A DNA stretch of 64,000 nucleotides from an uncultured Bryobacteraceae bacterium (lineage in GTDB: Bacteria; Acidobacteriota; Terriglobia; Bryobacterales; Bryobacteraceae). The translations under genes were made by a program, and so were the position numbers. The first letter of the stretch is position 1. The number at the start of each line of letters is the position of its first letter. This document shows, one piece after another, positions 1-64,000 of the stretch. Below the pieces are notes generated by a model. That model worked only from the letters and a program-made list of their open reading frames with translations. It was not told where the DNA came from and did not search any database. The stretch lies in the NCBI GenBank assembly GCA_938003835.1, contig CALKXJ010000014.1, positions 1-64,000 of the forward strand. The letters run 5' to 3'.

Positions 1-2477
1 TTCGGCAGATTCCTCTCGTAGTTGTACCAGGGCAGGTGCGTCGACTTGTTGCCGACGTAGGAGGCCCGCACGCCCAGATTCGGCCGCAACTCGCGCTCCA
101 GGGTGAAGTTCCACTGGTAGGACTCGCTGTTGCGAATGTTACGTTCCACCGCCGTCAGGCTCGGGTTCGGCGAGATCGCCCCGGCCCCCGGAAACGGGCG
201 CGCCAGCGTGAGCGACGGCGTTCGCCCCGCCGCCGATTCGAAACTCTCCGCCAGAAGGAACGGCGGGTTGTTGAAGCCCATCTGCCGGAAACCGATGTAG
301 ACCGGCAGGAAGTTGTAGTAGACGCCGAAGCCGCCGCGGATCACGGTGCGGCTATCGCGAAACGGCCGCAGCGCGAAGCCCAGGCGCGGAGCCCAGTTGT
401 TCTTGTCGGTCTCGAGCAGGTTCTGCGGCAGCCCGGCGTCCTTGGCCAGCACGATCGGATAGGCCTGAATGAGCCGCGGCTGCGCCTGTGCCGGGAACCT
501 GTCGCCGGCAATGAACAGGCGGCTGGAGGCGAAATCGAAGTTCGCCAGCGCCTGGTCACGCTCCTTCCAGGCGGTCTGCACCATGTAACGAAGGCCGAAA
601 CTGAGTGTGAGCAAAGCCGAGACCTGGAAATCGTCCTGCACGTAGGCACTGTAGCGCGTGGTGTAGAGCAGCAGCGGAGGGCTCGAAGTCGAACGGTAGG
701 CGAAGTTCGGATATCCGAGCAGGAAGTCGGCAAAGGCGTGCGCCGGCTGCGCCGCCCGCGCCGGATCGTTGTTGGTGAACCGGCCGTTGAAGTCGAACCG
801 GCCGAGCCCGGCGTTGTTGGCCAGCCCGGAGAGCATGCCGGCGGTGAAGGGCACCGAGGAGACGCGGTGGTTGGCGAAGTCGAACCCCGTCTTGATGGTG
901 TGCTTGCCCCGCACCATCGTCAGGTTGTTGATGTACTGCGGGGTAAGCTGCGGCGCGCGCGGCCCCCCGCCGTAGTCGCCGATCGAAACGTGACTGCTCA
1001 CATTGATGTTGGGCAGCCCGCCGTAAGGCGCAACGTAGAGATCCGGGAACAGCGAGCGCGGGTCGAACTCCTCGTTCATCCCCTGCCGCACGCTGGCGTG
1101 GCGCAGATAGCCGTAGCGGAACTCGTTGAGCGTCCGTGGGCTGAAATTGCGCAGCCAGGTGATGTTGGCGCTCTGGGTCGAGTAGCCGCCGTTTTTCCAA
1201 GAACCGTAACGCGGCGGGTAGGCCTGCGCCACGAAGTACGGCTCGCCTTTGGAATGGTTCAGGTTTACCCAGATGGCATCCTGATCGGAAAAGCGGTGGT
1301 CAATGCGGACCCCGTAGCGGTTGATGTCGGAGATGTTCGGTATGTTAACCACATAGTTGTTGAGCGTGCCCGCCGGACCCGTGCCCGCCTGATTGGGCGG
1401 CGGCACCCAATCGATCAGCGTCTTCGAGCGCGGGTCGATCCGCGCCGCAGGAACCTGGTTGTTCGGGAACGGCTGGAGGTTCAGCGGATCGAGGATCACC
1501 GGCAGGCCCGAGAAGTCGCCGGCGCGCATCGCCGGTGTGGCCACCGAGAGCGTTACCGTCCGCGGGCTCCGCTCGCGCAGGCCCTCGTAGCTGTGGAAGA
1601 AAAAGGTCTTGTTCTTGACGATCGGCCCGCCCACCGCATAGCCGAACTCGTTGCGGTTGTAGGGCGCTTTGGGCAAGCCCGTGGCGAAGAAGTTCTTGGC
1701 GGCGTACTCTTTGTTGCGGTTGAACCAGAGCAGCGAGCCGTGCAGCTCGTTGGTGCCCGACTTGGTCACGATGGTGGCCGAAACCGAGCCCTCGAACTCG
1801 GCCTTCTGGTTGTTGGAGTCCAGCTTGAATTCGCTCACGGAATCCACCGAGGGCAGCGTGGCCAGCCCGTTGCGGTAGGAATAGGCGCCGCCGCCGTTGC
1901 CCACGTCGTTGTAAGTGACGCCGTCCACGTTGAACTGAATGCCGCCCCAGTAGGCGCTGCCGGCCACCCGCGGGTTGGAGGCGCTGTCGGTGGTGACGCC
2001 GGCCGAGATCCGAATCAGCCGGTCGAGTGTGCGCCCGTTGAGCGGGATCGCGGTGATGACGTGGGCTTCGAGAATGTTGCCGATGGTGGCATTCTCGGAG
2101 TTCACTACGGGAGCCGTGCCCTGGACTTCGATGGTCTGCGTCACCGTGCCCGGCTCGAGCGAAAGGTCGACGCGGACGGTGCGGGTGGCCAGCAGCCGCA
2201 CGCCCCGAAGAATGCCTTGTTTGAAGCCGGCGAACTCAGCCGTCACGGTATAGGCGCCGGGCGCCAGGTTCGGCGCCACGTAGTCGCCGGTGTCGTTGGT
2301 TTGCGTTTTGAAGGTGATGTTGGTCGCTTCGTTGGTTACCGTCACCGCCGCCCCGACGATGGCGCCGCCCGAGACGTCCCGGACGGTGCCGACGATGGTT
2401 CCGGCGATGTTCTGCGCCGAAAGCGGCAGCACGGCGATCAGCAGCGCTCCGATCAGCAGAAGTTTGAGATGTCTCAT
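1..2477 (-). CDS. Oar-like TonB-dependent receptor, C-terminus outside window
   Basis: Outer-membrane receptor of the Oar/carboxypeptidase-regulatory type. The reading frame is open from ATG at 2477 to the window edge, giving 825 visible residues. A signal peptide (about residues 1-22, ending LPLSAQ) is followed by a carboxypeptidase-regulatory-like beta-sandwich (about 25-105, with GTVRDVSGGAIVGA), a plug (about 115-235) and the start of the barrel with repeated aromatic strands. A GGAAAGG ribosome site precedes the ATG. A lone TATACT -10 element at 2543-2548 on the same strand has no good -35. The substrate cannot be told; in acidobacteria such receptors are often linked to glycan or peptide uptake. 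The long open frame on the opposite strand is a GC shadow. Confidence 0.93.
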   Translation of the reverse strand, partial: MRHLKLLLIGALLIAVLPLSAQNIAGTIVGTVRDVSGGAIVGAAVTVTNEATNITFKTQTNDTGDYVAPNLAPGAYTVTAEFAGFKQGILRGVRLLATRTVRVDLSLEPGTVTQTIEVQGTAPVVNSENATIGNILEAHVITAIPLNGRTLDRLIRISAGVTTDSASNPRVAGSAYWGGIQFNVDGVTYNDVGNGGGAYSYRNGLATLPSVDSVSEFKLDSNNQKAEFEGSVSATIVTKSGTNELHGSLLWFNRNKEYAAKNFFATGLPKAPYNRNEFGYAVGGPIVKNKTFFFHSYEGLRERSPRTVTLSVATPAMRAGDFSGLPVILDPLNLQPFPNNQVPAARIDPRSKTLIDWVPPPNQAGTGPAGTLNNYVVNIPNISDINRYGVRIDHRFSDQDAIWVNLNHSKGEPYFVAQAYPPRYGSWKNGGYSTQSANITWLRNFSPRTLNEFRYGYLRHASVRQGMNEEFDPRSLFPDLYVAPYGGLPNINVSSHVSIGDYGGGPRAPQLTPQYINNLTMVRGKHTIKTGFDFANHRVSSVPFTAGMLSGLANNAGLGRFDFNGRFTNNDPARAAQPAHAFADFLLGYPNFAYRSTSSPPLLLYTTRYSAYVQDDFQVSALLTLSFGLRYMVQTAWKERDQALANFDFASSRLFIAGDRFPAQAQPRLIQAYPIVLAKDAGLPQNLLETDKNNWAPRLGFALRPFRDSRTVIRGGFGVYYNFLPVYIGFRQMGFNNPPFLLAESFESAAGRTPSLTLARPFPGAGAISPNPSLTAVERNIRNSESYQWNFTLERELRPNLGVRASYVGNKSTHLPWYNYERNLP

Positions 2478-2577
2478 AATTGACCCTTTCCTGGTGCTCG
2501 CCTGGTTCGGCTCCACACCGCAGCCCCGGACTCTGTTAGTGGAGTATACCGCGCGCCGCCCTCGACGGCATCGCGCC

Positions 2578-3687
2578 TCAGTAACCCCGCTGCTTGTCCA
2601 CGACGTTGATGAGCGGCAGGCCCAGCGCGTAGCGCCGGACATTCTCGGCAAACAGCTCGATCAGGCGCACCTGCCGGTCCGGACTCCAGCCCGAGGTGTG
2701 GGCGCTCATGACCACGTTCGGGCAGTCGAAGATCGGATGACCCGGCGGCGGCGGCTCCTTCGGAAACACGTCAAGCCCCGCTCCGGCGATCCAGCCCTCC
2801 TTCAGCGCCTTCACCAGCGCCATGTCGTCGAAAAGCTCCCCGCGCGAGAGCGCAATGAAATAGGCGGTGCGCTTCATGCTGCGGAAGACCTCTTCGTTGA
2901 ACATCCGCCGCGTCTCGGGCGTCAGCGGAGCCGCGGCGACCAGCACATCCACCATCGGCACCATGGTGCGGAACCAGCTCGGATCGTGCAGCTCGGCCAC
3001 GTATTCGGGTTTGGGAATCGGCTTGGCGTCGGTGGCCACGATGCGCATGTCGAAGCCATAGTAGGCGCGGCGCGCCACCGCGCTGCCGATGCCGCCCAGT
3101 CCCACGATGCCCATCGTGCGGCCCACCAGCTCGGTATGATGGTCGGACTTGGTCGTGCCGACCGGGTTCATCGTCTTCTTGAGATAGAACTGCGGCATGT
3201 AGTACTTGGCGATGCCCCGCGTCAGGCACAGCAGCAGGCACATGGCCGTCTCGGAGATCCCCGGCGCAAAGGTGCGCGCGTAGTTGGTGAGCACCACCGG
3301 GCTGTTCCGGAACTTTTCGTCGTTCATGAGGAACTCGACCCCGGCGCCGCCGGCCTGCACCCACTTCAGCCTCGGCGCGTAATCGAGCTCCTCGCCGCGA
3401 ATGTGCCCGTAGACGACCTCGGCCTCCTGCAAGCGCCGGCGGAACTCTTCCCGGTCTTTGCAGATGATGATCTCCACTCGGGTGTTCGGCGCCGCCTGCT
3501 CGATCTGCTCCTTTTCGGCGGGTTCGAACGCATACATGGTGACGATGCGGATCGGCTCCCCGGAGGCCTTCAGCGCCGTTTGCGCGAACGGGGCCACGAC
3601 CACCGGCTCGCGCGCCGCTTGGGCCAGCGCGGGCGCCCCCCCGGCGGCGGTAACCAGACTGCGGCGAGAAAAGGTATTGGCGGCCAT
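2578..3687 (-). CDS. D-2-hydroxyacid dehydrogenase with Tat-like N-terminus
   Basis: NAD-dependent D-isomer-specific 2-hydroxyacid dehydrogenase, 369 residues, reducing 2-ketoacids or oxidising D-2-hydroxyacids. The Rossmann glycine motif GLGGIG is at 196-201. The catalytic triad of the family is visible as Arg282 (SRGE), Glu311 (PKEP) and His330 (SAH). Unusually for the family, the N-terminus reads SRRSLVTAAGGAPALA (residues 7-22), a twin-arginine-like export signal, which lengthens the protein by about 40 residues. It lies between a TonB receptor and a CHRD protein on the same strand with 100- and 50-bp gaps. The true substrate is unknown; glyoxylate, hydroxypyruvate or phosphoglycerate are family possibilities. 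Confidence 0.9.
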   Translation of the reverse strand: MAANTFSRRSLVTAAGGAPALAQAAREPVVVAPFAQTALKASGEPIRIVTMYAFEPAEKEQIEQAAPNTRVEIIICKDREEFRRRLQEAEVVYGHIRGEELDYAPRLKWVQAGGAGVEFLMNDEKFRNSPVVLTNYARTFAPGISETAMCLLLCLTRGIAKYYMPQFYLKKTMNPVGTTKSDHHTELVGRTMGIVGLGGIGSAVARRAYYGFDMRIVATDAKPIPKPEYVAELHDPSWFRTMVPMVDVLVAAAPLTPETRRMFNEEVFRSMKRTAYFIALSRGELFDDMALVKALKEGWIAGAGLDVFPKEPPPPGHPIFDCPNVVMSAHTSGWSPDRQVRLIELFAENVRRYALGLPLINVVDKQRGY

Positions 3688-3737
3688 GGATCCTTTTCTA
3701 TCACACGGCCGCCGGATACGGACGGGACTACGGGCGA

Positions 3738-4379
3738 TTACGGGAATGCGAGGCCGAGAACCCGTCCCATGTCGCGCACCATCTGGCGCACGACGGCAAG
3801 CTGCGCCTGCACTTCGGCGATCTTGGCCGCCTCGGCCGCCAGGGCATCAAGTTTCACCTCGAGGGCCCGCACCGCCTCCGCAGCCGGATCGGCCGGCATC
3901 AACTGCCCGCGAATCAAGCCGCCGGGAGCACTCGCCGTGTGCAGGTTAAAGTAGAAATCCGACGGCTTGGTCAGGATCGCCCGGATCGTGTCCAGTCCCG
4001 CAGGGTCGGTGATCACCACGTGACGGAAGAGCGAGCCGGGGCCCGCCAGTTCCACCGGAGGGCTGAAACGGGGATCGACCACCACCGGCCCGTTGACGCC
4101 GGCCGCACCTCGATGGATGTGAAAGGCGCGGACAGTCTCCGTGGTGGCGAAGTTGTAGCTCACCCGGAAATCGACGATCGCCTGCGTGAGATTCCCTCCC
4201 GCGTCACGATCCAGACGCATCTCGATCCAGGCCTCGCCGAAGCTCTGCGAGCCGACGATCGGGGGGTTCTCGTGCGACGGGCTGGCCAGCACGCGGAATA
4301 ACACGGTGCTGGTGGACTGGGCGTGGAGCGCGGCGCCGGACGCCAGCGCGAATACCGCAAAAGCGGACAGCTTCTTCAT
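3738..4379 (-). CDS. CHRD-domain secreted protein
   Basis: A 213-residue secreted protein. ATG at 4379 is chosen because GAGGTG lies just upstream and a signal peptide (KKLSAFAVFALASGAALHAQ) starts there; a longer in-frame start at 4496 lacks both. Residues about 22-155 match the CHRD fold: the HIHRGAAGVNGPVVV and FNLHTASAPGGLIRGQL segments are typical. The last 50 residues are Ala/Glu/Leu-rich and predicted to form a coiled coil. CHRD domains are of unclear molecular function; many bacterial copies are exported. It sits between a dehydrogenase and a receptor gene on the same strand. Confidence 0.85.
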   Translation of the reverse strand: MKKLSAFAVFALASGAALHAQSTSTVLFRVLASPSHENPPIVGSQSFGEAWIEMRLDRDAGGNLTQAIVDFRVSYNFATTETVRAFHIHRGAAGVNGPVVVDPRFSPPVELAGPGSLFRHVVITDPAGLDTIRAILTKPSDFYFNLHTASAPGGLIRGQLMPADPAAEAVRALEVKLDALAAEAAKIAEVQAQLAVVRQMVRDMGRVLGLAFP

Positions 4380-4483
4380 GTTCACCTCACGAAGCGAATG
4401 GTTGGAATGCCCCTGCGCGGTTGATTCTATCACGGCGCCGGACGATTCACCAACTTTTTTTCCGCTTCCGGCCCCGCCCGCCG

Positions 4484-6922
4484 CTAAAACTGCCACCGCA
4501 AGCCGAACTGCACCAGGCGCGGATGGGAGGGCAGAATGCCCCGCGTGCGGTCGACAATCACCAGCCGGTCGGTCAGGTTTTTCACCGTGAGAAAGAGCGT
4601 CGCCCGCAGCGATTCGAGCGGATGGTTGATCGTGGCGTTCCAGAGCACATTCCCCGGAATCAGGCCGCGCTGGCCGTTGGGCGTGGGCGCGACGGTGTTG
4701 AGGTCGTCGCCGAACTGCCGCGAGGTGGCCACCGCCTCAATCAGCGCGCTCGTGCCGCGGGCGTGTACGTACCCGAGCGAGGCGTTGCCCAACTGGGAGG
4801 GCGCGTAAGGAAGCCGGTTCCCCCGCACCGAGACGTGCGCGAAACCCGGTACGGAACTGTATCGGGTCCCGGCAAAGCGCGCCACGGGCAGCCAGGTATA
4901 CGCCGCGCGGACCGAAAAGGTGTGCCGCGGCCCGAACCAAGGCGGCAACTGCCACCGACCCGCCGCCTCGACTCCCTGATGCTCGGTGCGGCCCGCGCTG
5001 GTGAGCGTCGCGCCCACGCCGCCAGCGACGCTCGCCGGAATGATCTGGTTCTGGTAATCCATGCGAAAGGCCGTGACCTCGAGCGCCAGGCGCGGCGCCG
5101 CCCGCAGGCGCAGCCCGAGCTCGTAGTTCCAGCTCAGTTCCGGATCGAGGTCCACCGTGCCGCCCAGATTGGTGATGATGTCCTCGGCGCGCGGCGGGGC
5201 AAAGCCGCGATGGATGCCCGCGAAAACGGTGACCCGCGACGGACTGTAAGAGAGGCCGATGCCCGGCACCCACTGCGTCAGCTCGGCCCGCCCGAACGCG
5301 CCGTTGAGCCGGTTCAGGCGCTGGTAGCGCACGTGCTCGAGGCGCACGCCCGGCGTCAAACCCCATCTGCCGCGAGCGAGCCGGTACTGCCAGAAGCCTG
5401 ACCAGGCTTGCGTGCGCCGCTTGTTGTCCTCCACCAGGCGACCATCGCGCGAGGTGGGAAGCGGGCCGTTCCTCTGTTGGCGGTCCTGATCTTCAAAATG
5501 GCCGCGCAGGCCGAAGTCAGCCTCGCCGGCGAGCGGTCCCAGCCGCTGCTGGGACCGGAAGCGGGGTTCGACCCCCCACGTGTAGTAGCTGCGCAGGCGG
5601 CCTTCGTTGCCGCAACGGGTGTCGAGATCGGCCATCCCTGTGCATCCCGGATCGCCCAGCCGGTTCGGCCGCTGCCCGGAGTGGCTCGCCTGCCGCCACC
5701 AGTCCCGGTGGAAGTAGGAGCCGTACAGGTTGGCCGTCATCGCCAGGTTCGGCTTCAAGGCTTCGGAGTAGCTTACCGAAGCGCCGAAGCGGTCGCCGTA
5801 AAAGGAATCGTTGCGGAACGGGTTCTGGCGCGGATTGGTGCGGAACTCCTCCTCGGTCAACCCCGAATAGGTGACCCTGGAGCGCTCCGCATAGTAGTTC
5901 AGGCGCCAGGTGAGCAGCCGCCGGTTGGAAAACGTCGTCGTGCTCTTCACGTAGAAGTCGGACAGGCCCAGGCGCGTATTTTCGCGCGCCCCCTCGCCCT
6001 GCTTGCGTGTCAGGTGAGCGATCAGGCCGGTGCGGCCCCAGGTGCCGCCGTAGCGGAGGTGACCGTTGAGGTAATCCCGGTTGCCGCCGGTAAGCTCCAC
6101 CTCACCGGCCCTCCGGTCGGGGATAGCCGGGGTCAGATAATTAATGACGCCGCCGACGGTGGACGGCCCATAGAGCACCTGGCCGGCGCCCTTGACCACC
6201 TCGATGCTTTCAAAGCGCTCGATCGGCGGATGGTAGTAGCTGGCGTTGTCGCCGTAGGGCGCATAGGCGAGCGGGATGCCGTCCTCGAGCAGGAGCACCT
6301 TTCTCGAGCGCGTGGGGTCAACGCCGCGGATGCCGATGTTCGGCCGCAGGGAGAAGCCCTCCTCGCCGCGGGCGAACACCCCGGGCAACTTCCGCAGCGC
6401 TTCGTCAGTCGTGAAACAGTGCGCGCCCCGCAGCGTGGCCCCGTCGAGGACGCTGAGCGACCCGGGGATCTCCTCGAAGGCAGCCGGAGAATCTGCAATC
6501 CGGTTGCCGTACACGGTGACCTGCTCGACCAGACCCGCCGGCGCAAGCACGATCTCCTCGCGGTGCCCGGCGCCCGGCGCCAGCCGCAGCAGCCGCCGGC
6601 TCTCGACAAAGCCCGGCGCCGCTGCGCGCAGCCAGTAGTCGCCCGGCCGGAGGTCGCCGAATTGGAACTCTCCGGCGGGACCGGTTCGAGTGTGGCGCTC
6701 GGCCGCGGTGGCGCGGTCTTCCAGGGCGATCGCGGCCCCGACGATCACCCCGCCGGCCGAATCGCGCACCAGGCCGCTCAACCGTGCCGGCGGCGCCTGG
6801 GCCGCGGCGAACTGCTGCAAACAGAGTGCGAAGACAGCCGCGCAGGCGGCACGGCAGAGCGGCCGAATCGGGCAAGACGTCGAATTTACGATATCGGGAC
6901 TTCGTTCTATTTTGCAAATCAT
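4484..6922 (-). CDS. FecA-like TonB-dependent receptor
   Basis: An 812-residue outer-membrane receptor. After a signal peptide (about 17-42) comes a carboxypeptidase-regulatory-like domain (about 45-130), a plug (about 140-265) and a 22-strand-type barrel ending in the aromatic C-terminus LRWQF. The plug segments RSRKVLLLEDGIPLAYAPYG and YYHPPIERFESIEVVKGAG resemble the Fe(III)-dicitrate receptor branch, so a ferric chelate is a reasonable guess, not proven. The ATG lies in the middle of a 7-1-7 inverted repeat (6913-6927), just downstream of a near-consensus promoter (6941-6968), predicting a very short leader and metal-responsive repression. No other in-frame start fits the signal peptide. 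Confidence 0.92.
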   Translation of the reverse strand: MICKIERSPDIVNSTSCPIRPLCRAACAAVFALCLQQFAAAQAPPARLSGLVRDSAGGVIVGAAIALEDRATAAERHTRTGPAGEFQFGDLRPGDYWLRAAAPGFVESRRLLRLAPGAGHREEIVLAPAGLVEQVTVYGNRIADSPAAFEEIPGSLSVLDGATLRGAHCFTTDEALRKLPGVFARGEEGFSLRPNIGIRGVDPTRSRKVLLLEDGIPLAYAPYGDNASYYHPPIERFESIEVVKGAGQVLYGPSTVGGVINYLTPAIPDRRAGEVELTGGNRDYLNGHLRYGGTWGRTGLIAHLTRKQGEGARENTRLGLSDFYVKSTTTFSNRRLLTWRLNYYAERSRVTYSGLTEEEFRTNPRQNPFRNDSFYGDRFGASVSYSEALKPNLAMTANLYGSYFHRDWWRQASHSGQRPNRLGDPGCTGMADLDTRCGNEGRLRSYYTWGVEPRFRSQQRLGPLAGEADFGLRGHFEDQDRQQRNGPLPTSRDGRLVEDNKRRTQAWSGFWQYRLARGRWGLTPGVRLEHVRYQRLNRLNGAFGRAELTQWVPGIGLSYSPSRVTVFAGIHRGFAPPRAEDIITNLGGTVDLDPELSWNYELGLRLRAAPRLALEVTAFRMDYQNQIIPASVAGGVGATLTSAGRTEHQGVEAAGRWQLPPWFGPRHTFSVRAAYTWLPVARFAGTRYSSVPGFAHVSVRGNRLPYAPSQLGNASLGYVHARGTSALIEAVATSRQFGDDLNTVAPTPNGQRGLIPGNVLWNATINHPLESLRATLFLTVKNLTDRLVIVDRTRGILPSHPRLVQFGLRWQF

Positions 6923-6927
6923 TTGCA
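6913..6927 (-). promoter_or_regulatory. Fur-family-like operator over the receptor start codon
   Basis: On the minus strand the sequence is TGCAAAT-G-ATTTGCA, a perfect 7-1-7 inverted repeat. Fur, PerR and Zur boxes share this TNNNAAT-N-ATTNNNA layout. It contains the ATG of the receptor gene and lies about 7-21 nt downstream of the predicted transcription start. A second perfect palindrome, GCAGGTACCTGC (6925-6936), overlaps its upstream edge. A related 15-mer covers the start codon at 28694. Which regulator and metal are involved is not visible. Confidence 0.6.
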
Positions 6928-6940
6928 GGTACCTGCCTCC

Positions 6941-6968
6941 AGTATACTTTTTCCCGGACCTTTGTCAA
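6941..6968 (-). promoter_or_regulatory. Sigma-70-type promoter for the FecA-like receptor
   Basis: Minus-strand TTGACA (6968 to 6963), a 16-bp spacer and TATACT (6946 to 6941). The -35 is perfect and the -10 matches five of six. The predicted start point near 6934 leaves about 12 nt before the ATG at 6922. The GGAGG at 6940-6936 therefore would be at or before the transcript 5' end and may not serve as a ribosome site. Confidence 0.65.
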
Positions 6969-7038
6969 GCCTGATTTGCCGGATCGGCTCCCTCGGATGC
7001 CAAATCGCGATATGATGTCTCGCGAAGGAGAGCCCGCG

Positions 7039-8229
7039 ATGAACCACACCCTCAGCCGCCGCTCGCTGCTCGGCGGCGCCCTCTCGGCAGCTTCCGCCTC
7101 GCGAATCCTCGGCGCCAATGACCGCGTCGGGCTCGGCATCATCGGTACCGGCGACCGCGGCAAATACCTGATGCGCGTCGCCAACAAAGTCGGCGGCATC
7201 GACTGGGTGGCCGTCTGCGACATCTGGGACCGCCGGCGAGAGGAGGCCGCCCAGGTGGCCGGCTCACCGGTCGCCAGCGACGCCGACTATCGCCGCCTGC
7301 TCGACCGCAAGGAGATCGACGCCGTCATCGTCGCCACGCCCGATCACCTCCACGCCTCGATTTCCATCGAGGCCTGCCGGGCCGGCAAGGACGTCTTCGT
7401 CGAAAAGCCGATGACCTCGCTGCCCGAGCAAGGACCGCCGCTGGTCCGCGCCGTCCGCGAGCACAAACGCGTGCTCCAGGTGGGCGTGCAACAACGCAGC
7501 ATGAAGCACTTCATCGAGGCGAAGGAACGGTTCTTCGATAGCGGCCTCATCGGCGAAGTGAACATGGTGCGCACCATCTGGAACGGCAACCGCGGCTATC
7601 TCACCCCGGTGCCGCCCGGCATGGAGGCCAAGCCGCCGGGGCTGGACTGGGAGGCCTACCTCGGCTGGCTCCCCAAGCGCCCTTGGGATCCGAAGATCTA
7701 CTTCAACCGATTCGCCTACTGGGACATCTCCACCGGCGGGCAGACCGGCGGCCTGTTCGTCCATATGGTGGACGTCGTGCACTGGTATCTGAAGCTCACC
7801 CGGCCCGTGAGCGCCGTCGCGCTCGGCGGCATCTACCAGTACGACGACGGGCGCGATACGCCCGATAACGTCAACCTCATCCTGGACTATCCGGAGAAGG
7901 TCAACGTCACCTTCGAGGCGACAATCACCGATCTCATCCGCGAGGAATCGGCCGATATCGTCTTCCTGGGCACAGGCGGGCGGCTGTCGATCTTCCGCGC
8001 CGGCTACCGCTTCCTGCCGGCGGAAAAGAACAGCCATCTCGGCGTCCTCACCGCCAAAGGCTCCCCCGAAGAGGACCACATGCGAAACTGGCTCGACTGT
8101 ATCCGCAACCGCCAGGAGCCCAACGCCAATGTCGTGGATGGCCATTACGCGGCCATGGCCTGCCACATCGGCAACCTTGCCTACAAGACGAAGAGCCGCA
8201 TCACCTGGAGAAAGGAGTGGGACGTATGA
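7039..8229 (+). CDS. Gfo/Idh/MocA oxidoreductase, Tat-exported
   Basis: A 396-residue NAD(P)-dependent sugar oxidoreductase. GAAGGAG at 7024-7030 fixes ATG 7039; the frame is open further upstream but without a signal. A Tat signal (TLSRRSLLGGALSAASASRI) precedes the Rossmann motif GIIGTGDRG and the family EKP motif (VFVEKPMT). Members of this Tat-bearing group act on free or glycosidic sugars in the periplasm with tightly bound cofactor. Its stop overlaps the next start (ATGA, 4 bp), so the two are translationally coupled with the sugar isomerase that follows. The substrate is not known. Confidence 0.92.
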   Translation: MNHTLSRRSLLGGALSAASASRILGANDRVGLGIIGTGDRGKYLMRVANKVGGIDWVAVCDIWDRRREEAAQVAGSPVASDADYRRLLDRKEIDAVIVATPDHLHASISIEACRAGKDVFVEKPMTSLPEQGPPLVRAVREHKRVLQVGVQQRSMKHFIEAKERFFDSGLIGEVNMVRTIWNGNRGYLTPVPPGMEAKPPGLDWEAYLGWLPKRPWDPKIYFNRFAYWDISTGGQTGGLFVHMVDVVHWYLKLTRPVSAVALGGIYQYDDGRDTPDNVNLILDYPEKVNVTFEATITDLIREESADIVFLGTGGRLSIFRAGYRFLPAEKNSHLGVLTAKGSPEEDHMRNWLDCIRNRQEPNANVVDGHYAAMACHIGNLAYKTKSRITWRKEWDV

Positions 8230-9074
8230 GCATCGAAGTCGGCATCAACATGGAGTTCATCCGCTCCGAGGACAAGCCGTTCGCCGCGGGCGTCGAGCGC
8301 GCGGCGCAACTGGGTTTCCGCTACGTGGAGCCGATGGTCCACAACGGCCGGGAGCTGTTGAGCGAGGCGGGCTATTTCCACTCGGTCTCGATGGATGAGG
8401 AACCGCTCGAGATCAAGGATCTGCTCGACCGCTACGGCCTGAAACCTTCAGGCCTGAGCGCCCACTGCCCGCTGATGCGCCCCGAGATCAGCGTGCCGTT
8501 TCTGGAAAAGGCCATCCGTTTCGCCGCCGCCATCGGCGCGCCGGTGGTCAACACCGACGAGGGTATCCGGCCGCCCTGGCTCGATGACAACGAGATCTGG
8601 GTGGTGATGCGCTACACGCTGCTCCGCGCCGTGCGCGTGGCCGAGCGCTACGGAATCTACATCGGCCTTGAGCCGCACCAGAGCATTACCAAGACCACCG
8701 AGGGGCTGCTCCGCATCCACGGCCTCGTCAACAGCGAGTTTTTGAAAATCAATTACGATACGGGCAACGCCTGGCTGGCCGGCGAGGATCCCTACCGGGG
8801 TCTCGAAGCGGTCAAGCACCTGCTCGTGCACCTGCACGCCAAGGACATCAGCATTCGCCAGTCGGAAACCGAGCGCGGTCAGGTCACCGGCACTCCCGTG
8901 GGTTGCGCCTGCGGCGACGGCGTCATCGACTGGGCGCGCGTGATCTCGATTCTTCGCAGTGCGGGTTTCCATGGGGTGCTTTCGGTGGAGTGCGGAACGG
9001 CCGAACAGGCAGCACGAAGCCTGGCCCACTTGAGCGGCCTGCTCGCCCGCCAGGAGGCCGCGCAGACCGCCTAG
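8226..9074 (+). CDS. Sugar phosphate isomerase/epimerase, AP-endonuclease-2-type TIM barrel
   Basis: A 282-residue xylose-isomerase-like TIM barrel. ATG 8226 overlaps the upstream stop, giving coupled translation. Metal-ligand segments of the fold are visible: IGLEPHQS, KINYDTGNAW, HLHAKDIS and GVLSVECG near the C-terminus, which supply the usual Glu/His/Asp/Glu set. Pairing with a Gfo/Idh enzyme is a common catabolic arrangement in which oxidation of a sugar is followed by isomerisation or epimerisation. The exact sugar (inosose, ketosugar or similar) cannot be read from sequence. Confidence 0.9.
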   Translation: MSIEVGINMEFIRSEDKPFAAGVERAAQLGFRYVEPMVHNGRELLSEAGYFHSVSMDEEPLEIKDLLDRYGLKPSGLSAHCPLMRPEISVPFLEKAIRFAAAIGAPVVNTDEGIRPPWLDDNEIWVVMRYTLLRAVRVAERYGIYIGLEPHQSITKTTEGLLRIHGLVNSEFLKINYDTGNAWLAGEDPYRGLEAVKHLLVHLHAKDISIRQSETERGQVTGTPVGCACGDGVIDWARVISILRSAGFHGVLSVECGTAEQAARSLAHLSGLLARQEAAQTA

Positions 9075-9087
9075 CGCATCGGCCGCC

Positions 9088-9660
9088 GTGCCCGACGCCT
9101 GGAAGGAGCAGATCAGCGCCCTGCTGGCTCGCGAAGACTATGAAGCGCTGGCCGAAATGGCACGGCACAGCCTGCCGCGGGTGCTGCGGTCGCTGAACGG
9201 CAGGCTGGCAAGCGCCGACGAGGAAGAGAAACTTCGCGCCGTGCGGGCCTTGGGTCGGCTCGCCGCCGCGCGGGAACTGCTGGCTGAAGACCGCCTCCGC
9301 GAACTGGTGCGCCGCTACCTCTGGGCGCTCAATGACGAAAGCGGCGCCGTGCCCTATGGCATCCCGGAGGCCCTGGGCGAAATCCTCGCGGTGCGAGGCG
9401 AACTTCAAGCATCCTATCTGCCTATTCTCGGCTCGCTGCTGACCGAAGAGGAGATGTCACAGACCGGACCCATCGAGCGCGGGGTTGTCTGGGCCGCCGC
9501 GCGGATCGGCCCGCCTCTTGCGGCCCACTGTCCCGAGGTCGCCGGGGCGCTCGCCCGCATGGCCGAGGCGCATCCGGATGATGAAACCCGGCGACTGGCC
9601 GCGATCGCCTTGGCGCGGGTCACCGGCCGGGAGGGGGAACCGGATGGCGGCGACCGCTAA
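9088..9660 (+). CDS. HEAT-repeat protein of the DVU0298 type
   Basis: A 190-residue all-helical protein starting at GTG 9088, 13 bp after the isomerase gene. It consists of HEAT-like helix pairs; the segments LRAVRALGRLAA, YGIPEALGEILA and ETRRLAAIALARV show the repeat. The pattern (an early ALLAREDYEALAEMA, then LNDESGAVPYGIPEALGEI and a RGVVWAAARIG segment) resembles the DVU0298 family, whose function is not known. Its last 17 bp overlap the Crp/Fnr gene, so the two are likely made together. HEAT folds usually mediate protein contacts. Confidence 0.8.
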   Translation: MPDAWKEQISALLAREDYEALAEMARHSLPRVLRSLNGRLASADEEEKLRAVRALGRLAAARELLAEDRLRELVRRYLWALNDESGAVPYGIPEALGEILAVRGELQASYLPILGSLLTEEEMSQTGPIERGVVWAAARIGPPLAAHCPEVAGALARMAEAHPDDETRRLAAIALARVTGREGEPDGGDR

Positions 9661-10324
9661 AGAACGCCTCGCCCGCGTGCCCCTGTTTCACGGGCTGACG
9701 CCGGAGGAGCTCGAGCCGCTGGCCGCCCGGATGGTCGAGCGCCGCTACCGGGGAGGCCAGATGCTGTTCGGCGAAGGCGAACCTTGCGAGGGCATCTATC
9801 TGATCCTCGAGGGCAGGGTCAAAATCTTCAAGACCTCTCCGTCGGGCCGCGAGGTTACTCTCGCTGTCGAGTCCGCACCCTCGAGTGTCGCCGAAGTGCC
9901 CCTCTTCGACGGCGGGCCCTATCCCGCCTCCGTGATCGCTTTAGAAGACGTCACCGCCGGCTTCATCCACACCCGGGACTTCCGCCAGGCCTGCCGCCAG
10001 TACCCGGAGCTAGCGCTCAAGATGCTGGCCGCGGTAGGCCGCCGCCTGCGCCAGCTCGTCGCCCTCATCGAGGCGCTCACCTTCGGCAGCGTCCGCCGGC
10101 GTCTCGCCGCTCTGTTGCTCGAGTTCGGCGAGGAGGCCGGGGCCGCAGCCTTCACCCTGCCATGGACTCACCAGGAGCTCGCTTCGCGTCTCGGCACCGT
10201 CCGCGAAGTCGTCTCGCGAAACCTGAGCCGGTTTCAGTTCGAGGGCCTGATCCGCTCCTCCGGGCGGCGCATCGAGCTGCTGGACCCGGACGGCCTGCGC
10301 CGCGAGGCCGAGGCGGAGCTTTAA
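9644..10324 (+). CDS. Crp/Fnr-family transcription regulator
   Basis: A 226-residue regulator: cyclic-nucleotide-binding-type beta-roll (about 10-125), long dimerisation helix (about 120-150) and winged helix (about 150-215) with recognition-helix segment LGTVREVVSRNLSRF. ATG 9644 is used because the family N-terminus (RVPLFHGLTPEELEPLA) follows directly. It has only two Cys residues (EPCEG and QACRQ), not the N-terminal cluster of FNR, so an iron-sulfur sensor is unlikely; the ligand is unknown. It overlaps the HEAT gene by 17 bp and is followed 26 bp later by a heparinase-like gene. Confidence 0.92.
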   Translation: MAATAKERLARVPLFHGLTPEELEPLAARMVERRYRGGQMLFGEGEPCEGIYLILEGRVKIFKTSPSGREVTLAVESAPSSVAEVPLFDGGPYPASVIALEDVTAGFIHTRDFRQACRQYPELALKMLAAVGRRLRQLVALIEALTFGSVRRRLAALLLEFGEEAGAAAFTLPWTHQELASRLGTVREVVSRNLSRFQFEGLIRSSGRRIELLDPDGLRREAEAEL

Positions 10325-10350
10325 CGATCCCGCGGTGATATCATGGCCGC

Positions 10351-12714
10351 GTGCCGGCCCGTTTGGCTTTGTATCTGATCCTTTCGCTCGTCGCCGTCGC
10401 GGCAGCCTCGGCTGCGGTGCCCGATCGGAATCCCCTGCCCGACGAATGGGGCTACCGGCCCGCCGACGGCGCTCGCGTCCCGCTGAACCCGCCTTCGCTT
10501 ACCTGGGTCCACGAGAAGGACGCCGCCGGCTATGAAGTTCAGTGGGCGGCCGATCCCGGCTTTGAAAACGCCTCCAGCGCGGAAAATCTGCCTTGGTCGG
10601 TCTACACCCACCACCGCCCGCTCGCGCCCGGCACCTACTGGTGGCGCTATCGCATCCTCACCCGAAACGGCGAGCCCTCCGCCTGGAGCCGCGCTCGAAG
10701 TTTTACCGTGCCGCCGGAGGCTGTCCCCTTCCCTCAACCGACGCTCGAAGAGCTGCGGCAACGCATCGGATCGAATCATCCGCGCCTGTTCGTTCGCAAA
10801 CAGGATCTTGACCGCTTACGCGCCTGGGCCGCCGAAGGCGGCAGAGAGCCCTGGCAACGGCTGATCGCCCGCGCCGAGCAACTGCTGGGCGCCGAGCCGA
10901 CGCCGGAGCCGGAGGTCCGCGCCAGCGCCTCGGATCCCGCCACCCGCCAGTTCTGGTGGTCCAACCGCGTGCAGGCGATCCGCGCGCTTCAGGAGGCGGA
11001 AATCCTTTCCTTCGCCTGGCTGCTCACGGGCGAACGCAAGTATGGGGACGCCGCGCGCCGCTTCACGCTGAGGCTGGCCGAATGGGATCCGGACGGACCC
11101 ACCAACTTCGCACTCAACTGCGAGGCCGCCAAGCCGATGCTTCACCGGCTGGCTCGCGCCTATGACTGGGGCTGGGCGCTCTTTTCTGACCAGGAGCGCG
11201 CTCGCATCCGCGCCGTTCTGCTCCGCCGTGCCCTCGACGCCTGGCGGAGCGGCGAAGTGCGCGAAGGCGCCGGGCACCTCAATCAGCCGTACTCAAGCCA
11301 CGGCAATCGCACCTGGCACAAGCTGGCCGAAAACGCCATCGCCACTCTGGGCGAGACGCCCGAGTCGGACCGCTTCCTCGAGTACGCGGTGGCCAAGTTT
11401 TTCGCCGCCTATCCGGTCTGGTCTGACGACGACGGCGGCTGGCACGAGGGCCTCTCCTACTTTGCCGGCTACATGTCCAAGGCCGCCTGGTGGATCGACT
11501 TCGCCCAGTCAGCTCTCGGCATCGACGGCTTCAAGAAACCCTTCTTCCGCCACTTCGGCGATTACGCGCTCTATTCGGCGCCGCCCGGCTCGCCCGACCT
11601 GAGCTTCGGCGACCTGGCCCACCGCCCGCCTGGCCCGGGATGGTCCTTCATGCATTTCTTCGTGCGCCGCACCGGGAATCCGTATTGGGCCTGGTGGCTC
11701 GAGGCGTGGAAGATTCCGACCGACACGGGTGAGCCGGTGCTCGATTTCCTCTGGGGCTCGGCGCCGCCCGTCACAGCTCGGCCGCCCGTGGAACTGCCTC
11801 CCTCGAAGGTCTTCCGCGGCACGGGTGTGGCCGTGCTGAACACGAACCTCCTCGGGGTCGACAACGTGCAGGTGCGCTTCAAGTCCAGCCCGATGGGCAC
11901 CTGGAGCCACGGCCTGGAGGCGCACAACAGCTTCACGCTCACCGCCTACGGCGTGCCGCTCTTGGTGAATTGCAACTACCGGGACCTTTATGGTTCGCCC
12001 TTCCACCGCGGCTGGGTCTGGTCGACGCGCGCTCACAACACGGTTCTCGTCGACGGCCGGGGCCAGAAGCCCCGTTCGGCGGATCCCTTCGGCAGAATCG
12101 TCTCCGCCGAGCTCGGCGAAGGGCTCGATTACGTGGCCGGAGACGCCACGCTCGCCTACGAAGGCCGTCTCCGCCGCGCCATCCGGCACATCATCTTCAT
12201 CAAGCCCGACGTCGTGGTAGTGGCCGACGAACTGGAGGCGCCGCAACCGTCCACCTATCAATTGATGCTGCACGCGCAGGCGCCGTTTAACGTGGAGGAG
12301 CAGGCTGGGAGGCTGGTGCTCGACCGCGAGCGCGCCGGCGTCGCCGTGGATTACGTCGCCCTGCGTCCACTCAAGCTCCGCCAGTGGACCGGATACGATC
12401 CTGAGCCGGATTACCCGTACCTGGCCTCCGTGGGCAACCCGCCGATTCCGCCGCAATGGCACGTCGAAGCGGCGACGCCCCAGCCGGAGCCGCAGGCGTT
12501 CCTGATCACGCTGCTGCGCGTTTTCCGGAATGGGAGGGCGCCCGCGGAAGGCCCGCGGGTGGAGCGGGAGGGTGGAGAAGTCCGGCTCCGCTTTCCAAGT
12601 GCCGCGGGCGACGAAATCTCGGTCGACTTTGCGGCGCCGGGCTCGGCCGAGCTGGCCACGGTTGGCCGCGCCGGCCGTGAGTGGCGCCTGCGCCGCCCTC
12701 AAATTGGGGATTGA
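10351..12714 (+). CDS. Secreted DUF4962/heparinase II-III-like polysaccharide lyase
   Basis: A 787-residue exported enzyme starting at GTG 10351 with a signal peptide (ALYLILSLVAVAAASAA). An N-terminal fibronectin-like region (about 45-125, with WVHEKDAAGYEVQWA) leads into an alpha/alpha toroid (about 140-480) and a heparinase II/III-like beta-sandwich (about 490-780). Candidate catalytic residues lie in NQPYSSHGNRTWHK and in GLEAHNSFTLTAYG. The family cleaves uronic-acid polysaccharides by beta-elimination. It closes the plus-strand sugar cluster, so its product may feed the isomerase and oxidoreductase upstream; this is inference from position. Confidence 0.9.
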   Translation: MPARLALYLILSLVAVAAASAAVPDRNPLPDEWGYRPADGARVPLNPPSLTWVHEKDAAGYEVQWAADPGFENASSAENLPWSVYTHHRPLAPGTYWWRYRILTRNGEPSAWSRARSFTVPPEAVPFPQPTLEELRQRIGSNHPRLFVRKQDLDRLRAWAAEGGREPWQRLIARAEQLLGAEPTPEPEVRASASDPATRQFWWSNRVQAIRALQEAEILSFAWLLTGERKYGDAARRFTLRLAEWDPDGPTNFALNCEAAKPMLHRLARAYDWGWALFSDQERARIRAVLLRRALDAWRSGEVREGAGHLNQPYSSHGNRTWHKLAENAIATLGETPESDRFLEYAVAKFFAAYPVWSDDDGGWHEGLSYFAGYMSKAAWWIDFAQSALGIDGFKKPFFRHFGDYALYSAPPGSPDLSFGDLAHRPPGPGWSFMHFFVRRTGNPYWAWWLEAWKIPTDTGEPVLDFLWGSAPPVTARPPVELPPSKVFRGTGVAVLNTNLLGVDNVQVRFKSSPMGTWSHGLEAHNSFTLTAYGVPLLVNCNYRDLYGSPFHRGWVWSTRAHNTVLVDGRGQKPRSADPFGRIVSAELGEGLDYVAGDATLAYEGRLRRAIRHIIFIKPDVVVVADELEAPQPSTYQLMLHAQAPFNVEEQAGRLVLDRERAGVAVDYVALRPLKLRQWTGYDPEPDYPYLASVGNPPIPPQWHVEAATPQPEPQAFLITLLRVFRNGRAPAEGPRVEREGGEVRLRFPSAAGDEISVDFAAPGSAELATVGRAGREWRLRRPQIGD

Positions 12715-12917
12715 GTATACTGTCCCCGATTTTTCGCCGCCCAGCGCAGGTAGCGCACCAGATCGCGCCGGCGACGCCAGACGAATCGCCAGAAGCTTCT
12801 CGAGTCGATCGACTCGGCCGGTAGACCCCAGTAGGTCTCGATCCGCCAACGCAGGTACGGGCTCTTCGAGGGCTGGAGCCGGTAGCCGCGGGTGAGTTGC
12901 CAGACGAGGCCGAGCAT
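12699..12917 (-). CDS. Small conserved-looking protein, unknown function
   Basis: A 72-residue basic, Trp/Arg-rich protein. Its ATG follows the TAG of the upstream VWA gene with no intervening base, and its last 16 bp overlap the convergent heparinase-like gene. The composition (LRWRIETYWGLPAESIDSR, then FWRFVWRRRRDLVRYLRWA) is not that of a frame shadow: aromatic residues alternate with Arg in helical spacing, suggesting an amphipathic or membrane-associated helix. No family is recognised. Its position points to co-expression with the VWA pair. Confidence 0.6.
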   Translation of the reverse strand: MLGLVWQLTRGYRLQPSKSPYLRWRIETYWGLPAESIDSRSFWRFVWRRRRDLVRYLRWAAKNRGQYTQSPI

Positions 12918-13877
12918 CTAAAGACGCGCCGTCGAACGCGGCCGCTCCCGCCCGGCAGGCTGCTCCGGCGTGGCGTAGTAGCCCGAACGCGTCCGCACCG
13001 TGGGGTTGCCCCGCCCCTTCACCTCCACCTTGATGCGGCGGTAGCTGCCATCGAGCTCCTGGTTCTGCGGCGAATAGGCGATGACGTACTGGTTGCGGAT
13101 CTCGTGCGCCACTTGCACACAGATCGGCTCCACCTCGTCGGTCTCCTTCGGATAGTAAGCCAGGCCGCCCGAGGCGGTGGCCAGCGCGTTCAGCGCCCGC
13201 TGCGCCCGCTTGCGCTCCCGGCGCTGCTCCTTGTCGAGCAGGCCGATCGCATAGACGAGCACCTCGCTCTGCTGCACCTTCTGCACCAGCTTCTCGAGCG
13301 TCGTCGTGCTCGTGTTATCGTTGCCGTCGGTCACCACCAGCAGGACCTTCTTGTCCTTCTTGCCTTTCTCGAGCAGGTGATCGATCGACATGCTGATGGC
13401 GTCGCGCATCGCCGTGCCGCCGCGCGAGTCGATGCGGGTGAGGCCCTCCTCGAGCTTCTTGATGTCGTTGGTGAAATCGACGTCGAGGTAAGCCTCATCG
13501 TTGAAGTTCACGATGAAGACCTCGTCCTGCGGATTCGAGTTCCGCACCAGGGCCAGCGCTGCCGCCTCGACATCCCGCCGCTTGTCGGCCATGCTGCCCG
13601 AGTTGTCGATCACCAGCCCGAGCGAAATCGGCACGTCCTCGCGGCTGAAGATCTTCACCTGCTGCGGCACGTCGTTCTCATAAACGGTGAAGGCCGAGCG
13701 GGGCAGATCCGTAATCAGCCGCCCGTGGCGGTCGACGACGCTCGCGTGCAGGACCACCAGGCGGGTTTCGGCGCGGAAGACGGCTCCGGAATCCTGCTGC
13801 GCCGCGGCAGGCGGCATGAGCCCCAGCATGAGCGCGGCGGCAACCAGCACCGCCGCGGCGCTACTGCGTCGGAGCAT
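12918..13877 (-). CDS. Secreted VWA-domain protein (acidobacterial type), second of pair
   Basis: A 319-residue exported protein. ATG 13877 begins a signal peptide (SSAAAVLVAAALMLGLMPPAAAQ). A von Willebrand A domain covers about residues 75-270. The metal-ion-dependent adhesion site is VIDNSGSMADK (DxSxS) with the Thr in GGTAMRDA and the Asp in VVTDGNDN. The C-terminus (YRRIKVEVKG, TVRTRSGYYATP) is the typical ending of the VWFA-related acidobacterial family. Its start overlaps the end of the first VWA gene by 17 bp. The role is unknown; such proteins probably bind extracellular ligands or scaffold surface complexes. Confidence 0.9.
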   Translation of the reverse strand: MLRRSSAAAVLVAAALMLGLMPPAAAQQDSGAVFRAETRLVVLHASVVDRHGRLITDLPRSAFTVYENDVPQQVKIFSREDVPISLGLVIDNSGSMADKRRDVEAAALALVRNSNPQDEVFIVNFNDEAYLDVDFTNDIKKLEEGLTRIDSRGGTAMRDAISMSIDHLLEKGKKDKKVLLVVTDGNDNTSTTTLEKLVQKVQQSEVLVYAIGLLDKEQRRERKRAQRALNALATASGGLAYYPKETDEVEPICVQVAHEIRNQYVIAYSPQNQELDGSYRRIKVEVKGRGNPTVRTRSGYYATPEQPAGRERPRSTARL

Positions 13878-14871
13878 AGTAGCCGCTCCGGTAAGCGGCT
13901 TTGAGCGGGGGGAGGCCTCGCGGCTGGACCAGCTCGACGCGCACGCGCCGATATTTGCCGTCCTTCTTCTGATTGGTCGGCGTGTAGCCCAGAACATACT
14001 GGTTGCGCAATTCAATGCCGATCTTCGCCGCAATGTCGGGCAGTTCATTGACATTCTCCACCGGGAAGTGCCGGCCGCCGGTCTGCTCGGCCAGTTCGCT
14101 CAACAGGCTGGGACCCGCCAGCTCCTCGGCCGTCCGGCCGCGCGAAGCGATCGGCTCGAAAATCCCGATGGCATAGATTTGGACGTCGGCTTCGCGCACC
14201 AGGTTCTTGATTTCGCTCTGGGTATAGCGGCTGCTGTTGTCCCCGCCGTCGGAAAGCACCAGGAGCGCCTTGCGCGGATTGCGGGCTTTTTTCATTTCCG
14301 CCATGGCCAGATAGAGCGCATCGAGCAGGGCGGTGCGGCCCCGGGACTGGGTGAAGGCCAGGCGGTTCTGGATCTCCTCGGTCTCCTGGGTGAACGGCAC
14401 CACCAGTTGCGGCCGGTCGTTGAACTGCACCAGGAAAAACTCGTCCTCCGGACCCGCTGTCTTGAAAAACTGGGCGGCCGCCTGGCGCGACTTGTGCAGT
14501 TTGGCGCCCATGCTGCCGCTGATGTCGAAAACCAGACCGACCGAAAGCGGTGCGTCCTCGCTCGAGAACTGCGTCACCGTCTGCTCGACCTTATCCTCGA
14601 ACAGGCGAAAATGCTCCTTCTCGAGCCCTGTGACGACCTGGTTGAGAGGGGTGGTCACGGTCACGTTGATCAGCACCAGGGTCGTGTCCACGCGGATATT
14701 GGCGGGACGAACGCCCGTCGGATCTTCGCCGCTCGGGCGGGGTTTCGGCTTGATGGTGACCCGCGGCTCATTCAAGGCCGTGGGATTGTCAGCCGGGATG
14801 GCGGGAATCGCTCCGGCCAGGAGGAACGTCGCCAACCCGAAAATGGCTAATTGACTCCCCAATCTCGCCAT
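13861..14871 (-). CDS. Secreted VWA-domain protein (acidobacterial type), first of pair
   Basis: A 336-residue paralogue of the downstream VWA gene. ATG 14871, preceded by a GAGGGGGA ribosome site, starts a signal peptide (ARLGSQLAIFGLATFLLAGA). The VWA domain (about 85-290) has MIDAS residues in VFDISGSMGAK, GRTALLDA and VLSDGGDN. The N-terminal part (VLINVTVTTPLNQVVTGL, HFRLFEDKVEQ) and the C-terminal YRSGYYAP are hallmarks of the VWFA-related acidobacterial family. A TATACT -10 at 14907-14912 on this strand lies about 30 nt upstream of the start but lacks a clear -35. Confidence 0.9.
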   Translation of the reverse strand: MARLGSQLAIFGLATFLLAGAIPAIPADNPTALNEPRVTIKPKPRPSGEDPTGVRPANIRVDTTLVLINVTVTTPLNQVVTGLEKEHFRLFEDKVEQTVTQFSSEDAPLSVGLVFDISGSMGAKLHKSRQAAAQFFKTAGPEDEFFLVQFNDRPQLVVPFTQETEEIQNRLAFTQSRGRTALLDALYLAMAEMKKARNPRKALLVLSDGGDNSSRYTQSEIKNLVREADVQIYAIGIFEPIASRGRTAEELAGPSLLSELAEQTGGRHFPVENVNELPDIAAKIGIELRNQYVLGYTPTNQKKDGKYRRVRVELVQPRGLPPLKAAYRSGYYAPTQ

Positions 14872-14939
14872 TTCGCCAGTCCCCCTCGGACATCGCGCCC
14901 ACCTTGAGTATAGCATGCTAGTTTGTGGTAAGATCGACT

Positions 14940-15680
14940 GTGCCACGCCGCATTCTCGGGGTAATTCCCGCCCGGTACGCCTCTTCGCGGTTTCCCGGAA
15001 AGGCTTTGGCAGTAGCTGCCGGTAAGACCATCCTCCAGCACGTCTTCGAGCGCGCCAGCCGCGCCACTTCCCTGAGCCAACTCCTCATCGCCACCGACGA
15101 CGAGCGCATCGCCAGCGCCGCCCGCAGCTTCGGCGCCCCGGTCCGCATGACCCGCTCCGACCATCCCTCCGGCACCGATCGGGTCGCCGAAGTCGCCTCG
15201 GCCGATCCGGCCGAGATCGTCCTCAACATTCAGGGTGACGAACCGCTCATCGACCCTTCGGCCATCGACGCCTTGGCGCTGGCGCTGCTCGATGACGACG
15301 AAGCCCCCATGGCCACGCTCAAGAAGCGCATCGAGGATCCCCAGGAGTTCACCAACCCAAACGTCGTCAAGGTGGTGACCGACTCCCGCGGCTACGCCGT
15401 CTACTTCTCGCGTTCCCCGATCCCGTACGATCTGAGCGGCCAGGCGATCCACTACAAACATCCCGGGCTGTACGCCTACCGGCGCGAGTTTCTCCTCGGC
15501 TACTCCTCCCTGCCGGTCGGTCCCTTGGAGCGGGCCGAGCGCCTCGAGCAGCTCCGCGCCATCGAAAACGGCCATCGCATCCGCGTGGTCGAGACCGAGT
15601 ACGAGTCCCTCGGCGTCGACACGCCGCAAGACCTGGAGAAGCTGAAGCGGCTTCTCGAACGCTCCTTTATGGAGGACTGA
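14940..15680 (+). CDS. kdsB: 3-deoxy-manno-octulosonate cytidylyltransferase
   Basis: CMP-KDO synthetase, 246 residues, activating KDO with CTP for lipopolysaccharide inner core. The N-terminal nucleotide loop [16 protein letters not shown], the [10 protein letters not shown] segment, the SGTDRVAEV motif and the [19 protein letters not shown] block identify it. GTG 14940 gives a start aligned with known KdsB proteins; GTG 14925 would add five residues. Nine bp separate it from pyrG, whose enzyme makes the CTP it consumes, and kdsA follows, so the three form a KDO/CTP operon. It diverges from the VWA pair across 68 bp. Confidence 0.96.
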
Positions 15681-15689
15681 GCGAGCGCC

Positions 15690-18147
<2,458 letters not shown>

Positions 18148-18181
18148 AACGGCTCGCGCGGGCGGCACGTCTTTTCTAGGC

Positions 18182-19132
18182 ATGTGGCTCCTAGCCGCCC
18201 TTGCTCTGCTGACGGCCGCCGGCGCCGGTTCGGCGCAGCTTCCCGATTACTTCCCGTTGCAGGAAGGCAACCAGTGGATCCACCGCCCGGTCGACGCTGC
18301 CGGCGAGCCGCTTCGAGTGGAGATCTCGCGCACCGGCTACTTCGCCGGGCAAGGTTACGTCCTGATAAGCGGCCTGCCCGACGGCGCCGCCTGGTTGCGG
18401 CTCTCTCAAGAAGGCACCCTCTACCGTTTCGACCCTGAGACTCAGCGCGAGGAGGTCTGGCTCGATTTCGGCGCTCCAATCGGAGAGCCGTTCCCGACGG
18501 CGGTCACACCCTGCAACCGTGCCGCTGTGATCGAATCCCGCGAGGCGGCCTGGAAGGGCCCGATCGGTGAGTTCACGAATGCTCTCGTCGTGCGCTACCT
18601 GCCCAGCATTTGTGCCGACGCGGGCCTCGAAAAGGAGGTGTACCTGCCCTGGGTCGGCCTTGTCGAGCGTACCGTCACTACAATTGCCGGCCCGCGCCGC
18701 TACCAGCTCGTCTATGCGCGCCTGGGCGGCGTGACCTACGTCTCGGCTCCGGAGCTGAGCGTCGCGCTCGCGCTCGACCGCTACCGGTACCCGCGCACGA
18801 CGCCGCCGGCCGTGCTCGAGGCGCGCCTCACGCTGCGCAACCATCACCTCGACCCGTTTACGCTCGAGTTCACCTCGAGCCAGCGCTTCGACTTCGAGAT
18901 CCGCGACGAGCGGGGCGCCCTTCTTTGGCGCTGGTCCGACGGCAAAGCCTTCCTCACCGTGATGGGAACCGAGGAGATCGCTCACGGCGAGAAGAACTAT
19001 GCGGTGTCCGTGCCGCTGGCCGACAAGAGCGGCGCGCCGTGGCCCGCCGGCCGCTACACGCTGCGCGCCTGGATTACGAACTCGGCGCCGCCGCGCTTTG
19101 AAGCGACCGCCGGATTCGAGATCAGTCGCTGA
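18182..19132 (+). CDS. Secreted protein with C-terminal BsuPI-like domain
   Basis: A 316-residue exported protein with signal peptide WLLAALALLTAAGAGSAQ. The N-terminal half (about 20-185) is an unassigned beta-rich region (YFPLQEGNQWIHRP). The C-terminal 120 residues resemble the BsuPI intracellular proteinase-inhibitor fold: LTLRNHHLDPFTLEFTSSQ, FDFEIRDERGALLWRWSDGK and WPAGRYTLRAWI are in family order. In Bacillus BsuPI inhibits an intracellular serine protease; here the signal peptide makes that exact role doubtful. It follows kdsA by 34 bp. Confidence 0.75.
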   Translation: MWLLAALALLTAAGAGSAQLPDYFPLQEGNQWIHRPVDAAGEPLRVEISRTGYFAGQGYVLISGLPDGAAWLRLSQEGTLYRFDPETQREEVWLDFGAPIGEPFPTAVTPCNRAAVIESREAAWKGPIGEFTNALVVRYLPSICADAGLEKEVYLPWVGLVERTVTTIAGPRRYQLVYARLGGVTYVSAPELSVALALDRYRYPRTTPPAVLEARLTLRNHHLDPFTLEFTSSQRFDFEIRDERGALLWRWSDGKAFLTVMGTEEIAHGEKNYAVSVPLADKSGAPWPAGRYTLRAWITNSAPPRFEATAGFEISR

Positions 19133-19141
19133 GACGAGCTC

Positions 19142-21205
19142 TCACGGGGCCCCGGCGAGCCGCACCACTTCGCGCCGCTCGAGATTCGCCTCGATTTCGG
19201 CGCGCGTCCGCCAGACGGGGCGAAGCTCTTTGCGCGCCGCCAGCGGAAGCTGATCGAAGGCGTGCCGGGAACCCGGCTGGGAGGCGTTGCCGTAAGCCAG
19301 CGAAGCCCGGGCGCGCACGCGCCGGCTGAACTCGATCACGGCGACATAAGAATCGCCGCCGGCCGCCGACCGCCCCTCGAAGTCGATCACGCGGAAAATT
19401 CCCAGCTCCCCGGGCCCGCCATTGGCCGCCAGCTCGTGCGAGCCCCCGCGAAAACGGTACACCTCACCCCAGGCGACATCGGCGGCGCCGAACTCTCTCT
19501 CGACCGCCTCGACGGCCGCTTCGAGGGCTGCTGCCGCCGTTTTCGGCGATGCCAGCCCGCGGGGCGTGCTCCTCGGTTCAGCCTCGCTCCAAGGATCGCG
19601 GAACGGGCCTGCCTTCCCGGAAAGCCGGTGCCACTCGCGCACGAAGCGCTCAAACAGCACGGCGCCGCGGCTTTCCGCCTCCGCCGCGCGATCCCAGCGG
19701 GCCAGGATCTCGGCGCCTTTGCGCGCCCGCGGCCCGCCGTGAAGACGCGCCGCCTCGACGAGCTCGTCCAGGATCCGGTCGGCCAGCTCCATCCGGGTCG
19801 AGTGCTTGTAGGCGACGAGCTCCTCGAAGCTGATGCTGGGATCCTCGTCGAGCATCCGCGCCGAGCGCTGCGCGCGAAAGCTCATGAAGCGCGGCGCCAT
19901 GTAGGCCGGATAATCGTCCGCGCGGAGCGCCTCGGGAAAGGTGGTTGTCCATGGGGGGTCGTTGGCGTTCTGGAGCCAGCCGCTCGGCGGATCGACCACC
20001 TTGGGGAGTTCATCGTAGGTGTGCGTGCGCGTCCAGAGCGTCGCCGGCGTGTCCCCACGCACCGGCCGCTGCCAGAAGTTCCAGTCGCCCTGTGCCCGCA
20101 CCGGCGTCCGGCCGCCGAAGAAATGCATGATGTGGCCGTCGCGGTCGGCGTACATCACCGTGAACATCGGAATCTGAAGGCGGCGCAAGGCCGCCTGAAA
20201 CTCCTGGAGATTCCGCGCCCGGAGCATCTCCCAGTACTGCTCGGCAATGAGTGGGGCATCGAGTCCCGCCAAGCGCAGCGCCAGCGCTTTGCCCTGTTTC
20301 ACCGCCACGATCGGCCCGTGTATGGAACGGCGCACGACGAGCTTGCGCTCTTCGAGGCTGCCGTCCGGGCGGCGCACTTTGAGAACCCGCTCGTCCCGTT
20401 CGAGCGCTTTTGTCGTGCCCTCCCAGCGATAGGAGTCGCCCTCGACAACCAACTCGTAGAGGTCCGCGCCGTCGTAGGTGTTCACCGTGTGCGTCCAGCC
20501 CAGATAGTCGTTGAAGGCGATCGCCAGGATCGGAAAGCCTACCAGCGTCGCCCCGTAGGCGTCGATGCCCGCGCCGACCAGGTGTGCCTCGTACCACGTG
20601 TAGAGGTCCGACCAGGGCAAGTGGGGGTTGACCACCAGCATGGCATGACCGCCTGCGGCCCGCGCGGGCGCCACCGCCCAAGCGTTCGAGCCTCCGGCTT
20701 GCCATCGGCTTTGGGCAACAGCAAGCGCCTGAGGACGCGCGACGAAAGAGAGGTGCACCACCCGCACCAGGTGCGCCAAAACGTCCACCGGCTCCACTGG
20801 CAAAACCTGGCGCATCGGCTCGGCGATCGCCTCCGGATGCTCGCTCGCGTATCGATTGAAGCCGGAGGCGAAGGCGGTCAGGCCACGCTGGAAGTCTCCG
20901 CTTTGCACTTTCCACCACTCGGCAGCCAGTTCCGGCGCGCCCATCGTCCACACCCACTCGTCGCTCGCCAGGTAGCGCTCGCCCCAGTACTCAGCCGCCC
21001 GGCCCCGCGCCTGCCCATAGAGCCGCAAAATCAGATCGGCGTGGCTCTCCGCCTGGGCGTAGCCCAGAGCGCCGAGCAGCCCCTCGATGTCCGAAGCATA
21101 GATGTGGGGCACTCCCCAGCGGTCCCAAAGGATCTCGGGTTCCCGGACATGAGCCGAGCAACCGCCGAGGACGAGCAGCAGAACCAGTGTCGGCGTCTTG
21201 CGCAT
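19142..21205 (-). CDS. Penicillin acylase-family lipoprotein
   Basis: A 687-residue Ntn-hydrolase of the penicillin/acyl-homoserine-lactone acylase family. A lipobox (LVLGGC, Cys16) predicts a membrane-anchored periplasmic protein. The alpha-like part (about 25-165) holds WGVPHIYASD and LGYAQAESHADL; the nucleophile is Ser173 in GGSNAWAVAP, the site of self-cleavage. Later landmarks are VGFPILAIAFND and WTHTVNTYDGADLYEL. Its natural amide substrate is unknown: beta-lactam, acyl-homoserine lactone or peptide amides are all seen in the family. It converges with the BsuPI-domain gene across 9 bp. Confidence 0.92.
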   Translation of the reverse strand: MRKTPTLVLLLVLGGCSAHVREPEILWDRWGVPHIYASDIEGLLGALGYAQAESHADLILRLYGQARGRAAEYWGERYLASDEWVWTMGAPELAAEWWKVQSGDFQRGLTAFASGFNRYASEHPEAIAEPMRQVLPVEPVDVLAHLVRVVHLSFVARPQALAVAQSRWQAGGSNAWAVAPARAAGGHAMLVVNPHLPWSDLYTWYEAHLVGAGIDAYGATLVGFPILAIAFNDYLGWTHTVNTYDGADLYELVVEGDSYRWEGTTKALERDERVLKVRRPDGSLEERKLVVRRSIHGPIVAVKQGKALALRLAGLDAPLIAEQYWEMLRARNLQEFQAALRRLQIPMFTVMYADRDGHIMHFFGGRTPVRAQGDWNFWQRPVRGDTPATLWTRTHTYDELPKVVDPPSGWLQNANDPPWTTTFPEALRADDYPAYMAPRFMSFRAQRSARMLDEDPSISFEELVAYKHSTRMELADRILDELVEAARLHGGPRARKGAEILARWDRAAEAESRGAVLFERFVREWHRLSGKAGPFRDPWSEAEPRSTPRGLASPKTAAAALEAAVEAVEREFGAADVAWGEVYRFRGGSHELAANGGPGELGIFRVIDFEGRSAAGGDSYVAVIEFSRRVRARASLAYGNASQPGSRHAFDQLPLAARKELRPVWRTRAEIEANLERREVVRLAGAP

Positions 21206-21270
21206 GAGGCAATCTTACTCCACGGCGGCGGCCGCTCTTGTGCGCCGCCTCCTGCCGTAACCTGAATCTG

Positions 21271-21903
21271 ATGGCCGAACCGGAGAAACCTTTCGCTACG
21301 CCCCGCATCCGCCTGGACCGCATCTACACCCGGCGCGGCGATGCCGGCGAGACGACCCTCGCCGGGGGCGAGCCGATCTCAAAAGACGCCGACCGGATCG
21401 ATTGCTTCGGCACGGTGGATGAGCTCAACGCCTTCACCGGGCTGGCTTGCGTTACCGCCGAGGAGGCCGCCCGCCAGGCGCCGCAGCTCGGCACACTGGT
21501 GGCGGCGCTCCGGCGCGTCCAGCACGAGCTGTTCAATCTCGGCTCGATTCTGGCCACGCCACCCGAGAAAGTCCACCCCAAACAGGCCCGGATTTCCGCG
21601 GCCGACGTGGCGCGGCTCGAGCGCGACATCGACGCCGCCAACGAGGCGCTGGCGCCTCTGAGCTCGTTCGTGCTGCCGGGCGGCTGCCGGCTGAACGCCG
21701 AGCTGCATGCTTGCCGCACCGTCTGCCGCCGCGCCGAAAGGCTACTCGTGCGCCTGGCGCGCCGGGAGTCCGTGCCGCCTGAGACGCTCCAGTATCTCAA
21801 TCGACTGAGCGACGCCTTCTTCGTCTGGAGCCGTTGGGCGAACGCACTGCTCGGTTGCCCCGAGGTCCTCTGGGATCCGAACTTTGCCGGCCAGGGGCGC
21901 TAG
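21271..21903 (+). CDS. Cob(I)yrinic acid a,c-diamide adenosyltransferase, PduO type
   Basis: A 210-residue ATP:corrinoid adenosyltransferase making adenosylcobalamin. ATP-binding motif YTRRGDAGETTLAGG, the FGTVDELNAFTGLA segment and the RTVCRRAERLLVRLA helix identify the PduO family. ATG 21271 is the start that gives the usual N-terminus. It runs tail-to-tail into the 2-oxoglutarate decarboxylase gene, the stop codons sharing bases 21901-21902. No other B12 gene is in the window, so it probably serves salvaged corrinoid. Confidence 0.95.
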   Translation: MAEPEKPFATPRIRLDRIYTRRGDAGETTLAGGEPISKDADRIDCFGTVDELNAFTGLACVTAEEAARQAPQLGTLVAALRRVQHELFNLGSILATPPEKVHPKQARISAADVARLERDIDAANEALAPLSSFVLPGGCRLNAELHACRTVCRRAERLLVRLARRESVPPETLQYLNRLSDAFFVWSRWANALLGCPEVLWDPNFAGQGR

Positions 21904-24900
21904 CGGGATTTCCTCGCGCGCACCGGGCGCCGCCAGACGACCTGCTCCTGAGTGAATGCGCCCTCGATGACCGCCGCCTGTTCCTCCAGGTGGCGCTTGT
22001 AAGAGCCGGTGGCCGGGCTGGCGGAGTCGACCCGGCCGACGTAACGAAGCTTCCGCCGCGAGGACTCGAGCAGCGGCTCGATGCGTTCCCGCACGAACCG
22101 CCAGGGCCCCATATTGCGCGGCTCCTCCTGCACCCAGATCACATCGGCCGTGTCCGGATAGGCGAGCAGGAGCTCACGCAACTCCTGCTCGGGGAACGGA
22201 TAGAGCTGCTCGAGCCGCACGATGGCGACGTTGAACGCCTGGCGCTCCTCGCGCGCGGCTTCGAGCTCGTAGTAGATCTTGCCCGAGCACAGCAGCAGGC
22301 GCGCGACACGGTCGGGCGGCGTTCCCAGCGCATCGGGCAGGATCTCGCGAAAACTACCCCGGAAAAACTCCTCGCGGGCAGAAACCACCTTGGGATGGCG
22401 GAGCAGGCTCTTGGGCGTGAAAATCACCAGCGGCTTGCGCACGCCGCGGCGGTCCGGCCCGCCGTACATCTGCCGCCGCAGCAGGTGGAAGTACTGCGCC
22501 GGCGTGGTGCAGTTGGCGATCTGGATGTTGTTTTCCGCCGTCAGCGTCAGGAACCGCTCGATGCGCGCGCTCGAGTGCTCCGGGCCCTGGCCTTCGTAGC
22601 CGTGCGGCAACAGCAGCACCAGCCCGCTCGGCTGGCCCCACTTGGTCTCGGCGCAGGTGATGAACTGGTCGATCATGATCTGCGCGCCGTTGGCGAAATC
22701 GCCGAACTGGGCCTCCCAGAGCACCAGCGTCAGCGGGTCGCCCACGCTGTAGCCGAATTCGAAGCCGAGCACGGCGTACTCGCTCAGCGAGCTGTCGTAG
22801 ACGTCGAAGCGGGCCTGGTCCGGCGAGAGGTGTTTCATCGGGATGTACTCATGGCCGTCCTCGGCGTCGAAGAAGGCCAGATGGCGCTGGCTGAAGGTGC
22901 CGCGCGAGGAGTCCTGCCCGCTCAGGCGGACCGGCGTGCCCTCGAGAACCAGGCTTCCGAAAGCGAGCGCCTCGGCCAGCGCCCAGTCCACCGGGGCGCC
23001 GTCGAGAGCCGCCTTGCGCCGCTCGATGAAGCCTTTGAGACGCGGGTGCAGCCGGAAGTCCGCCGGGAAGCTGGTGATGCCGCGGATCACCCGCTCGAAC
23101 GTCGTCTGGTCGATGGCCGTTCGCGGGCACCAGGTCGGAATCCGGTCGGCGCTCACCAGGGCCAGGTCCTGGATCTCGTAATGGCTCTCGCGTGATTGCG
23201 CCTGCTGGTAGCCGCGCTGGAATCGCGCGCGGAACTCGGCCCGCCAGGCCGCCACCTGTTCCGGCTTCACCAGCTTCTCGCGCACCAGCTTCTCGGCGTA
23301 CTGCGTCGCCACCGAAGGATGCGTGCGGATCTTGCGATAGAGGACCGGCTGCGTGAAGCTCGGATCGTCGGCCTCGTTGTGCCCGTGCCGGCGGTAGCAG
23401 AACATGTCGATGACGACGTCCTTGTTGAACTGCTGCCGGTAGTCGAAGGCGATCTCGACGACCCGCGCCACCGCCTCGGGGTCGTCACCGTTGACGTGGA
23501 AGATCGGCGCCTGGACCGCCTTGGCCACATCGGTCGAATAGGGCGACGAGCGCGCCTCCTCGGGGCCGGTGGTGAAGCCGATCTGGTTGTTGATCACCAG
23601 GTGGATGGTGCCGCCCGTCCAGTAGCCGGGCAACTGGGAGAGGTTCAGCGTCTCCATGACGACGCCCTGGCCGGCGAAGGCGGCGTCGCCGTGAACGAGC
23701 ACCGGGATCACCTTGGCATGCCCGTTCTCGCCCAGCCGCTGCTGCTTGGGCCGCACGATGCCCTCCACCACCGGATCGACCGCCTCGAGGTGGCTCGGAT
23801 TCGGCGCCACTGAAACCGCGATCTCGCGCCCCGAAGGCGCGCGGTGCGTGCCCGTGGCGCCCAGGTGGTATTTGACGTCGCCGGAGCCCTGCGTGCTCAG
23901 CGGATCGATGTCGCCCTCGAACTCCGCGAAGATCTGCTCGAGCGGCTTGCCCACCACGTTGGCCAGCACGTTCAGCCTCCCGCGGTGCGCCATGCCGATG
24001 ACGGCCTCGACGGCGCCGTGATCGGCCGCCCGGTCGAGCAACTCGTCCAGAATCACGATGGCCGCCTCGGCCCCTTCGAGCGAAAAACGCTTGTGGCCTA
24101 CAAAGCGCGCCCCGAGGAAATGCTCGAACTCCTCGGCCTCGAGCAGTCGCACGAGGATCCGCCGCCGGCGCTCGTCATCGAGCGGCCAGGAGTTGGCCTG
24201 TGGCTCCATGCGCTCCTGCAACCAGCGCTTCTGCTCCGGCTGCTGGATGTTCATGTACTCGCAGCCGATCTTGCCGCAATAGGTGCGCCGGAGCGTCTCG
24301 AGGATCTCCCTCAGCGTCGCCACCTCTTTGAGCGCGCCCTCACCGAGAGCCCGCCCCAGATTCCCGGTCAGAAACTCGCGGTCCAGATCCCAGAGCGTCA
24401 GGCCGTAGGTCGCCGGGTCGAGCTCGGGATGGTAGTGGGGCTCGGCACCCAGCGGGTCCAGATCCGCAATCAGGTGGCCGCGCACCCGGTAAGCATTGAT
24501 AAGCTGGAGCACCGCCGCCTCTTTGGCCACCTCCGAGCGGGCGCCCGTGGCGGCGGCGAGGCCGACCGGCCGGTCCTGCTCCCAGCGCACGGGCCGGTAG
24601 GGCACCTTCAAGTCGGCGAAGATCGACTCATAGAAGCCGTCGCCGCCCTCGAGCAACGCCTGCACCTGCCCGAGGAACATCCCCGACTCGGCGCCCTGAA
24701 TGATGCGGTGATCGTAGGTGCAGGTGATCGTCATCACCTTGCTCAGGCCGATCATCGCCCGCATCTCCTCGGAGACGCCCTTGTACTCAGCCGGGTAGTC
24801 GATGGCGCCGGTGGCGATGATGGCGCCTTGTCCCGGCATCAGGCGCGGCACCGAGCCCACCGTGCCCACCGTGCCCGGATTCGTCAGCGAAACCGTTGTG

Positions 24901-25571
24901 CCCTGAAAATCCTCCACCGCGAGCTTGCCCTCGCGGGCGCGCCGGATGAGATCGTCATAGGCCGCCAGGAACTGTTCGAAGTTCAACGCGCCGGCATTCT
25001 TGATGTTCGGCACCAGAAGCAGCCGCCCGCCGTCCTTGCCCGCCACGTCGACCGCGATGCCGAGGTTCACCGCCTTGCGCAGCAGGCGGAAGGCCGCTCC
25101 ATCGCGTTCCACATAGGCGGCATTCAGGTTCGGGAAGCGCTCGAGCGCCCGCAGAATCGCGTACGCGATCAGGTGAGTGTAGGAGATCTTGCCTTTGCCG
25201 TGCAGCTCGCGGTGCTGGTTGAGGATGCGGCGGTTCTCGTCCACCAGCTTCACCGGGACGGTGCGCTGCGAGGTCGCCACCGGCAGCCAGATGCTGGCGT
25301 TCATGTTCTCGGCGATGCGCGCCGCCGTGCCGCGCAGCGGCACCAGCTCATCGTTCGGACCGGGCTCGACCGGGGGCTGCGGCGGCGCCGCGACCGTCAC
25401 CGTCGCCGGGGCTGCCGGCGCCGCTGCGGCAGATTTCACCGCACCGCCGTTCGACTCGAAGATCTCCTTCCAGCTCGGATCGATCGCCTGGCGGTCGTAG
25501 AGGTACTGCTGATAAACCTCTTCCTCGATCCAGCGATTGATGTCGGGTATCGTACGGAGTTTATCGGGCAT
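21900..25571 (-). CDS. kgd: Multifunctional 2-oxoglutarate decarboxylase/dehydrogenase E1 with fused E2 domain
   Basis: A 1223-residue TCA-cycle enzyme. Residues 1-40 resemble the E1 N-terminal tail (EEVYQQYLYDRQAIDPSWKE), 41-75 is an Ala/Pro linker, 80-330 is a 2-oxoacid acyltransferase domain with catalytic His288 (YDHRIIQG), and the rest is a thiamine-diphosphate E1 (HLGATG, GDAAFAGQG, INNQIGFTT). There is no lipoyl domain. This E2-E1 fusion is best known from actinobacterial Kgd/OdhA, where E1 works with a shared E2. ATG 25571 gives the family N-terminus. A TATGAT -10 at 25629-25634 lies upstream. Confidence 0.95.
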   Translation of the reverse strand: MPDKLRTIPDINRWIEEEVYQQYLYDRQAIDPSWKEIFESNGGAVKSAAAAPAAPATVTVAAPPQPPVEPGPNDELVPLRGTAARIAENMNASIWLPVATSQRTVPVKLVDENRRILNQHRELHGKGKISYTHLIAYAILRALERFPNLNAAYVERDGAAFRLLRKAVNLGIAVDVAGKDGGRLLLVPNIKNAGALNFEQFLAAYDDLIRRAREGKLAVEDFQGTTVSLTNPGTVGTVGSVPRLMPGQGAIIATGAIDYPAEYKGVSEEMRAMIGLSKVMTITCTYDHRIIQGAESGMFLGQVQALLEGGDGFYESIFADLKVPYRPVRWEQDRPVGLAAATGARSEVAKEAAVLQLINAYRVRGHLIADLDPLGAEPHYHPELDPATYGLTLWDLDREFLTGNLGRALGEGALKEVATLREILETLRRTYCGKIGCEYMNIQQPEQKRWLQERMEPQANSWPLDDERRRRILVRLLEAEEFEHFLGARFVGHKRFSLEGAEAAIVILDELLDRAADHGAVEAVIGMAHRGRLNVLANVVGKPLEQIFAEFEGDIDPLSTQGSGDVKYHLGATGTHRAPSGREIAVSVAPNPSHLEAVDPVVEGIVRPKQQRLGENGHAKVIPVLVHGDAAFAGQGVVMETLNLSQLPGYWTGGTIHLVINNQIGFTTGPEEARSSPYSTDVAKAVQAPIFHVNGDDPEAVARVVEIAFDYRQQFNKDVVIDMFCYRRHGHNEADDPSFTQPVLYRKIRTHPSVATQYAEKLVREKLVKPEQVAAWRAEFRARFQRGYQQAQSRESHYEIQDLALVSADRIPTWCPRTAIDQTTFERVIRGITSFPADFRLHPRLKGFIERRKAALDGAPVDWALAEALAFGSLVLEGTPVRLSGQDSSRGTFSQRHLAFFDAEDGHEYIPMKHLSPDQARFDVYDSSLSEYAVLGFEFGYSVGDPLTLVLWEAQFGDFANGAQIMIDQFITCAETKWGQPSGLVLLLPHGYEGQGPEHSSARIERFLTLTAENNIQIANCTTPAQYFHLLRRQMYGGPDRRGVRKPLVIFTPKSLLRHPKVVSAREEFFRGSFREILPDALGTPPDRVARLLLCSGKIYYELEAAREERQAFNVAIVRLEQLYPFPEQELRELLLAYPDTADVIWVQEEPRNMGPWRFVRERIEPLLESSRRKLRYVGRVDSASPATGSYKRHLEEQAAVIEGAFTQEQVVWRRPVRARKSR

Positions 25572-25705
25572 GCTCGTTTTGAGGCTTCGGGCGGGTTCCC
25601 CCCGCGATCTCAAGGGTGCTTATCGACCATCATACCGCCCCTGCGGAAAGACAAGAAGACCTACTAGGGAGCTGGTTACGGAAACGACTCGAGGAGGGAC
25701 GACTA

Positions 25706-25930
25706 CTACTTGTGCCGGTACGTGATTCGCCCTTTGGTCAAATCGTAGGGCGACATTTCGACAGTGACGCGATCTCCGGCCAGAACGCGGATGCGGTTCC
25801 GGCGCAACTTGCCCGCAAGATGCGCCAGAATTCTCCGGTCTTTATCCTGGTCGAGCTGCACGGCGAACAGCCCGCTGGGAAACTTCTCGACCACGGTGCC
25901 CTGGACTTCAATGCAATCCTCTTTGCTCAT
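25706..25930 (-). CDS. infA: Translation initiation factor IF-1
   Basis: A 74-residue OB-fold protein; IF-1 binds the 30S A site. ATG 25930 is preceded by GGGAGGA, an excellent ribosome site, which rules out the 11-residue longer frame. Family motifs: [39 protein letters not shown] and [13 protein letters not shown]. It stands alone rather than in a ribosomal-protein operon. A TATAAT sits at 25979-25984 on its strand, without a recognisable -35. Confidence 0.97.
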
Positions 25931-26021
25931 TGTCCTCCCAAGCTTTAAATTGCCGGCGCTCACGCCCCGGCACCTATAATTATAGCCGCGTGCGCCGCCG
26001 CGTTCGGCCCTTCAGAACCCG

Positions 26022-28286
26022 TCAGAAGTTGATCGTCAAGCTTGTCGCCAGCGTTCGCATCGCTGTCGGACCGTAAATGTAGCCGGAGTCGCGCAGCGGC
26101 CCCCGGTCTAAATCCCGCTGGAAGCTGTCGGTCAGGTTCGTGAAACGGCAGGAGAGGCGCATCCGCGCACCCGCCCAGTTGGGCACCCGCAGCGTGCGAG
26201 AGAGGATCGCGCTCCAGACGGCGAAAGCAGGCGTGCGCTCCAGGCGATCCTCGGCAATGTAGCCCGCGTAGTGCGGCGCCACCATCGAGCCCGTGAAGTC
26301 ACCGGTGAAGGTCAGCTCCCAGCCACGCCCGAAATCGGCGTCGAGCGCCACGAAGCCATACCGGTTCGGCGTGCGAAAATAACGCAAACTGCCGAAGTCC
26401 GGCTCCGGCTCGCGGTAGCGCGCCTGCTGGAGCGTGACGCCGCCGCGCAACCCGAGCGCGCGACGGGGGCGCCAGTTCCAGTCGAGCTCGACGCCCCGCA
26501 CCTCGGAGCCCGGTCCGTTGATCCGTTCCAGGCGGCGAAAGCCCTCGAGCTGTTGCGCCCCACTCACTTCCCGGAATAGGTGCACGTCCCGGAGCGACGT
26601 CCAGAACAGCCCCGCGCCCACCTGAAGCGGCTGGCCGCCCACCGAGCCGGCATAGTCCACGGACAGGTTGCGGCTCATCGAGCGCTCTTCGCGCAGACCC
26701 GGCGCGTTGTCCATGAGCAGGCCCTGGCCGCCCACCTGCGTTACGTGCAGGTCCTCCTCGAAAATCACCGGCGCGCGAAATCCGGTGGAAAGGCCGAACC
26801 GCAGGCTCCACCGGTCGTCGAGACTGAGTCGCAGGTTGCCCCGCGGGCTGAGGACCCAGTGCGCCAGCACGTTGCTCTTGTCGGCCCGCAGACCTCCCAC
26901 CAGCGTCACCCGCCCTCCGAGCCGCCACTCGTCCTGCGCGTAGAGGCCCGAATTGGCAAAAACGCTGCGGTAGTCCCGGCGGTAGGCGGGAAAGCTATCG
27001 CGCACTTGCTCGCGCTGGAGCTGCCAGCCGGCCAGAAGGGTGTGCGCGCCCATCTGGCGCCCAAGCTGAACGTCGCCGACCCAAAGCGGGTTGCCCGTGA
27101 CGCCGTAGGCGTTCGGGTTGAAGCCGGAGCCGTAGTAACTCGACCGGCCCAGATACTGGAAACTCGATGCCAGGCTGTAGAAGGTCGAGGCGTCGATCGA
27201 GTGGTTGAAGCGCACGGTGCCCCCATAGCGCCGTGATTCCGCCATCTCGGTGATGTCGGTCTGCTCGGGCGGCCGCTCCAGGCTGTTGCCGCCGCGCCGA
27301 AAGTCATCCATCAGGCTCGCGCTGAGCGTCAGGCGGGCCCGGCCGTCGGCGAACCGGCGGAAGAGCGTGATACCGCCGGCATCGGTCCTCTTGCGCGGCA
27401 CGTCGGTGAAACCATCCCCGTCACGGTCAATCTGGGTCCGCCGCAGGGAGCGGACCCAGCCGTCGGCGGAGAAGCCGGCCACCAGCCGTTCGCGTTGCAC
27501 CGTCGCGCCCAGAGAAGTTTCCGGCCGGCCCCGCTGCCAGCCCGTTTGAGTGTCGAAAGAGGCCGAGCCGCCACGCGGCTCGCGCCGGATGAGGTTGATG
27601 ACGCCGCCGACGGCGCTCGGCCCGTAAAGCGCCGAGGCGCCTCCTTTGACCACCTCGATCGCATCGAGGAAGTCGGTCGGCAACTGCTCGAGCGCGTAGA
27701 CCATGTTGACCGAGGAGACGGTAGGCAGCCCGTCTTCGAGAAGTTGGGTGTACCGGCCCTCCAGGCCGTTCAGCCGCACCGCGAGAAAGCCGCAATTCTG
27801 GCAGGTGGCTTCCACGCGGACCCCGGTGACGGTGGCCACCAGCGCCTCGCTCAGCAGGCGCGCCTGCCGCCGCTGGCAGACCAGGCCGCTGACCACCTCG
27901 GTGCGCACAGGCGCATCCTCGATCCGGTGTGGCGTCCGCGTCCCGGTGACCACCACGGTTTCGGCGTAAACCGGCTCGGCCACCAGTTGGATTTCGACCC
28001 AGGTGCGGCCCTCTGCGGCCAGTTGAGTTTCGATCGGCTCGCTCGGGAAGTAGCCCGGCGCCTCGGCACGAAGCCGCAGGATTCCGAGCGGCAGATCAGA
28101 GAGCGTGAACCGTCCGTCGGCAGCCGTCACGCCCTGAACCCGTAGCTGCTCTACCGAGACGGTGGCGCCCGCCACCGGGCGCCCGTCCTGGTCTGTGACC
28201 ACGCCTTCAAGAGATGGTCCGAGCTGCCCTTGAACGAGCAGCGCGGCCCACACGAAAGCCGCCAGGCGGAAGCTCGTCTGCATCAC
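26022..28286 (-). CDS. TonB-dependent receptor with CxxC plug
   Basis: A 754-residue outer-membrane receptor. Signal peptide (1-20), carboxypeptidase-regulatory-like domain (about 25-105), TonB-box-like ETVVVTG (109-115), plug (about 120-235) and barrel. The plug carries Cys137 and a C-X2-C pair (162-165, TCQNCGF) ahead of VRLNGLEGRYTQLLEDG. Related receptors in Bacteroidetes keep this CQNCGF motif. Together with the small CxxC protein encoded 87 bp upstream it suggests a thiophilic metal such as copper, or haem, but the ligand is not proven. It is likely co-transcribed from the promoter at 28705-28733. Confidence 0.92.
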   Translation of the reverse strand: MMQTSFRLAAFVWAALLVQGQLGPSLEGVVTDQDGRPVAGATVSVEQLRVQGVTAADGRFTLSDLPLGILRLRAEAPGYFPSEPIETQLAAEGRTWVEIQLVAEPVYAETVVVTGTRTPHRIEDAPVRTEVVSGLVCQRRQARLLSEALVATVTGVRVEATCQNCGFLAVRLNGLEGRYTQLLEDGLPTVSSVNMVYALEQLPTDFLDAIEVVKGGASALYGPSAVGGVINLIRREPRGGSASFDTQTGWQRGRPETSLGATVQRERLVAGFSADGWVRSLRRTQIDRDGDGFTDVPRKRTDAGGITLFRRFADGRARLTLSASLMDDFRRGGNSLERPPEQTDITEMAESRRYGGTVRFNHSIDASTFYSLASSFQYLGRSSYYGSGFNPNAYGVTGNPLWVGDVQLGRQMGAHTLLAGWQLQREQVRDSFPAYRRDYRSVFANSGLYAQDEWRLGGRVTLVGGLRADKSNVLAHWVLSPRGNLRLSLDDRWSLRFGLSTGFRAPVIFEEDLHVTQVGGQGLLMDNAPGLREERSMSRNLSVDYAGSVGGQPLQVGAGLFWTSLRDVHLFREVSGAQQLEGFRRLERINGPGSEVRGVELDWNWRPRRALGLRGGVTLQQARYREPEPDFGSLRYFRTPNRYGFVALDADFGRGWELTFTGDFTGSMVAPHYAGYIAEDRLERTPAFAVWSAILSRTLRVPNWAGARMRLSCRFTNLTDSFQRDLDRGPLRDSGYIYGPTAMRTLATSLTINF

Positions 28287-28373
28287 GGAGATCCGTCTCC
28301 TTTCCTTTTCACTTCCGGGTACCGGACCTTCATCCGGCAGACAGCCCTCCCGGGACCGCAGCCGGAATCCGGA

Positions 28374-28694
28374 TCAAATCGCGCGGAAGGAGACGTCGGG
28401 CGGGGCGCGGCCCTTTGGGCACGGCACAGACGGTTCAGCCGGCAGCAGGCACGCCGCCGGCGCGCACGGCCAGGTGGACGGAGCAGGGGACGGCAGATCA
28501 AGACCGCCGGCAGCCGGCTCCAGGCCGACGTGCTGCAACTGGCAGAGGGCGCAGGGCCGGCCCGCCACCGGGTCGTCGCGGTGCAACGGGCTGTCGGCGG
28601 CCAGAACCGCAGCCACGAATAGGAGGGCCGCGGCTGCGGCGAGAGCCGCCATCCGGCCCCGGGGGCGACCGGGTGTCGCGCCACTGCAACACAT
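28374..28694 (-). CDS. Small exported Cys/His-rich protein (DUF2946-like)
   Basis: A 106-residue protein with one hydrophobic segment (about 15-32, AALAAAAALLFVAAVLA) serving as signal or anchor, followed by HRDDPVAGRPCALCQLQH: His38, Cys48, Cys51 and His55 look like a metal site. More Cys residues follow in the Pro-rich tail. The pattern recalls DUF2946-type proteins, which in proteobacteria sit beside copper-linked TonB receptors. The ATG lies inside an inverted repeat (28685-28699). ATG at 28652 (residue 15) is an alternative start. It precedes the CxxC-plug receptor by 87 bp. Confidence 0.65.
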   Translation of the reverse strand: MCCSGATPGRPRGRMAALAAAAALLFVAAVLAADSPLHRDDPVAGRPCALCQLQHVGLEPAAGGLDLPSPAPSTWPCAPAACLLPAEPSVPCPKGRAPPDVSFRAI

Positions 28695-28699
28695 TTGCA
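28685..28699 (-). promoter_or_regulatory. Second Fur-family-like operator over a start codon
   Basis: Minus strand TGCAAAT-G-TGTTGCA: the left half is identical to the operator at 6913-6927 and the outer TGCAA/TTGCA arms are perfectly inverted. As at 6913, the embedded ATG is the predicted start codon, here 5 nt from the -10 element. Shared sequence and shared placement argue for one regulator. Confidence 0.55.
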
Positions 28700-28704
28700 C
28701 TTTT

Positions 28705-28733
28705 AGAATACCATAAGCTCTGAATCTCTGCAA
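28705..28733 (-). promoter_or_regulatory. Promoter for the small Cys-rich gene and CxxC receptor
   Basis: Minus-strand TTGCAG (28733 to 28728), 17-bp spacer, TATTCT (28710 to 28705). The -35 matches three of six and the -10 four of six, but spacing is ideal and the operator begins 5 nt after the -10. The predicted transcript would be nearly leaderless. Confidence 0.45.
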
Positions 28734-28763
28734 AGGAAAATTGCCCTGCCGGCCCTTTTGGGC

Positions 28764-28792
28764 TTGCTTTCCCCGGCGCAGGGGCGTAGCAT
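28764..28792 (+). promoter_or_regulatory. Possible promoter for the membrane protein at 28835
   Basis: TTGCTT (28764-28769), 17-bp spacer, TAGCAT (28787-28792). A start near 28799 would leave a 36-nt leader carrying a strong GAGGAGGGGG ribosome site before ATG 28835. It is back-to-back with the promoter at 28705-28733. Confidence 0.4.
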
Positions 28793-28834
28793 GCCCATCA
28801 GAGTCCTTCAGCAGGCCCTGAGGAGGGGGCACCC

Positions 28835-29263
28835 ATGAAATGGAAAGCGTTCTTCGCGACGGCGGTGGTCGTCTATGCCGTGGCACAACTCTGCGACTAC
28901 CTGATCCACGGCGTCATCCTCCGGTCCGCCTACGAGGCGACCAAAGATCTCTGGCGCCCGGACATGAACGAAAAGATGTGGATCATGGTGCCGGTGACGG
29001 CCATCTGGTCCGTGCTCTTCACGCTGCTCTTCATCAAAGGTTACGAAGCGCGCGGCCTGATGGAGGGCGTGCGCTTCGGCCTCCTGATCGGGCTGTTCAC
29101 CTCGATTCCCATGGCTTACGGCACCTATGCCGTCCTGCCGATCCCCTATTCGCTCGCGTTTCAGTGGTTTGTTTACGGGACCGCGCAGTGCATCCTCTTG
29201 GGCGTCGTCGTGGCCCTCATCTGGGGCCGCCTCGCCGACGCGAGCGCGCCGCGCCCTGCGTGA
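28835..29263 (+). CDS. Small integral membrane protein, unknown function
   Basis: A 142-residue protein with about four membrane helices (residues near 5-25, 50-68, 78-100 and 108-130). The segments LIHGVILRSAYEAT and WRPDMNEKMW lie in the first loop, and EGVRFGLLIGLFTS begins the third helix. A strong GGAGG site supports ATG 28835. No function is recognised. It diverges from the metal-receptor locus and its last 47 bp overlap the convergent M19 dipeptidase gene. Confidence 0.8.
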   Translation: MKWKAFFATAVVVYAVAQLCDYLIHGVILRSAYEATKDLWRPDMNEKMWIMVPVTAIWSVLFTLLFIKGYEARGLMEGVRFGLLIGLFTSIPMAYGTYAVLPIPYSLAFQWFVYGTAQCILLGVVVALIWGRLADASAPRPA

Positions 29264-30449
29264 TCTGGCGGAACACCCGCAGGAGATTGCCTCCGAGAAA
29301 CTTGCGGATCCGCTCCTCGCTGTAGCCGCGCCGCAGCATCGCTTCGGTGAGCAGCGGCAAATCGGCGATGTCGCGCATCCCGCGCGGCGGCGTCGGGCCG
29401 CCGTCGAAGTCCGTCCCGAGCGCCACGTGATCTTCGCCCACGAGCTCAATGGCGCGGTCGACAACCCGGAACCAGTCGTCCACGGAAAACAGCACCTCCT
29501 CGGGCGCTTCCGGTCCCACCGACGGGTAGCCCTTCCGGAGCATCCGGTCGATATCGAAGATCGTAAGCTCAGCCCGCTTGCGCTCGATCTCGCTCGTATC
29601 CCAGAAAGGCTTCCCCGCCCGGCGCGTACTCCAGGCGAAGAACCGCGGGTTGTGGAACGAGTTGCCGATGTGGAACCCGATGACGCCTCCCTTGGCGGCG
29701 AGCTTCTTGAGCAGCTCCTCGGGCATATTGCGGGGAATATCGACAAAGCTGCGCAGCCCGTGGTGCGTCGCCACGAGCGGTTGCGAGCTCACCTCGAGCG
29801 CGTCCAGAATCGTTTCATCCGAGGCGTGGGAGACGTTGATCAACATGCCCAACCGGTTCGCCTCGCGCACGACCGCCCGGCCCTGCTCGGTGAGGCCGCC
29901 CCAGCGCGCCGGGGCGCAACAGGAGTCCGAGAAGTGGCTCGTCCAGTTGTGCGCGGCGATCTCGAGGGCGCGCAGCCCGAGACGGTGCATCATGCGCAGC
30001 ACCCCTAAGTCGCCATCGAGATCGAAACCGCCCTCGAGATCGAGCACCGCCGCGATCTTGCCCGCCCGGTGTATGCGCTCGATGTCGTCGGCATCGAAGG
30101 CCACCTCGATCTGGTCGCGGTGGCGTTCCACCTCGCGCCAGGCCCGATCGAGCAGGCGCAGCAGGTGCTTGGTCTCCATCCGCTGCGGGTAGTACTCCTC
30201 CTGGACGTAGAGCGTCATCAGGAAGGCGTCCACGCCGCCCTCCTTCATCCGCACGAGATCCACCTGGCCGTCCGAATACCGCTCGCCGATGCCGCCTCCG
30301 AGATAAAACTGGCGATTGATCATATGCACGTGCCCGTCGAAGACAAAGGCGTCATGGTGGAGCGCGCGGGCGCGCGGGGAGACCTCGGCGGCGAGGCTCG
30401 AGCCGGGGCTGCAAGCAAGCGCAAGCCACAGAGCAAGGCGTCGAATCAT
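29217..30449 (-). CDS. M19-family membrane dipeptidase, secreted
   Basis: A 410-residue zinc dipeptidase of the renal dipeptidase family with a signal peptide (about 1-20, from ATG 30449). Metal-site segments are DLEGGFD (Glu), INVSHAS (His), VATHHG (His) and LGTDFDGG (Asp). The first ligand pair, normally His-x-Asp, reads His40-Val-His42 here (FDGHVHM), a visible substitution. The family cleaves dipeptides, often with a D-residue. Just upstream and divergent is the M81 peptidase; the two starts are 20 bp apart. Confidence 0.92.
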   Translation of the reverse strand: MIRRLALWLALACSPGSSLAAEVSPRARALHHDAFVFDGHVHMINRQFYLGGGIGERYSDGQVDLVRMKEGGVDAFLMTLYVQEEYYPQRMETKHLLRLLDRAWREVERHRDQIEVAFDADDIERIHRAGKIAAVLDLEGGFDLDGDLGVLRMMHRLGLRALEIAAHNWTSHFSDSCCAPARWGGLTEQGRAVVREANRLGMLINVSHASDETILDALEVSSQPLVATHHGLRSFVDIPRNMPEELLKKLAAKGGVIGFHIGNSFHNPRFFAWSTRRAGKPFWDTSEIERKRAELTIFDIDRMLRKGYPSVGPEAPEEVLFSVDDWFRVVDRAIELVGEDHVALGTDFDGGPTPPRGMRDIADLPLLTEAMLRRGYSEERIRKFLGGNLLRVFRQITQGAARSRRRGGPR

Positions 30450-30469
30450 GGCATCATTGTAGTTTCGCA

Positions 30470-32011
30470 ATGCCAGCCGTAACACTCCTGCTGTTCCTCG
30501 CCATGTCCGCTTTCCCGCAAACCGGCAAGCCGCGCGTCGCCGTGGGCGGCATCCTCCACGAGTCCAACACCTTCCATTCGGTCAAGACGCGCCTGGAGGA
30601 TTTCGCACGCAGCGCCGCGGGCGAAGGTCGGGACGTTCTGGCGCTGTGGGCGGACAACAACGACGAAGTGGCCGGAATGGTCGAGGCCGGCCGTGAAGCG
30701 GGCTTTGAGCTGGCGCCGACCCTGGTGGCCGTCGCCACGCCCTCCGGGCCGGTCACCGACGAGGCCTTCGATGCGCTCACCGGCGAACTCGCCGCGCGGC
30801 TCCGCGCCGCCGGCCAGCTCGACGGCGTCTTGCTCGCCCTGCACGGCGCCATGGTCACGGAGAGCCACCCGCACGGGGATGCCGAGGTGGTCCGGCGCGT
30901 GCGCGAGGTGATCGGTCCCGCGATGCCGCTGGTGGTCACGCACGACTTTCACGCCAACATCTCACCGGAGATCGTCGAGCGCACCACCGTGCTGCTCAGC
31001 TACAAGACCAACCCGCACGTCGATCAGAAGGAGCGCGGCAGAAAAGCGGCCGAGATCATGGCGGGCATTCTCGCCGGGCGGTACCGTCCCACGCAGGCGC
31101 TGGCCAAGCCGGGCATGCTTTACAACATCCGTTTCCAGAACACCAACGTCGAACCGCTGCGTCCGATTGTCGAGGAGACGCGGCGTCTGGAACGCGAACC
31201 CGGCATCCTTGCCGTCAGCGTCACCGGCGGCTACCAGTACGCCGATGTGCCCGCCATGGGCGCCAGCGTCGTCGCCGTCACGAACAACCAGCCGGAGAAG
31301 GCCCGCGAGATCGCCCGGCGACTGAGCGACATGCTCTGGGCCACGCGGGATGCGCTTAAGCTCGAGCTGCCCGATCCGGCCGAGGCTGTCCGGCGGGCCA
31401 TGGGCGCCGGGAAGTTCCCCGTCGTGCTCGTGGAGATGGGTGACAACATCGGTGGCGGCTCGGCCGGCGACGCGACGTTCATTCTAAGTGAGCTGATCCG
31501 CCAGAAGGCCCAAGGCTGGTTTGTCGCCATCGCCGACCCCGAGGCGGTCCAGGCGGCGGTGCGCGCGGGCGTCGGCGGGGCCTTCGACGCTCTGGTAGGC
31601 GGCAAGACGGATAAGCTGCACGGCGAGCCGGTGCGCGTCCGCGGTCGCGTCAAATCGCTCCACGACGGCCAGTTCATGGAGACCGAGATTCGTCACGGCG
31701 GCCAGCGCTACTACGACCAGGGGCTGACGGCCGTCGTCGAGGCCGAGGGCTCGACGCGGGACCTCAAGAACCTGGTGATGCTCACCACCAAGCGCATGGT
31801 GCCGTTCTCGCTCCATCAGCTCATCAGTTGCGGCGTCTATCCCGAGCGCCAGAGAATTCTGGTCGTCAAAGCGGCCATTGCCTTCCGGGCAGCCTATGAG
31901 CCCGTCGCCGCCCAGATCATCGAAGTCGACACCGGCGGCGCCACGGCCGTCAACCCGGCGCGCTTCACCTACCGCCGCGTGCCGCCCACCCTGTTCGGGC
32001 TGAAGCCGTAA
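30470..32011 (+). CDS. M81-family metallopeptidase (MlrC-like), secreted
   Basis: A 513-residue protein with a short signal peptide (TLLLFLAMSAFPQ). N-terminal M81 domain (about 20-310): VGGILHESNTFHS, LLALHGAMVTE, VVTHDFHANIS and TNPHVDQKERG hold the expected Asp/His zinc ligands. The C-terminal MlrC domain (about 320-500) contains VLVEMGDNIGGGSAGD. MlrC finishes breakdown of linearised microcystin in sphingomonads, but acidobacterial copies are many and their substrates are unknown; short or D-amino-acid peptides are plausible given the neighbouring M19 enzyme. Confidence 0.92.
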   Translation: MPAVTLLLFLAMSAFPQTGKPRVAVGGILHESNTFHSVKTRLEDFARSAAGEGRDVLALWADNNDEVAGMVEAGREAGFELAPTLVAVATPSGPVTDEAFDALTGELAARLRAAGQLDGVLLALHGAMVTESHPHGDAEVVRRVREVIGPAMPLVVTHDFHANISPEIVERTTVLLSYKTNPHVDQKERGRKAAEIMAGILAGRYRPTQALAKPGMLYNIRFQNTNVEPLRPIVEETRRLEREPGILAVSVTGGYQYADVPAMGASVVAVTNNQPEKAREIARRLSDMLWATRDALKLELPDPAEAVRRAMGAGKFPVVLVEMGDNIGGGSAGDATFILSELIRQKAQGWFVAIADPEAVQAAVRAGVGGAFDALVGGKTDKLHGEPVRVRGRVKSLHDGQFMETEIRHGGQRYYDQGLTAVVEAEGSTRDLKNLVMLTTKRMVPFSLHQLISCGVYPERQRILVVKAAIAFRAAYEPVAAQIIEVDTGGATAVNPARFTYRRVPPTLFGLKP

Positions 32012-32075
32012 GCCTCGCGCGGGTGGCTCTCAAGCCGGCCCCCCAAGTTCCGATCAAAGGAGTGAGGAGGTCTAC

Positions 32076-33284
32076 CTGGCCCGCCAGCCAATCCTTGACC
32101 GTGCTCTGCGGGTCTTTGGCTACGAGCTGCTCTACCGGGCCTGCCGGGACGGCAGCGCCAGTGCGCCCGATCCGGTGCTTGCCAGTCTGCACGTACTCAG
32201 CGAGAGCCTGCTCGGCTTCGGGCTGGAGGCGCTCCTCGGCGGTAAACGCGGCTTTGTGAACTTTCCGCGCCAACTGCTGGTCTGCGACGAGTTCATCACT
32301 CTGCCGAAAGGCTCGCTGGTGATCGAAATCCTGGAGTCGGTGGTTCCCGATGCCGAAGTCGTCCGGGCCTGCCGCCGCCTGCGAGCCGAAGGCCGCCTGC
32401 TGGCGCTCGACGATGTCGGGCCCAATACGCCGACGCTCGCGCTCGCCGACTTTGCGCACTTCCTCAAAGTGGATTTCACCACCACGTCTTCGGAGGAGCG
32501 GAAAGCGCTGGTGAGCCGTTACCGCCGGCCGGGGCGCCTCCTGATCGCCGAGAAGCTCGAAACACCACAGGATTTTCTTTGCGCCAGGCGGGAGGGTTTC
32601 GATCAGTTCCAGGGCTACTTCTTCGCCAAGCCTGTGATCCTGGCACGGCAAGAGATTCCCGTCTCGAAATTCAATCGCCTCCGGCTGCTCGCCGAGATCC
32701 AGCGCCCGGAGTTGGACTTCAAGCGCATCGAACTCCTCCTCAAAGGGGAGATCGGGCTCTGCCACCGCCTTCTGCGGTACCTGAACTCCGCCCGATTCGG
32801 CGTTCGGTTCCGAGTGAGTTCGATCGAACAGTGCCTGACGCTGCTCGGCGAAGAGGAACTCCGGCGCTGGATCGCACTTGCGGTCATTCCCGCCTTGGCT
32901 GCCGACAAGGCGGGGCCGCTGGTGGAGACCGCCGTGGTGAGAGCGGAGCTCTGCGAGCTGCTGGCGCCCCAGGTCGGGCTCGAAACGAGGCGCTCGGAGC
33001 TGTTCCTGATGGGCATGTTCTCCCTGCTCGATGCCGTCATCGGCCGGCCGCTCGAAGAGATTCTCGCGGAAATCGGGCTGGCCGACGACATCTGCGACGC
33101 GCTCACCGCCAAACCGAATTCGCCGAGACGGCTGGCGCAGGTTTATCGACTCGTCACGGCATATGAGAAGGGCGACTGGCCGGCCGTGGCGTCGACGGCC
33201 GGCGAGCTCGGACTCACCCCGGATTCCATTTCCGAGCTCTATCTGGAGGCGGTCCACCGCCATCGGGCGGTCTTCCCCGCCTAG
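32076..33284 (+). CDS. EAL-HDOD signalling protein with probable CTG start
   Basis: A 402-residue YuxH-type protein: EAL domain (about 1-190) and HDOD domain (about 200-400). The family N-terminus ARQPILDRALRVFGYELLYR lies upstream of the first GTG (32175), in a frame with no ATG, GTG or TTG. AGGAGG at 32065-32070 is 5 nt before CTG 32076, which is therefore the best start. The EAL signature is ELL; EILES, LALDDVG, AEKLET and QFQGYFFAKP correspond to later EAL motifs, so binding or hydrolysis of cyclic di-GMP cannot be decided. HDOD segments include IGLCHRLLRYLNSA. It follows the M81 gene by 64 bp. Confidence 0.85.
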   Translation: MARQPILDRALRVFGYELLYRACRDGSASAPDPVLASLHVLSESLLGFGLEALLGGKRGFVNFPRQLLVCDEFITLPKGSLVIEILESVVPDAEVVRACRRLRAEGRLLALDDVGPNTPTLALADFAHFLKVDFTTTSSEERKALVSRYRRPGRLLIAEKLETPQDFLCARREGFDQFQGYFFAKPVILARQEIPVSKFNRLRLLAEIQRPELDFKRIELLLKGEIGLCHRLLRYLNSARFGVRFRVSSIEQCLTLLGEEELRRWIALAVIPALAADKAGPLVETAVVRAELCELLAPQVGLETRRSELFLMGMFSLLDAVIGRPLEEILAEIGLADDICDALTAKPNSPRRLAQVYRLVTAYEKGDWPAVASTAGELGLTPDSISELYLEAVHRHRAVFPA

Positions 33285-33324
33285 TAATCGGGCGCCGCCC
33301 CGCAGCCGCCTTCCGATGTGCGGC

Positions 33325-34161
33325 TTAGCTGGTGCGCTCCCTGCGGGCTACCGCCACTCGCAGGTGCCCTGCCAGATCCTCCAAAAAACGCACCTGCCGC
33401 CAGCCGCAGCCAAGCATCTGGCGCACCGCCTCCGCCTGGCCGGCGCCCAGCTCGACAACCAGCCAGCCTCCGGGCCGGAGCACCCGCTCCGCCTCGCGTA
33501 TCAGGCGTGCGTAGCAGTCCAGGCCGGCCGCGCCGCCTGAGAAAGCCAGCCGCGGCTCCCAGTCGCGGACCTCGCGCTGGAGCGAGCCGATCTCCGGCTC
33601 CGGCACATATGGGGGATTCGAGACCACCAGGCTCGCCGAAGCATCGGCGAGGGCCGCTACCAGATCGCACTGGATGAAGTGGACCGGCGCCCCCAGCCGT
33701 CGTGCATTCTCCCGGGCCACCTCGAGCGCTGCCCAGGAGAGCTCCGTCGCCACTACCGCGCGGTTCATCTCGAGCGCCAGCGTTACCGCAATCGCCCCGG
33801 AGCCGGTCCCGACGTCCACCACCGGCCCGGGCGGCCGGCTCGCTCCGAGCGCCGCCTCGACGACGTGCTCGGTCTCCGGACGCGGGATCAGCACCGCCGG
33901 CGTGACGCGGAACTCGCGCCCGTAAAACTCCTGGCGTCCCGTAATGTACTGGGTGGGCTTTCCCTGAAGCCGCTCGTGGAGATAACGGCCAAAGTGGATC
34001 CACTCGATCCGGCCGAGCTCCCGCTCCGGATGGGCATACAAGTACGCGCGGGTGCAGCCGACAGCGTGCGCCAGAAGCACCTCCGCCGTCAGGCGCGCGG
34101 GCTCGATGCCGCCCCGCTCGAGCAGGTGGGTCGCCTCGCGCAACGCGGCGCCGAGCGTCAT
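33325..34161 (-). CDS. prmC: Peptide chain release factor N5-glutamine methyltransferase
   Basis: A 278-residue SAM-dependent methyltransferase that modifies the GGQ glutamine of release factors. The SAM motif VVDVGTGSGAIAVTLA and the substrate motif NPPYVPEPE are present, with the N-terminal helical domain (about 1-75). It lies 7 bp downstream of prfA, whose product it modifies, the usual arrangement. Confidence 0.97.
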   Translation of the reverse strand: MTLGAALREATHLLERGGIEPARLTAEVLLAHAVGCTRAYLYAHPERELGRIEWIHFGRYLHERLQGKPTQYITGRQEFYGREFRVTPAVLIPRPETEHVVEAALGASRPPGPVVDVGTGSGAIAVTLALEMNRAVVATELSWAALEVARENARRLGAPVHFIQCDLVAALADASASLVVSNPPYVPEPEIGSLQREVRDWEPRLAFSGGAAGLDCYARLIREAERVLRPGGWLVVELGAGQAEAVRQMLGCGWRQVRFLEDLAGHLRVAVARRERTS

Positions 34162-34168
34162 GGCCGGC

Positions 34169-35248
34169 TCAGGCGGCCGCTTCCTGCTGCTTGAGCCGCT
34201 CGGCCTGATAGTAGGTGGTGAGCGCGTCCACCAGCGGATCCAGACGCCCGTCCAGAATCTCCTGGAGCTGGTGCAGCGTCAGGCCGATGCGGTGATCCGT
34301 GACGCGGTTCTGCGGGAAGTTATAGGTGCGAATCTTCTCGCTCCGGTCGCCCGACTTGATCAGGCTACGCCGCTCGGCGCCGATCTGCGCCTGCTGCTTA
34401 GCCATCTCCATCTCGTAGAGGCGCGAGCGCAGCACCCGCTCCGCGGCGGCGCGATTCTTGATCTGCGACTTCTCGTCCTGGCAGGAGACCACCAGCCCGG
34501 TGGGTAGATGGGTGATCCGGACGGCCGAATAGGTGGTGTTGACCGACTGGCCGCCCGGCCCCGACGAGCAGAAGGTGTCGATGCGCAGGTCCTTCGGATC
34601 CAGCTTGATTTCGACCTCGTCGGGCTCGGGCAGCACCGCCACCGTCACCGCCGAGGTGTGCACCCGCCCCTGCGTCTCGGTCACTGGCACGCGCTGCACC
34701 CGGTGCACGCCACTTTCGTACTTCAGACGGCTGTAGACCTTATCGCCGCTCACCAGTGCGATCACTTCCTTGATGCCGCCGACCGAGCTCTCGCTCAGCG
34801 AGGTGATCTCGACCTTCCAGCCCTGCGATTCGGCATAGCGCGTGTACATGCGGAAGATCTCCGCGGCAAACAGCGTCGCCTCGTCGCCGCCGGTGCCCGC
34901 CCGGATCTCGAGCACCACGTTCTTTTCGTCGTTCGGATCCTTGGGCAGCAGCAGGAGCTTGAGCTCCTCCTCGATCCGCTCGAGCTCGGGCTCCAGCCGG
35001 TCGATGTCCTCCTTGGCCAGCGCCCGCAACTCGTCGTCGGCTTCGAACAGCATCTGGCGGGCGCCTTCGAGATCCGCGTTCACCTTCTTCCACTCGCGGA
35101 ACTTCTGCGCGATCGGTTCGAGCTCCGCCCGGAGCTTGGCCGTCTTGCGGTAGGTCGCCGGGTCGTTGATCACCTCCGGCTCCACCATCTGGCGTGTCAG
35201 CGCCTCGAACCGCTCCTCAATCTCTTCGAGCTTCTTCAGATACTTCAT
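34169..35248 (-). CDS. prfA: Peptide chain release factor 1
   Basis: A 359-residue class-I release factor reading UAA and UAG. The GGQ catalytic loop is in [16 protein letters not shown] (about residue 230), and the recognition region reads [16 protein letters not shown], with PVT in place of the classical PAT tripeptide. Length is normal. It leads the prfA-prmC pair and follows the DUF1385 gene by 12 bp, an order seen in many bacteria. Confidence 0.97.
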
Positions 35249-35260
35249 GGATGCGACGGC

Positions 35261-36238
35261 TCAGGCGATCACCAGGCGGCCGCCCTGAGCCTCCTCGAGC
35301 GCCATGGCCCCTTCGAGGGCGCGAATGGCGACCGCGGTCTGCTCGTCGCTCGGCGGGAGCGTGGTGATGCGCTGGAGCCACAACCCCGGCGCCGTCAGCG
35401 CCGCCAGCAAACCCTGACGGTGCCTGGCCGAGTAGCGAATCGCTTCGTAACTCAGCCCGGCAATCAGCGGCAAAAGCAGCACGCGGGAGGCGAACTTCAT
35501 CAGGAAACTCTCAAAAGGAACCAGGGTATAAACGGCGATCGCCACCAGCATCACCACCAGCAGGAAGCTGGTGCCGCAGCGCGGATGATAGGTGGTGAAC
35601 TTCTGGGCATTCTCCACCGTCACCGGCAAGCCGGACTCGAAGTTGAAGACCACCTTGTGCTCGGCGCCGTGGTACTCAAAGACCCGGCGGATGTCCCGCC
35701 ACCGCGAGATGAGGACCAGAAACGCGACGAAGATGGCGATCCGCAGCAGGCCGTCCGTCAGATTGAATGCGACCCGCCCGCCAATCGCAGGCACTGCCGC
35801 CTCCAGGCGCGTCGCCAGCCAGAGGGGAACGAACTTGTAAAGGAAGATGAAGAACCCGAACGAGAAGGCCAGGTTGAGCGCCATGACCCAACCCGGTATC
35901 TCGCGCGATTTCACCGCTGCCGGCTCGGCTTCGAGCGCCGCGTTGGCCGAAAACTTGAGCGCCTTGATGCCCAGGTACATCGCCTGGCCAAGCGTCGCCA
36001 CGCCGCGGAAGACGGGCAGACCCCAGAGGCGGTGTTTCTCCGAAGGCTGGGAGACGGGCGAGGAGTCGGTGACGATCGAGCCGTCCGGCCTCCGCACGGC
36101 CACGCAATAGCTGTGCGGCGCGCGCATCATGACACCCTCGACCACGGCCTGGCCGCCGACCAGCGTCTCCTCGCTGGCGGCCAGCCCGGGCAGGAGCTGA
36201 AGGCGCGCGGCGAGGCGAAAGAAATCCCCAGCCCTCAC
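35261..36238 (-). CDS. DUF1385 membrane protein
   Basis: A 325-residue integral membrane protein starting at GTG 36238, preceded by GAGGAGG at 7-nt spacing. The DUF1385 signatures GGQAVVEGVMMRAP, YHGAEHKVVFNFE and FTTYHPRCGTSFLL are clear; four to five membrane helices lie between about residues 125 and 310. The biochemical role of the family is not known, but it is repeatedly found next to prfA and rpmE. A TATACT -10 (36261-36266) on this strand is about 23 nt upstream of the start. Confidence 0.93.
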   Translation of the reverse strand: MRAGDFFRLAARLQLLPGLAASEETLVGGQAVVEGVMMRAPHSYCVAVRRPDGSIVTDSSPVSQPSEKHRLWGLPVFRGVATLGQAMYLGIKALKFSANAALEAEPAAVKSREIPGWVMALNLAFSFGFFIFLYKFVPLWLATRLEAAVPAIGGRVAFNLTDGLLRIAIFVAFLVLISRWRDIRRVFEYHGAEHKVVFNFESGLPVTVENAQKFTTYHPRCGTSFLLVVMLVAIAVYTLVPFESFLMKFASRVLLLPLIAGLSYEAIRYSARHRQGLLAALTAPGLWLQRITTLPPSDEQTAVAIRALEGAMALEEAQGGRLVIA

Positions 36239-36283
36239 ACTAAAGCCTCCTCTTTTGAACAGTATAGCCCAATGACGGGTCCC

Positions 36284-36916
36284 CTACGGAGCGACGATCC
36301 TCGACTCGGCGCCCGCCCGGCTCTCCGCGCCCAGGCCCCGCAGAACGTGCAGAAAACGGCGTCCCAGCCGCCGCCCGTTGCTGTAGCGGGCGAGCATTCG
36401 CCGCAGGTAGACGAGCAACCCCAGCATGTCCTTGTCGCGAATCAGGTGCAGCCCGCTCCGCTCGGCCAAGTGCTTCTCCAGCGCGGCGATTCCCGCCCGC
36501 ATGTGCTGCTGGATGGCGGCCGCCAGCGGGTTGTTCGGCCGGGTCTCATAGACCAGGCCCGTCTGCCGCGTCCGGTAGGTCCGGATCATGGCCTCGAGCG
36601 CCTCGGCCACGTCGCTGTCGACAGCCCCGCGGGTGCGCTCGGCTCCCTCCGACAGCAGAGAGGCCAACAAGGCCAGAACCGGTTCCCGCTCTTCGATGAA
36701 CGCCTGGCTGACCGTAATGTCTTTGTGGGGCCAAGCCTCCGGGTCGAGCTCGGGCAGCTTTTCGAACCGCCGCGCTTCGACCAGATGCGGGCAATCGAAC
36801 GGGCAGGCGACCGTCACCTCGCGCTCCTCGCCGCAGCAGCGCGCACAGATATCCCCGCCCACACCGGGACAGTACCGGCGCGGCCGGCGTTTCTCACACA
36901 GCTTGCAGAGATCCAT
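36284..36916 (-). CDS. Protein with eight-Cys N-terminal metal-binding module, unknown function
   Basis: A 210-residue cytoplasmic protein. Cys4, 7, 16, 24, 27, 28, 38 and 42 sit in the first 42 residues (CKLC, YCPG, CARCCGEE, ACPFDCPHL), enough for two zinc sites. Residues about 75-205 are helical and basic (IRTYRTRQTGLVYETR, RRMLARYSNGRR). No named family is recognised. It is followed by the DUF1385-prfA-prmC genes 45 bp downstream on the same strand, so a link to translation is possible but only by position. Confidence 0.8.
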   Translation of the reverse strand: MDLCKLCEKRRPRRYCPGVGGDICARCCGEEREVTVACPFDCPHLVEARRFEKLPELDPEAWPHKDITVSQAFIEEREPVLALLASLLSEGAERTRGAVDSDVAEALEAMIRTYRTRQTGLVYETRPNNPLAAAIQQHMRAGIAALEKHLAERSGLHLIRDKDMLGLLVYLRRMLARYSNGRRLGRRFLHVLRGLGAESRAGAESRIVAP

Positions 36917-36972
36917 AACGAACGGGCGGCGGGCCTCCGGCGGCGGAATTTCTATCTTACCATTGAAGGTCG

Positions 36973-37170
36973 ATGCCCCGAACGGACCTGTATTTCAAGG
37001 TAGAGCTCGAGCACTCCGCCGGCGAGCCGCTCGAACGCCTCGTCGCCGACATCGACCGCCAGATCCGCAAAGTACACGGCGTGCGCCATGTCGAGCTCTC
37101 GAACGCCGTCACCTGGCAGGCCGACCCGGCTCAGCCCGGCGGCGCGGCTGGGCCGAAAACCTGCCGGTAG
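36973..37170 (+). CDS. Small protein, unknown function
   Basis: A 65-residue protein beginning PRTDLYFKVELEHSAGEP, followed by LERLVADIDRQIRKVHGVRH. A GAAGG sits 4 nt before ATG 36973. The beta-alpha pattern and charge distribution look like real coding sequence rather than a shadow, since the first 45 residues do not overlap another gene; only the last 40 bp overlap dgt. No family is recognised. It diverges from the Cys-rich protein gene. Confidence 0.6.
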   Translation: MPRTDLYFKVELEHSAGEPLERLVADIDRQIRKVHGVRHVELSNAVTWQADPAQPGGAAGPKTCR

Positions 37171-38270
37171 GTCCGCTCGAAAAAGCCATCCGTCATTCCC
37201 GCAATGTAATCGCAAACGATCTGGTGAACCGGCGCCCTTCTGACCTGATCGGCGTATGGCGGCGGCATCGCTTCGGGCCGCGCGCAATAGTATTCGAACA
37301 GCTCGGCGATCATGGCCGAGGCGCGGCGCCGCTCCGAAGCGAGGACCTCGGAGTTGTACACAGCCCGATGGAGGAAGACCTTGATCTGGCGGCGCGTCTC
37401 GTCAGCCTCTTCGCTCAGGCGCGCCAGGCGCGCCGCATGGCGCCGGACGTCTTCCACGTCGCGCACTCCCGCCGCCTCGGCCGCCTCCCGGGTTCCCTCG
37501 ATCAGGCCGGTCACCAGCAAGTCGATCAATAACCGGAGCACTTCCAGGAACTGGATGCGCTCCACCGCCATCGGAAACTGCGCTTCCACGCGCGCCCGCA
37601 GCGCGGCAAAGGCTGGCACCGACGCACTGATCTCCTCCAGGCTGATCAGCCCCGCCGAGTGGGCATCGTCCAGGTCGGCCGTGTTGTAGGCCACCTCGTC
37701 GGCCAGGTCGATAAGCTGCGCTTCGAGCGGCGGCCGCAATCCCGGCAGATACTCCTCGAGAGCAGGTTCCTCGCCCGGCTCCAGTTCCCGGCTGTGCTTG
37801 ACGATGCCCTCGCGCACCTCGAAGGTGAGGTTGAGGCCGGCAAATCGCGCATAGCGTTGCTCGAAGCTTTCGACGATCCGAAGGGCGTGCAGATTGTGAT
37901 CGAACCGCTCGCCGTAGCGCCGCATCAGGCGATTGAGCTCGGCCTCGCCAGCGTGCGCAAACGGCGGGTGGCCGATATCGTGCCCGAGCGCCAGCGCCTC
38001 GGTGAGGTCCTCGTCCAAGCCGAGAACCGCCGCCACGGTCCGGGCAATCTGGGTCACCTCGATGGTATGCGTCAGCCGGTTGCGGAAGTGATCGGAAAGA
38101 CCGGGCGTGAAGACCTGGGTCTTGTTCTCCAGCCGGCGGAAAGCCCGCGCATGCACCAGGCGGTCGCGATCCCGCTGGAAGTCGTTGCGATAAGGGTGGG
38201 GCGGTTCCCAATAACGGCGGCCGCGGCTTTGCGCAACGGGAAACCGGAGGCGGCTGAGCGCGCCCGCCAT
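37131..38270 (-). CDS. dgt: Deoxyguanosinetriphosphate triphosphohydrolase-like protein
   Basis: A 379-residue HD-domain enzyme hydrolysing dNTPs to deoxynucleoside and triphosphate. Metal ligands appear as His68 (RLTHTIEV), His97-Asp98 (LGHDIGHPPFAH) and the downstream Asp in EVAYNTADLDDA. The N-terminal RRLENKTQVF segment is typical of the short bacterial dGTPase-like branch. It is followed upstream on the same strand by a TPR protein gene (14-bp gap). In this branch the preferred dNTP is often not dGTP. Confidence 0.93.
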   Translation of the reverse strand: MAGALSRLRFPVAQSRGRRYWEPPHPYRNDFQRDRDRLVHARAFRRLENKTQVFTPGLSDHFRNRLTHTIEVTQIARTVAAVLGLDEDLTEALALGHDIGHPPFAHAGEAELNRLMRRYGERFDHNLHALRIVESFEQRYARFAGLNLTFEVREGIVKHSRELEPGEEPALEEYLPGLRPPLEAQLIDLADEVAYNTADLDDAHSAGLISLEEISASVPAFAALRARVEAQFPMAVERIQFLEVLRLLIDLLVTGLIEGTREAAEAAGVRDVEDVRRHAARLARLSEEADETRRQIKVFLHRAVYNSEVLASERRRASAMIAELFEYYCARPEAMPPPYADQVRRAPVHQIVCDYIAGMTDGFFERTYRQVFGPAAPPG

Positions 38271-38284
38271 AGCGCCCGGCCGGA

Positions 38285-38995
38285 CTACTGCTGGTCCGTC
38301 TTCGGAACGTTGGCCAGCGCGGCGATCGCCGCCCGGCTCACTGCACTGCGCTCGGTCCGCAGGGGCTCGAGCAGCTTCCGGGCTTCCTCGGGCTTGGTCT
38401 TGGCGATCACCTGCGCCAGCGCAATTGTTGCCTGCTCCTTGGATACCAGCTCGGTCGGCCTGGCCACCAGCTCGCGCAGCAGCTTTTCCGCCTCCTCGAG
38501 CTTGCCCTCGCCGGCGTAGAGTTGCGCCAAAGAAAAGGCCGCCTGCGAGGCATACGGCTGTTTGCCCGAAGCTGCCACCTCCTCGAAACGCTTCTTGGCC
38601 TCGTCGTAGTTGCCCTGCTCGATGGCCATCGCCCCGAGATAATATTTCGCCACCGCGGCTTCTTCGCTGCGCGGGTACTTCTGGATGATTTCGCCGAAGG
38701 CCTTCTCGACGGCTTCTTTCTTGGCCTCCTCGGTGGGATAAAAGACAAGGTAAGCGTTGGTGGCCGGGCCGATTTGGGCCTGGTAGATACGCTCGGCCTG
38801 ACGAAGCGCCTGCTGGCGCTCGGCCTTTTGAATCCGCAGGTAGTAGCGACCGCCGAGCACGGCCAGGATCACCGCCACCACCACGGCGCCGATGATCATC
38901 GCTTGGCGGCGGTGCTCTTCCAGGAACTCCACCGTGTGGCTGACTTCCTGGGCGAACTTGTCTGTTTTCAGCTCCTTACGAGTTAGCCGGTCCAC
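38285..38995 (-). CDS. Membrane-anchored TPR protein, YfgM-like
   Basis: A 236-residue protein with one membrane helix (about 33-52, IIGAVVVAVILAVLGG) and a periplasmic TPR array (about 60-225). Repeats include AAVAKYYLGAMAIEQGNYDE and AFSLAQLYAGEGKLEEAE. The layout matches YfgM/Ancillary SecYEG translocon-type proteins, which help periplasmic folding; that role is inference. GTG 38995 is the start; no ATG is in frame upstream. Confidence 0.85.
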   Translation of the reverse strand: MDRLTRKELKTDKFAQEVSHTVEFLEEHRRQAMIIGAVVVAVILAVLGGRYYLRIQKAERQQALRQAERIYQAQIGPATNAYLVFYPTEEAKKEAVEKAFGEIIQKYPRSEEAAVAKYYLGAMAIEQGNYDEAKKRFEEVAASGKQPYASQAAFSLAQLYAGEGKLEEAEKLLRELVARPTELVSKEQATIALAQVIAKTKPEEARKLLEPLRTERSAVSRAAIAALANVPKTDQQ

Positions 38996-39037
38996 GCTGC
39001 CATCTTAGCACACGGGCAGGGTCTTCCAGGCCGGCCT

Positions 39038-39697
39038 TTAACGGCCCGAACCGTCCTGGTTGCGCCGGAGGGCGAATTTGACCAGACCCGCCAGGTCGTG
39101 GATGTCGAGCTTCCGCATCAGATTGGCGCGGTAGGTATCCACCGTCTTCGGACTCAGCTCGAGCCGGGCGGCGATCTCCTTGGCGCGCAGGCCTTCCACC
39201 AGAAGCGAATAGACCTGAAACTCCCGCCGGCTCAGCGCCTCCAGGGGGTCGCGATGATCGTCGCCGTTGCCGCCGGTGAAGATGCGCGCCATCTCCACCT
39301 GGGGGCTGACATAGACGCCGCCGCTCAGCACCTGCCGGATGGCGGCCACCAGCGACTCGAGCGGATCGGACTTGAGCAGATAGCCGCTTGCGCCGCTGCG
39401 GAGCACCTCCAGAACCGTCTTGCGGTCCGTGCGGTGCGAGAGGATGATGACGCGCGTTCCGGTCACGCTCTGGCGCGCCTGCCGCACCACTTCGAGACTG
39501 AAGAGCTTCGGCAGGTCGAAGTCGAGCAGCGTCAGTTCCGGGCGAAGCCTCCGAATCAGCTCGATCGCCTCCTGCCCGTCGCCGCACTGTCCGACCACGC
39601 GAAGGCGGCCGGTCCGCTCACACAGCGCCGCCAAACCCTCGCGCACCAGGGCGAGAGGCTCGCCCACGACGACCGAACTGGTGCCGCCGTCCTCCAT
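39038..39697 (-). CDS. NarL/LuxR-type response regulator
   Basis: A 219-residue response regulator: receiver (1-125) and LuxR-type helix-turn-helix (about 150-212, LSRREFQVYSLLVEGLRAKE, then LSPKTVDTYRANLMRKL). The phospho-acceptor is Asp59 (LLDFDLP). The acidic pair that holds magnesium is unusual: the position normally Asp-Asp is Gly12-Glu13 (VGEPLALVREGL). No histidine kinase gene is adjacent. It is followed upstream by a STAS/anti-sigma kinase pair 121 bp away. Confidence 0.92.
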   Translation of the reverse strand: MEDGGTSSVVVGEPLALVREGLAALCERTGRLRVVGQCGDGQEAIELIRRLRPELTLLDFDLPKLFSLEVVRQARQSVTGTRVIILSHRTDRKTVLEVLRSGASGYLLKSDPLESLVAAIRQVLSGGVYVSPQVEMARIFTGGNGDDHRDPLEALSRREFQVYSLLVEGLRAKEIAARLELSPKTVDTYRANLMRKLDIHDLAGLVKFALRRNQDGSGR

Positions 39698-39818
39698 GAC
39701 CGGCCGTTCGCGTTTCCGGGAATGCCCCGCGGCGCGGTACGCCCGGATTCCTCCCCGAACTATATAGTCAGGCGTGGGACTACTTCTCTCCGGAAATCTT
39801 CGTCAACGGGCTGCCGCC

Positions 39819-40163
39819 TCAGCCGAAGCTCCGAATCGCCGCCGCTTCGTCGTCGAAGACCTCGAAGACCGTATATAGCTTGGTGATCTGAAGCAGGTCC
39901 TGGACCCTCTTGGTGAGGTTCAGCAGCTTGAGCTGCCCCCCTTGATTGGTGACCGTCGTGAAGGCCGACACCAGTTCGCCGATGCCGGAGCTGTCGATGT
40001 AGCTGACCTCCCCCAGGTTGATCAGCAGCTTCTTCTCCCCCTTGCTCACCAGGCCGCGAATCGTATCGCGGAACGAGCTCGAGGCCTCACCGAGCGTGAG
40101 TCGGCCGGCCGCATCCACCACCGTCACATCTCCTACTTTTCGCGTCGTCAGTCTGACACTCAC
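39819..40163 (-). CDS. STAS-domain anti-anti-sigma factor
   Basis: A 114-residue SpoIIAA/RsbV-type protein. The regulatory serine lies in SYIDSSGIGELVSAF, the phosphorylation loop of the family. In partner switching the dephosphorylated form binds the anti-sigma kinase. Its first codons overlap the end of the kinase gene by 4 bp, so both are made together. Confidence 0.94.
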   Translation of the reverse strand: MSVRLTTRKVGDVTVVDAAGRLTLGEASSSFRDTIRGLVSKGEKKLLINLGEVSYIDSSGIGELVSAFTTVTNQGGQLKLLNLTKRVQDLLQITKLYTVFEVFDDEAAAIRSFG

Positions 40164-40642
40164 TGCCTTTCTCCTTCCCTGGGAACCATTCCCGTGGAAT
40201 CCAACTTCCGATCCAAATATTTCACCAACCTGAACTCGGTGCCCGCAGGCTCGCGCCGCCGAATCTCCAGCTCGTCGACGAAGGCGCGGATCAGGAAGAT
40301 CCCGCGCCCGGATTGGTTCAGCAGATTCTCCTGGGCGAGCGGATCGGGCAGCGACTTGGGATCGAACCCTTTGCCTTCGTCGGCCACGACCACCAGCAGC
40401 CGGTCGGGATACTTCGAAACGGTCAGTTGCACCTTCTTGTACCGACTGTAGCAGTTGCCGTGCACAACGGCATTGACCACGGACTCGCGCACCGCCATCC
40501 CGATCCGGTACTGCTCATCCTCGCGGAAGCCGAGCTCCCGAGCCGCCGCCATGACGATCTGCTCGGCAACGTCGGCGCTCTCGAGCGTCGAATCCAGGTA
40601 AGAAACCACGCTGGTGGTCTCGCCGGACTTGTTCTCGCCCAT
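40160..40642 (-). CDS. RsbW-like anti-sigma factor/serine kinase
   Basis: A 160-residue GHKL ATPase. N box RESVVNAVVHGN, G1 box VADEGKGFDP and G2 box SGRGIFLIRAF show an intact ATP site. It should phosphorylate the STAS protein encoded next to it and hold a sigma factor, which is not in the window. The 4-bp overlap gives a fixed stoichiometry. Confidence 0.93.
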   Translation of the reverse strand: MGENKSGETTSVVSYLDSTLESADVAEQIVMAAARELGFREDEQYRIGMAVRESVVNAVVHGNCYSRYKKVQLTVSKYPDRLLVVVADEGKGFDPKSLPDPLAQENLLNQSGRGIFLIRAFVDELEIRRREPAGTEFRLVKYLDRKLDSTGMVPREGERQ

Positions 40643-40681
40643 CTTCTCGACTCCGGCCCGCGGCGTGGCTGGTCGGAAAAG

Positions 40682-41644
40682 TTACCTTAACTTCACGTTA
40701 GCGGAAAAGTCAACCCGGAGGTGCGGGCCGGCTCCGCCCAGTTTGCGCTTGCGCAGCTCGTCGGCGGCCACTGCCAGAATGATCACGGCGCCGATGATCG
40801 CCTGCAACTCATAGGTCCTGCGGGCCGTGGGCTGACCGGTCATCAGCCGCGAGGCCTCGACCATGCCCGCCAGCAGCCCGCAGAGGGTATAGACCGCCGC
40901 CGTCACCCGCTCCACGGCAATGCCCGAATACAGGGCCGGCTCCGGATTCGAGCCGATCGCCAGCGCATAACGGCCCAGGCGCGCCCGCTCCAGGATGACG
41001 TGGACGGCCGCGGCGACGCCCAGCGCCAGAAACGGCGGAAGCCGCTGAATGGCGGGCCGGGCGCCGGAGGCGGGCCGCCCGAGCTCCGCCGCACGGCGCG
41101 CACGGTGCGCAGCACCTCGGCCGTCTCGGCCTCCGAGAGCGCCGCGGCCGGCTCGTCGAAGATCACCAGGCTTGAGCCGCGCTCCAGGGCGCGGCAGACC
41201 TCCACCAGTTGCCTCTGGGCCGGAGAGAGGCGCTCCAGGCGCCAGTCTGCCTGAAGCGGAAAATGACGCTCTTCGATCAGGCGCGCCGCGCGGGCGCGCA
41301 TCCGCCGGCGGTCCACCAGCCACCCCCTGCCCGGCTCCCGGCCTAGGAATGATGTTCTCGGCCACCATCAGGTGGGGCGCCAACAGCGACTCCTGATGAA
41401 CCGTGGCAATGCCCATCGCTGCCGCCCCCGCCGGCCAGCTGAACCGCACCAAACCGCCCCGCTAGAGGATCTCGCCGGCGTCGGGTGAGAGAAGACCTGA
41501 GGCGATCTTCGCCAGCGCGGTCTTTCCCGCCCCGTTCTCGCCGACGAGCAGATGCGCCTGGCCGGCATCAACGGCGAGACTGGCGTCCTCGAGCGCGGCA
41601 ACGCCCCCGAAGCGCTTCCGGATGTGACGAAGTTCGAGCGGCAC
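40682..41644 (-). pseudogene. Decayed sugar ABC transporter (ATPase joined to permease remnant)
   Basis: Remnant of an RbsA/RbsC-type transporter. From ATG 41644 the frame reads LRHIRKRFGGVAALEDASL and Walker A GENGAGKTALAKI, then stops at 41462. Homology continues in other frames: ATVHQESLLAPHLMVAENI near 41400, then LSPAQRQLVEVCRALERG and VIFDEPAAALSE around 41150-41250. It switches frame again and joins permease sequence (YALAIGSNPEPALYSGIAVE, AAVYTLCGLLAGMVEA) ending at 40682. The second ATPase half and most of the permease are missing, so at least one deletion and two or more frameshifts occurred. Confidence 0.85.
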
Positions 41645-41676
41645 CTTCAGGCGCCAGTGTAGCTGAGCCCGCCGCC

Positions 41677-43047
41677 TCAGTCGGCCTCGGTCTCCGGCAG
41701 GTCCGAGGCGAAGTTCTCGAACTTGGTGAACTCCTGCAAGAAGGCCAGCTTCACGCGGCCGATCGGGCCGTTACGCTGCTTGGCGATGATCAGGTCCGCC
41801 TGGCCCTTGAGATCCTCGCGGTCCCGCTTATAGTACTCCTCGCGGTAGATGAAGGCCACCAGATCGGCATCCTGCTCGATGGAGCCCGATTCGCGCAGGT
41901 CGCTGAGCTGGGGCACGTGGTCGCCCGGCCGCGTCTCCGGAGCGCGCGAAAGCTGCGAGAGCACCAGCATGGGCACGTCGAGCTCCTTGGCCATCAGCTT
42001 CAGGCCGCGCGAGAGGAAGCTGACCTCCTGGTTGCGGTTCTCGAACCGCCCCCGCCCGCTCATCAGTTGCAGATAGTCGATCACCACCAGGGCCAGGCCG
42101 TACTCAGCCTTCAGGCGCCGCAGCTTGGCGGCGATCTCCATGAGCCCCACACCCGCCGTGTCATCGATGAACAGCGGCGCGTCGGCCAGCTCGGTGGCCG
42201 CCATCTGAAGGCGCCGCCGCTCGTCCTTGTTCAGATACCCCGCCCGGTAGTGGTGCTGGTTGACGCGCGCGGCCGCGCAGACCATGCGCGCCAGCAGCGC
42301 CTCCTTCGACATCTCGAGCGAAAAGACCGCTACCGTCTTCCTCAGCCGCGGGTGCGTCGCCACGTGCTGCGCAATGTTGAGCGCCAGCGCCGTCTTGCCC
42401 ATCGAAGGCCGCGCCGCCAGAATGATCAGCTCGCCCGGATGCAGCCCACCGGTCAGCTCGTCGAACTTCACGAAACCGGTGCTGAGGCCCCGGATGCGCT
42501 TGCTCGGATCGAGGAAGGCGTCGATGCCTCCCTGAAACTCCTCGATGATCTGCCGGGGGTTGGCCAGCCTGTTGCGGTCGCGGTCGTCGCCGAGCTTGAG
42601 CAGCGTCTCCTCGGCCGAGACCAGAATCTCCTCCGGATCCTCGCGGCCGAGGTAACACCGCTCGATGATGCTCTGCGAGGCGAAGATCAGCCGGCGCCGG
42701 ATGGCGTGGTCCTTGACGATGCGAACGTAGCCATCGAGGTTGTACAGGCGCGGCAGGCCATCGTCGAGCGAGACCAGATAGCTAACGCCGTCGACCGATT
42801 CGAGCTGGCCGTGGCGGACCAGCTCGTTGGCCAGCGTCACGCGGTCGATCCTCTCGCCACGGTCGCTCAGGTCGCGCATCCGGAGAAAGATGCGCCGGTG
42901 CTTCTCGAGGCTGAAATCCTCGGGCTCGAGTACGGCGGCCACCTGGGCGAAGGCCGTCTCGTCGGTGAGGATGGCGCCGAGGATCAGCCGCTCGGCGTCG
43001 ACATTAGCGGGCAGAGCTCTCTCAAGCGCGATGTCGCCGGCAGCCAT
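41677..43047 (-). CDS. dnaB: Replicative DNA helicase
   Basis: A 456-residue hexameric helicase. N-terminal DnaB domain (about 12-115) and RecA-like ATPase domain (about 180-445) with Walker A ARPSMGKT (212-219), Walker B LALVVIDYLQLM and the ESGSIEQDADLVAFIYR segment. No intein is present. The 634-bp space upstream holds a TATAAT on this strand (43252-43257) and a 16-bp inverted repeat, which would fall in its leader. Confidence 0.97.
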   Translation of the reverse strand: MAAGDIALERALPANVDAERLILGAILTDETAFAQVAAVLEPEDFSLEKHRRIFLRMRDLSDRGERIDRVTLANELVRHGQLESVDGVSYLVSLDDGLPRLYNLDGYVRIVKDHAIRRRLIFASQSIIERCYLGREDPEEILVSAEETLLKLGDDRDRNRLANPRQIIEEFQGGIDAFLDPSKRIRGLSTGFVKFDELTGGLHPGELIILAARPSMGKTALALNIAQHVATHPRLRKTVAVFSLEMSKEALLARMVCAAARVNQHHYRAGYLNKDERRRLQMAATELADAPLFIDDTAGVGLMEIAAKLRRLKAEYGLALVVIDYLQLMSGRGRFENRNQEVSFLSRGLKLMAKELDVPMLVLSQLSRAPETRPGDHVPQLSDLRESGSIEQDADLVAFIYREEYYKRDREDLKGQADLIIAKQRNGPIGRVKLAFLQEFTKFENFASDLPETEAD

Positions 43048-43681
43048 GACCGCTCTCCAAGTTAACCCGATGCGGCCGGAGGCTCAAGAGAAACTTCCGG
43101 GGCCGCGCGGGCAACGAGATAGCCTCTTGAAAAACGGTGGTGGAAAAGCCGGCGCGGCCTGTGGAACGCAAGGGGCGGAGAAGGATGCGGTTGGCCAGGA
43201 GAGTGGGGGGAAATCCACAGGCCGCGCCGAAACATTTCACCCTCGGGCTGTATTATACACTCCCTCGCCCGGCCCCGGCGCCGGCATCCCGAGCCACGGC
43301 ACGCGACCATGGATCCGTGCGGATCAGGATTGTCCTCGGTGACGCGAAGGGCTCTCTGTTGCGGCACCGGATCCGCCGCGCCGCCTGTTGCCTCGATCGA
43401 GCCATGGACCGCCTCCTGCGCCGTGTTTTGATCTGCTCCCGCCAGCGCAGCGAGGAACGGTTTCCCGTCACCCCGCAAAAACTGCGACCACCTGCCGGCC
43501 TCAGCTACGACTGTGTCGCCGATCTGCTGGAAGGTTTGGAGGAGACACCCCGCCGGCAGTTGGCCCGGGCGTTCACCCCTTTCCACACGCCCACGGCAGG
43601 CGTTCGGCTCACCCCGATTCCAGAGTTCTTAACGGACAACTCGCGTCACCCTCCCCGTCCCCGCCGTGTTACGATGAACTA
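43048..43681 (+). other. Gene-free interval between dnaB and ffs
   Basis: No convincing gene is seen in either strand. Open frames exist (for example plus 43137-43751 and minus 43062-43586) but have Pro/Arg-rich shadow-like translations and no ribosome site. The interval contains a 16-bp perfect inverted repeat, an AT-rich patch with the palindrome TGTATTATACA (43249-43259), and the SRP RNA promoter region at its right end. Confidence 0.6.
43150..43229. repeat. 16-bp perfect inverted repeat with 48-nt loop
   Basis: CGGCGCGGCCTGTGGA at 43150-43165 is exactly inverted at 43214-43229. Read from dnaB's strand it would form a strong stem in the leader between a TATAAT (43252-43257) and the dnaB start (43047). 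Both arms contain TCCACA, and AAATCCACA (43211-43219) matches a DnaA box at seven of nine positions. Confidence 0.6.
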
Positions 43682-43792
43682 CTGTCAGGCTCCGGGCTCC
43701 GTGCAACGGGAGGCCGCGAACCCCGCCAGGTCCGGAAGGAAGCAACGGTAGTGGCTCGCCCCGTGTGCCGCGGATCACCCGGGGTCTGGCAG
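43682..43792 (+). ncRNA. ffs: Signal recognition particle RNA, small bacterial type
   Basis: The conserved apical sequence CAGGTCCGGAAGGAAGCA is at 43726-43743, the Ffh-binding loop. The ends pair: 43682-43696 with 43778-43792 form a 15-bp stem with three G-U pairs, giving a single hairpin of 111 nt like the 4.5S RNA. TACGAT at 43670-43675 is correctly placed as a -10, although the -35 is poor. dnaX begins 15 bp after the RNA, an order also seen in Bacillus (scr-dnaX). Confidence 0.93.
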
Positions 43793-43807
43793 CCGGCGCC
43801 CAGGGGA

Positions 43808-45412
43808 ATGTATCAGGTCCTCGCCCGCAAATACCGCCCCCAGACCTTCGCCGAACTGATCGGCCAGGAGCATGTCCGGCTCACGCTCGAGCATGCCCTC
43901 GAGCAGAAACGCATCGCCCACGGCTACATCTTCGCCGGCCAGCGCGGCACCGGCAAGACCACGGTGGCCCGGATCCTGGCCCGCTGCCTCAACTGCGTCC
44001 AGGGACCCACCATCACCCCCTGCGGCGCCTGCTCGAGCTGCACCGAGATCGCCGCCGGCAACTCGGTCGACGTCATCGAAATCGACGCCGCCTCCAACCG
44101 CGGCATCAACGAAATGCGCGAGCTGCGCGAGAGCATCCGCTACCGGCCCGCGCGCGACCGCTACAAGGTTTTCATCATCGACGAGGCCCACCAGATCACC
44201 AGCGAGGCCTTCAACGCGCTGCTCAAGACGCTCGAAGAGCCTCCCGAGTGGGTGGTCTTCATCCTTTGCACCACCGAGGCGCACAAGATTCCCACCACGA
44301 TCGCCTCGCGTTGCCAGCAGTTCGCCTTCCGCTCCTTGGATTTCGCGGATGTCGTGGCGCGCCTGGACTGGGTCTGCCGCCAGGAGGGCATCGAAGCCGA
44401 CCAGGAGACGCTGGCCGTGCTGGCGCAGGCGGGCGAGGGCAGCGTGCGCGATTCGCTGTCGGCGCTCGATCAGGCGATCGCCTGCTGCGGCCGCCGGCTC
44501 GACGCGGGCGAGGTCCGCCGGCTGCTCGGCGCCTTCTCGCTCCAGTTGCTCGAGCAGGTCACCGAAGCGCTCGAGCGCGCCGACACGCGGCGCATGCTCG
44601 AGCTGGTGGAGGCCCTCGAGCGTGACGGCCGCAACTTGCAGCACTTCGCGCGCGAGCTGGCTCGCTACTTCCGCAATCTCCTGGTGGTGCGCATCGCCGG
44701 AGCCGACAGCCGGCTGGTAGCCGCCTCCGTTCGCGAACTCGAACGCCTGCGCGCCGTCGCCGCCTCCTTCAGCGAGGAGGACCTGACGCGGTATCTCCAG
44801 CTCACGCTCGATCTGTTCCGCGATCTCCAGTTCTCGCTCCAGCCGCGCTTCCACCTGGAGCTGGGCCTGCTCAAGCTGGTCCATGCCGGTCGGCTGGTGG
44901 CGATCGAGGAGGCGCTGGCTGCGGTCGAGAGGGCTGCCCCGAGCACCGCCACCGCGCCGTCTCGCCCTGTCCCCGCTCCCGCTCCTCAGCCCGTCTCGAA
45001 GGAAGCGCCCGCGCGCCCCGCCGCGACCCACCCGGCTGCTCCCTCGGCCGACGCCGGCTGGCGCGACCGGCTCCACGCCGCGCTCCTAGCCGCCGGCCAC
45101 ACCTTCCTGGCTGACGCCGTCGAGCACTCTAGGGTCCGGGAGTCTGGCGCCGAGCTCGTCTTCGAAGCCCCGCGCGAATTCTCCCTCACGCTCAAGGACA
45201 AGAAGCTCGCCCGGGTGGTCGAAGAGCTGGCCGGGCGGCCGCTCAAGATCACCGTCCGCGTGGCCGAGCCCGCCGCGGCGCCCCCTCCCGCCCATCCGAA
45301 GGATAATGAAGACGAGACGGCCCGGCGCGCCCTCTCGCATCCGGAGGTGGAACGCTTCCGCCAGCTCTTTCCCGACAGCCAGGTGCGCGCCGTGCGGAAT
45401 CTCAAGGAGTAG
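43808..45412 (+). CDS. dnaX: DNA polymerase III subunit gamma/tau
   Basis: A 534-residue clamp-loader subunit. The AAA+ core (about 1-370) has Walker A GQRGTGKT (44-51), zinc Cys60, 63, 72, 75 and 78, and Walker B FIIDEAHQIT. A Pro/Ala linker (about 375-420) leads to a C-terminal domain. No slippery A-run is evident, so a programmed frameshift is not predicted. ATG 43808 gives the standard MYQVLARKYRP start. It heads dnaX-ybaB-recR, with 26- and 11-bp gaps. Confidence 0.97.
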   Translation: MYQVLARKYRPQTFAELIGQEHVRLTLEHALEQKRIAHGYIFAGQRGTGKTTVARILARCLNCVQGPTITPCGACSSCTEIAAGNSVDVIEIDAASNRGINEMRELRESIRYRPARDRYKVFIIDEAHQITSEAFNALLKTLEEPPEWVVFILCTTEAHKIPTTIASRCQQFAFRSLDFADVVARLDWVCRQEGIEADQETLAVLAQAGEGSVRDSLSALDQAIACCGRRLDAGEVRRLLGAFSLQLLEQVTEALERADTRRMLELVEALERDGRNLQHFARELARYFRNLLVVRIAGADSRLVAASVRELERLRAVAASFSEEDLTRYLQLTLDLFRDLQFSLQPRFHLELGLLKLVHAGRLVAIEEALAAVERAAPSTATAPSRPVPAPAPQPVSKEAPARPAATHPAAPSADAGWRDRLHAALLAAGHTFLADAVEHSRVRESGAELVFEAPREFSLTLKDKKLARVVEELAGRPLKITVRVAEPAAAPPPAHPKDNEDETARRALSHPEVERFRQLFPDSQVRAVRNLKE

Positions 45413-45438
45413 GCGCCGCGCGCGAGCCAGGAGAGCCC

Positions 45439-45747
45439 ATGAAACTACCCGGCAACATGCAGCAGATGATGAAACAGGCGCAGCAGGTCCAGGAGCGCCT
45501 TCAGGAGGAGATCGCCAAGATCCGCGTCGAGGCGTCGGCCGGAGGCGGCATGGTGACCGTCAAGATGGACGGCCAGAAGCGGGTCCTCGGCGTCACGATC
45601 GACCCTGAGGTCCTCTCCGACGTCGAGATGCTCCAGGATCTGGTGATGGCCGCCTTCAACGAGGCCGCGCGCCGCGTCGACGAGGAGGCGCAGCAGAAGG
45701 TCGGCGGCCTGCTGGGAGGCCTGGGGCTGCCGCCGGGACTGTTTTAG
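45439..45747 (+). CDS. ybaB: YbaB/EbfC nucleoid-associated protein
   Basis: A 102-residue DNA-binding protein of the YbaB/EbfC family. The N-terminal helix is Met/Gln-rich (MQQMMKQAQQVQERL), then the strand GGGMVTVKMDGQKRVLGVTI and the helix LQDLVMAAFNEAARRV. AGGAGAG precedes the ATG. The dnaX-ybaB-recR order is widely conserved and links it to recombination or repair. Confidence 0.96.
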   Translation: MKLPGNMQQMMKQAQQVQERLQEEIAKIRVEASAGGGMVTVKMDGQKRVLGVTIDPEVLSDVEMLQDLVMAAFNEAARRVDEEAQQKVGGLLGGLGLPPGLF

Positions 45748-45758
45748 CCTGACCCAGG

Positions 45759-46358
45759 ATGCCCGACTTCGCCGCCCCCCTCGAGGCCCTGATCCAGGAG
45801 TTCAAGCGCCTGCCGGGCATCGGCCAGAAATCCGCCCAGCGGATCGCCTTTCACCTGCTGCGGGCGGACCGCCAGGCCGCCGAGCGCCTCGCGCAAGCCA
45901 TCCTCGACGTCAAGGACAAGCTTGGCCTGTGCGAGATCTGCAACAACGTGAGTGACGCCGCGCACTGTCCCTACTGTGCCGACCCGCACCGCGACCGCAG
46001 CGTCATCTGCGTCGTCGAGGAGCCGCATAACATCCTGCCGATCGAGACGACGCGCACCTACCACGGCCTCTATCACGTGCTGCACGGCGCCATCTCGCCG
46101 CTGAGGGGCGTCGGCCCGGACCAGCTCAAGATCAAGAGCCTGCTCGAACGGCTCGCCTCGGGCGAGGTCCAGGAGATCATCCTCGCCACCAATCCCACCG
46201 TCGAGGGCGAGGCCACGGCCTCCTACCTGGCGCGGCTGATCAAACCGCTGGGCCTGAAGGTGACGCGCATCGCCATGGGAGTGCCCGTGGGCTCCGACAT
46301 CGAGTACGCCGACGAGGTCACGGTCTCGAAATCGCTCGAAAACCGCCGCGAACTCTAG
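45759..46358 (+). CDS. recR: Recombination protein RecR
   Basis: A 199-residue RecFOR-pathway protein. Helix-hairpin-helix ([17 protein letters not shown]), C4 zinc finger ([16 protein letters not shown]), TOPRIM domain ([26 protein letters not shown]) and the C-terminal Walker-B-like region are in order. It is the last gene of the ffs-dnaX cluster and converges on a small unknown gene 7 bp away. Confidence 0.97.
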
Positions 46359-46365
46359 GCGCCGC

Positions 46366-46731
46366 TCAGCGGGCCAGCCACTGTAAGACGCGAAAGTGGA
46401 AGCCCGCCGCGTTGAGCCCCTCCATCTCCTGAAAGACCCGGACGAAGTCCCGCCCGCTGAGCAGATAACAGCGGTCTTTGTGGAACACCGAAACCACCAC
46501 CCGCTCCGGATCCTCCGGATTGATCGATTTGTTCTTCAGGTAATCGGCCAGCGCCGGATAGACGCGGTCGCGCAGCCACTCCCACGGCTTGCCCTCGCCG
46601 AGCGGAACTTCGTAAAAGATCAGCTTCTCAGGATTTCCGCCCGCGGTCAGCTCCCCGAGCACGCGGTTGTAGGCCGCGCCGGGCACGATGCGGAAGGCCT
46701 TCTGCGCCATCAGATCCATGTAATCGGCCAT
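46366..46731 (-). CDS. Hypothetical protein, unknown function
   Basis: A 121-residue alpha/beta protein starting at ATG 46731. Segments AFRIVPGAAYNRVLGELTA, LIFYEVPLGEGKPWEWL, RVVVSVFHKDRCYLLSG and FHFRVLQWLAR look like genuine alternating strands and helices. No family is recognised and no signal peptide is present. A TAGAAT (46754-46759) on its strand could be a -10 element. It is divergent from the large receptor gene at 46895. Confidence 0.75.
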   Translation of the reverse strand: MADYMDLMAQKAFRIVPGAAYNRVLGELTAGGNPEKLIFYEVPLGEGKPWEWLRDRVYPALADYLKNKSINPEDPERVVVSVFHKDRCYLLSGRDFVRVFQEMEGLNAAGFHFRVLQWLAR

Positions 46732-46814
46732 CGTCGCGCGGAGGCTCCTGGCCTATTCTAGCGGCCGGCCGTGGGACCCGGAGTTCCCCGTCCGAGCGCC
46801 GGTCTCAGCCGGTC

Positions 46815-46843
46815 TTGACGGCCGCACAGATTCTACATACAAT
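46815..46843 (+). promoter_or_regulatory. Sigma-70-type promoter for the Oar-like receptor
   Basis: TTGACG (46815-46820), 17-bp spacer, TACAAT (46838-46843): five of six matches at each box with ideal spacing. The predicted start near 46850 leaves about a 45-nt leader with GGGAAGGGG before ATG 46895. Confidence 0.7.
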
Positions 46844-46894
46844 CGTGAACGAACAGACGACGGGGATTTCGGCGTCTGGGAAGGGGTTTTCGCG

Positions 46895-49800
46895 ATGCAA
46901 AGCAGAATCGCTGTGCTTCTCGCTGCTTGCCTTTTGACGGCTGCGCCCACCTGGGCGCAAATCGGAACTTCCACCATCACCGGCCGCGTCACCGACCCGA
47001 CCGGGGCCGTCGTGCCCAACGTCTCGGTGACGGCCGTGCAACTTGCCACCAACTTCACCTTCACGGCCGTGACGAACGAGGAGGGAATCTACCGGCTGCC
47101 GTCGCTTCAGCCCGGCCAGTACCGGGTCAGCTTCGAGGCCGCCGGCTTCAAGCGCGCGGTCCGTGAAGATGTCGTCTTGCGCACCGGCGACACGCTCGCC
47201 GTGGACATGACGCTCGAAGTGGGCACGGTGACCGAATCGATCGAGGTCACCGGCCGGACCCAACTGCTCGAAACCGAAACCTCCGCGACCGGCACCGTTG
47301 TCAGCGGCACCGTGCTCTATGAGATGCCGCTCTATCAGCGCTACATCAACTCGACGCTGCACCTGGTGCCCGGCGTCGTCACCAGCGGCTACGCCTACGG
47401 CGGCGGGCTGGGCAACTACAGCATCGCCGGCCAGCGCGCGGGCGCCATCGGGCTGTTCGAGGACGGCGTGCCCGCCAACGACCAGTTGAGCGGCACCGGC
47501 GTCATCAAACCGATCCAAAACGCCGTCGCCGAGGTCAAGGTGCTGACCACGGCCGTGCCGGCCGAGTACGGGCACTCGGCCGGAGGCGTCATCAGCGTGG
47601 TCAAGAAGAGCGGCACCAATGAGTTTCACGGCATGGCGTCCTTCTATGGCCGCACGCGCATCATGCAGCACCGGCTGTTTTTCGACAAGATGCGCTCCAC
47701 GCAGCCCACACCGGGGCGTCCGAACGGCTGGCCCACCTTTTTCATGATGCCGGACGCCAACGTAAGCGGCCCGGTCTATCTGCCCAAGCTCTACGACGGC
47801 CGCAACAAGACCTTCTTCTTCTTCGCCTATCAGCGGCTGCACGAAAAGAAGGTGGCGCAGGTGGAATCGGCCACGCCGACGCCGGAGATGAAGGCGGGCA
47901 ACTTCAACTTCCCGGGCGTGGCGGCCAATCCCATCTACGATCCCGCCAGCACGCGCCAGGTGGGCGGCGCTTGGGTGCGCGATCCGTTCCCGAACAACCA
48001 GATTCCGTTGAGCCGCTTCGATGCCGTCGCGCGAAAGGTCCTCGAGTTCGACCCCTGGGTCCCGCCAAACCGACCCGGGACCTTCGCTACGACCGGCCCG
48101 GTGGGCAACCTGCTGGCCGATGAGTTTGCCAAAGTCTTTTTTGACGACTTCAGCAACCGGTTGGACCATCAGATCGGCCCGAAGCTGCGCTTCTACGCCA
48201 GCCACACGGAGAACCGCTTCAGCGGCTTCGGGCGGCCGATCAACATCCGCCAGGACCGGCCGGAGTTTGACCACCAGCAGGGAAACTGGTCGCCCTCCTA
48301 CAACCGGAACATTTCGACCGGGGGAACCTGGGTGCTCAGTCCCACGCTGGTCAATGACGCTCGCATCGGCTATCAGCGGCGCATCGCCATCACCGAGGTG
48401 CCATCGTACCGGCAGAACTGGGCACAGAAGCTGGGCATTCCCAATGTGGGTCCGGACCTGATGCCCGCCTTCGGCAGCGGCAGCCGTGACAGCGCGGATT
48501 CGATCTACGGCATTACCGGCGCCACGCCCAGCCGCCAGGCCCACGAGACGCTCTCCTTCCGCAACGACACGTCCTGGATCCGCGGCACGCACGCCGTCAA
48601 GTTCGGCTACGAGGTGTTTCGCTTCCGGCTGAACTCGGCGATCTACGCCCGGCCGGTCCAGTTCTCCTTCGCCAACGTCACCGCCGGCCTCCAGCCGAAC
48701 GGCGTCCCGGTGCCGCGAACCGGCAACACCTTCGCGGGCTTTCTCACCGGCTACGTGGCCTCGGCGCTCTTCCAGAGCGAGCTCACGAGCTGGCTGCCGC
48801 GGTCCTACATCCACAGCTTCTACATCCAAGACGACTGGAAAATCACGCGCAACTTGACCCTGAACGCCGGCGTCCGCTACACCAACGAAAGCCCTTACAA
48901 CACCAAGTACGGTCTGATGAGCAATTTCGACCCGAACGCCGTCGACGACGTCACCGGCCGCCGCGGCGCCTTCGTCCACCCGCGAAGCCCGCTCAATGCG
49001 CGTGACAACAACAACTTCCAGCCGCGCATCGGCCTGGCTTGGCACCCGCTGCGCAAATGGGTCTTCCGGGCCGGCTTCGGGCTGTATACCGTCGACGTAA
49101 AGTTCCCGCTGCTGCGCGACCAGTTCGACGAGTACGTGGCCATCGCCAACCAGGAGGCGCCTCCGGGCGATCCCCGGCCCATCTACGCGATCAGCCAGGG
49201 CACGCGGCCGCCGGCCTTTAACATTCGGCCGAACCTGACGGCGCCGTTCGTCGGGACCAACTTTGGCGCCCGCAGCGCCGCCTGGTGGGACCCGGCCCTG
49301 CGCAACCCCTACGTGATGAACTGGAACGCCAACATCCAGTACGAGTTGGCCACCGACTACCTGCTCGAGCTCAGCTACCAGGCTTCGGCCGGCGTCGGCC
49401 TCATTGAGCGCTGGCAGGTAAATACCTTCCCAATCGATTACGCCGTTCGGGATCTGGCGCTCCGGAGCCAGGTCCTGGCCGCCGCGCAAAACTACCGGCC
49501 CTACCCCCACATGGGAAGTGTCTTGATGCGCTCCAACTTCGGCCACTCCACCTTCCATTCCGGAACCATCAAGCTCGAGAAGCGCATGGCGCGCGGCCTG
49601 TTCTTCAACACCTTCTACACCTTCTCGAAGGCCATCAACAGCCAGGACTCGGATAACTCCGGCAGCGGCGTGGCGCCCATCCAGAACCGCGGGCTGGAGA
49701 AAGGGCGCGCCGGCTACGACCGTAACCACCGCTACGTCGGCGTCGTCAACTGGGAGCTGCCCATGGGCCGCGGCAAGCGCTGGTTCTCGAGCGGCTGGAA

Positions 49801-50374
49801 GCGCTGGATCTTCGGCGGCTACGAAATCTCCTGGATCCAGACCCTGGAGAGCGGCAATCCGCTAACCTTCAGCTTCGGCGCCAGCCCCTACAACTACTAC
49901 CCCACCTTCGCCGGCACGCGCCGGCCGGACGTGATCAGCAAGCCCAAGCTTCGCGACAACTGGCGCGACCTCGGCGGCGACCGCTTCAACATGCTGAACA
50001 TAAATCCCGTCATCGACATCAGCCACTTCGCTTACCCTGGCGCGGCGCTCGGCTGCCCGCCCTCGAACCCGACGCCCGCCGACCGCGACCGCTGCTCGTT
50101 CCTGATCGGCAACTCCGGCCGCAACATCGTCACCGGCACGCCGCTCATCTGGAGCCAGGCCTCGGCTCAGAAGAACTTCTATTTCGGCGAGCGTTACCTG
50201 TTCCAGCTCCGCTGGGACATGCAGAACGTGCTCAAGACCTGGAACTTCAATCCGCCCACCACCACGGTGGACTTCCAGAACCCGCGGACCTTCGGCAAGG
50301 TGACCTCGGATCCGCGCACGGCCTCCTTCGGCGGCCAGCCGCTCATGAACATCACGCTGATGTTGCAGTGGTAG
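46895..50374 (+). CDS. Oar-like TonB-dependent receptor, complete
   Basis: A 1159-residue outer-membrane receptor. Signal peptide 1-21 (IAVLLAACLLTAAPTWAQ), carboxypeptidase-regulatory-like domain (about 25-110, ITGRVTDPTGAVVPNVSVTA), plug (about 120-240) and large barrel ending with LMNITLMLQW. The length and the early domain order are those of Oar-type receptors common in acidobacteria. A near-consensus promoter lies upstream, and a MacA-like adaptor gene follows after 60 bp. The ligand is unknown. Confidence 0.94.
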   Translation: MQSRIAVLLAACLLTAAPTWAQIGTSTITGRVTDPTGAVVPNVSVTAVQLATNFTFTAVTNEEGIYRLPSLQPGQYRVSFEAAGFKRAVREDVVLRTGDTLAVDMTLEVGTVTESIEVTGRTQLLETETSATGTVVSGTVLYEMPLYQRYINSTLHLVPGVVTSGYAYGGGLGNYSIAGQRAGAIGLFEDGVPANDQLSGTGVIKPIQNAVAEVKVLTTAVPAEYGHSAGGVISVVKKSGTNEFHGMASFYGRTRIMQHRLFFDKMRSTQPTPGRPNGWPTFFMMPDANVSGPVYLPKLYDGRNKTFFFFAYQRLHEKKVAQVESATPTPEMKAGNFNFPGVAANPIYDPASTRQVGGAWVRDPFPNNQIPLSRFDAVARKVLEFDPWVPPNRPGTFATTGPVGNLLADEFAKVFFDDFSNRLDHQIGPKLRFYASHTENRFSGFGRPINIRQDRPEFDHQQGNWSPSYNRNISTGGTWVLSPTLVNDARIGYQRRIAITEVPSYRQNWAQKLGIPNVGPDLMPAFGSGSRDSADSIYGITGATPSRQAHETLSFRNDTSWIRGTHAVKFGYEVFRFRLNSAIYARPVQFSFANVTAGLQPNGVPVPRTGNTFAGFLTGYVASALFQSELTSWLPRSYIHSFYIQDDWKITRNLTLNAGVRYTNESPYNTKYGLMSNFDPNAVDDVTGRRGAFVHPRSPLNARDNNNFQPRIGLAWHPLRKWVFRAGFGLYTVDVKFPLLRDQFDEYVAIANQEAPPGDPRPIYAISQGTRPPAFNIRPNLTAPFVGTNFGARSAAWWDPALRNPYVMNWNANIQYELATDYLLELSYQASAGVGLIERWQVNTFPIDYAVRDLALRSQVLAAAQNYRPYPHMGSVLMRSNFGHSTFHSGTIKLEKRMARGLFFNTFYTFSKAINSQDSDNSGSGVAPIQNRGLEKGRAGYDRNHRYVGVVNWELPMGRGKRWFSSGWKRWIFGGYEISWIQTLESGNPLTFSFGASPYNYYPTFAGTRRPDVISKPKLRDNWRDLGGDRFNMLNINPVIDISHFAYPGAALGCPPSNPTPADRDRCSFLIGNSGRNIVTGTPLIWSQASAQKNFYFGERYLFQLRWDMQNVLKTWNFNPPTTTVDFQNPRTFGKVTSDPRTASFGGQPLMNITLMLQW

Positions 50375-50434
50375 TTTCGCCGGTTTTCGGCGGAACCTTG
50401 GCGGCCATGCTCCGTATTAGAGGAAGAGGCAAGC

Positions 50435-51652
50435 ATGGCCGCCAAGGCAAACCACGGCAGCAAACCGAAGGCCCGGCGCTGGATCGTTCTGGGCGCCGTC
50501 CTGGTAGTTCTCGCGGGCGCGGGCGTGGCCGTCCGCGCCGCCCTCAAACCTGATCGCACCATCGAGCCCTCCAGGCTCGTCCCGATCGAACGCGGCGACA
50601 TCGCCCGCTCAGTGGTGGCCACGGGAAAGATCGAGCCGAAGGCCAAGGTTGAGGTCAAGTCCAAAGCGAGCGGCATCGTCAAGCGAATCTATGTCGATTA
50701 CGGCGACTGGGTGAAAGCGGGCCAGGTGCTCGTCGAGCTCGACAAAGAGGAACTCGCCGCCCGGGTACGCGAGGCGCAGGCCACCCTGCTTGCCGCCGAA
50801 GCGGCCCTCCAGGCCGCACAGGCCTCCTACGAACGCAACGAGGTCGAGGCCGAAGGGCCGGACCTTCCTTTCTTGAAGGCGAGCCGGGAACGCGCGCAAA
50901 AGCTGCACCGCGACGGCCTGATCGCCCGCGCGATGCTCGAGGACGCCGAAAAAGCCTACCAGATGGCTCTCAACAAGCAGATGAGTGCGCTGCGCAACGT
51001 CGCGGTGGCGCGCGCCGACATCGCCCGGGCCAAGGCTCAGGTGGCCCAGGCCCGCGCCGCGCTCGACCGGGCCGAGGAGGACCTGGCCAACTCCACCATC
51101 GTGAGCCCGATGGACGGCATGGTTCTTTCGCGCGACGTCGAAGTGGGCGACGCCGTTAGCTCGATTCTCGTGCTCGGCTCGCAGGCCACGCTGATCATGA
51201 CGCTCGGCGACACCAGCGACGTCTATGTGCTTGGCAAGGTGGACGAGGCTGACATCGGCAAGGTCTACATCGGGCAGCCGGCCCGCATCGTCGTCGAATC
51301 GTTCAAGGACCGCAAGTTCACGGGCAAGGTTACCCAGATCTCGCCGCTCGGCGTCGAAAAAGACAATGTCACCACTTTCGAAGTACGCGTCTCCATCCAC
51401 AATCCCGGCGGCGCGCTCAAGGCGGGCATGACGGCCAACGCCGAGATTCTCCTCGAGGAGAAACACGGCGTGCTCCTGGTGCGCGAAGGCGCCATCGGCT
51501 ACGACGCCGACCGCAGGCCCTGGGTCGAGGTGCCGGATCCATCTGCACCCACCGGCCGGCGTAAGGTGGCGGTCGAGCTGGGCATCTCTAACGGCATGAA
51601 GACCGAGCTGATCGCCGGCCTCCACGAGGGCGACCGCGTCATCCTCCAATAG
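50435..51652 (+). CDS. Periplasmic adaptor subunit, HlyD/MacA type
   Basis: A 405-residue membrane-fusion protein. One N-terminal membrane anchor (about 12-34, WIVLGAVLVVLAGAGVAV), first lipoyl half (KVEVKSKASGIVKRIYVDYG), a coiled-coil hairpin (about 105-215), second lipoyl half and beta-barrel (KVDEADIGKVYIGQPARIVV) and a membrane-proximal end. MacA normally pairs with the ABC transporter MacB and an outer-membrane channel; neither follows here, as the next gene is on the other strand. It may share the transcript of the upstream receptor. Confidence 0.93.
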   Translation: MAAKANHGSKPKARRWIVLGAVLVVLAGAGVAVRAALKPDRTIEPSRLVPIERGDIARSVVATGKIEPKAKVEVKSKASGIVKRIYVDYGDWVKAGQVLVELDKEELAARVREAQATLLAAEAALQAAQASYERNEVEAEGPDLPFLKASRERAQKLHRDGLIARAMLEDAEKAYQMALNKQMSALRNVAVARADIARAKAQVAQARAALDRAEEDLANSTIVSPMDGMVLSRDVEVGDAVSSILVLGSQATLIMTLGDTSDVYVLGKVDEADIGKVYIGQPARIVVESFKDRKFTGKVTQISPLGVEKDNVTTFEVRVSIHNPGGALKAGMTANAEILLEEKHGVLLVREGAIGYDADRRPWVEVPDPSAPTGRRKVAVELGISNGMKTELIAGLHEGDRVILQ

Positions 51653-51736
51653 CGGACGGCGCCCGCTGATCGGCTGCCGGAGGGGTTTGCTGCCGTCGCC
51701 TCGAATGGACGCGCGCGACGACATGGACGTGCATGC

Positions 51737-51862
51737 ATGGTATCGACCGTGAGAACCACGATCGAAAGCAAACCTCAGCACCGGTTGAGACTGGCCGAAC
51801 TCGCCGCTCCAACAGGTGAGAAAGGCTTCTCCTCGATTCTTGCCGAAGCCCTCGATCCCTAA
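51737..51862 (+). pseudogene. Truncated antitoxin-like ORF (ribbon-helix-helix type)
   Basis: A 41-codon frame starting ATG 51737 reads MVSTVRTTIESKPQHRLRLA, then ELAAPTGEKGFSSILAEALDP and a stop at 51860-51862. This fits the N-terminal two-thirds of small VapB-like antitoxins (a TTIE strand, then a G-x-KGFSS-x-LAEALD helix), which usually continue for 20-40 more residues. There is no ribosome site and no toxin gene beside it. It lies in the 256-bp gap between the adaptor and exonuclease-like genes. Confidence 0.4.
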
Positions 51863-51908
51863 CCAGCGACACTCCGAAGCTGTGCGCGGGCTGAGGCCTT
51901 CCGCCGCT

Positions 51909-53162
51909 TCAGAGCAGCCTTCCATTGGCCGGCGCGGCGCAGCGGCGCACCAGCCGGGCCTCGCGGTGGCGCAGCTCGGCCGAATCCTCGATGGCGATCG
52001 CGGCCCGGGTCAGCTCGAGCGCCGCCTGAAAGTCCCGCCTTCGGTGCTCGTAGTGCTTGGCCAGCTCCACGAGCGCCGCGACGCGGTAGGGATTGGGCGA
52101 GGCGCTCAGGTCCCGGAGGACCTCGAGGGCCGCCTCCTCGCGCCCCAGGCGCTTTTCGAGCCCGGCCCTCTCCCACAGTACGGCGAACAGCAACGGGTCG
52201 GCCAGCCCGGCCTCCACCGCGCGCCGGTACACCGCCAGCGCCTCCTCATGCCTCTCGGCCGCGCGCAGCCAGCGGGCCAGTCCAACGAGCTCGGCCCCGT
52301 GGCCGAGCGGCGCCTCCTTGGGCGAACGAAACGCCCAGGGCACGATCGAGGTGAGACAGGCCAGCGTCAGGATGTCCAGGGCGTTGTGCCGGAAGATGGG
52401 GACCACCCGGAAGGCTTCGCGCGTGCGCAGGTACTCGAAATAGACGTAGGGGATCATCTCCCCCGGCAGGTCGCCCTGGCGCTCGAAGCCCAGCACCCGG
52501 TTCTCCAGCTCCACGAGCCGGCAGCTCTCGAAACGGAGCTTCCAGAGGCGTCGCGCCCCGAAAAGCAGATCGACGTGCGCCAGCCGCTCGAACGGCGGCC
52601 GCGCCCGCACCATGCGGAATCGGGTCTCGAGCAGCGGCTGATCGTAAGTCTTGCCGTTGTACGTGATCAGCACGTCGAAGCCGGCCAGATGCTCGGCCAG
52701 CGCGTAGAGCAGGCTGGGCTCCTCGCCGTGCTCCCGCATGAAGAACTGCCGCACGCGGAAGCCCTCCGGCGTGATCCGCCCGACGCCGATCAGAAAGGCA
52801 TACGTACCCGAGCCGCCGGCCAGCCCTGTCGTCTCCGTGTCGAGGAAGGCCCACCGGCCAGGCGGGGAAGGCCGAACCTCCCCGCCTGAAATCGCGCCGA
52901 GCAGATCCGCCGGCATCTCCTCGAGTGCCGCCAAATCCAGGCTGCCGTGTCGCCGGTAGCGCTCGAACAGCCGCTCGCTTTCAAAGTGCCTCCCCTGCGG
53001 CGTCTCGACCTCTTCGCCCTCCAGATACTCCTCGACGAAGTAGCGCCCGGGCGCCTGGCGAGCCGGCGGCGGCGCTGCCGGCGGGGCGCCAGCGGCGTAC
53101 TTGCGATCGATGCGCGCGATGCGGCGGCGGAGCAGGGCGAGGAGCTGGTTGAGATCGCTCAT
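51909..53162 (-). CDS. YprB-like ribonuclease H-fold exonuclease with TPR tail
   Basis: A 417-residue protein. Residues about 100-275 form a DEDD exonuclease-like domain: FLDTETTGLAGG (Asp, Glu), DVLITYNGKTYDQPLL (Asp) and FRHNALDILTLA (His, Asp). Residues about 290-410 are TPR-like helices (HEEALAVYRRAVEAGLADP, YEHRRRDFQAALELTRAA). The substrate is probably a nucleic acid; the exact role of YprB proteins is not known. A TATAGT (53183-53188) on its strand may be its -10. Confidence 0.9.
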   Translation of the reverse strand: MSDLNQLLALLRRRIARIDRKYAAGAPPAAPPPARQAPGRYFVEEYLEGEEVETPQGRHFESERLFERYRRHGSLDLAALEEMPADLLGAISGGEVRPSPPGRWAFLDTETTGLAGGSGTYAFLIGVGRITPEGFRVRQFFMREHGEEPSLLYALAEHLAGFDVLITYNGKTYDQPLLETRFRMVRARPPFERLAHVDLLFGARRLWKLRFESCRLVELENRVLGFERQGDLPGEMIPYVYFEYLRTREAFRVVPIFRHNALDILTLACLTSIVPWAFRSPKEAPLGHGAELVGLARWLRAAERHEEALAVYRRAVEAGLADPLLFAVLWERAGLEKRLGREEAALEVLRDLSASPNPYRVAALVELAKHYEHRRRDFQAALELTRAAIAIEDSAELRHREARLVRRCAAPANGRLL

Positions 53163-53190
53163 ACTTCGCTTTTTCTTCCCCTACTATAGG

Positions 53191-55968
53191 TCAGGTGAGC
53201 ACCGCGCGCAAGAACCGCCCCGTGTGGCTGGCCTCGACGCGAGCCACCTGCTCCGGGGCGCCCTGCGCCACGATCCGTCCGCCCGCTTCGCCTCCCTCCG
53301 GGCCAAGATCGATGATCCAGTCGGCCTGCCGAATCACCTCGAGATTGTGCTCGATCACCAGCACCGAACCGCCGCCGGCGATGAGCTGGTCGAAGGCGCG
53401 CAGGAGCTTGGCGATGTCGTCAAAATGCAGGCCTGTGGTCGGCTCGTCAAACAGGAACAGCGTGCCCTCACAGGAGGCCTGCGCCAGGTGCGCGGCCAGC
53501 TTCACCCGCTGCGCCTCGCCGCCCGAGAGCGTCGTGGCCGACTGCCCCAGGCGCAAGTAGCCCAGGCCAACGTCCTCGAGCACCTTCAGGCGCGCCGCCA
53601 GCCGCGGCGTATCGCTGAAGAACATCCGCGCCTCGTGCACGGTGAGCTGCAAAACCTCGTGAATGTTCAGCCCCCGGTAGCGCACCTCGAGGATCGCGCT
53701 CTTGTAGCGCGTCCCTTTGCACTCCTCGCACACCAGCTCCACGTCGGCCAGAAACTGCATCTCCACGGTGACCGTGCCGTCGCCCTGGCAGGTCTCGCAG
53801 CGCCCGCCCGGTATGTTGAACGAGAAATGGCCGGCAGTGAGGCCGCGCCGCTCGGCCTCCACCGTCGAGGCGAACAGCTCCCGGATGATGTCGAAGCCCT
53901 TGATGTAGGTGATCGGATTCGAGCGCGGCGTGCGGCCGATGGGCGACTGATCGACCAGCACCACGCCCTTGAGGCGGTCCGCCCCCTCAAGCGCCCGCCA
54001 GGTGCGCGCCTCGGCGGCCTCCGCCCAGCCTTCCTCCGCGGGCGCGCCGTTCAGGCGGAGGTGCTCGCTCAGCGCACGGTAGACGACATCGTGCACCAGC
54101 GAGGACTTGCCGCTGCCGGAAACGCCGGTGACCGCCACCATCATCCCGAGCGGGATGTCCACATCGATGTTCTTGAGGTTATGCGCCCGCGCCCCGCGGA
54201 TCCGCAGGATGCGCTTCGGATTCACCGGGCGTGGCCGCCGGGGCGGCGCCGTGCGTAACTCCCCGCGCAAGTAGCGGCCCGTGAGCGAATGGGAGCCGTT
54301 GGCGACGAGCGCCTGGTGCGGTCCCTCGAACACTACGCGCCCGCCATTTTCGCCGGCACCCGGCCCGAGGTCGATGATGTGGTCGGCGGCGCGCATGATG
54401 TCGGCGTCGTGCTCCACCACGATGATCGTATTGCCGAGATCGCGCAGCTCCTCGAGGATGCGGATCAGCCGGAGCGTGTCCCGGCTGTGCAGCCCGATCG
54501 AGGGCTCGTCGAGCACATAGCAGGTCCCCACCAGGCGCGAGCCCAGGCTGGTGGCAAGCTGGATCCGCTGCGCCTCGCCGCCCGAAAGCGTCGCCGAGAG
54601 CCGGTCGAGCGTCAGGTAATCGAGCCCGACGTCGTTGAGGAACTTGAGCCGCTGGCGGATCTCGACGAGAAGCTTCTCGGCGACCGCGCTCTCCTCGGGC
54701 TCGAGCGCGAGCGCCTCGAAAAACCGCTGTGCCTCGCCGATGTTCATCCGCACCACCTCGGCCAGCGTTTTGTCTCCCACCTGTACATAGAGCGCTTCCC
54801 GCCGCAGCCGCGCGCCCCGGCATTCCGGACACTCGGCGTAGCCGCGGTAGCGGCTTAAGAAGACGCGCACGTGGACCTTGTACTTCTTCTGCTCGATCGC
54901 GGCGAAGGCCTCCCGCACCGCCTCTTCGACCAGGGCTTTCTCTTCGGGGCTGAGCTCGATGTAAGGCACGTCGAAGCGCACCTTCCCGCGTGCCTGGCGG
55001 CGGAAGGCGCTCAAGAAATGCCGGTAGTTGGGCTTCGCCCAGGGATCGACGGCCCCTTCATCGAGCGACAGGTACGGATCCGGCACGACCCGCCTCATGT
55101 CGTAGTCCACCGTGTTGCCAAAACCCTGGCAGCGCGGGCAGGCGCCGAACGGGCTGTTGAAGCTGAACAGGCGGGGCTCGGGCTCCGTAAAGGCACGGCC
55201 GCACCTCTTGCAGGCGAACTGCTCGCTGAAGCGCAGGCGCCGCCCGGTGAGGGCTTCCTCGAAGATCACCTCGCCCGCCTCGCGATAACAGATCTCGGTG
55301 GTGTCCACCAGGCGCTGGTGCAGGTCCGGCGAGATGACGATCCGGTCCACCAGCGAATAGAGCGGCTCGGAGAAATCGACCTCGAGCAGCGACTCCGGCG
55401 TCGAAAACTCGAACGTCCGGCCGTTCTGGTACAGCCGGTTGAAGCCCTTCTGGCGCAGCTCGAAAAGCCGGTCCCGCAGCAGCTTGGTTTCGTTGCCGAG
55501 CGCGATGGGAAACAGCGCGTACCAGCGCGAGCCCGCCGGCTCGCCGAGCATCGCCTGCGCCACGTGATCCACCGTGTCGCGCCGCACGCGCAGGCCGCAA
55601 TCGGGACAGATGGTGCGCCCGGCGCGCGCCCAGAGCAGCCGCAGGAAATCGTACAGCTCGGTCGAGGTCGCCACCGTTGAGCGCGGGTTGCGCGTCGTGT
55701 TCTTCTGCCGGATGGCCACCGGCGGCGCGATGCCGTCGATCTCGTCCACGTCCGGCTTGCCCACCCGCTCCAGGAACTGGCGGGCGTAGGCCGAAAGCGA
55801 CTCCACGTAGCGCCGCTGGCCCTCGGCGTAAATGGTGTCGAAGACCAGCGAGGACTTGCCTGAACCCGACACACCCGTGACCACCGTCAGCTTGTTGTGC
55901 GGAATCGCCAGCGTGATGTTCTTGAGATTGTGCACCCGCGCGCCGCGGATGACAATGAAATCTTGCAC
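53191..55968 (-). CDS. uvrA: Excinuclease ABC subunit A
   Basis: A 925-residue nucleotide-excision-repair ATPase. Two ABC modules each carry [11 protein letters not shown], two signature motifs ([26 protein letters not shown]) and zinc modules (CPDCG, CKRCG with CPRCQ, CETCQG with CEEC). It starts at GTG 55968. A TATACT -10 (56007-56012) on this strand lies inside the 5' end of divergent mutY. Confidence 0.97.
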
Positions 55969-55979
55969 GGTCGCTACCG

Positions 55980-57047
55980 GTGGTTCGGAAGGGAAGTCCC
56001 GAGATTAGTATAGCGCCCGCCCGCAGGGAGGCTCTGCGCCGGCGCCTTCTCGCCTGGTACAGCCAGGCAAGGCGCGAGCTCCCCTGGCGCGCCACCAGGG
56101 ACCCCTACCGGATCTGGGTGGCCGAAATCATGCTCCAGCAGACGCGCGTCGCCGCCGTGCTGCCCTATTACGAACGCTTTCTCGAGCGCTTTCCTGATCC
56201 GGCCTCGCTCGCCGCGGCGCCGCTGGAGGAGGTTCTGGCCGCCTGGGCCGGGCTGGGCTATTATTCCCGCGCGCGGAACCTGCACCAGGCCGCCCGCCGG
56301 ATTGCCTCCGCCGGGGCCTTCCCGAGCGATTACGCCTCGCTACGGGCTCTGCCCGGCGTGGGCGCCTACACGGCCGCCGCCGTCGCGAGTATCGCCTTCG
56401 GGCTGCCCTACGCCGTCGTCGACGGCAACGTGCTGCGCGTGCTGGCCCGCCTTTCGGCCGACTCTGGCGATATCGGAGCCGCCACCACGCGCCGGCGCCT
56501 CCAGGCCGTCGCGCAGCAGCTTCTCGATCGCCGGCGGCCCGGCGAGTTCAATCAGGCCCTGATGGAGCTGGGTGCCACGGTGTGCCTGCCCAGGCGCCCC
56601 GCCTGCGCCGCGTGCCCGCTCGAGCGGCTATGCGAAGCCCGGCGGCGGGGCCATGAAACCGAACTTCCGCGGAAGCGGCGCCCCGGCGCCCCGACGCGCA
56701 TTACCAAGACCCTGCTCCTCATCGAACGCGGCGGCAGGATCCTGCTTCGCAAGCGCCACGCCGGCCGCCTAGCGGGCTTCTGGGAGTTGCCCGAAGCAGG
56801 AGAACTGCCCGGGGCACGGCTTGTGCGCCAGTGCGGCGAATTCCGCCACGCCATCACTAGCCATGACTACCGGCTGAGGGTGGTCGAGGCGGACCCGGCG
56901 CAGGTGCCCGACGGCTTTCGCTGGATCCCAAGAGCGCGCCTCCCCACGCTGCCCCTGGCGACCACGGCGAGGAAAGCCCTCGCACTCTGCGCCCACGCCG
57001 CTCAGGCTCGCACCTCGGAAAAGGTCAGCCGCCAGTCGCCTTGCTGA
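55980..57047 (+). CDS. mutY: A/G-specific adenine DNA glycosylase
   Basis: A 355-residue MutY that removes A opposite 8-oxoG. The catalytic Glu is in [14 protein letters not shown], the helix-hairpin-helix in [18 protein letters not shown], and the catalytic Asp in [11 protein letters not shown]. The iron-sulfur cluster motif C-X6-C-X2-C-X5-C is [23 protein letters not shown]-like C-terminal domain follows ([18 protein letters not shown]). GTG 55980 is the start; the 3' end overlaps the convergent heparinase-like gene by 46 bp. Confidence 0.96.
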
Positions 57048-58942
57048 GCCGGTGCCACGGCGGCGAACAGGATCCGGTAGATCCGCTCACCCCAGATCGC
57101 GCGGAGCCGCGCGTCGTCGACCTTGACCTCTTCGACGCTCGCCTCGAGCATACCCGGCTCATAACGCGCCGCCACCCGCTCGAGCAGCAGAAAGCCGGGA
57201 GCCTCTTTCCGCACCGCGCGCGGCGTAACCAGCGTGAGCCTCAGCTGGCGCGGCGGCCGCGCCATCCGGTAATGCTCCTCGAGGCGCACCTCGTTGGCCC
57301 GACGGTCAAAGACCAGCCTCCGCCGCCAGCTTTCGAGAGCCGCCTCCGGCGGGTAGGCGCCGGCAATGTCGAGGCTGAACTCGACCGCCTCTTCCGCGGC
57401 CCGGTAGCTCACCTCGCGCGCGGCGAACTTCCGTCCGGGCGCCTGCATGATGCCGTCGATGGTGGGCAGATTGTGCCAGGCCGACTGCATCGTCCAGATC
57501 TCGTAGCGTTGCGGGCTGAACGTCTTGGCGGTGTAGGTCTCGACGCCGATGTCGATGATGACCGGTTCGCCAGCGGCGTAGAGAATGAAGTTGCCGACAT
57601 CATTGTGATTGTGGCTCTCGGCGTTGTGCCCGCCCTTGGCCGCCAGATACAGACCTTCGGGCGAGCCCGTCTTGAGCCGGGCCGCCATCAGCTGAACGGC
57701 CGGCAGCCAGACGTCGCCGAGGAGCGGCTGGCCGGCCGGCGCCCCGCGCAGCTCTTCGGCGTTGAACAGCGCCGGAAGTTGCCGCCCGATATCGCCCCGC
57801 GCCGTGTAGCCCTTAAGGCCTGCGCCCGCAAAATGTGCGCCGAGCAACTGCATGCCCCGGTCGCCGATCCGCCTGCCGTAGCGGAAAACCAGGTCGCCGT
57901 CGGGGCGGATCTTCGCCGAGGCGTCGGCAAAGTTGATGAACCAGTCCTCGTAGATGTGGGCGCGCACGATGTAGCGGCCCATCTCGCGCACCAGGGGATC
58001 GGCGTAGAGATCGATGGCGCCGGCACTCGCCGAGCGCACCAGCTCCAGGCAGTCGAACAGCGAAGCGCCCGCACGGCCCCAGTAGCCGGGCCCTTCGTCG
58101 CAGCCGCCGTCTTCGGGATAGTTGTCGAGAAACCGGTCCAGGCTTTGGAGGCTCTTGTGCACCATGCGCCGGCGGCGCTCTTCGTCCGGCTCGAGAAGCA
58201 GGTTCGCCGCCAGCCAGTTCGAGTTGATCCACGGCGTCCAGTTATTGAGCGAACGGCGCGGCCCGCCGGGACCCAGGCCCATCCACCAGAAGTCCTCACG
58301 CTGCTCGCACGGGGTGAGCACGCGCCGGTCCACTTCGAGTAGGATGCGGCGGCGTAGCAGGGGCGAAAGAGCCTCAAGTTCGGCTCCGAGGAGATAGTCG
58401 GTCCAAGCAAGCAGGGCAGCGGTCTCGGCCGCGAACAGATCCACGGTCGGCTCGGCGACGTCGGGCAGCCCGGCGCCGGCCCGTTGCATGTTCAGGTGCG
58501 CGGGCGAGCCCCAGTAGCTCTCCTCCGCCGTCAGCCAAATGCCGTCGGCGATGGCGTCGAGGAACCGGCCCTTGTGCTCGGCGCACTCGGCCAGCACCAG
58601 AGCGCGGAGCTTTCCCCGGCGGCGGGCGCGCGCCGAGTCGGCCCGTGCCCGGTCGCCCGTGCGGACGAAGTCGAGGAACCAGCTTGCCGGCAGCGCCGGC
58701 CACTCCGCGGCGAGCTCGCGCTCCCCTTCGGCGATGAGGGCCTCGCGCACGTCGGCGGGCAAGCCCTCCCACCCCGCCCGGTCCGAGGCGCGCGGGTAAG
58801 GCTGCCATTCGCGGCGCGGCAGAAGGACCGCAGCCAGTCTTTCGAGCGTGTAGGTTCCGCTCAGCCGGTTGCCTGCCGCCACAGCCAGAACGGGTGCCGC
58901 CGCCGAGGTGGCAAGAAAACTTCTGCGGTCGAGCTCGGGCAT
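57002..58942 (-). CDS. Heparinase II/III-family protein, Tat-exported
   Basis: A 646-residue predicted polysaccharide lyase. A Tat signal (LDRRSFLATSAAAPVLAVAA) is followed by an alpha/alpha toroid (about 50-400) and a heparinase II/III beta-sandwich (about 420-640). The characteristic segment GGHNAESHNHNDVGNFILYA supplies the active-site His/Asn residues; YPEDGGCDEGPGYWGRAG is the toroid loop. It differs from the heparinase-like gene at 10351 by lacking the fibronectin-like N-terminus and using Tat instead of Sec. The substrate is not known. Confidence 0.92.
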   Translation of the reverse strand: MPELDRRSFLATSAAAPVLAVAAGNRLSGTYTLERLAAVLLPRREWQPYPRASDRAGWEGLPADVREALIAEGERELAAEWPALPASWFLDFVRTGDRARADSARARRRGKLRALVLAECAEHKGRFLDAIADGIWLTAEESYWGSPAHLNMQRAGAGLPDVAEPTVDLFAAETAALLAWTDYLLGAELEALSPLLRRRILLEVDRRVLTPCEQREDFWWMGLGPGGPRRSLNNWTPWINSNWLAANLLLEPDEERRRRMVHKSLQSLDRFLDNYPEDGGCDEGPGYWGRAGASLFDCLELVRSASAGAIDLYADPLVREMGRYIVRAHIYEDWFINFADASAKIRPDGDLVFRYGRRIGDRGMQLLGAHFAGAGLKGYTARGDIGRQLPALFNAEELRGAPAGQPLLGDVWLPAVQLMAARLKTGSPEGLYLAAKGGHNAESHNHNDVGNFILYAAGEPVIIDIGVETYTAKTFSPQRYEIWTMQSAWHNLPTIDGIMQAPGRKFAAREVSYRAAEEAVEFSLDIAGAYPPEAALESWRRRLVFDRRANEVRLEEHYRMARPPRQLRLTLVTPRAVRKEAPGFLLLERVAARYEPGMLEASVEEVKVDDARLRAIWGERIYRILFAAVAPAQQGDWRLTFSEVRA

Positions 58943-58984
58943 GCCTTCATCTTAGTCTCCCGGAGGCATGCCCGAGCTGCGCTC

Positions 58985-59446
58985 TCAGTCGCGAAGGGCG
59001 CTGAAGACGTAGCTTTTCTCTTTCTGCCCGGCGTGGCAGTTGAAGCAGGCGGTGGCGGCATTGGCGCCGACGGCGCGGTCGGTCTTCGAATCCCCTTTGA
59101 AACCCTCGAAACCCCAGCCGCCCGTCTGGCTGTAGCGCCTGGCGTCCCGGTGCATGACGCCCACCACCTTGCGCGGCCCCTCCACCAGCGCGTTGCCGTC
59201 GCGCACCGCCTCGAGCAGGTCGAAGACGATGACGGCCCCGTCGGCCCAGTTGCCCGTCCGGTAGCCCGCCACCGCCTTCTCGTTGGCGTAGATGTGATGG
59301 ATGCCGCCGAAGGACTCATAAAGCGGGTGGCCTTTTTCGATCACCATGCTCTTGACGTGGCGCCAGGCGCGGTAGCCCTCCGGATAGGGGACCTCGGCGG
59401 CGCCGGCCGCCAGAGCCAACAGGAGCAGCGCCAAAGGAAATCGCAT
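58985..59446 (-). CDS. Cytochrome P460-family haem protein
   Basis: A 153-residue periplasmic c-type cytochrome. ATG 59446 has GGGAGG upstream and starts a signal peptide (1-17). P460 landmarks: YRAWRHVKSMVIEKGHP, GGIHHIYANEKAVAGY, VVGVMHRDARRYSQTGGWGFEGF and the haem motif CFNCH (134-138), then YVFSALRD. Cytochromes P460 oxidise hydroxylamine or bind NO in ammonia oxidisers; in heterotrophs a role in reactive-nitrogen handling is likely but unproven. It is transcribed divergently from a MarR gene with shared operators. Confidence 0.93.
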   Translation of the reverse strand: MRFPLALLLLALAAGAAEVPYPEGYRAWRHVKSMVIEKGHPLYESFGGIHHIYANEKAVAGYRTGNWADGAVIVFDLLEAVRDGNALVEGPRKVVGVMHRDARRYSQTGGWGFEGFKGDSKTDRAVGANAATACFNCHAGQKEKSYVFSALRD

Positions 59447-59464
59447 TGGGAACCTCCCGAATTT

Positions 59465-59483
59465 TAGTATCGACACGATACTA
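59465..59483. promoter_or_regulatory. Operator palindrome on the cytochrome P460 -10 box
   Basis: TAGTATCG-ACA-CGATACTA, an 8-3-8 perfect inverted repeat. It contains the minus-strand -10 (59478-59483) and the predicted start of transcription, so binding should block the cytochrome gene. The half-site CGATACTA recurs as CGATACCA at 59520-59527. Confidence 0.75.
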
Positions 59484-59506
59484 TCGAAATCCAGCCCCCT
59501 TGTCAA
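59478..59506 (-). promoter_or_regulatory. Promoter of the cytochrome P460 gene
   Basis: Minus-strand TTGACA (59506 to 59501), 17-bp spacer, TAGTAT (59483 to 59478). The start near 59471 gives a leader of about 25 nt with GGGAGG before ATG 59446. Its -35 lies on the reverse of the marR -35. Confidence 0.7.
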
Positions 59507-59528
59507 GACCGTTTGCATTCGATACCAT
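59500..59528 (+). promoter_or_regulatory. Promoter of the marR gene
   Basis: TTGTCA (59500-59505), 17-bp spacer, TACCAT (59523-59528). The predicted start coincides with GTG 59535, so the marR message would be leaderless; indeed no ribosome site is present. The second CGATAC site overlaps this -10. Confidence 0.6.
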
Positions 59529-59530
59529 CG
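59520..59530. promoter_or_regulatory. Second operator half-site on the marR -10 box
   Basis: CGATACCATCG is a 4-3-4 inverted repeat and matches CGATACTATCG (59476-59486) at ten of eleven bases, 44 bp away or about four helical turns. Autoregulation of marR is inferred. Confidence 0.55.
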
Positions 59531-59534
59531 TCCT

Positions 59535-60077
59535 GTGACCGCTCCCCTCTGGTTCGACCTGCTCGAGCGCCTCGCCGCCGTCCTCGACGAGGAGTTGCGC
59601 CGCGCCGGCGCCTCCGCCGGCCTCAACGCCTCCCAGGTGGCCGTGCTGCGGTACCTCAGCAAGGCCAACCAGTACAGCAACACCCCCTCGGCGGTGGCCG
59701 CCTATTTCGGTCTGACCAAAGGAACCGTCTCGCAGACTCTGCTCGCGCTCACGCGCGGCGGCTGGCTGCGCCGCTCCCCGGACGCCCGCGACCGCCGCGT
59801 CGTCCGGCTGGCACTCACCCGCCGGGGCGAAGCGCTCATCCGGCGCCTCGCCGGCCGCATCGCTGCCGTCGGCGTGCCCGAGGACCTGGCGCCGCACCTG
59901 GAGCGCCTGCTCCGAAACTGGCAGCAGGCGCGGGGAGGGTTGAGCTTCGGCCTCTGCCGCAGCTGCCGCTACTTCCTCACCCTGGAGGAGGACCGTTTTC
60001 AGTGCGGCCTAACCGGCGAGCGGCTCCTGATGCCTCAGCCGCTCAAGATCTGCCGCGAGCACGCACCGGCCGCCTGA
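59535..60077 (+). CDS. MarR-family regulator with four-Cys C-terminal module
   Basis: A 180-residue regulator. The winged helix spans about 30-105 (SAVAAYFGLTKGTVSQTLL, then DARDRRVVRLALTRRG). After the dimerisation helix, residues 139-175 contain Cys141, 144, 157 and 173 in a C-X2-C-X12-C-X15-C array, which could hold zinc or an iron-sulfur cluster or form redox disulfides. It starts at GTG 59535. It diverges from cytochrome P460 with operators on both promoters, so it most likely controls both genes. Confidence 0.92.
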   Translation: MTAPLWFDLLERLAAVLDEELRRAGASAGLNASQVAVLRYLSKANQYSNTPSAVAAYFGLTKGTVSQTLLALTRGGWLRRSPDARDRRVVRLALTRRGEALIRRLAGRIAAVGVPEDLAPHLERLLRNWQQARGGLSFGLCRSCRYFLTLEEDRFQCGLTGERLLMPQPLKICREHAPAA

Positions 60078-60086
60078 GGCGCGTTC

Positions 60087-60770
60087 TCATGGCCGGCGCC
60101 GCCGGAACCGCTTGCGGAACAGAAAGGCCAGGTTATGGAAACCGTCGCGCCAGGGGTTGAGCTTGACCTCGCCCAGCCGCGACGAGTATTGAATCGAGAT
60201 CTCGGCGAAGCGCACGCGCGGGTTGCGGATCGCCTCGATCTTGATCTCCTCGGAGAAGGCCATGCCGTCGGAGATCAATTCCATGTCCTCGAGAATCGAG
60301 CGCCGGAAGACCCACATGCCCGACTGCGAGTCGCGCACCCAGCGGAAAAACAACAGCGACATGACGAGCGACAGCACCAGGTTGCCCACCTTGTGCTTGA
60401 AGCTCATGGCCTTGGGGTCGCGAACCGGGAAGCGCGAGGCGTTCAGAAAATCGACCTCCAGATGCAGGAACGCTTCGAGCAGGTAGGAGATGGCATCGAC
60501 CGGGTAGCTGTGGTCGCCGTCGAGCGTGACGATGATGTCGCCCCGCGCCTGCCGGAATCCCCGCTTGTAGCTGCGCCCGTAGCCGCGCACCTCTTCGCGG
60601 ATCACCTGGGCGCCGAAGCTCCGGGCCACCTCCGAGGTGCGGTCCGTCGAGGCATTGTCCACCACAATCACCTCGTCGACGAAGTCCGGCATCCGGCGCA
60701 GCACCTGCTCGATTCCCTGCTCCTCGTTGAGGCAGGGAATGATGACCGTGATGCTGTGCCCCTTGTACAA
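60087..60770 (-). CDS. Glycosyltransferase family 2, dolichol-phosphate-mannose-synthase-like
   Basis: A 227-residue GT-A transferase. The nucleotide-sugar site is VIIPCLNEEQGIEQVL and VIVVDNASTDRTSEVA; the metal motif is TLDGDHSYP, and the acceptor region contains FRWVRDSQSGMWVFRR. It lacks C-terminal membrane helices, unlike many polyprenyl-phosphate transferases. TTG 60770 is the only suitable start. A polyprenyl-phosphate acceptor is the family default, unproven here. It converges on the marR gene across 9 bp. Confidence 0.9.
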   Translation of the reverse strand: MYKGHSITVIIPCLNEEQGIEQVLRRMPDFVDEVIVVDNASTDRTSEVARSFGAQVIREEVRGYGRSYKRGFRQARGDIIVTLDGDHSYPVDAISYLLEAFLHLEVDFLNASRFPVRDPKAMSFKHKVGNLVLSLVMSLLFFRWVRDSQSGMWVFRRSILEDMELISDGMAFSEEIKIEAIRNPRVRFAEISIQYSSRLGEVKLNPWRDGFHNLAFLFRKRFRRRRP

Positions 60771-60827
60771 GTTGCTATTCTAGACCGTCTTTCCTGCGGA
60801 CCTGGGCGTCTATAGTGGAGAGTGGAA

Positions 60828-61355
60828 ATGCAAGGAGCAACGGGCAAGCCGATTCTCGCCGTGGCGGCGCTCATTCTGGGCGCTCTCCAGGCTGCCGAAT
60901 CTGGTCAGGTCCGCGCCGTGTATCTGCTCCCCATGGCCAACGGCTTCGACCAGTACCTGGCCCATCAACTCACCGCCCAGGGCGTCCTCCAGGTGGTCAC
61001 CGATCCGGAACGCGCCGATGCGGTGCTCACCGACCAGATCGGGCCGGCCTTTGAGCGGCGCCTCCAGGAGCTGTTTCCGCGCGAAAAGCAGACGCCCTCG
61101 GCCGGCGAGAGCGAGAAGGAAAAAGAGAGCGCCGAGGCCGCCGAAGCCCGCGCGGAATCCGACCGCCAGCGCGCCGCCGTCGGCGTCGTCTCTTCCTTCG
61201 GCCGCGGCCGAGGCAATGTTTTCCTGGTCGGCCTCGCTTCGCGCGAGGTCCTTTGGAGCCTTCACCAGCCGCCGAAAAACTTCACCCCCCGCGAACTCGA
61301 CCGGGCCGCGGCAAAGGTCGCCGCGAAACTGAAGGCGACCCTGAGCGGCAAGTAA
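60828..61355 (+). CDS. Secreted protein with charged insert, unknown function
   Basis: A 175-residue exported protein; ATG 60828 follows GGAGAG, and GTG 60822 would add two residues. Signal peptide (ILAVAALILGALQAAES), then VRAVYLLPMANGFDQYLAHQ and VVTDPERADAVLTDQIG. Residues about 85-118 are a low-complexity Glu/Ala/Lys stretch. The last part (GRGNVFLVGLASREVLWSLH) completes a beta-sheet-like pattern. The fold outline recalls periplasmic CsgG-like domains but no family is assigned. Confidence 0.75.
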   Translation: MQGATGKPILAVAALILGALQAAESGQVRAVYLLPMANGFDQYLAHQLTAQGVLQVVTDPERADAVLTDQIGPAFERRLQELFPREKQTPSAGESEKEKESAEAAEARAESDRQRAAVGVVSSFGRGRGNVFLVGLASREVLWSLHQPPKNFTPRELDRAAAKVAAKLKATLSGK

Positions 61356-61378
61356 AAACTACGCTCTCGCGCCCCGGC

Positions 61379-61975
61379 TCAGCCCGAGCTTTTTCCCGAT
61401 GCCGTTGCTCCGCCGGCCTGCTGCGGAGGCGAGGCGGGACGCGACGGCCCTCCTTGAGGCGCAGGAGCCGCCGGCTGTGGGGCGGCCGCGGGCGGCTGCG
61501 GCGCGGCGGGCTTTGGCACCGGTGCGGGAGCGGGCCGCACGATGTCGATGCTCCCTTTAAAGAACGCGCCATCCTCGATCGAGATCGTCGCGCTCTTCAG
61601 GTTCCCCACCAGGTTGGCATCCTTGCGGATGGTGATCTTCTCGCGCGCCTGGATGTCGCCGCGCACCGAACCCAGCACGTCGACCTCGCGCGCCTTGATA
61701 TCCGCATGGACCTTGCCCGTCTTGCCGATCACGAACCTGTTCTCCGGCAGCTCGATGCTGCCCTCGATCTCGCCGTCCAGCCACAGGTCCTCTTGCGCGA
61801 AGATCTGACCTTTCACCAGCACCGAAGGACCGATGCGGGCCTCGACCTTGGGTGGCGCCGGCGCCACGCGCGGGGGCGGCGCGGGTTCGGAGACCGGTGC
61901 GGGTGCGACGCCCGTGCGTCCGGTCGGCTCGGGAATCTGCTCACTGGGCATATCTTCTTTTCTTCTCTTCCACAT
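61379..61975 (-). CDS. Bactofilin (polymer-forming cytoskeletal protein)
   Basis: A 198-residue cytoskeletal protein. The central beta-helix (about 48-148) shows the bactofilin repeats GPSVLVKGQIFAQEDLWLDG, VDVLGSVRGDIQAREKITI and KSATISIEDGAFFKGSI. Both ends are Pro/Ala-rich and disordered, as usual. Bactofilins polymerise without nucleotide and scaffold envelope or chromosome-organising proteins. AGGAAA precedes the ATG. Confidence 0.95.
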   Translation of the reverse strand: MWKRRKEDMPSEQIPEPTGRTGVAPAPVSEPAPPPRVAPAPPKVEARIGPSVLVKGQIFAQEDLWLDGEIEGSIELPENRFVIGKTGKVHADIKAREVDVLGSVRGDIQAREKITIRKDANLVGNLKSATISIEDGAFFKGSIDIVRPAPAPVPKPAAPQPPAAAPQPAAPAPQGGPSRPASPPQQAGGATASGKSSG

Positions 61976-62138
61976 GACGTTTCCTGAAGTTGCCGTTGCT
62001 CACTCTGACGGAGCAAGCCTCATGCCAACTCGGGCCGCCTCCGAGAGTCCCTCCTTTGGCCGCGAGGCGCCCACCTCTTGATTGTGACAGGTCGCGCCCG
62101 TTCGCCTCAGCGCTCGGCCGGCGCGCCATAATGAGGCG

Positions 62139-64000
62139 ATGTCGGAAGAGCCCTGGAGCCGTCGCACATTTCTCTCGACAACGCTCGCGGCCTCGGCGGC
62201 GCAGCCGCTCGGCGCGCAGGATGTGGGCCTCGGCGCCCGCCGTGCGAGCGGCGCCCGCTTTGAAGCGCCGTACACGCTCGCCGTCGAGACCCCGCACGTA
62301 AAATGGGCCCGGCCGCTGCCTGGCGGTCCCATCCGCCTGCTGGCCACTCCCACGGTCAGCGAGGGCCGAACCCTCATCGAGCTCGCCCAGCGCCTGGAGC
62401 TCGAGCTCACCACCGTCAGCATCGACCCAGCCTGGGACATCAATAAGTGGACGATGGCCTTCGGCCGCGACTACGGCGCGCGAGCCGAACGGGGCGATCT
62501 GCGCCTGATCTATTCCTACCTCGAAGAGGAACTCACCTCGGAAAAACCGTTCGACGCCGTGCTGCTGGCTCTGCCCCACGGCTGGGAGCGGCTCACCGAA
62601 GCCTCGCGGCAGGCGCTCGAGCGCCGCGTCCGCTCAGGTTGCGGGCTCGTTCTGGCGCGGCCCTTCGCCGGGGAGCTCTCGCCGCTCTTCCCCGTCGAGC
62701 GACCGCCCGCTGAGGACGACGAGCTCGAAGAGCCTCGCGAGCCCGGCCGCGTCGAGTCATCGCCCTGGCGACGCGTCGCGCCTCACTACATCACCCGCGC
62801 GATCCCCGTCGAAACCTTCCCGTTCGAACACCTGGCGCATCACCCCTGCCGTGCCCGCACGGGCGCCGAAGTCCTCCTCGCTTCCGAGACCGGACATCCG
62901 GTGATGGCCGTCTGGGAGCGGGACGGCGGGCGCGTGGCCGCCTGCGCCTGGCGGAGCGCCGGGCTTGCCTGGCACATGCCCATGGAGGCAGGGCTCGACT
63001 TCGTCGACGTCTCCTGGGAGTACTTTTACGCCTTGCTGTGCCGCGCGCTCATCTGGGTGGCGCGGCGCGAGCCGGCCTCGCCGCCGGACTTCAACGGGCG
63101 CGACGCCGTTTGGCGCCTGCGCAACCGCTTCAACGCCGTCGAGCGCTCGGGCCGTGGCAAGCCGCCCGAGTTCCGCCTCGCCCCCGGCCGCTACTTTCTC
63201 GAACAACAGGCCGGCGCCGACTGGATGATCTCGCCCATTGAGGTGCCCGGCGAGGGCCGCATCGACGAGCTGAAGGTATCGCCCGCCATAGCCGGCCTCG
63301 GCGAGAGCGTCGAAGTCCGCTGGCAACCCGCCGCTGAGGCCCGCATTGAGCTCCTCGACGGTTTGGGGAGAGTTGTCGGCCGCGCCTCCGGCTCGGGCGT
63401 CGCCGTGGTGAAGATCGAGCGCGCCGCGCTCACCCATTCCGGCTGCGTGCGGGCGACGCTCGGCGCCGCCCGAAAGCAGATCCCCGTTCGCTTCTCCGCC
63501 GCCTCGCGCGACTGGACGGACTACGAAGTGATGCTGCCCTGGTTCGGCCCGCACTCCTACCAGCCCTGGATCCCGGCGCTCGACGAGCAGTTCCGCCGCA
63601 TCGGCATCACCACGCTCTCGCGTCCCGAGCGCAACTTCAAGCTCATGGTGAGCGCCCACCTGGACGGCTTCGGTATTTACTGGTACCGGCGCGAGAAGTA
63701 TCTGGAGCGAAAGAAGGCCTACGCGAAGACGGGTGACAAGAAATACCTGACGCGCGACGTGACGCTCCAGTCGCCGGCCTTCGAGCAGGGCCTCAGGCAG
63801 CGCCTGGATAGGGACGTGCGGCCCCTGGCCCGGCTCAAGCCGATGGCCTACTATCTGGCCGACGAATCCTCGCTCACCTGCTACACCGATCCGTTCGACG
63901 TGGACTGGGCGCCCGGGGCGCTCGAAGGCTTTCGCGCGTGGCTGCGCCGCCGTTACGGCTCGCTCGAGCGGGTGAACGCCGACTGGGGCACGTCCTTCAA
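62139..64000 (+). CDS. GH42-like beta-galactosidase-type glycosidase, Tat-exported, 3' end outside window
   Basis: The frame is open from ATG 62139 to the window edge, 620 codons. A Tat-like signal (SRRTFLSTTLAASAAQPLGA) is at the N-terminus. Residues about 40-460 are beta-rich and unassigned. From about 465 the sequence enters a TIM-barrel-like glycosidase region, and LEGFRAWLRRRYGSLERVNA followed by DWGTSF is a signature of GH42-type beta-galactosidases. The catalytic glutamates may lie partly beyond the edge. It belongs with the other exported glycan enzymes in the window. Confidence 0.85.
   Translation, partial: MSEEPWSRRTFLSTTLAASAAQPLGAQDVGLGARRASGARFEAPYTLAVETPHVKWARPLPGGPIRLLATPTVSEGRTLIELAQRLELELTTVSIDPAWDINKWTMAFGRDYGARAERGDLRLIYSYLEEELTSEKPFDAVLLALPHGWERLTEASRQALERRVRSGCGLVLARPFAGELSPLFPVERPPAEDDELEEPREPGRVESSPWRRVAPHYITRAIPVETFPFEHLAHHPCRARTGAEVLLASETGHPVMAVWERDGGRVAACAWRSAGLAWHMPMEAGLDFVDVSWEYFYALLCRALIWVARREPASPPDFNGRDAVWRLRNRFNAVERSGRGKPPEFRLAPGRYFLEQQAGADWMISPIEVPGEGRIDELKVSPAIAGLGESVEVRWQPAAEARIELLDGLGRVVGRASGSGVAVVKIERAALTHSGCVRATLGAARKQIPVRFSAASRDWTDYEVMLPWFGPHSYQPWIPALDEQFRRIGITTLSRPERNFKLMVSAHLDGFGIYWYRREKYLERKKAYAKTGDKKYLTRDVTLQSPAFEQGLRQRLDRDVRPLARLKPMAYYLADESSLTCYTDPFDVDWAPGALEGFRAWLRRRYGSLERVNADWGTSF

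Follow-up and report, generated by a model that had tools for sequence, protein, structure and literature searches.

Closest described systems

Autoregulated divergent operons of the MarR family combine a winged-helix protein with palindromic operators over divergent promoters, and the regulator gene adjoins its target. The locus described here was found in a window of 64,000 nucleotides, the whole stretch of DNA that we analysed, taken from an uncultured Bryobacteraceae bacterium. It shares with these operons a winged-helix protein, palindromic operators on divergent promoters and a marR gene beside its target, but differs from them in a four-cysteine (Cys4) tail that has no Pfam match, in two operators placed on promoters with a single -35 block, and in a regulator mRNA that is likely to be leaderless. 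HucR of Deinococcus radiodurans (8ylm, 7xl9) is among the best PDB sequence matches of the window MarR protein, over residues 7-135, and that match stops short of the Cys4 tail. A likeness of another kind is offered by OrbS of Burkholderia cenocepacia, for which the title of the paper names an on-board iron sensor and the text uses "four cysteine" five times (PMC9023288); as described there, OrbS is a sigma factor and not a MarR protein, and its likeness to the window regulator is a functional analogy only. Among titles and abstract openings of the open-access literature, a scope that lies mostly outside subscription papers, we found no account of a window-type MarR regulator.

The gene facing marR encodes a member of the P460 family (PF16694, 113.6 bits, above the cut-off of 27) with CFNCH as its CxxCH heme site. 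Its closest PDB sequence match (5.1e-56) is 6hih, which is McCP-beta, the cytochrome c'-beta of Methylococcus capsulatus (Table 2 of PMC11928373). In that table, cytochromes c'-beta are marked by the lack of a cross-link Lys, a Phe or Arg cap and no distal carboxylate; matches to "MarR" in that paper are confined to the reference list. In our alignment to McCP-beta, counted manually, the window protein has F46 as cap, F75 at the cross-link Lys position and G96 at the carboxylate position, and these pair with Phe32, Phe61 and Gly82, respectively. The Phe found where a cross-linking Lys is expected speaks against a hydroxylamine-oxidising cytochrome P460. The P460 fold, the Phe cap, the Phe at the cross-link site and the Gly at the carboxylate position are shared with both McCP-beta and TtCP-beta (7ead), beside which the window cytochrome seems an ordinary member; the interest lies in its control region.

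Two promoters on one -35 block

The intergenic region at 59447-59534 lies between the minus-strand cytochrome gene (58985-59446) and the plus-strand MarR-family gene (59535-60077). The features of the locus are as follows.

58985..59446, minus strand: cytochrome c'-beta gene; P460 fold, CxxCH heme site, Pfam PF16694 at 9.8e-33
59465..59483, no strand: predicted operator 1, TAGTATCG-ACA-CGATACTA, an 8-3-8 palindrome over the minus -10
59478..59483, minus strand: -10 of the minus promoter, TAGTAT, from a sigma-70-like promoter scan
59499..59507, no strand: shared -35 block CTTGTCAAG, reading TTGACA on minus and TTGTCA on plus
59511..59525, no strand: predicted operator 2 core, GTTTGCATTCGATAC, with a degenerate left half
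59520..59530, no strand: 11-bp repeat CGATACCATCG noticed in the first-pass annotation, a near-copy of CGATACTATCG
59523..59528, plus strand: -10 of the plus promoter, TACCAT, from the same kind of scan
59535..60077, plus strand: marR-family regulator gene with a C-terminal Cys4 tail; GTG start, Pfam PF12802 at 4.4e-12

The first-pass annotation had read two divergent promoters on a single -35 block, and every element of that reading is in place: the minus promoter consists of TTGACA (59506-59501), 17 nt and TAGTAT (59483-59478), and the plus promoter of TTGTCA (59500-59505), 17 nt and TACCAT (59523-59528). These are the two sigma-70-like promoters found in 58500-61000, where shuffled sequences gave 0.2 +/- 0.4, and a back-to-back pair on a common TTGnCAA occurs once in the 64-kb window and in none of 40 simulated windows. 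Relatives were the best 80 of 349 found. In 25 loci where a recognised gene faces marR, window included (P460 in 11, Trx3 first in two, a 256-aa exported protein in four, protoglobin in one and DUF2024 in seven), TTGTCAA is exact in 22, the others being L019, L068 and L091. For a scan of spacer lengths we took 16 of the 18 non-DUF2024 loci (L068 and L091 omitted) and then dropped L019, which has no block, to leave 15. At spacer 17, 11 of these have a minus-strand hexamer with A2 and T6 and 13 have the plus-strand one; at the other spacers between 8 and 39 the minus-strand count is 0-3. Once the seven DUF2024 loci are counted in, the minus-strand figure for spacer 17 drops to only 12 of the 22 exact-block loci, window included. 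By manual reading, TACATT stands at spacer 18 in five of the seven DUF2024-facing loci, each of them methanotroph-type and lacking a clear operator 2. As judged from comparison of the sequences, the divergent promoter-operator layout is not a product of chance, and its conservation is the decisive support.

The GTG start of the window marR gene lies 6 nt after the plus -10, and the message had been predicted to be leaderless. Comparison supports this prediction: the start codon follows the -10, which is TACnAT in most of the promoters scored, by 6-9 nt in 24 of 26 promoters (28 loci minus the weak matches L050 and L067), so that the marR message is likely leaderless. The gap is 7 nt in L015 and 6 nt in L068, and the two exceptions, L069 (27 nt) and L088 (69 nt), both belong to the cyaY group described below. 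An additional, earlier in-frame marR start is found at 0-1 nt in L027, L041, L058 and L070. On the minus strand, the Shine-Dalgarno-like GGGAGG precedes the cytochrome ATG. A 646-aa minus-strand gene (57002-58942) begins 42 bp past the cytochrome stop and might be reached by read-through from the cytochrome promoter.

Predicted operators

Of the two repeats reported in the first-pass annotation, the 8-3-8 palindrome on the minus -10 is borne out at 59465-59483. The 11-bp near-copy on the plus -10 is also present, with CGATACCATCG at 59520-59530 lying 44 bp from CGATACTATCG at 59476-59486, but the plus site is better seen as a full, though degenerate, copy of the operator. The predicted operator is accordingly redrawn as a palindrome of 15-19 bp with the core GTATCGAnTCGATAC, which is common to the relatives and which the window matches at 13 of 14 bases in operator 1 and at 11 of 14 in operator 2. 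Both window palindromes cover -10 boxes, as a repressor would.

Within the window, these sites do not stand out by number. Perfect 8-3-8 palindromes occur five times in the 64 kb, against 0-11 in 15 first-order Markov simulations, and are thus not rare alone; matches to CGATACTATCG with up to two mismatches are not enriched there, at 7 against an expected 8.6. Their conservation is informative. With the window palindrome as query and up to three mismatches, we found 35 matches within 150 bp upstream of marR, distributed over 22 of the 80 relatives (best 80 of 349), and up to four mismatches raised this to 28 of the same 80; the window itself is excluded from these counts. Matches are 33-35 times as dense upstream of marR as elsewhere in the loci, though the remainder includes further operators, and among 40 permuted-palindrome controls 30 match no locus and the highest matches 14 loci. 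In several Nitrospinota and methanotroph loci the core is GTTTCGAnTCGAAAC, in which both arms are altered together and the palindrome is kept, a joint change that dimer binding would demand. Both the palindromic form and the conservation of each arm suggest that a MarR dimer binds the operator, and the comparison supports the earlier proposal of one operator per promoter with MarR as the likely binder.

The MarR protein and its Cys4 tail

The plus-gene product matches PF12802 at 46.4 bits (cut-off 27) and PF01047 at 31.8 bits (cut-off 24.6). Both families match, at E up to 0.1, all 33 members of an alignment made from the window protein and 32 of the 80 relative loci (Pfam families matching other aligned members: 25 of 58 listed). 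The AlphaFold2 model of the window protein has a mean pLDDT of 89.7, and nearly all of the 50 Foldseek matches listed for it are titled MarR-type regulators. The peptide TKGTVSQT is present in 80 of 80 relatives (best 80 of 349), a biased count since this peptide served as search query.

The tail carries four cysteines, C141, C144, C157 and C173, which are invariant in the 33-member alignment, and the C-x2-C...C...C pattern is found in all 80 relatives (best 80 of 349). In a Pfam scan of the window protein no match reaches the tail. AlphaFold2 confidence remains high there, with block means of 84-92 from residue 141 onward, and in the model the second and third tail cysteines flank a beta hairpin. 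This predicted hairpin and the arrangement of the cysteines would fit a small metal-binding module, and we infer that the tail is a metal or Fe-S thiolate sensor. More distant MarR-type matches in nearby genomes have a similar C-terminal four-Cys pattern, the tail being of the CxxC-YF...HHC...C kind in L105, L107, L120 and L122 and similar in L123; Cys4-tailed MarR proteins thus extend past the window's subfamily.

Proposed mode of control

The most likely reading of the locus, and one that we consider well founded, is an autoregulated divergent switch in which MarR would act as a repressor with one dimer at each promoter. The recount with the DUF2024 loci leaves our confidence unchanged, because the core claim rests on the operators. 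A MarR dimer, whose cysteine-rich tail would bind metal or Fe-S, would occupy operators 1 and 2 and block RNA polymerase at the cytochrome c'-beta promoter and at marR's own promoter. Since the two promoters have a common -35 block, polymerase would be limited to one direction at any moment, even if no repressor were present. On this reading, marR would be translated from a leaderless mRNA and the cytochrome gene from one with the Shine-Dalgarno-like sequence in a short leader. The repressor would be released by a signal that the Cys4 tail senses; nitric oxide, redox or Fe-S state are guesses as to what it might be. Operator 1 is the better palindrome in the window, and therefore it may take less repressor to shut the cytochrome c'-beta gene than to shut marR. 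This order of strength is no general rule, as among 22 scored loci operator 1 is the stronger in 12, level with operator 2 in seven and the weaker in three.

A shared -35 could also serve as a toggle, with MarR at one operator shutting one promoter and steering polymerase to the other. Both promoters could hardly be occupied at once on a common -35, which speaks for such steering, as does the position of the sites: operator 1 slides between the minus -10 itself (in the window and, by manual reading, L019) and a place just downstream of it (in several relatives, for example L033, L058 and L087), and operator 2 is fixed, starting 11 nt after the -35 start in the loci scored and 10 nt in L072. 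However, in the scored promoters the marR -10 lies under operator 2, where repression fits better than activation, and we regard the toggle as improbable.

In a further rival reading, two dimers four helical turns apart would loop or pack together; the first-pass annotation had raised looping as a possibility. The window spacing of 44 bp is indeed close to four turns, but it is 47-56 bp in 21 relatives, and the 22 loci together (44 in the window; 47; 48 in three; 49; 50; 51 in two; 52; 53; 54 in three; 55 in four; 56 in four; L014, L020 and L023 left out as they are without a credible operator 1) show no clustering at whole turns; the spacing is 54 bp in L068 and 24 bp in L099. Because operator spacing varies in this way, helical phase is not kept and looping is unsupported. 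DNA as short as the operator spacing also resists looping, and we give this proposal very little credence. L099, a locus of the window's own family, has both operators but no TTGTCAA; with its 24-bp spacing, it indicates that conservation reaches further for the putative operators than for the precise arrangement of the promoters. That the palindromes serve another regulator while the window MarR acts elsewhere is highly unlikely, as the palindrome accompanies window-type MarR in five phyla and is enriched at the marR start.

The repressor reading matters in two ways. The regulator, its operator and the linked genes offer a direct means of asking what induces cytochrome c'-beta, and, the operator being conserved across phyla, sequence searches can be used to look for the regulon. 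With its conserved common -35 and likely leaderless repressor message, the locus is also a good natural case in which to study promoter competition.

Further sites in the genome and the phylum

The first-pass annotation had raised the possibility of other targets in the same genome, which our searches at up to two mismatches did not bear out: among the matches listed, the window site is the only one-mismatch match to GTATCGAnTCGATAC. When up to three mismatches were allowed, GTATCGAnTCGATAC gave 97 matches per strand and its reversed control 30, and the three two-mismatch matches all lie in long open frames (again among the matches listed). Three further near-matches, namely an exact CGATACCATCG and two one-mismatch pairs 42 or 44 bp apart, were set aside as they too lie inside long open frames, which are only moderate evidence against a site because the DNA is GC-rich. 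A search of the genome for a second copy of the regulator gave none at E <= 0.001. Across 297 genomes of the phylum, the promoter-operator pattern matches eight genomes, against two for a reversed control. Flanks were read for six of the eight loci, the others being the window and L128, whose matched letters are those of L127; only the window and L132 carry a window-type MarR, and the remaining matches, without it, resemble chance.

Linked genes and spread across bacteria

Linked genes were sought by tblastn with selected neighbour queries in the 80 relative loci (best 80 of 349, as for all counts in this paragraph). P460/c'-beta faces marR in 10 of 80. DUF2024 is found in eight, seven of them facing marR, and Trx3 in five, three of which also have P460; the 256-aa exported protein is found in four and protoglobin in one. 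A Pfam scan of two of the four 256-aa proteins (L058 and L068) gave no match at E 0.001. In five loci (L058 710-1480, L068 2005-2868, L083 755-1525, L072 and L132) the gene facing marR encodes a member of an exported-protein family marked by the motif HPDFDDTPLWDE. A small thioredoxin-like gene, which in L087 is Pfam Thioredoxin_3, adjoins the cytochrome c'-beta gene on the same strand in L033, L055 and L087, hinting that the thioredoxin-like protein and cytochrome c'-beta are a working pair.

Another group of relatives has cyaY (frataxin) directly before marR on the same strand, in 37 of the 80 loci (best 80 of 349), mostly from Thiobacillus and kin. Counting against the switch reading, an operator pair at marR is found in only two of these, L069 and L088, and 26 of the 37, these two included, have a palindrome ~1.8-2.05 kb upstream of marR. 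This distant site (for example L021 1197 and L069 1030) is a single operator-like palindrome and, where the genes were read (L021, L037 and L069), it lies between a lysine/alanine-rich histone-like gene and a gene that, from its C-terminus, we take to be lysA.

The company of gas-binding hemes, thioredoxin-like proteins and frataxin suggests that the signal may be nitric oxide, redox or Fe-S status. A wider reading can be offered tentatively, and we think it somewhat more likely to fail than to hold in full: a widespread clade of MarR repressors, with Cys4 metal or Fe-S sensors for nitric oxide, redox or Fe-S status, would act in at least five phyla on the genes of thioredoxin-like partners and of the gas-binding hemes cytochrome c'-beta and protoglobin. 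Its members would work through a conserved operator, many of them also through a switch on one -35 block with a leaderless repressor message.

In a tree of 81 sequences, whose branches are long and drew a program warning, the window groups with L019 (Acidobacteriota) and L013, and the labelled members come from Acidobacteriota, Planctomycetota, Nitrospinota, Nitrospirota and Pseudomonadota. On this tree, four changes of the P460 label are required, at least three of them by well-supported branches, and therefore target genes have been swapped or lost. Among 151 nearby genomes, 61 match the window MarR at E <= 0.001, mostly via the DNA-binding part, and the same tail is present in three of the 29 retained loci: G051 (two fragments), G081 and G023 (a C-terminal fragment). 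This rarity of close relatives in the window's own family fits horizontal spread.

A second operator pair, 46 bp apart, is found in the methanotroph-type loci L038, L079, L073, L082 and L092, with first-site starts at 4632, 4693, 3644, 3666 and 3859, respectively. It brackets a TTGAC(A/T)-17-TATAGT promoter downstream of marR, and in the loci where the genes were read (L038, L073 and L092) the genes behind this promoter encode a small membrane protein and an exported protein rich in cysteine.
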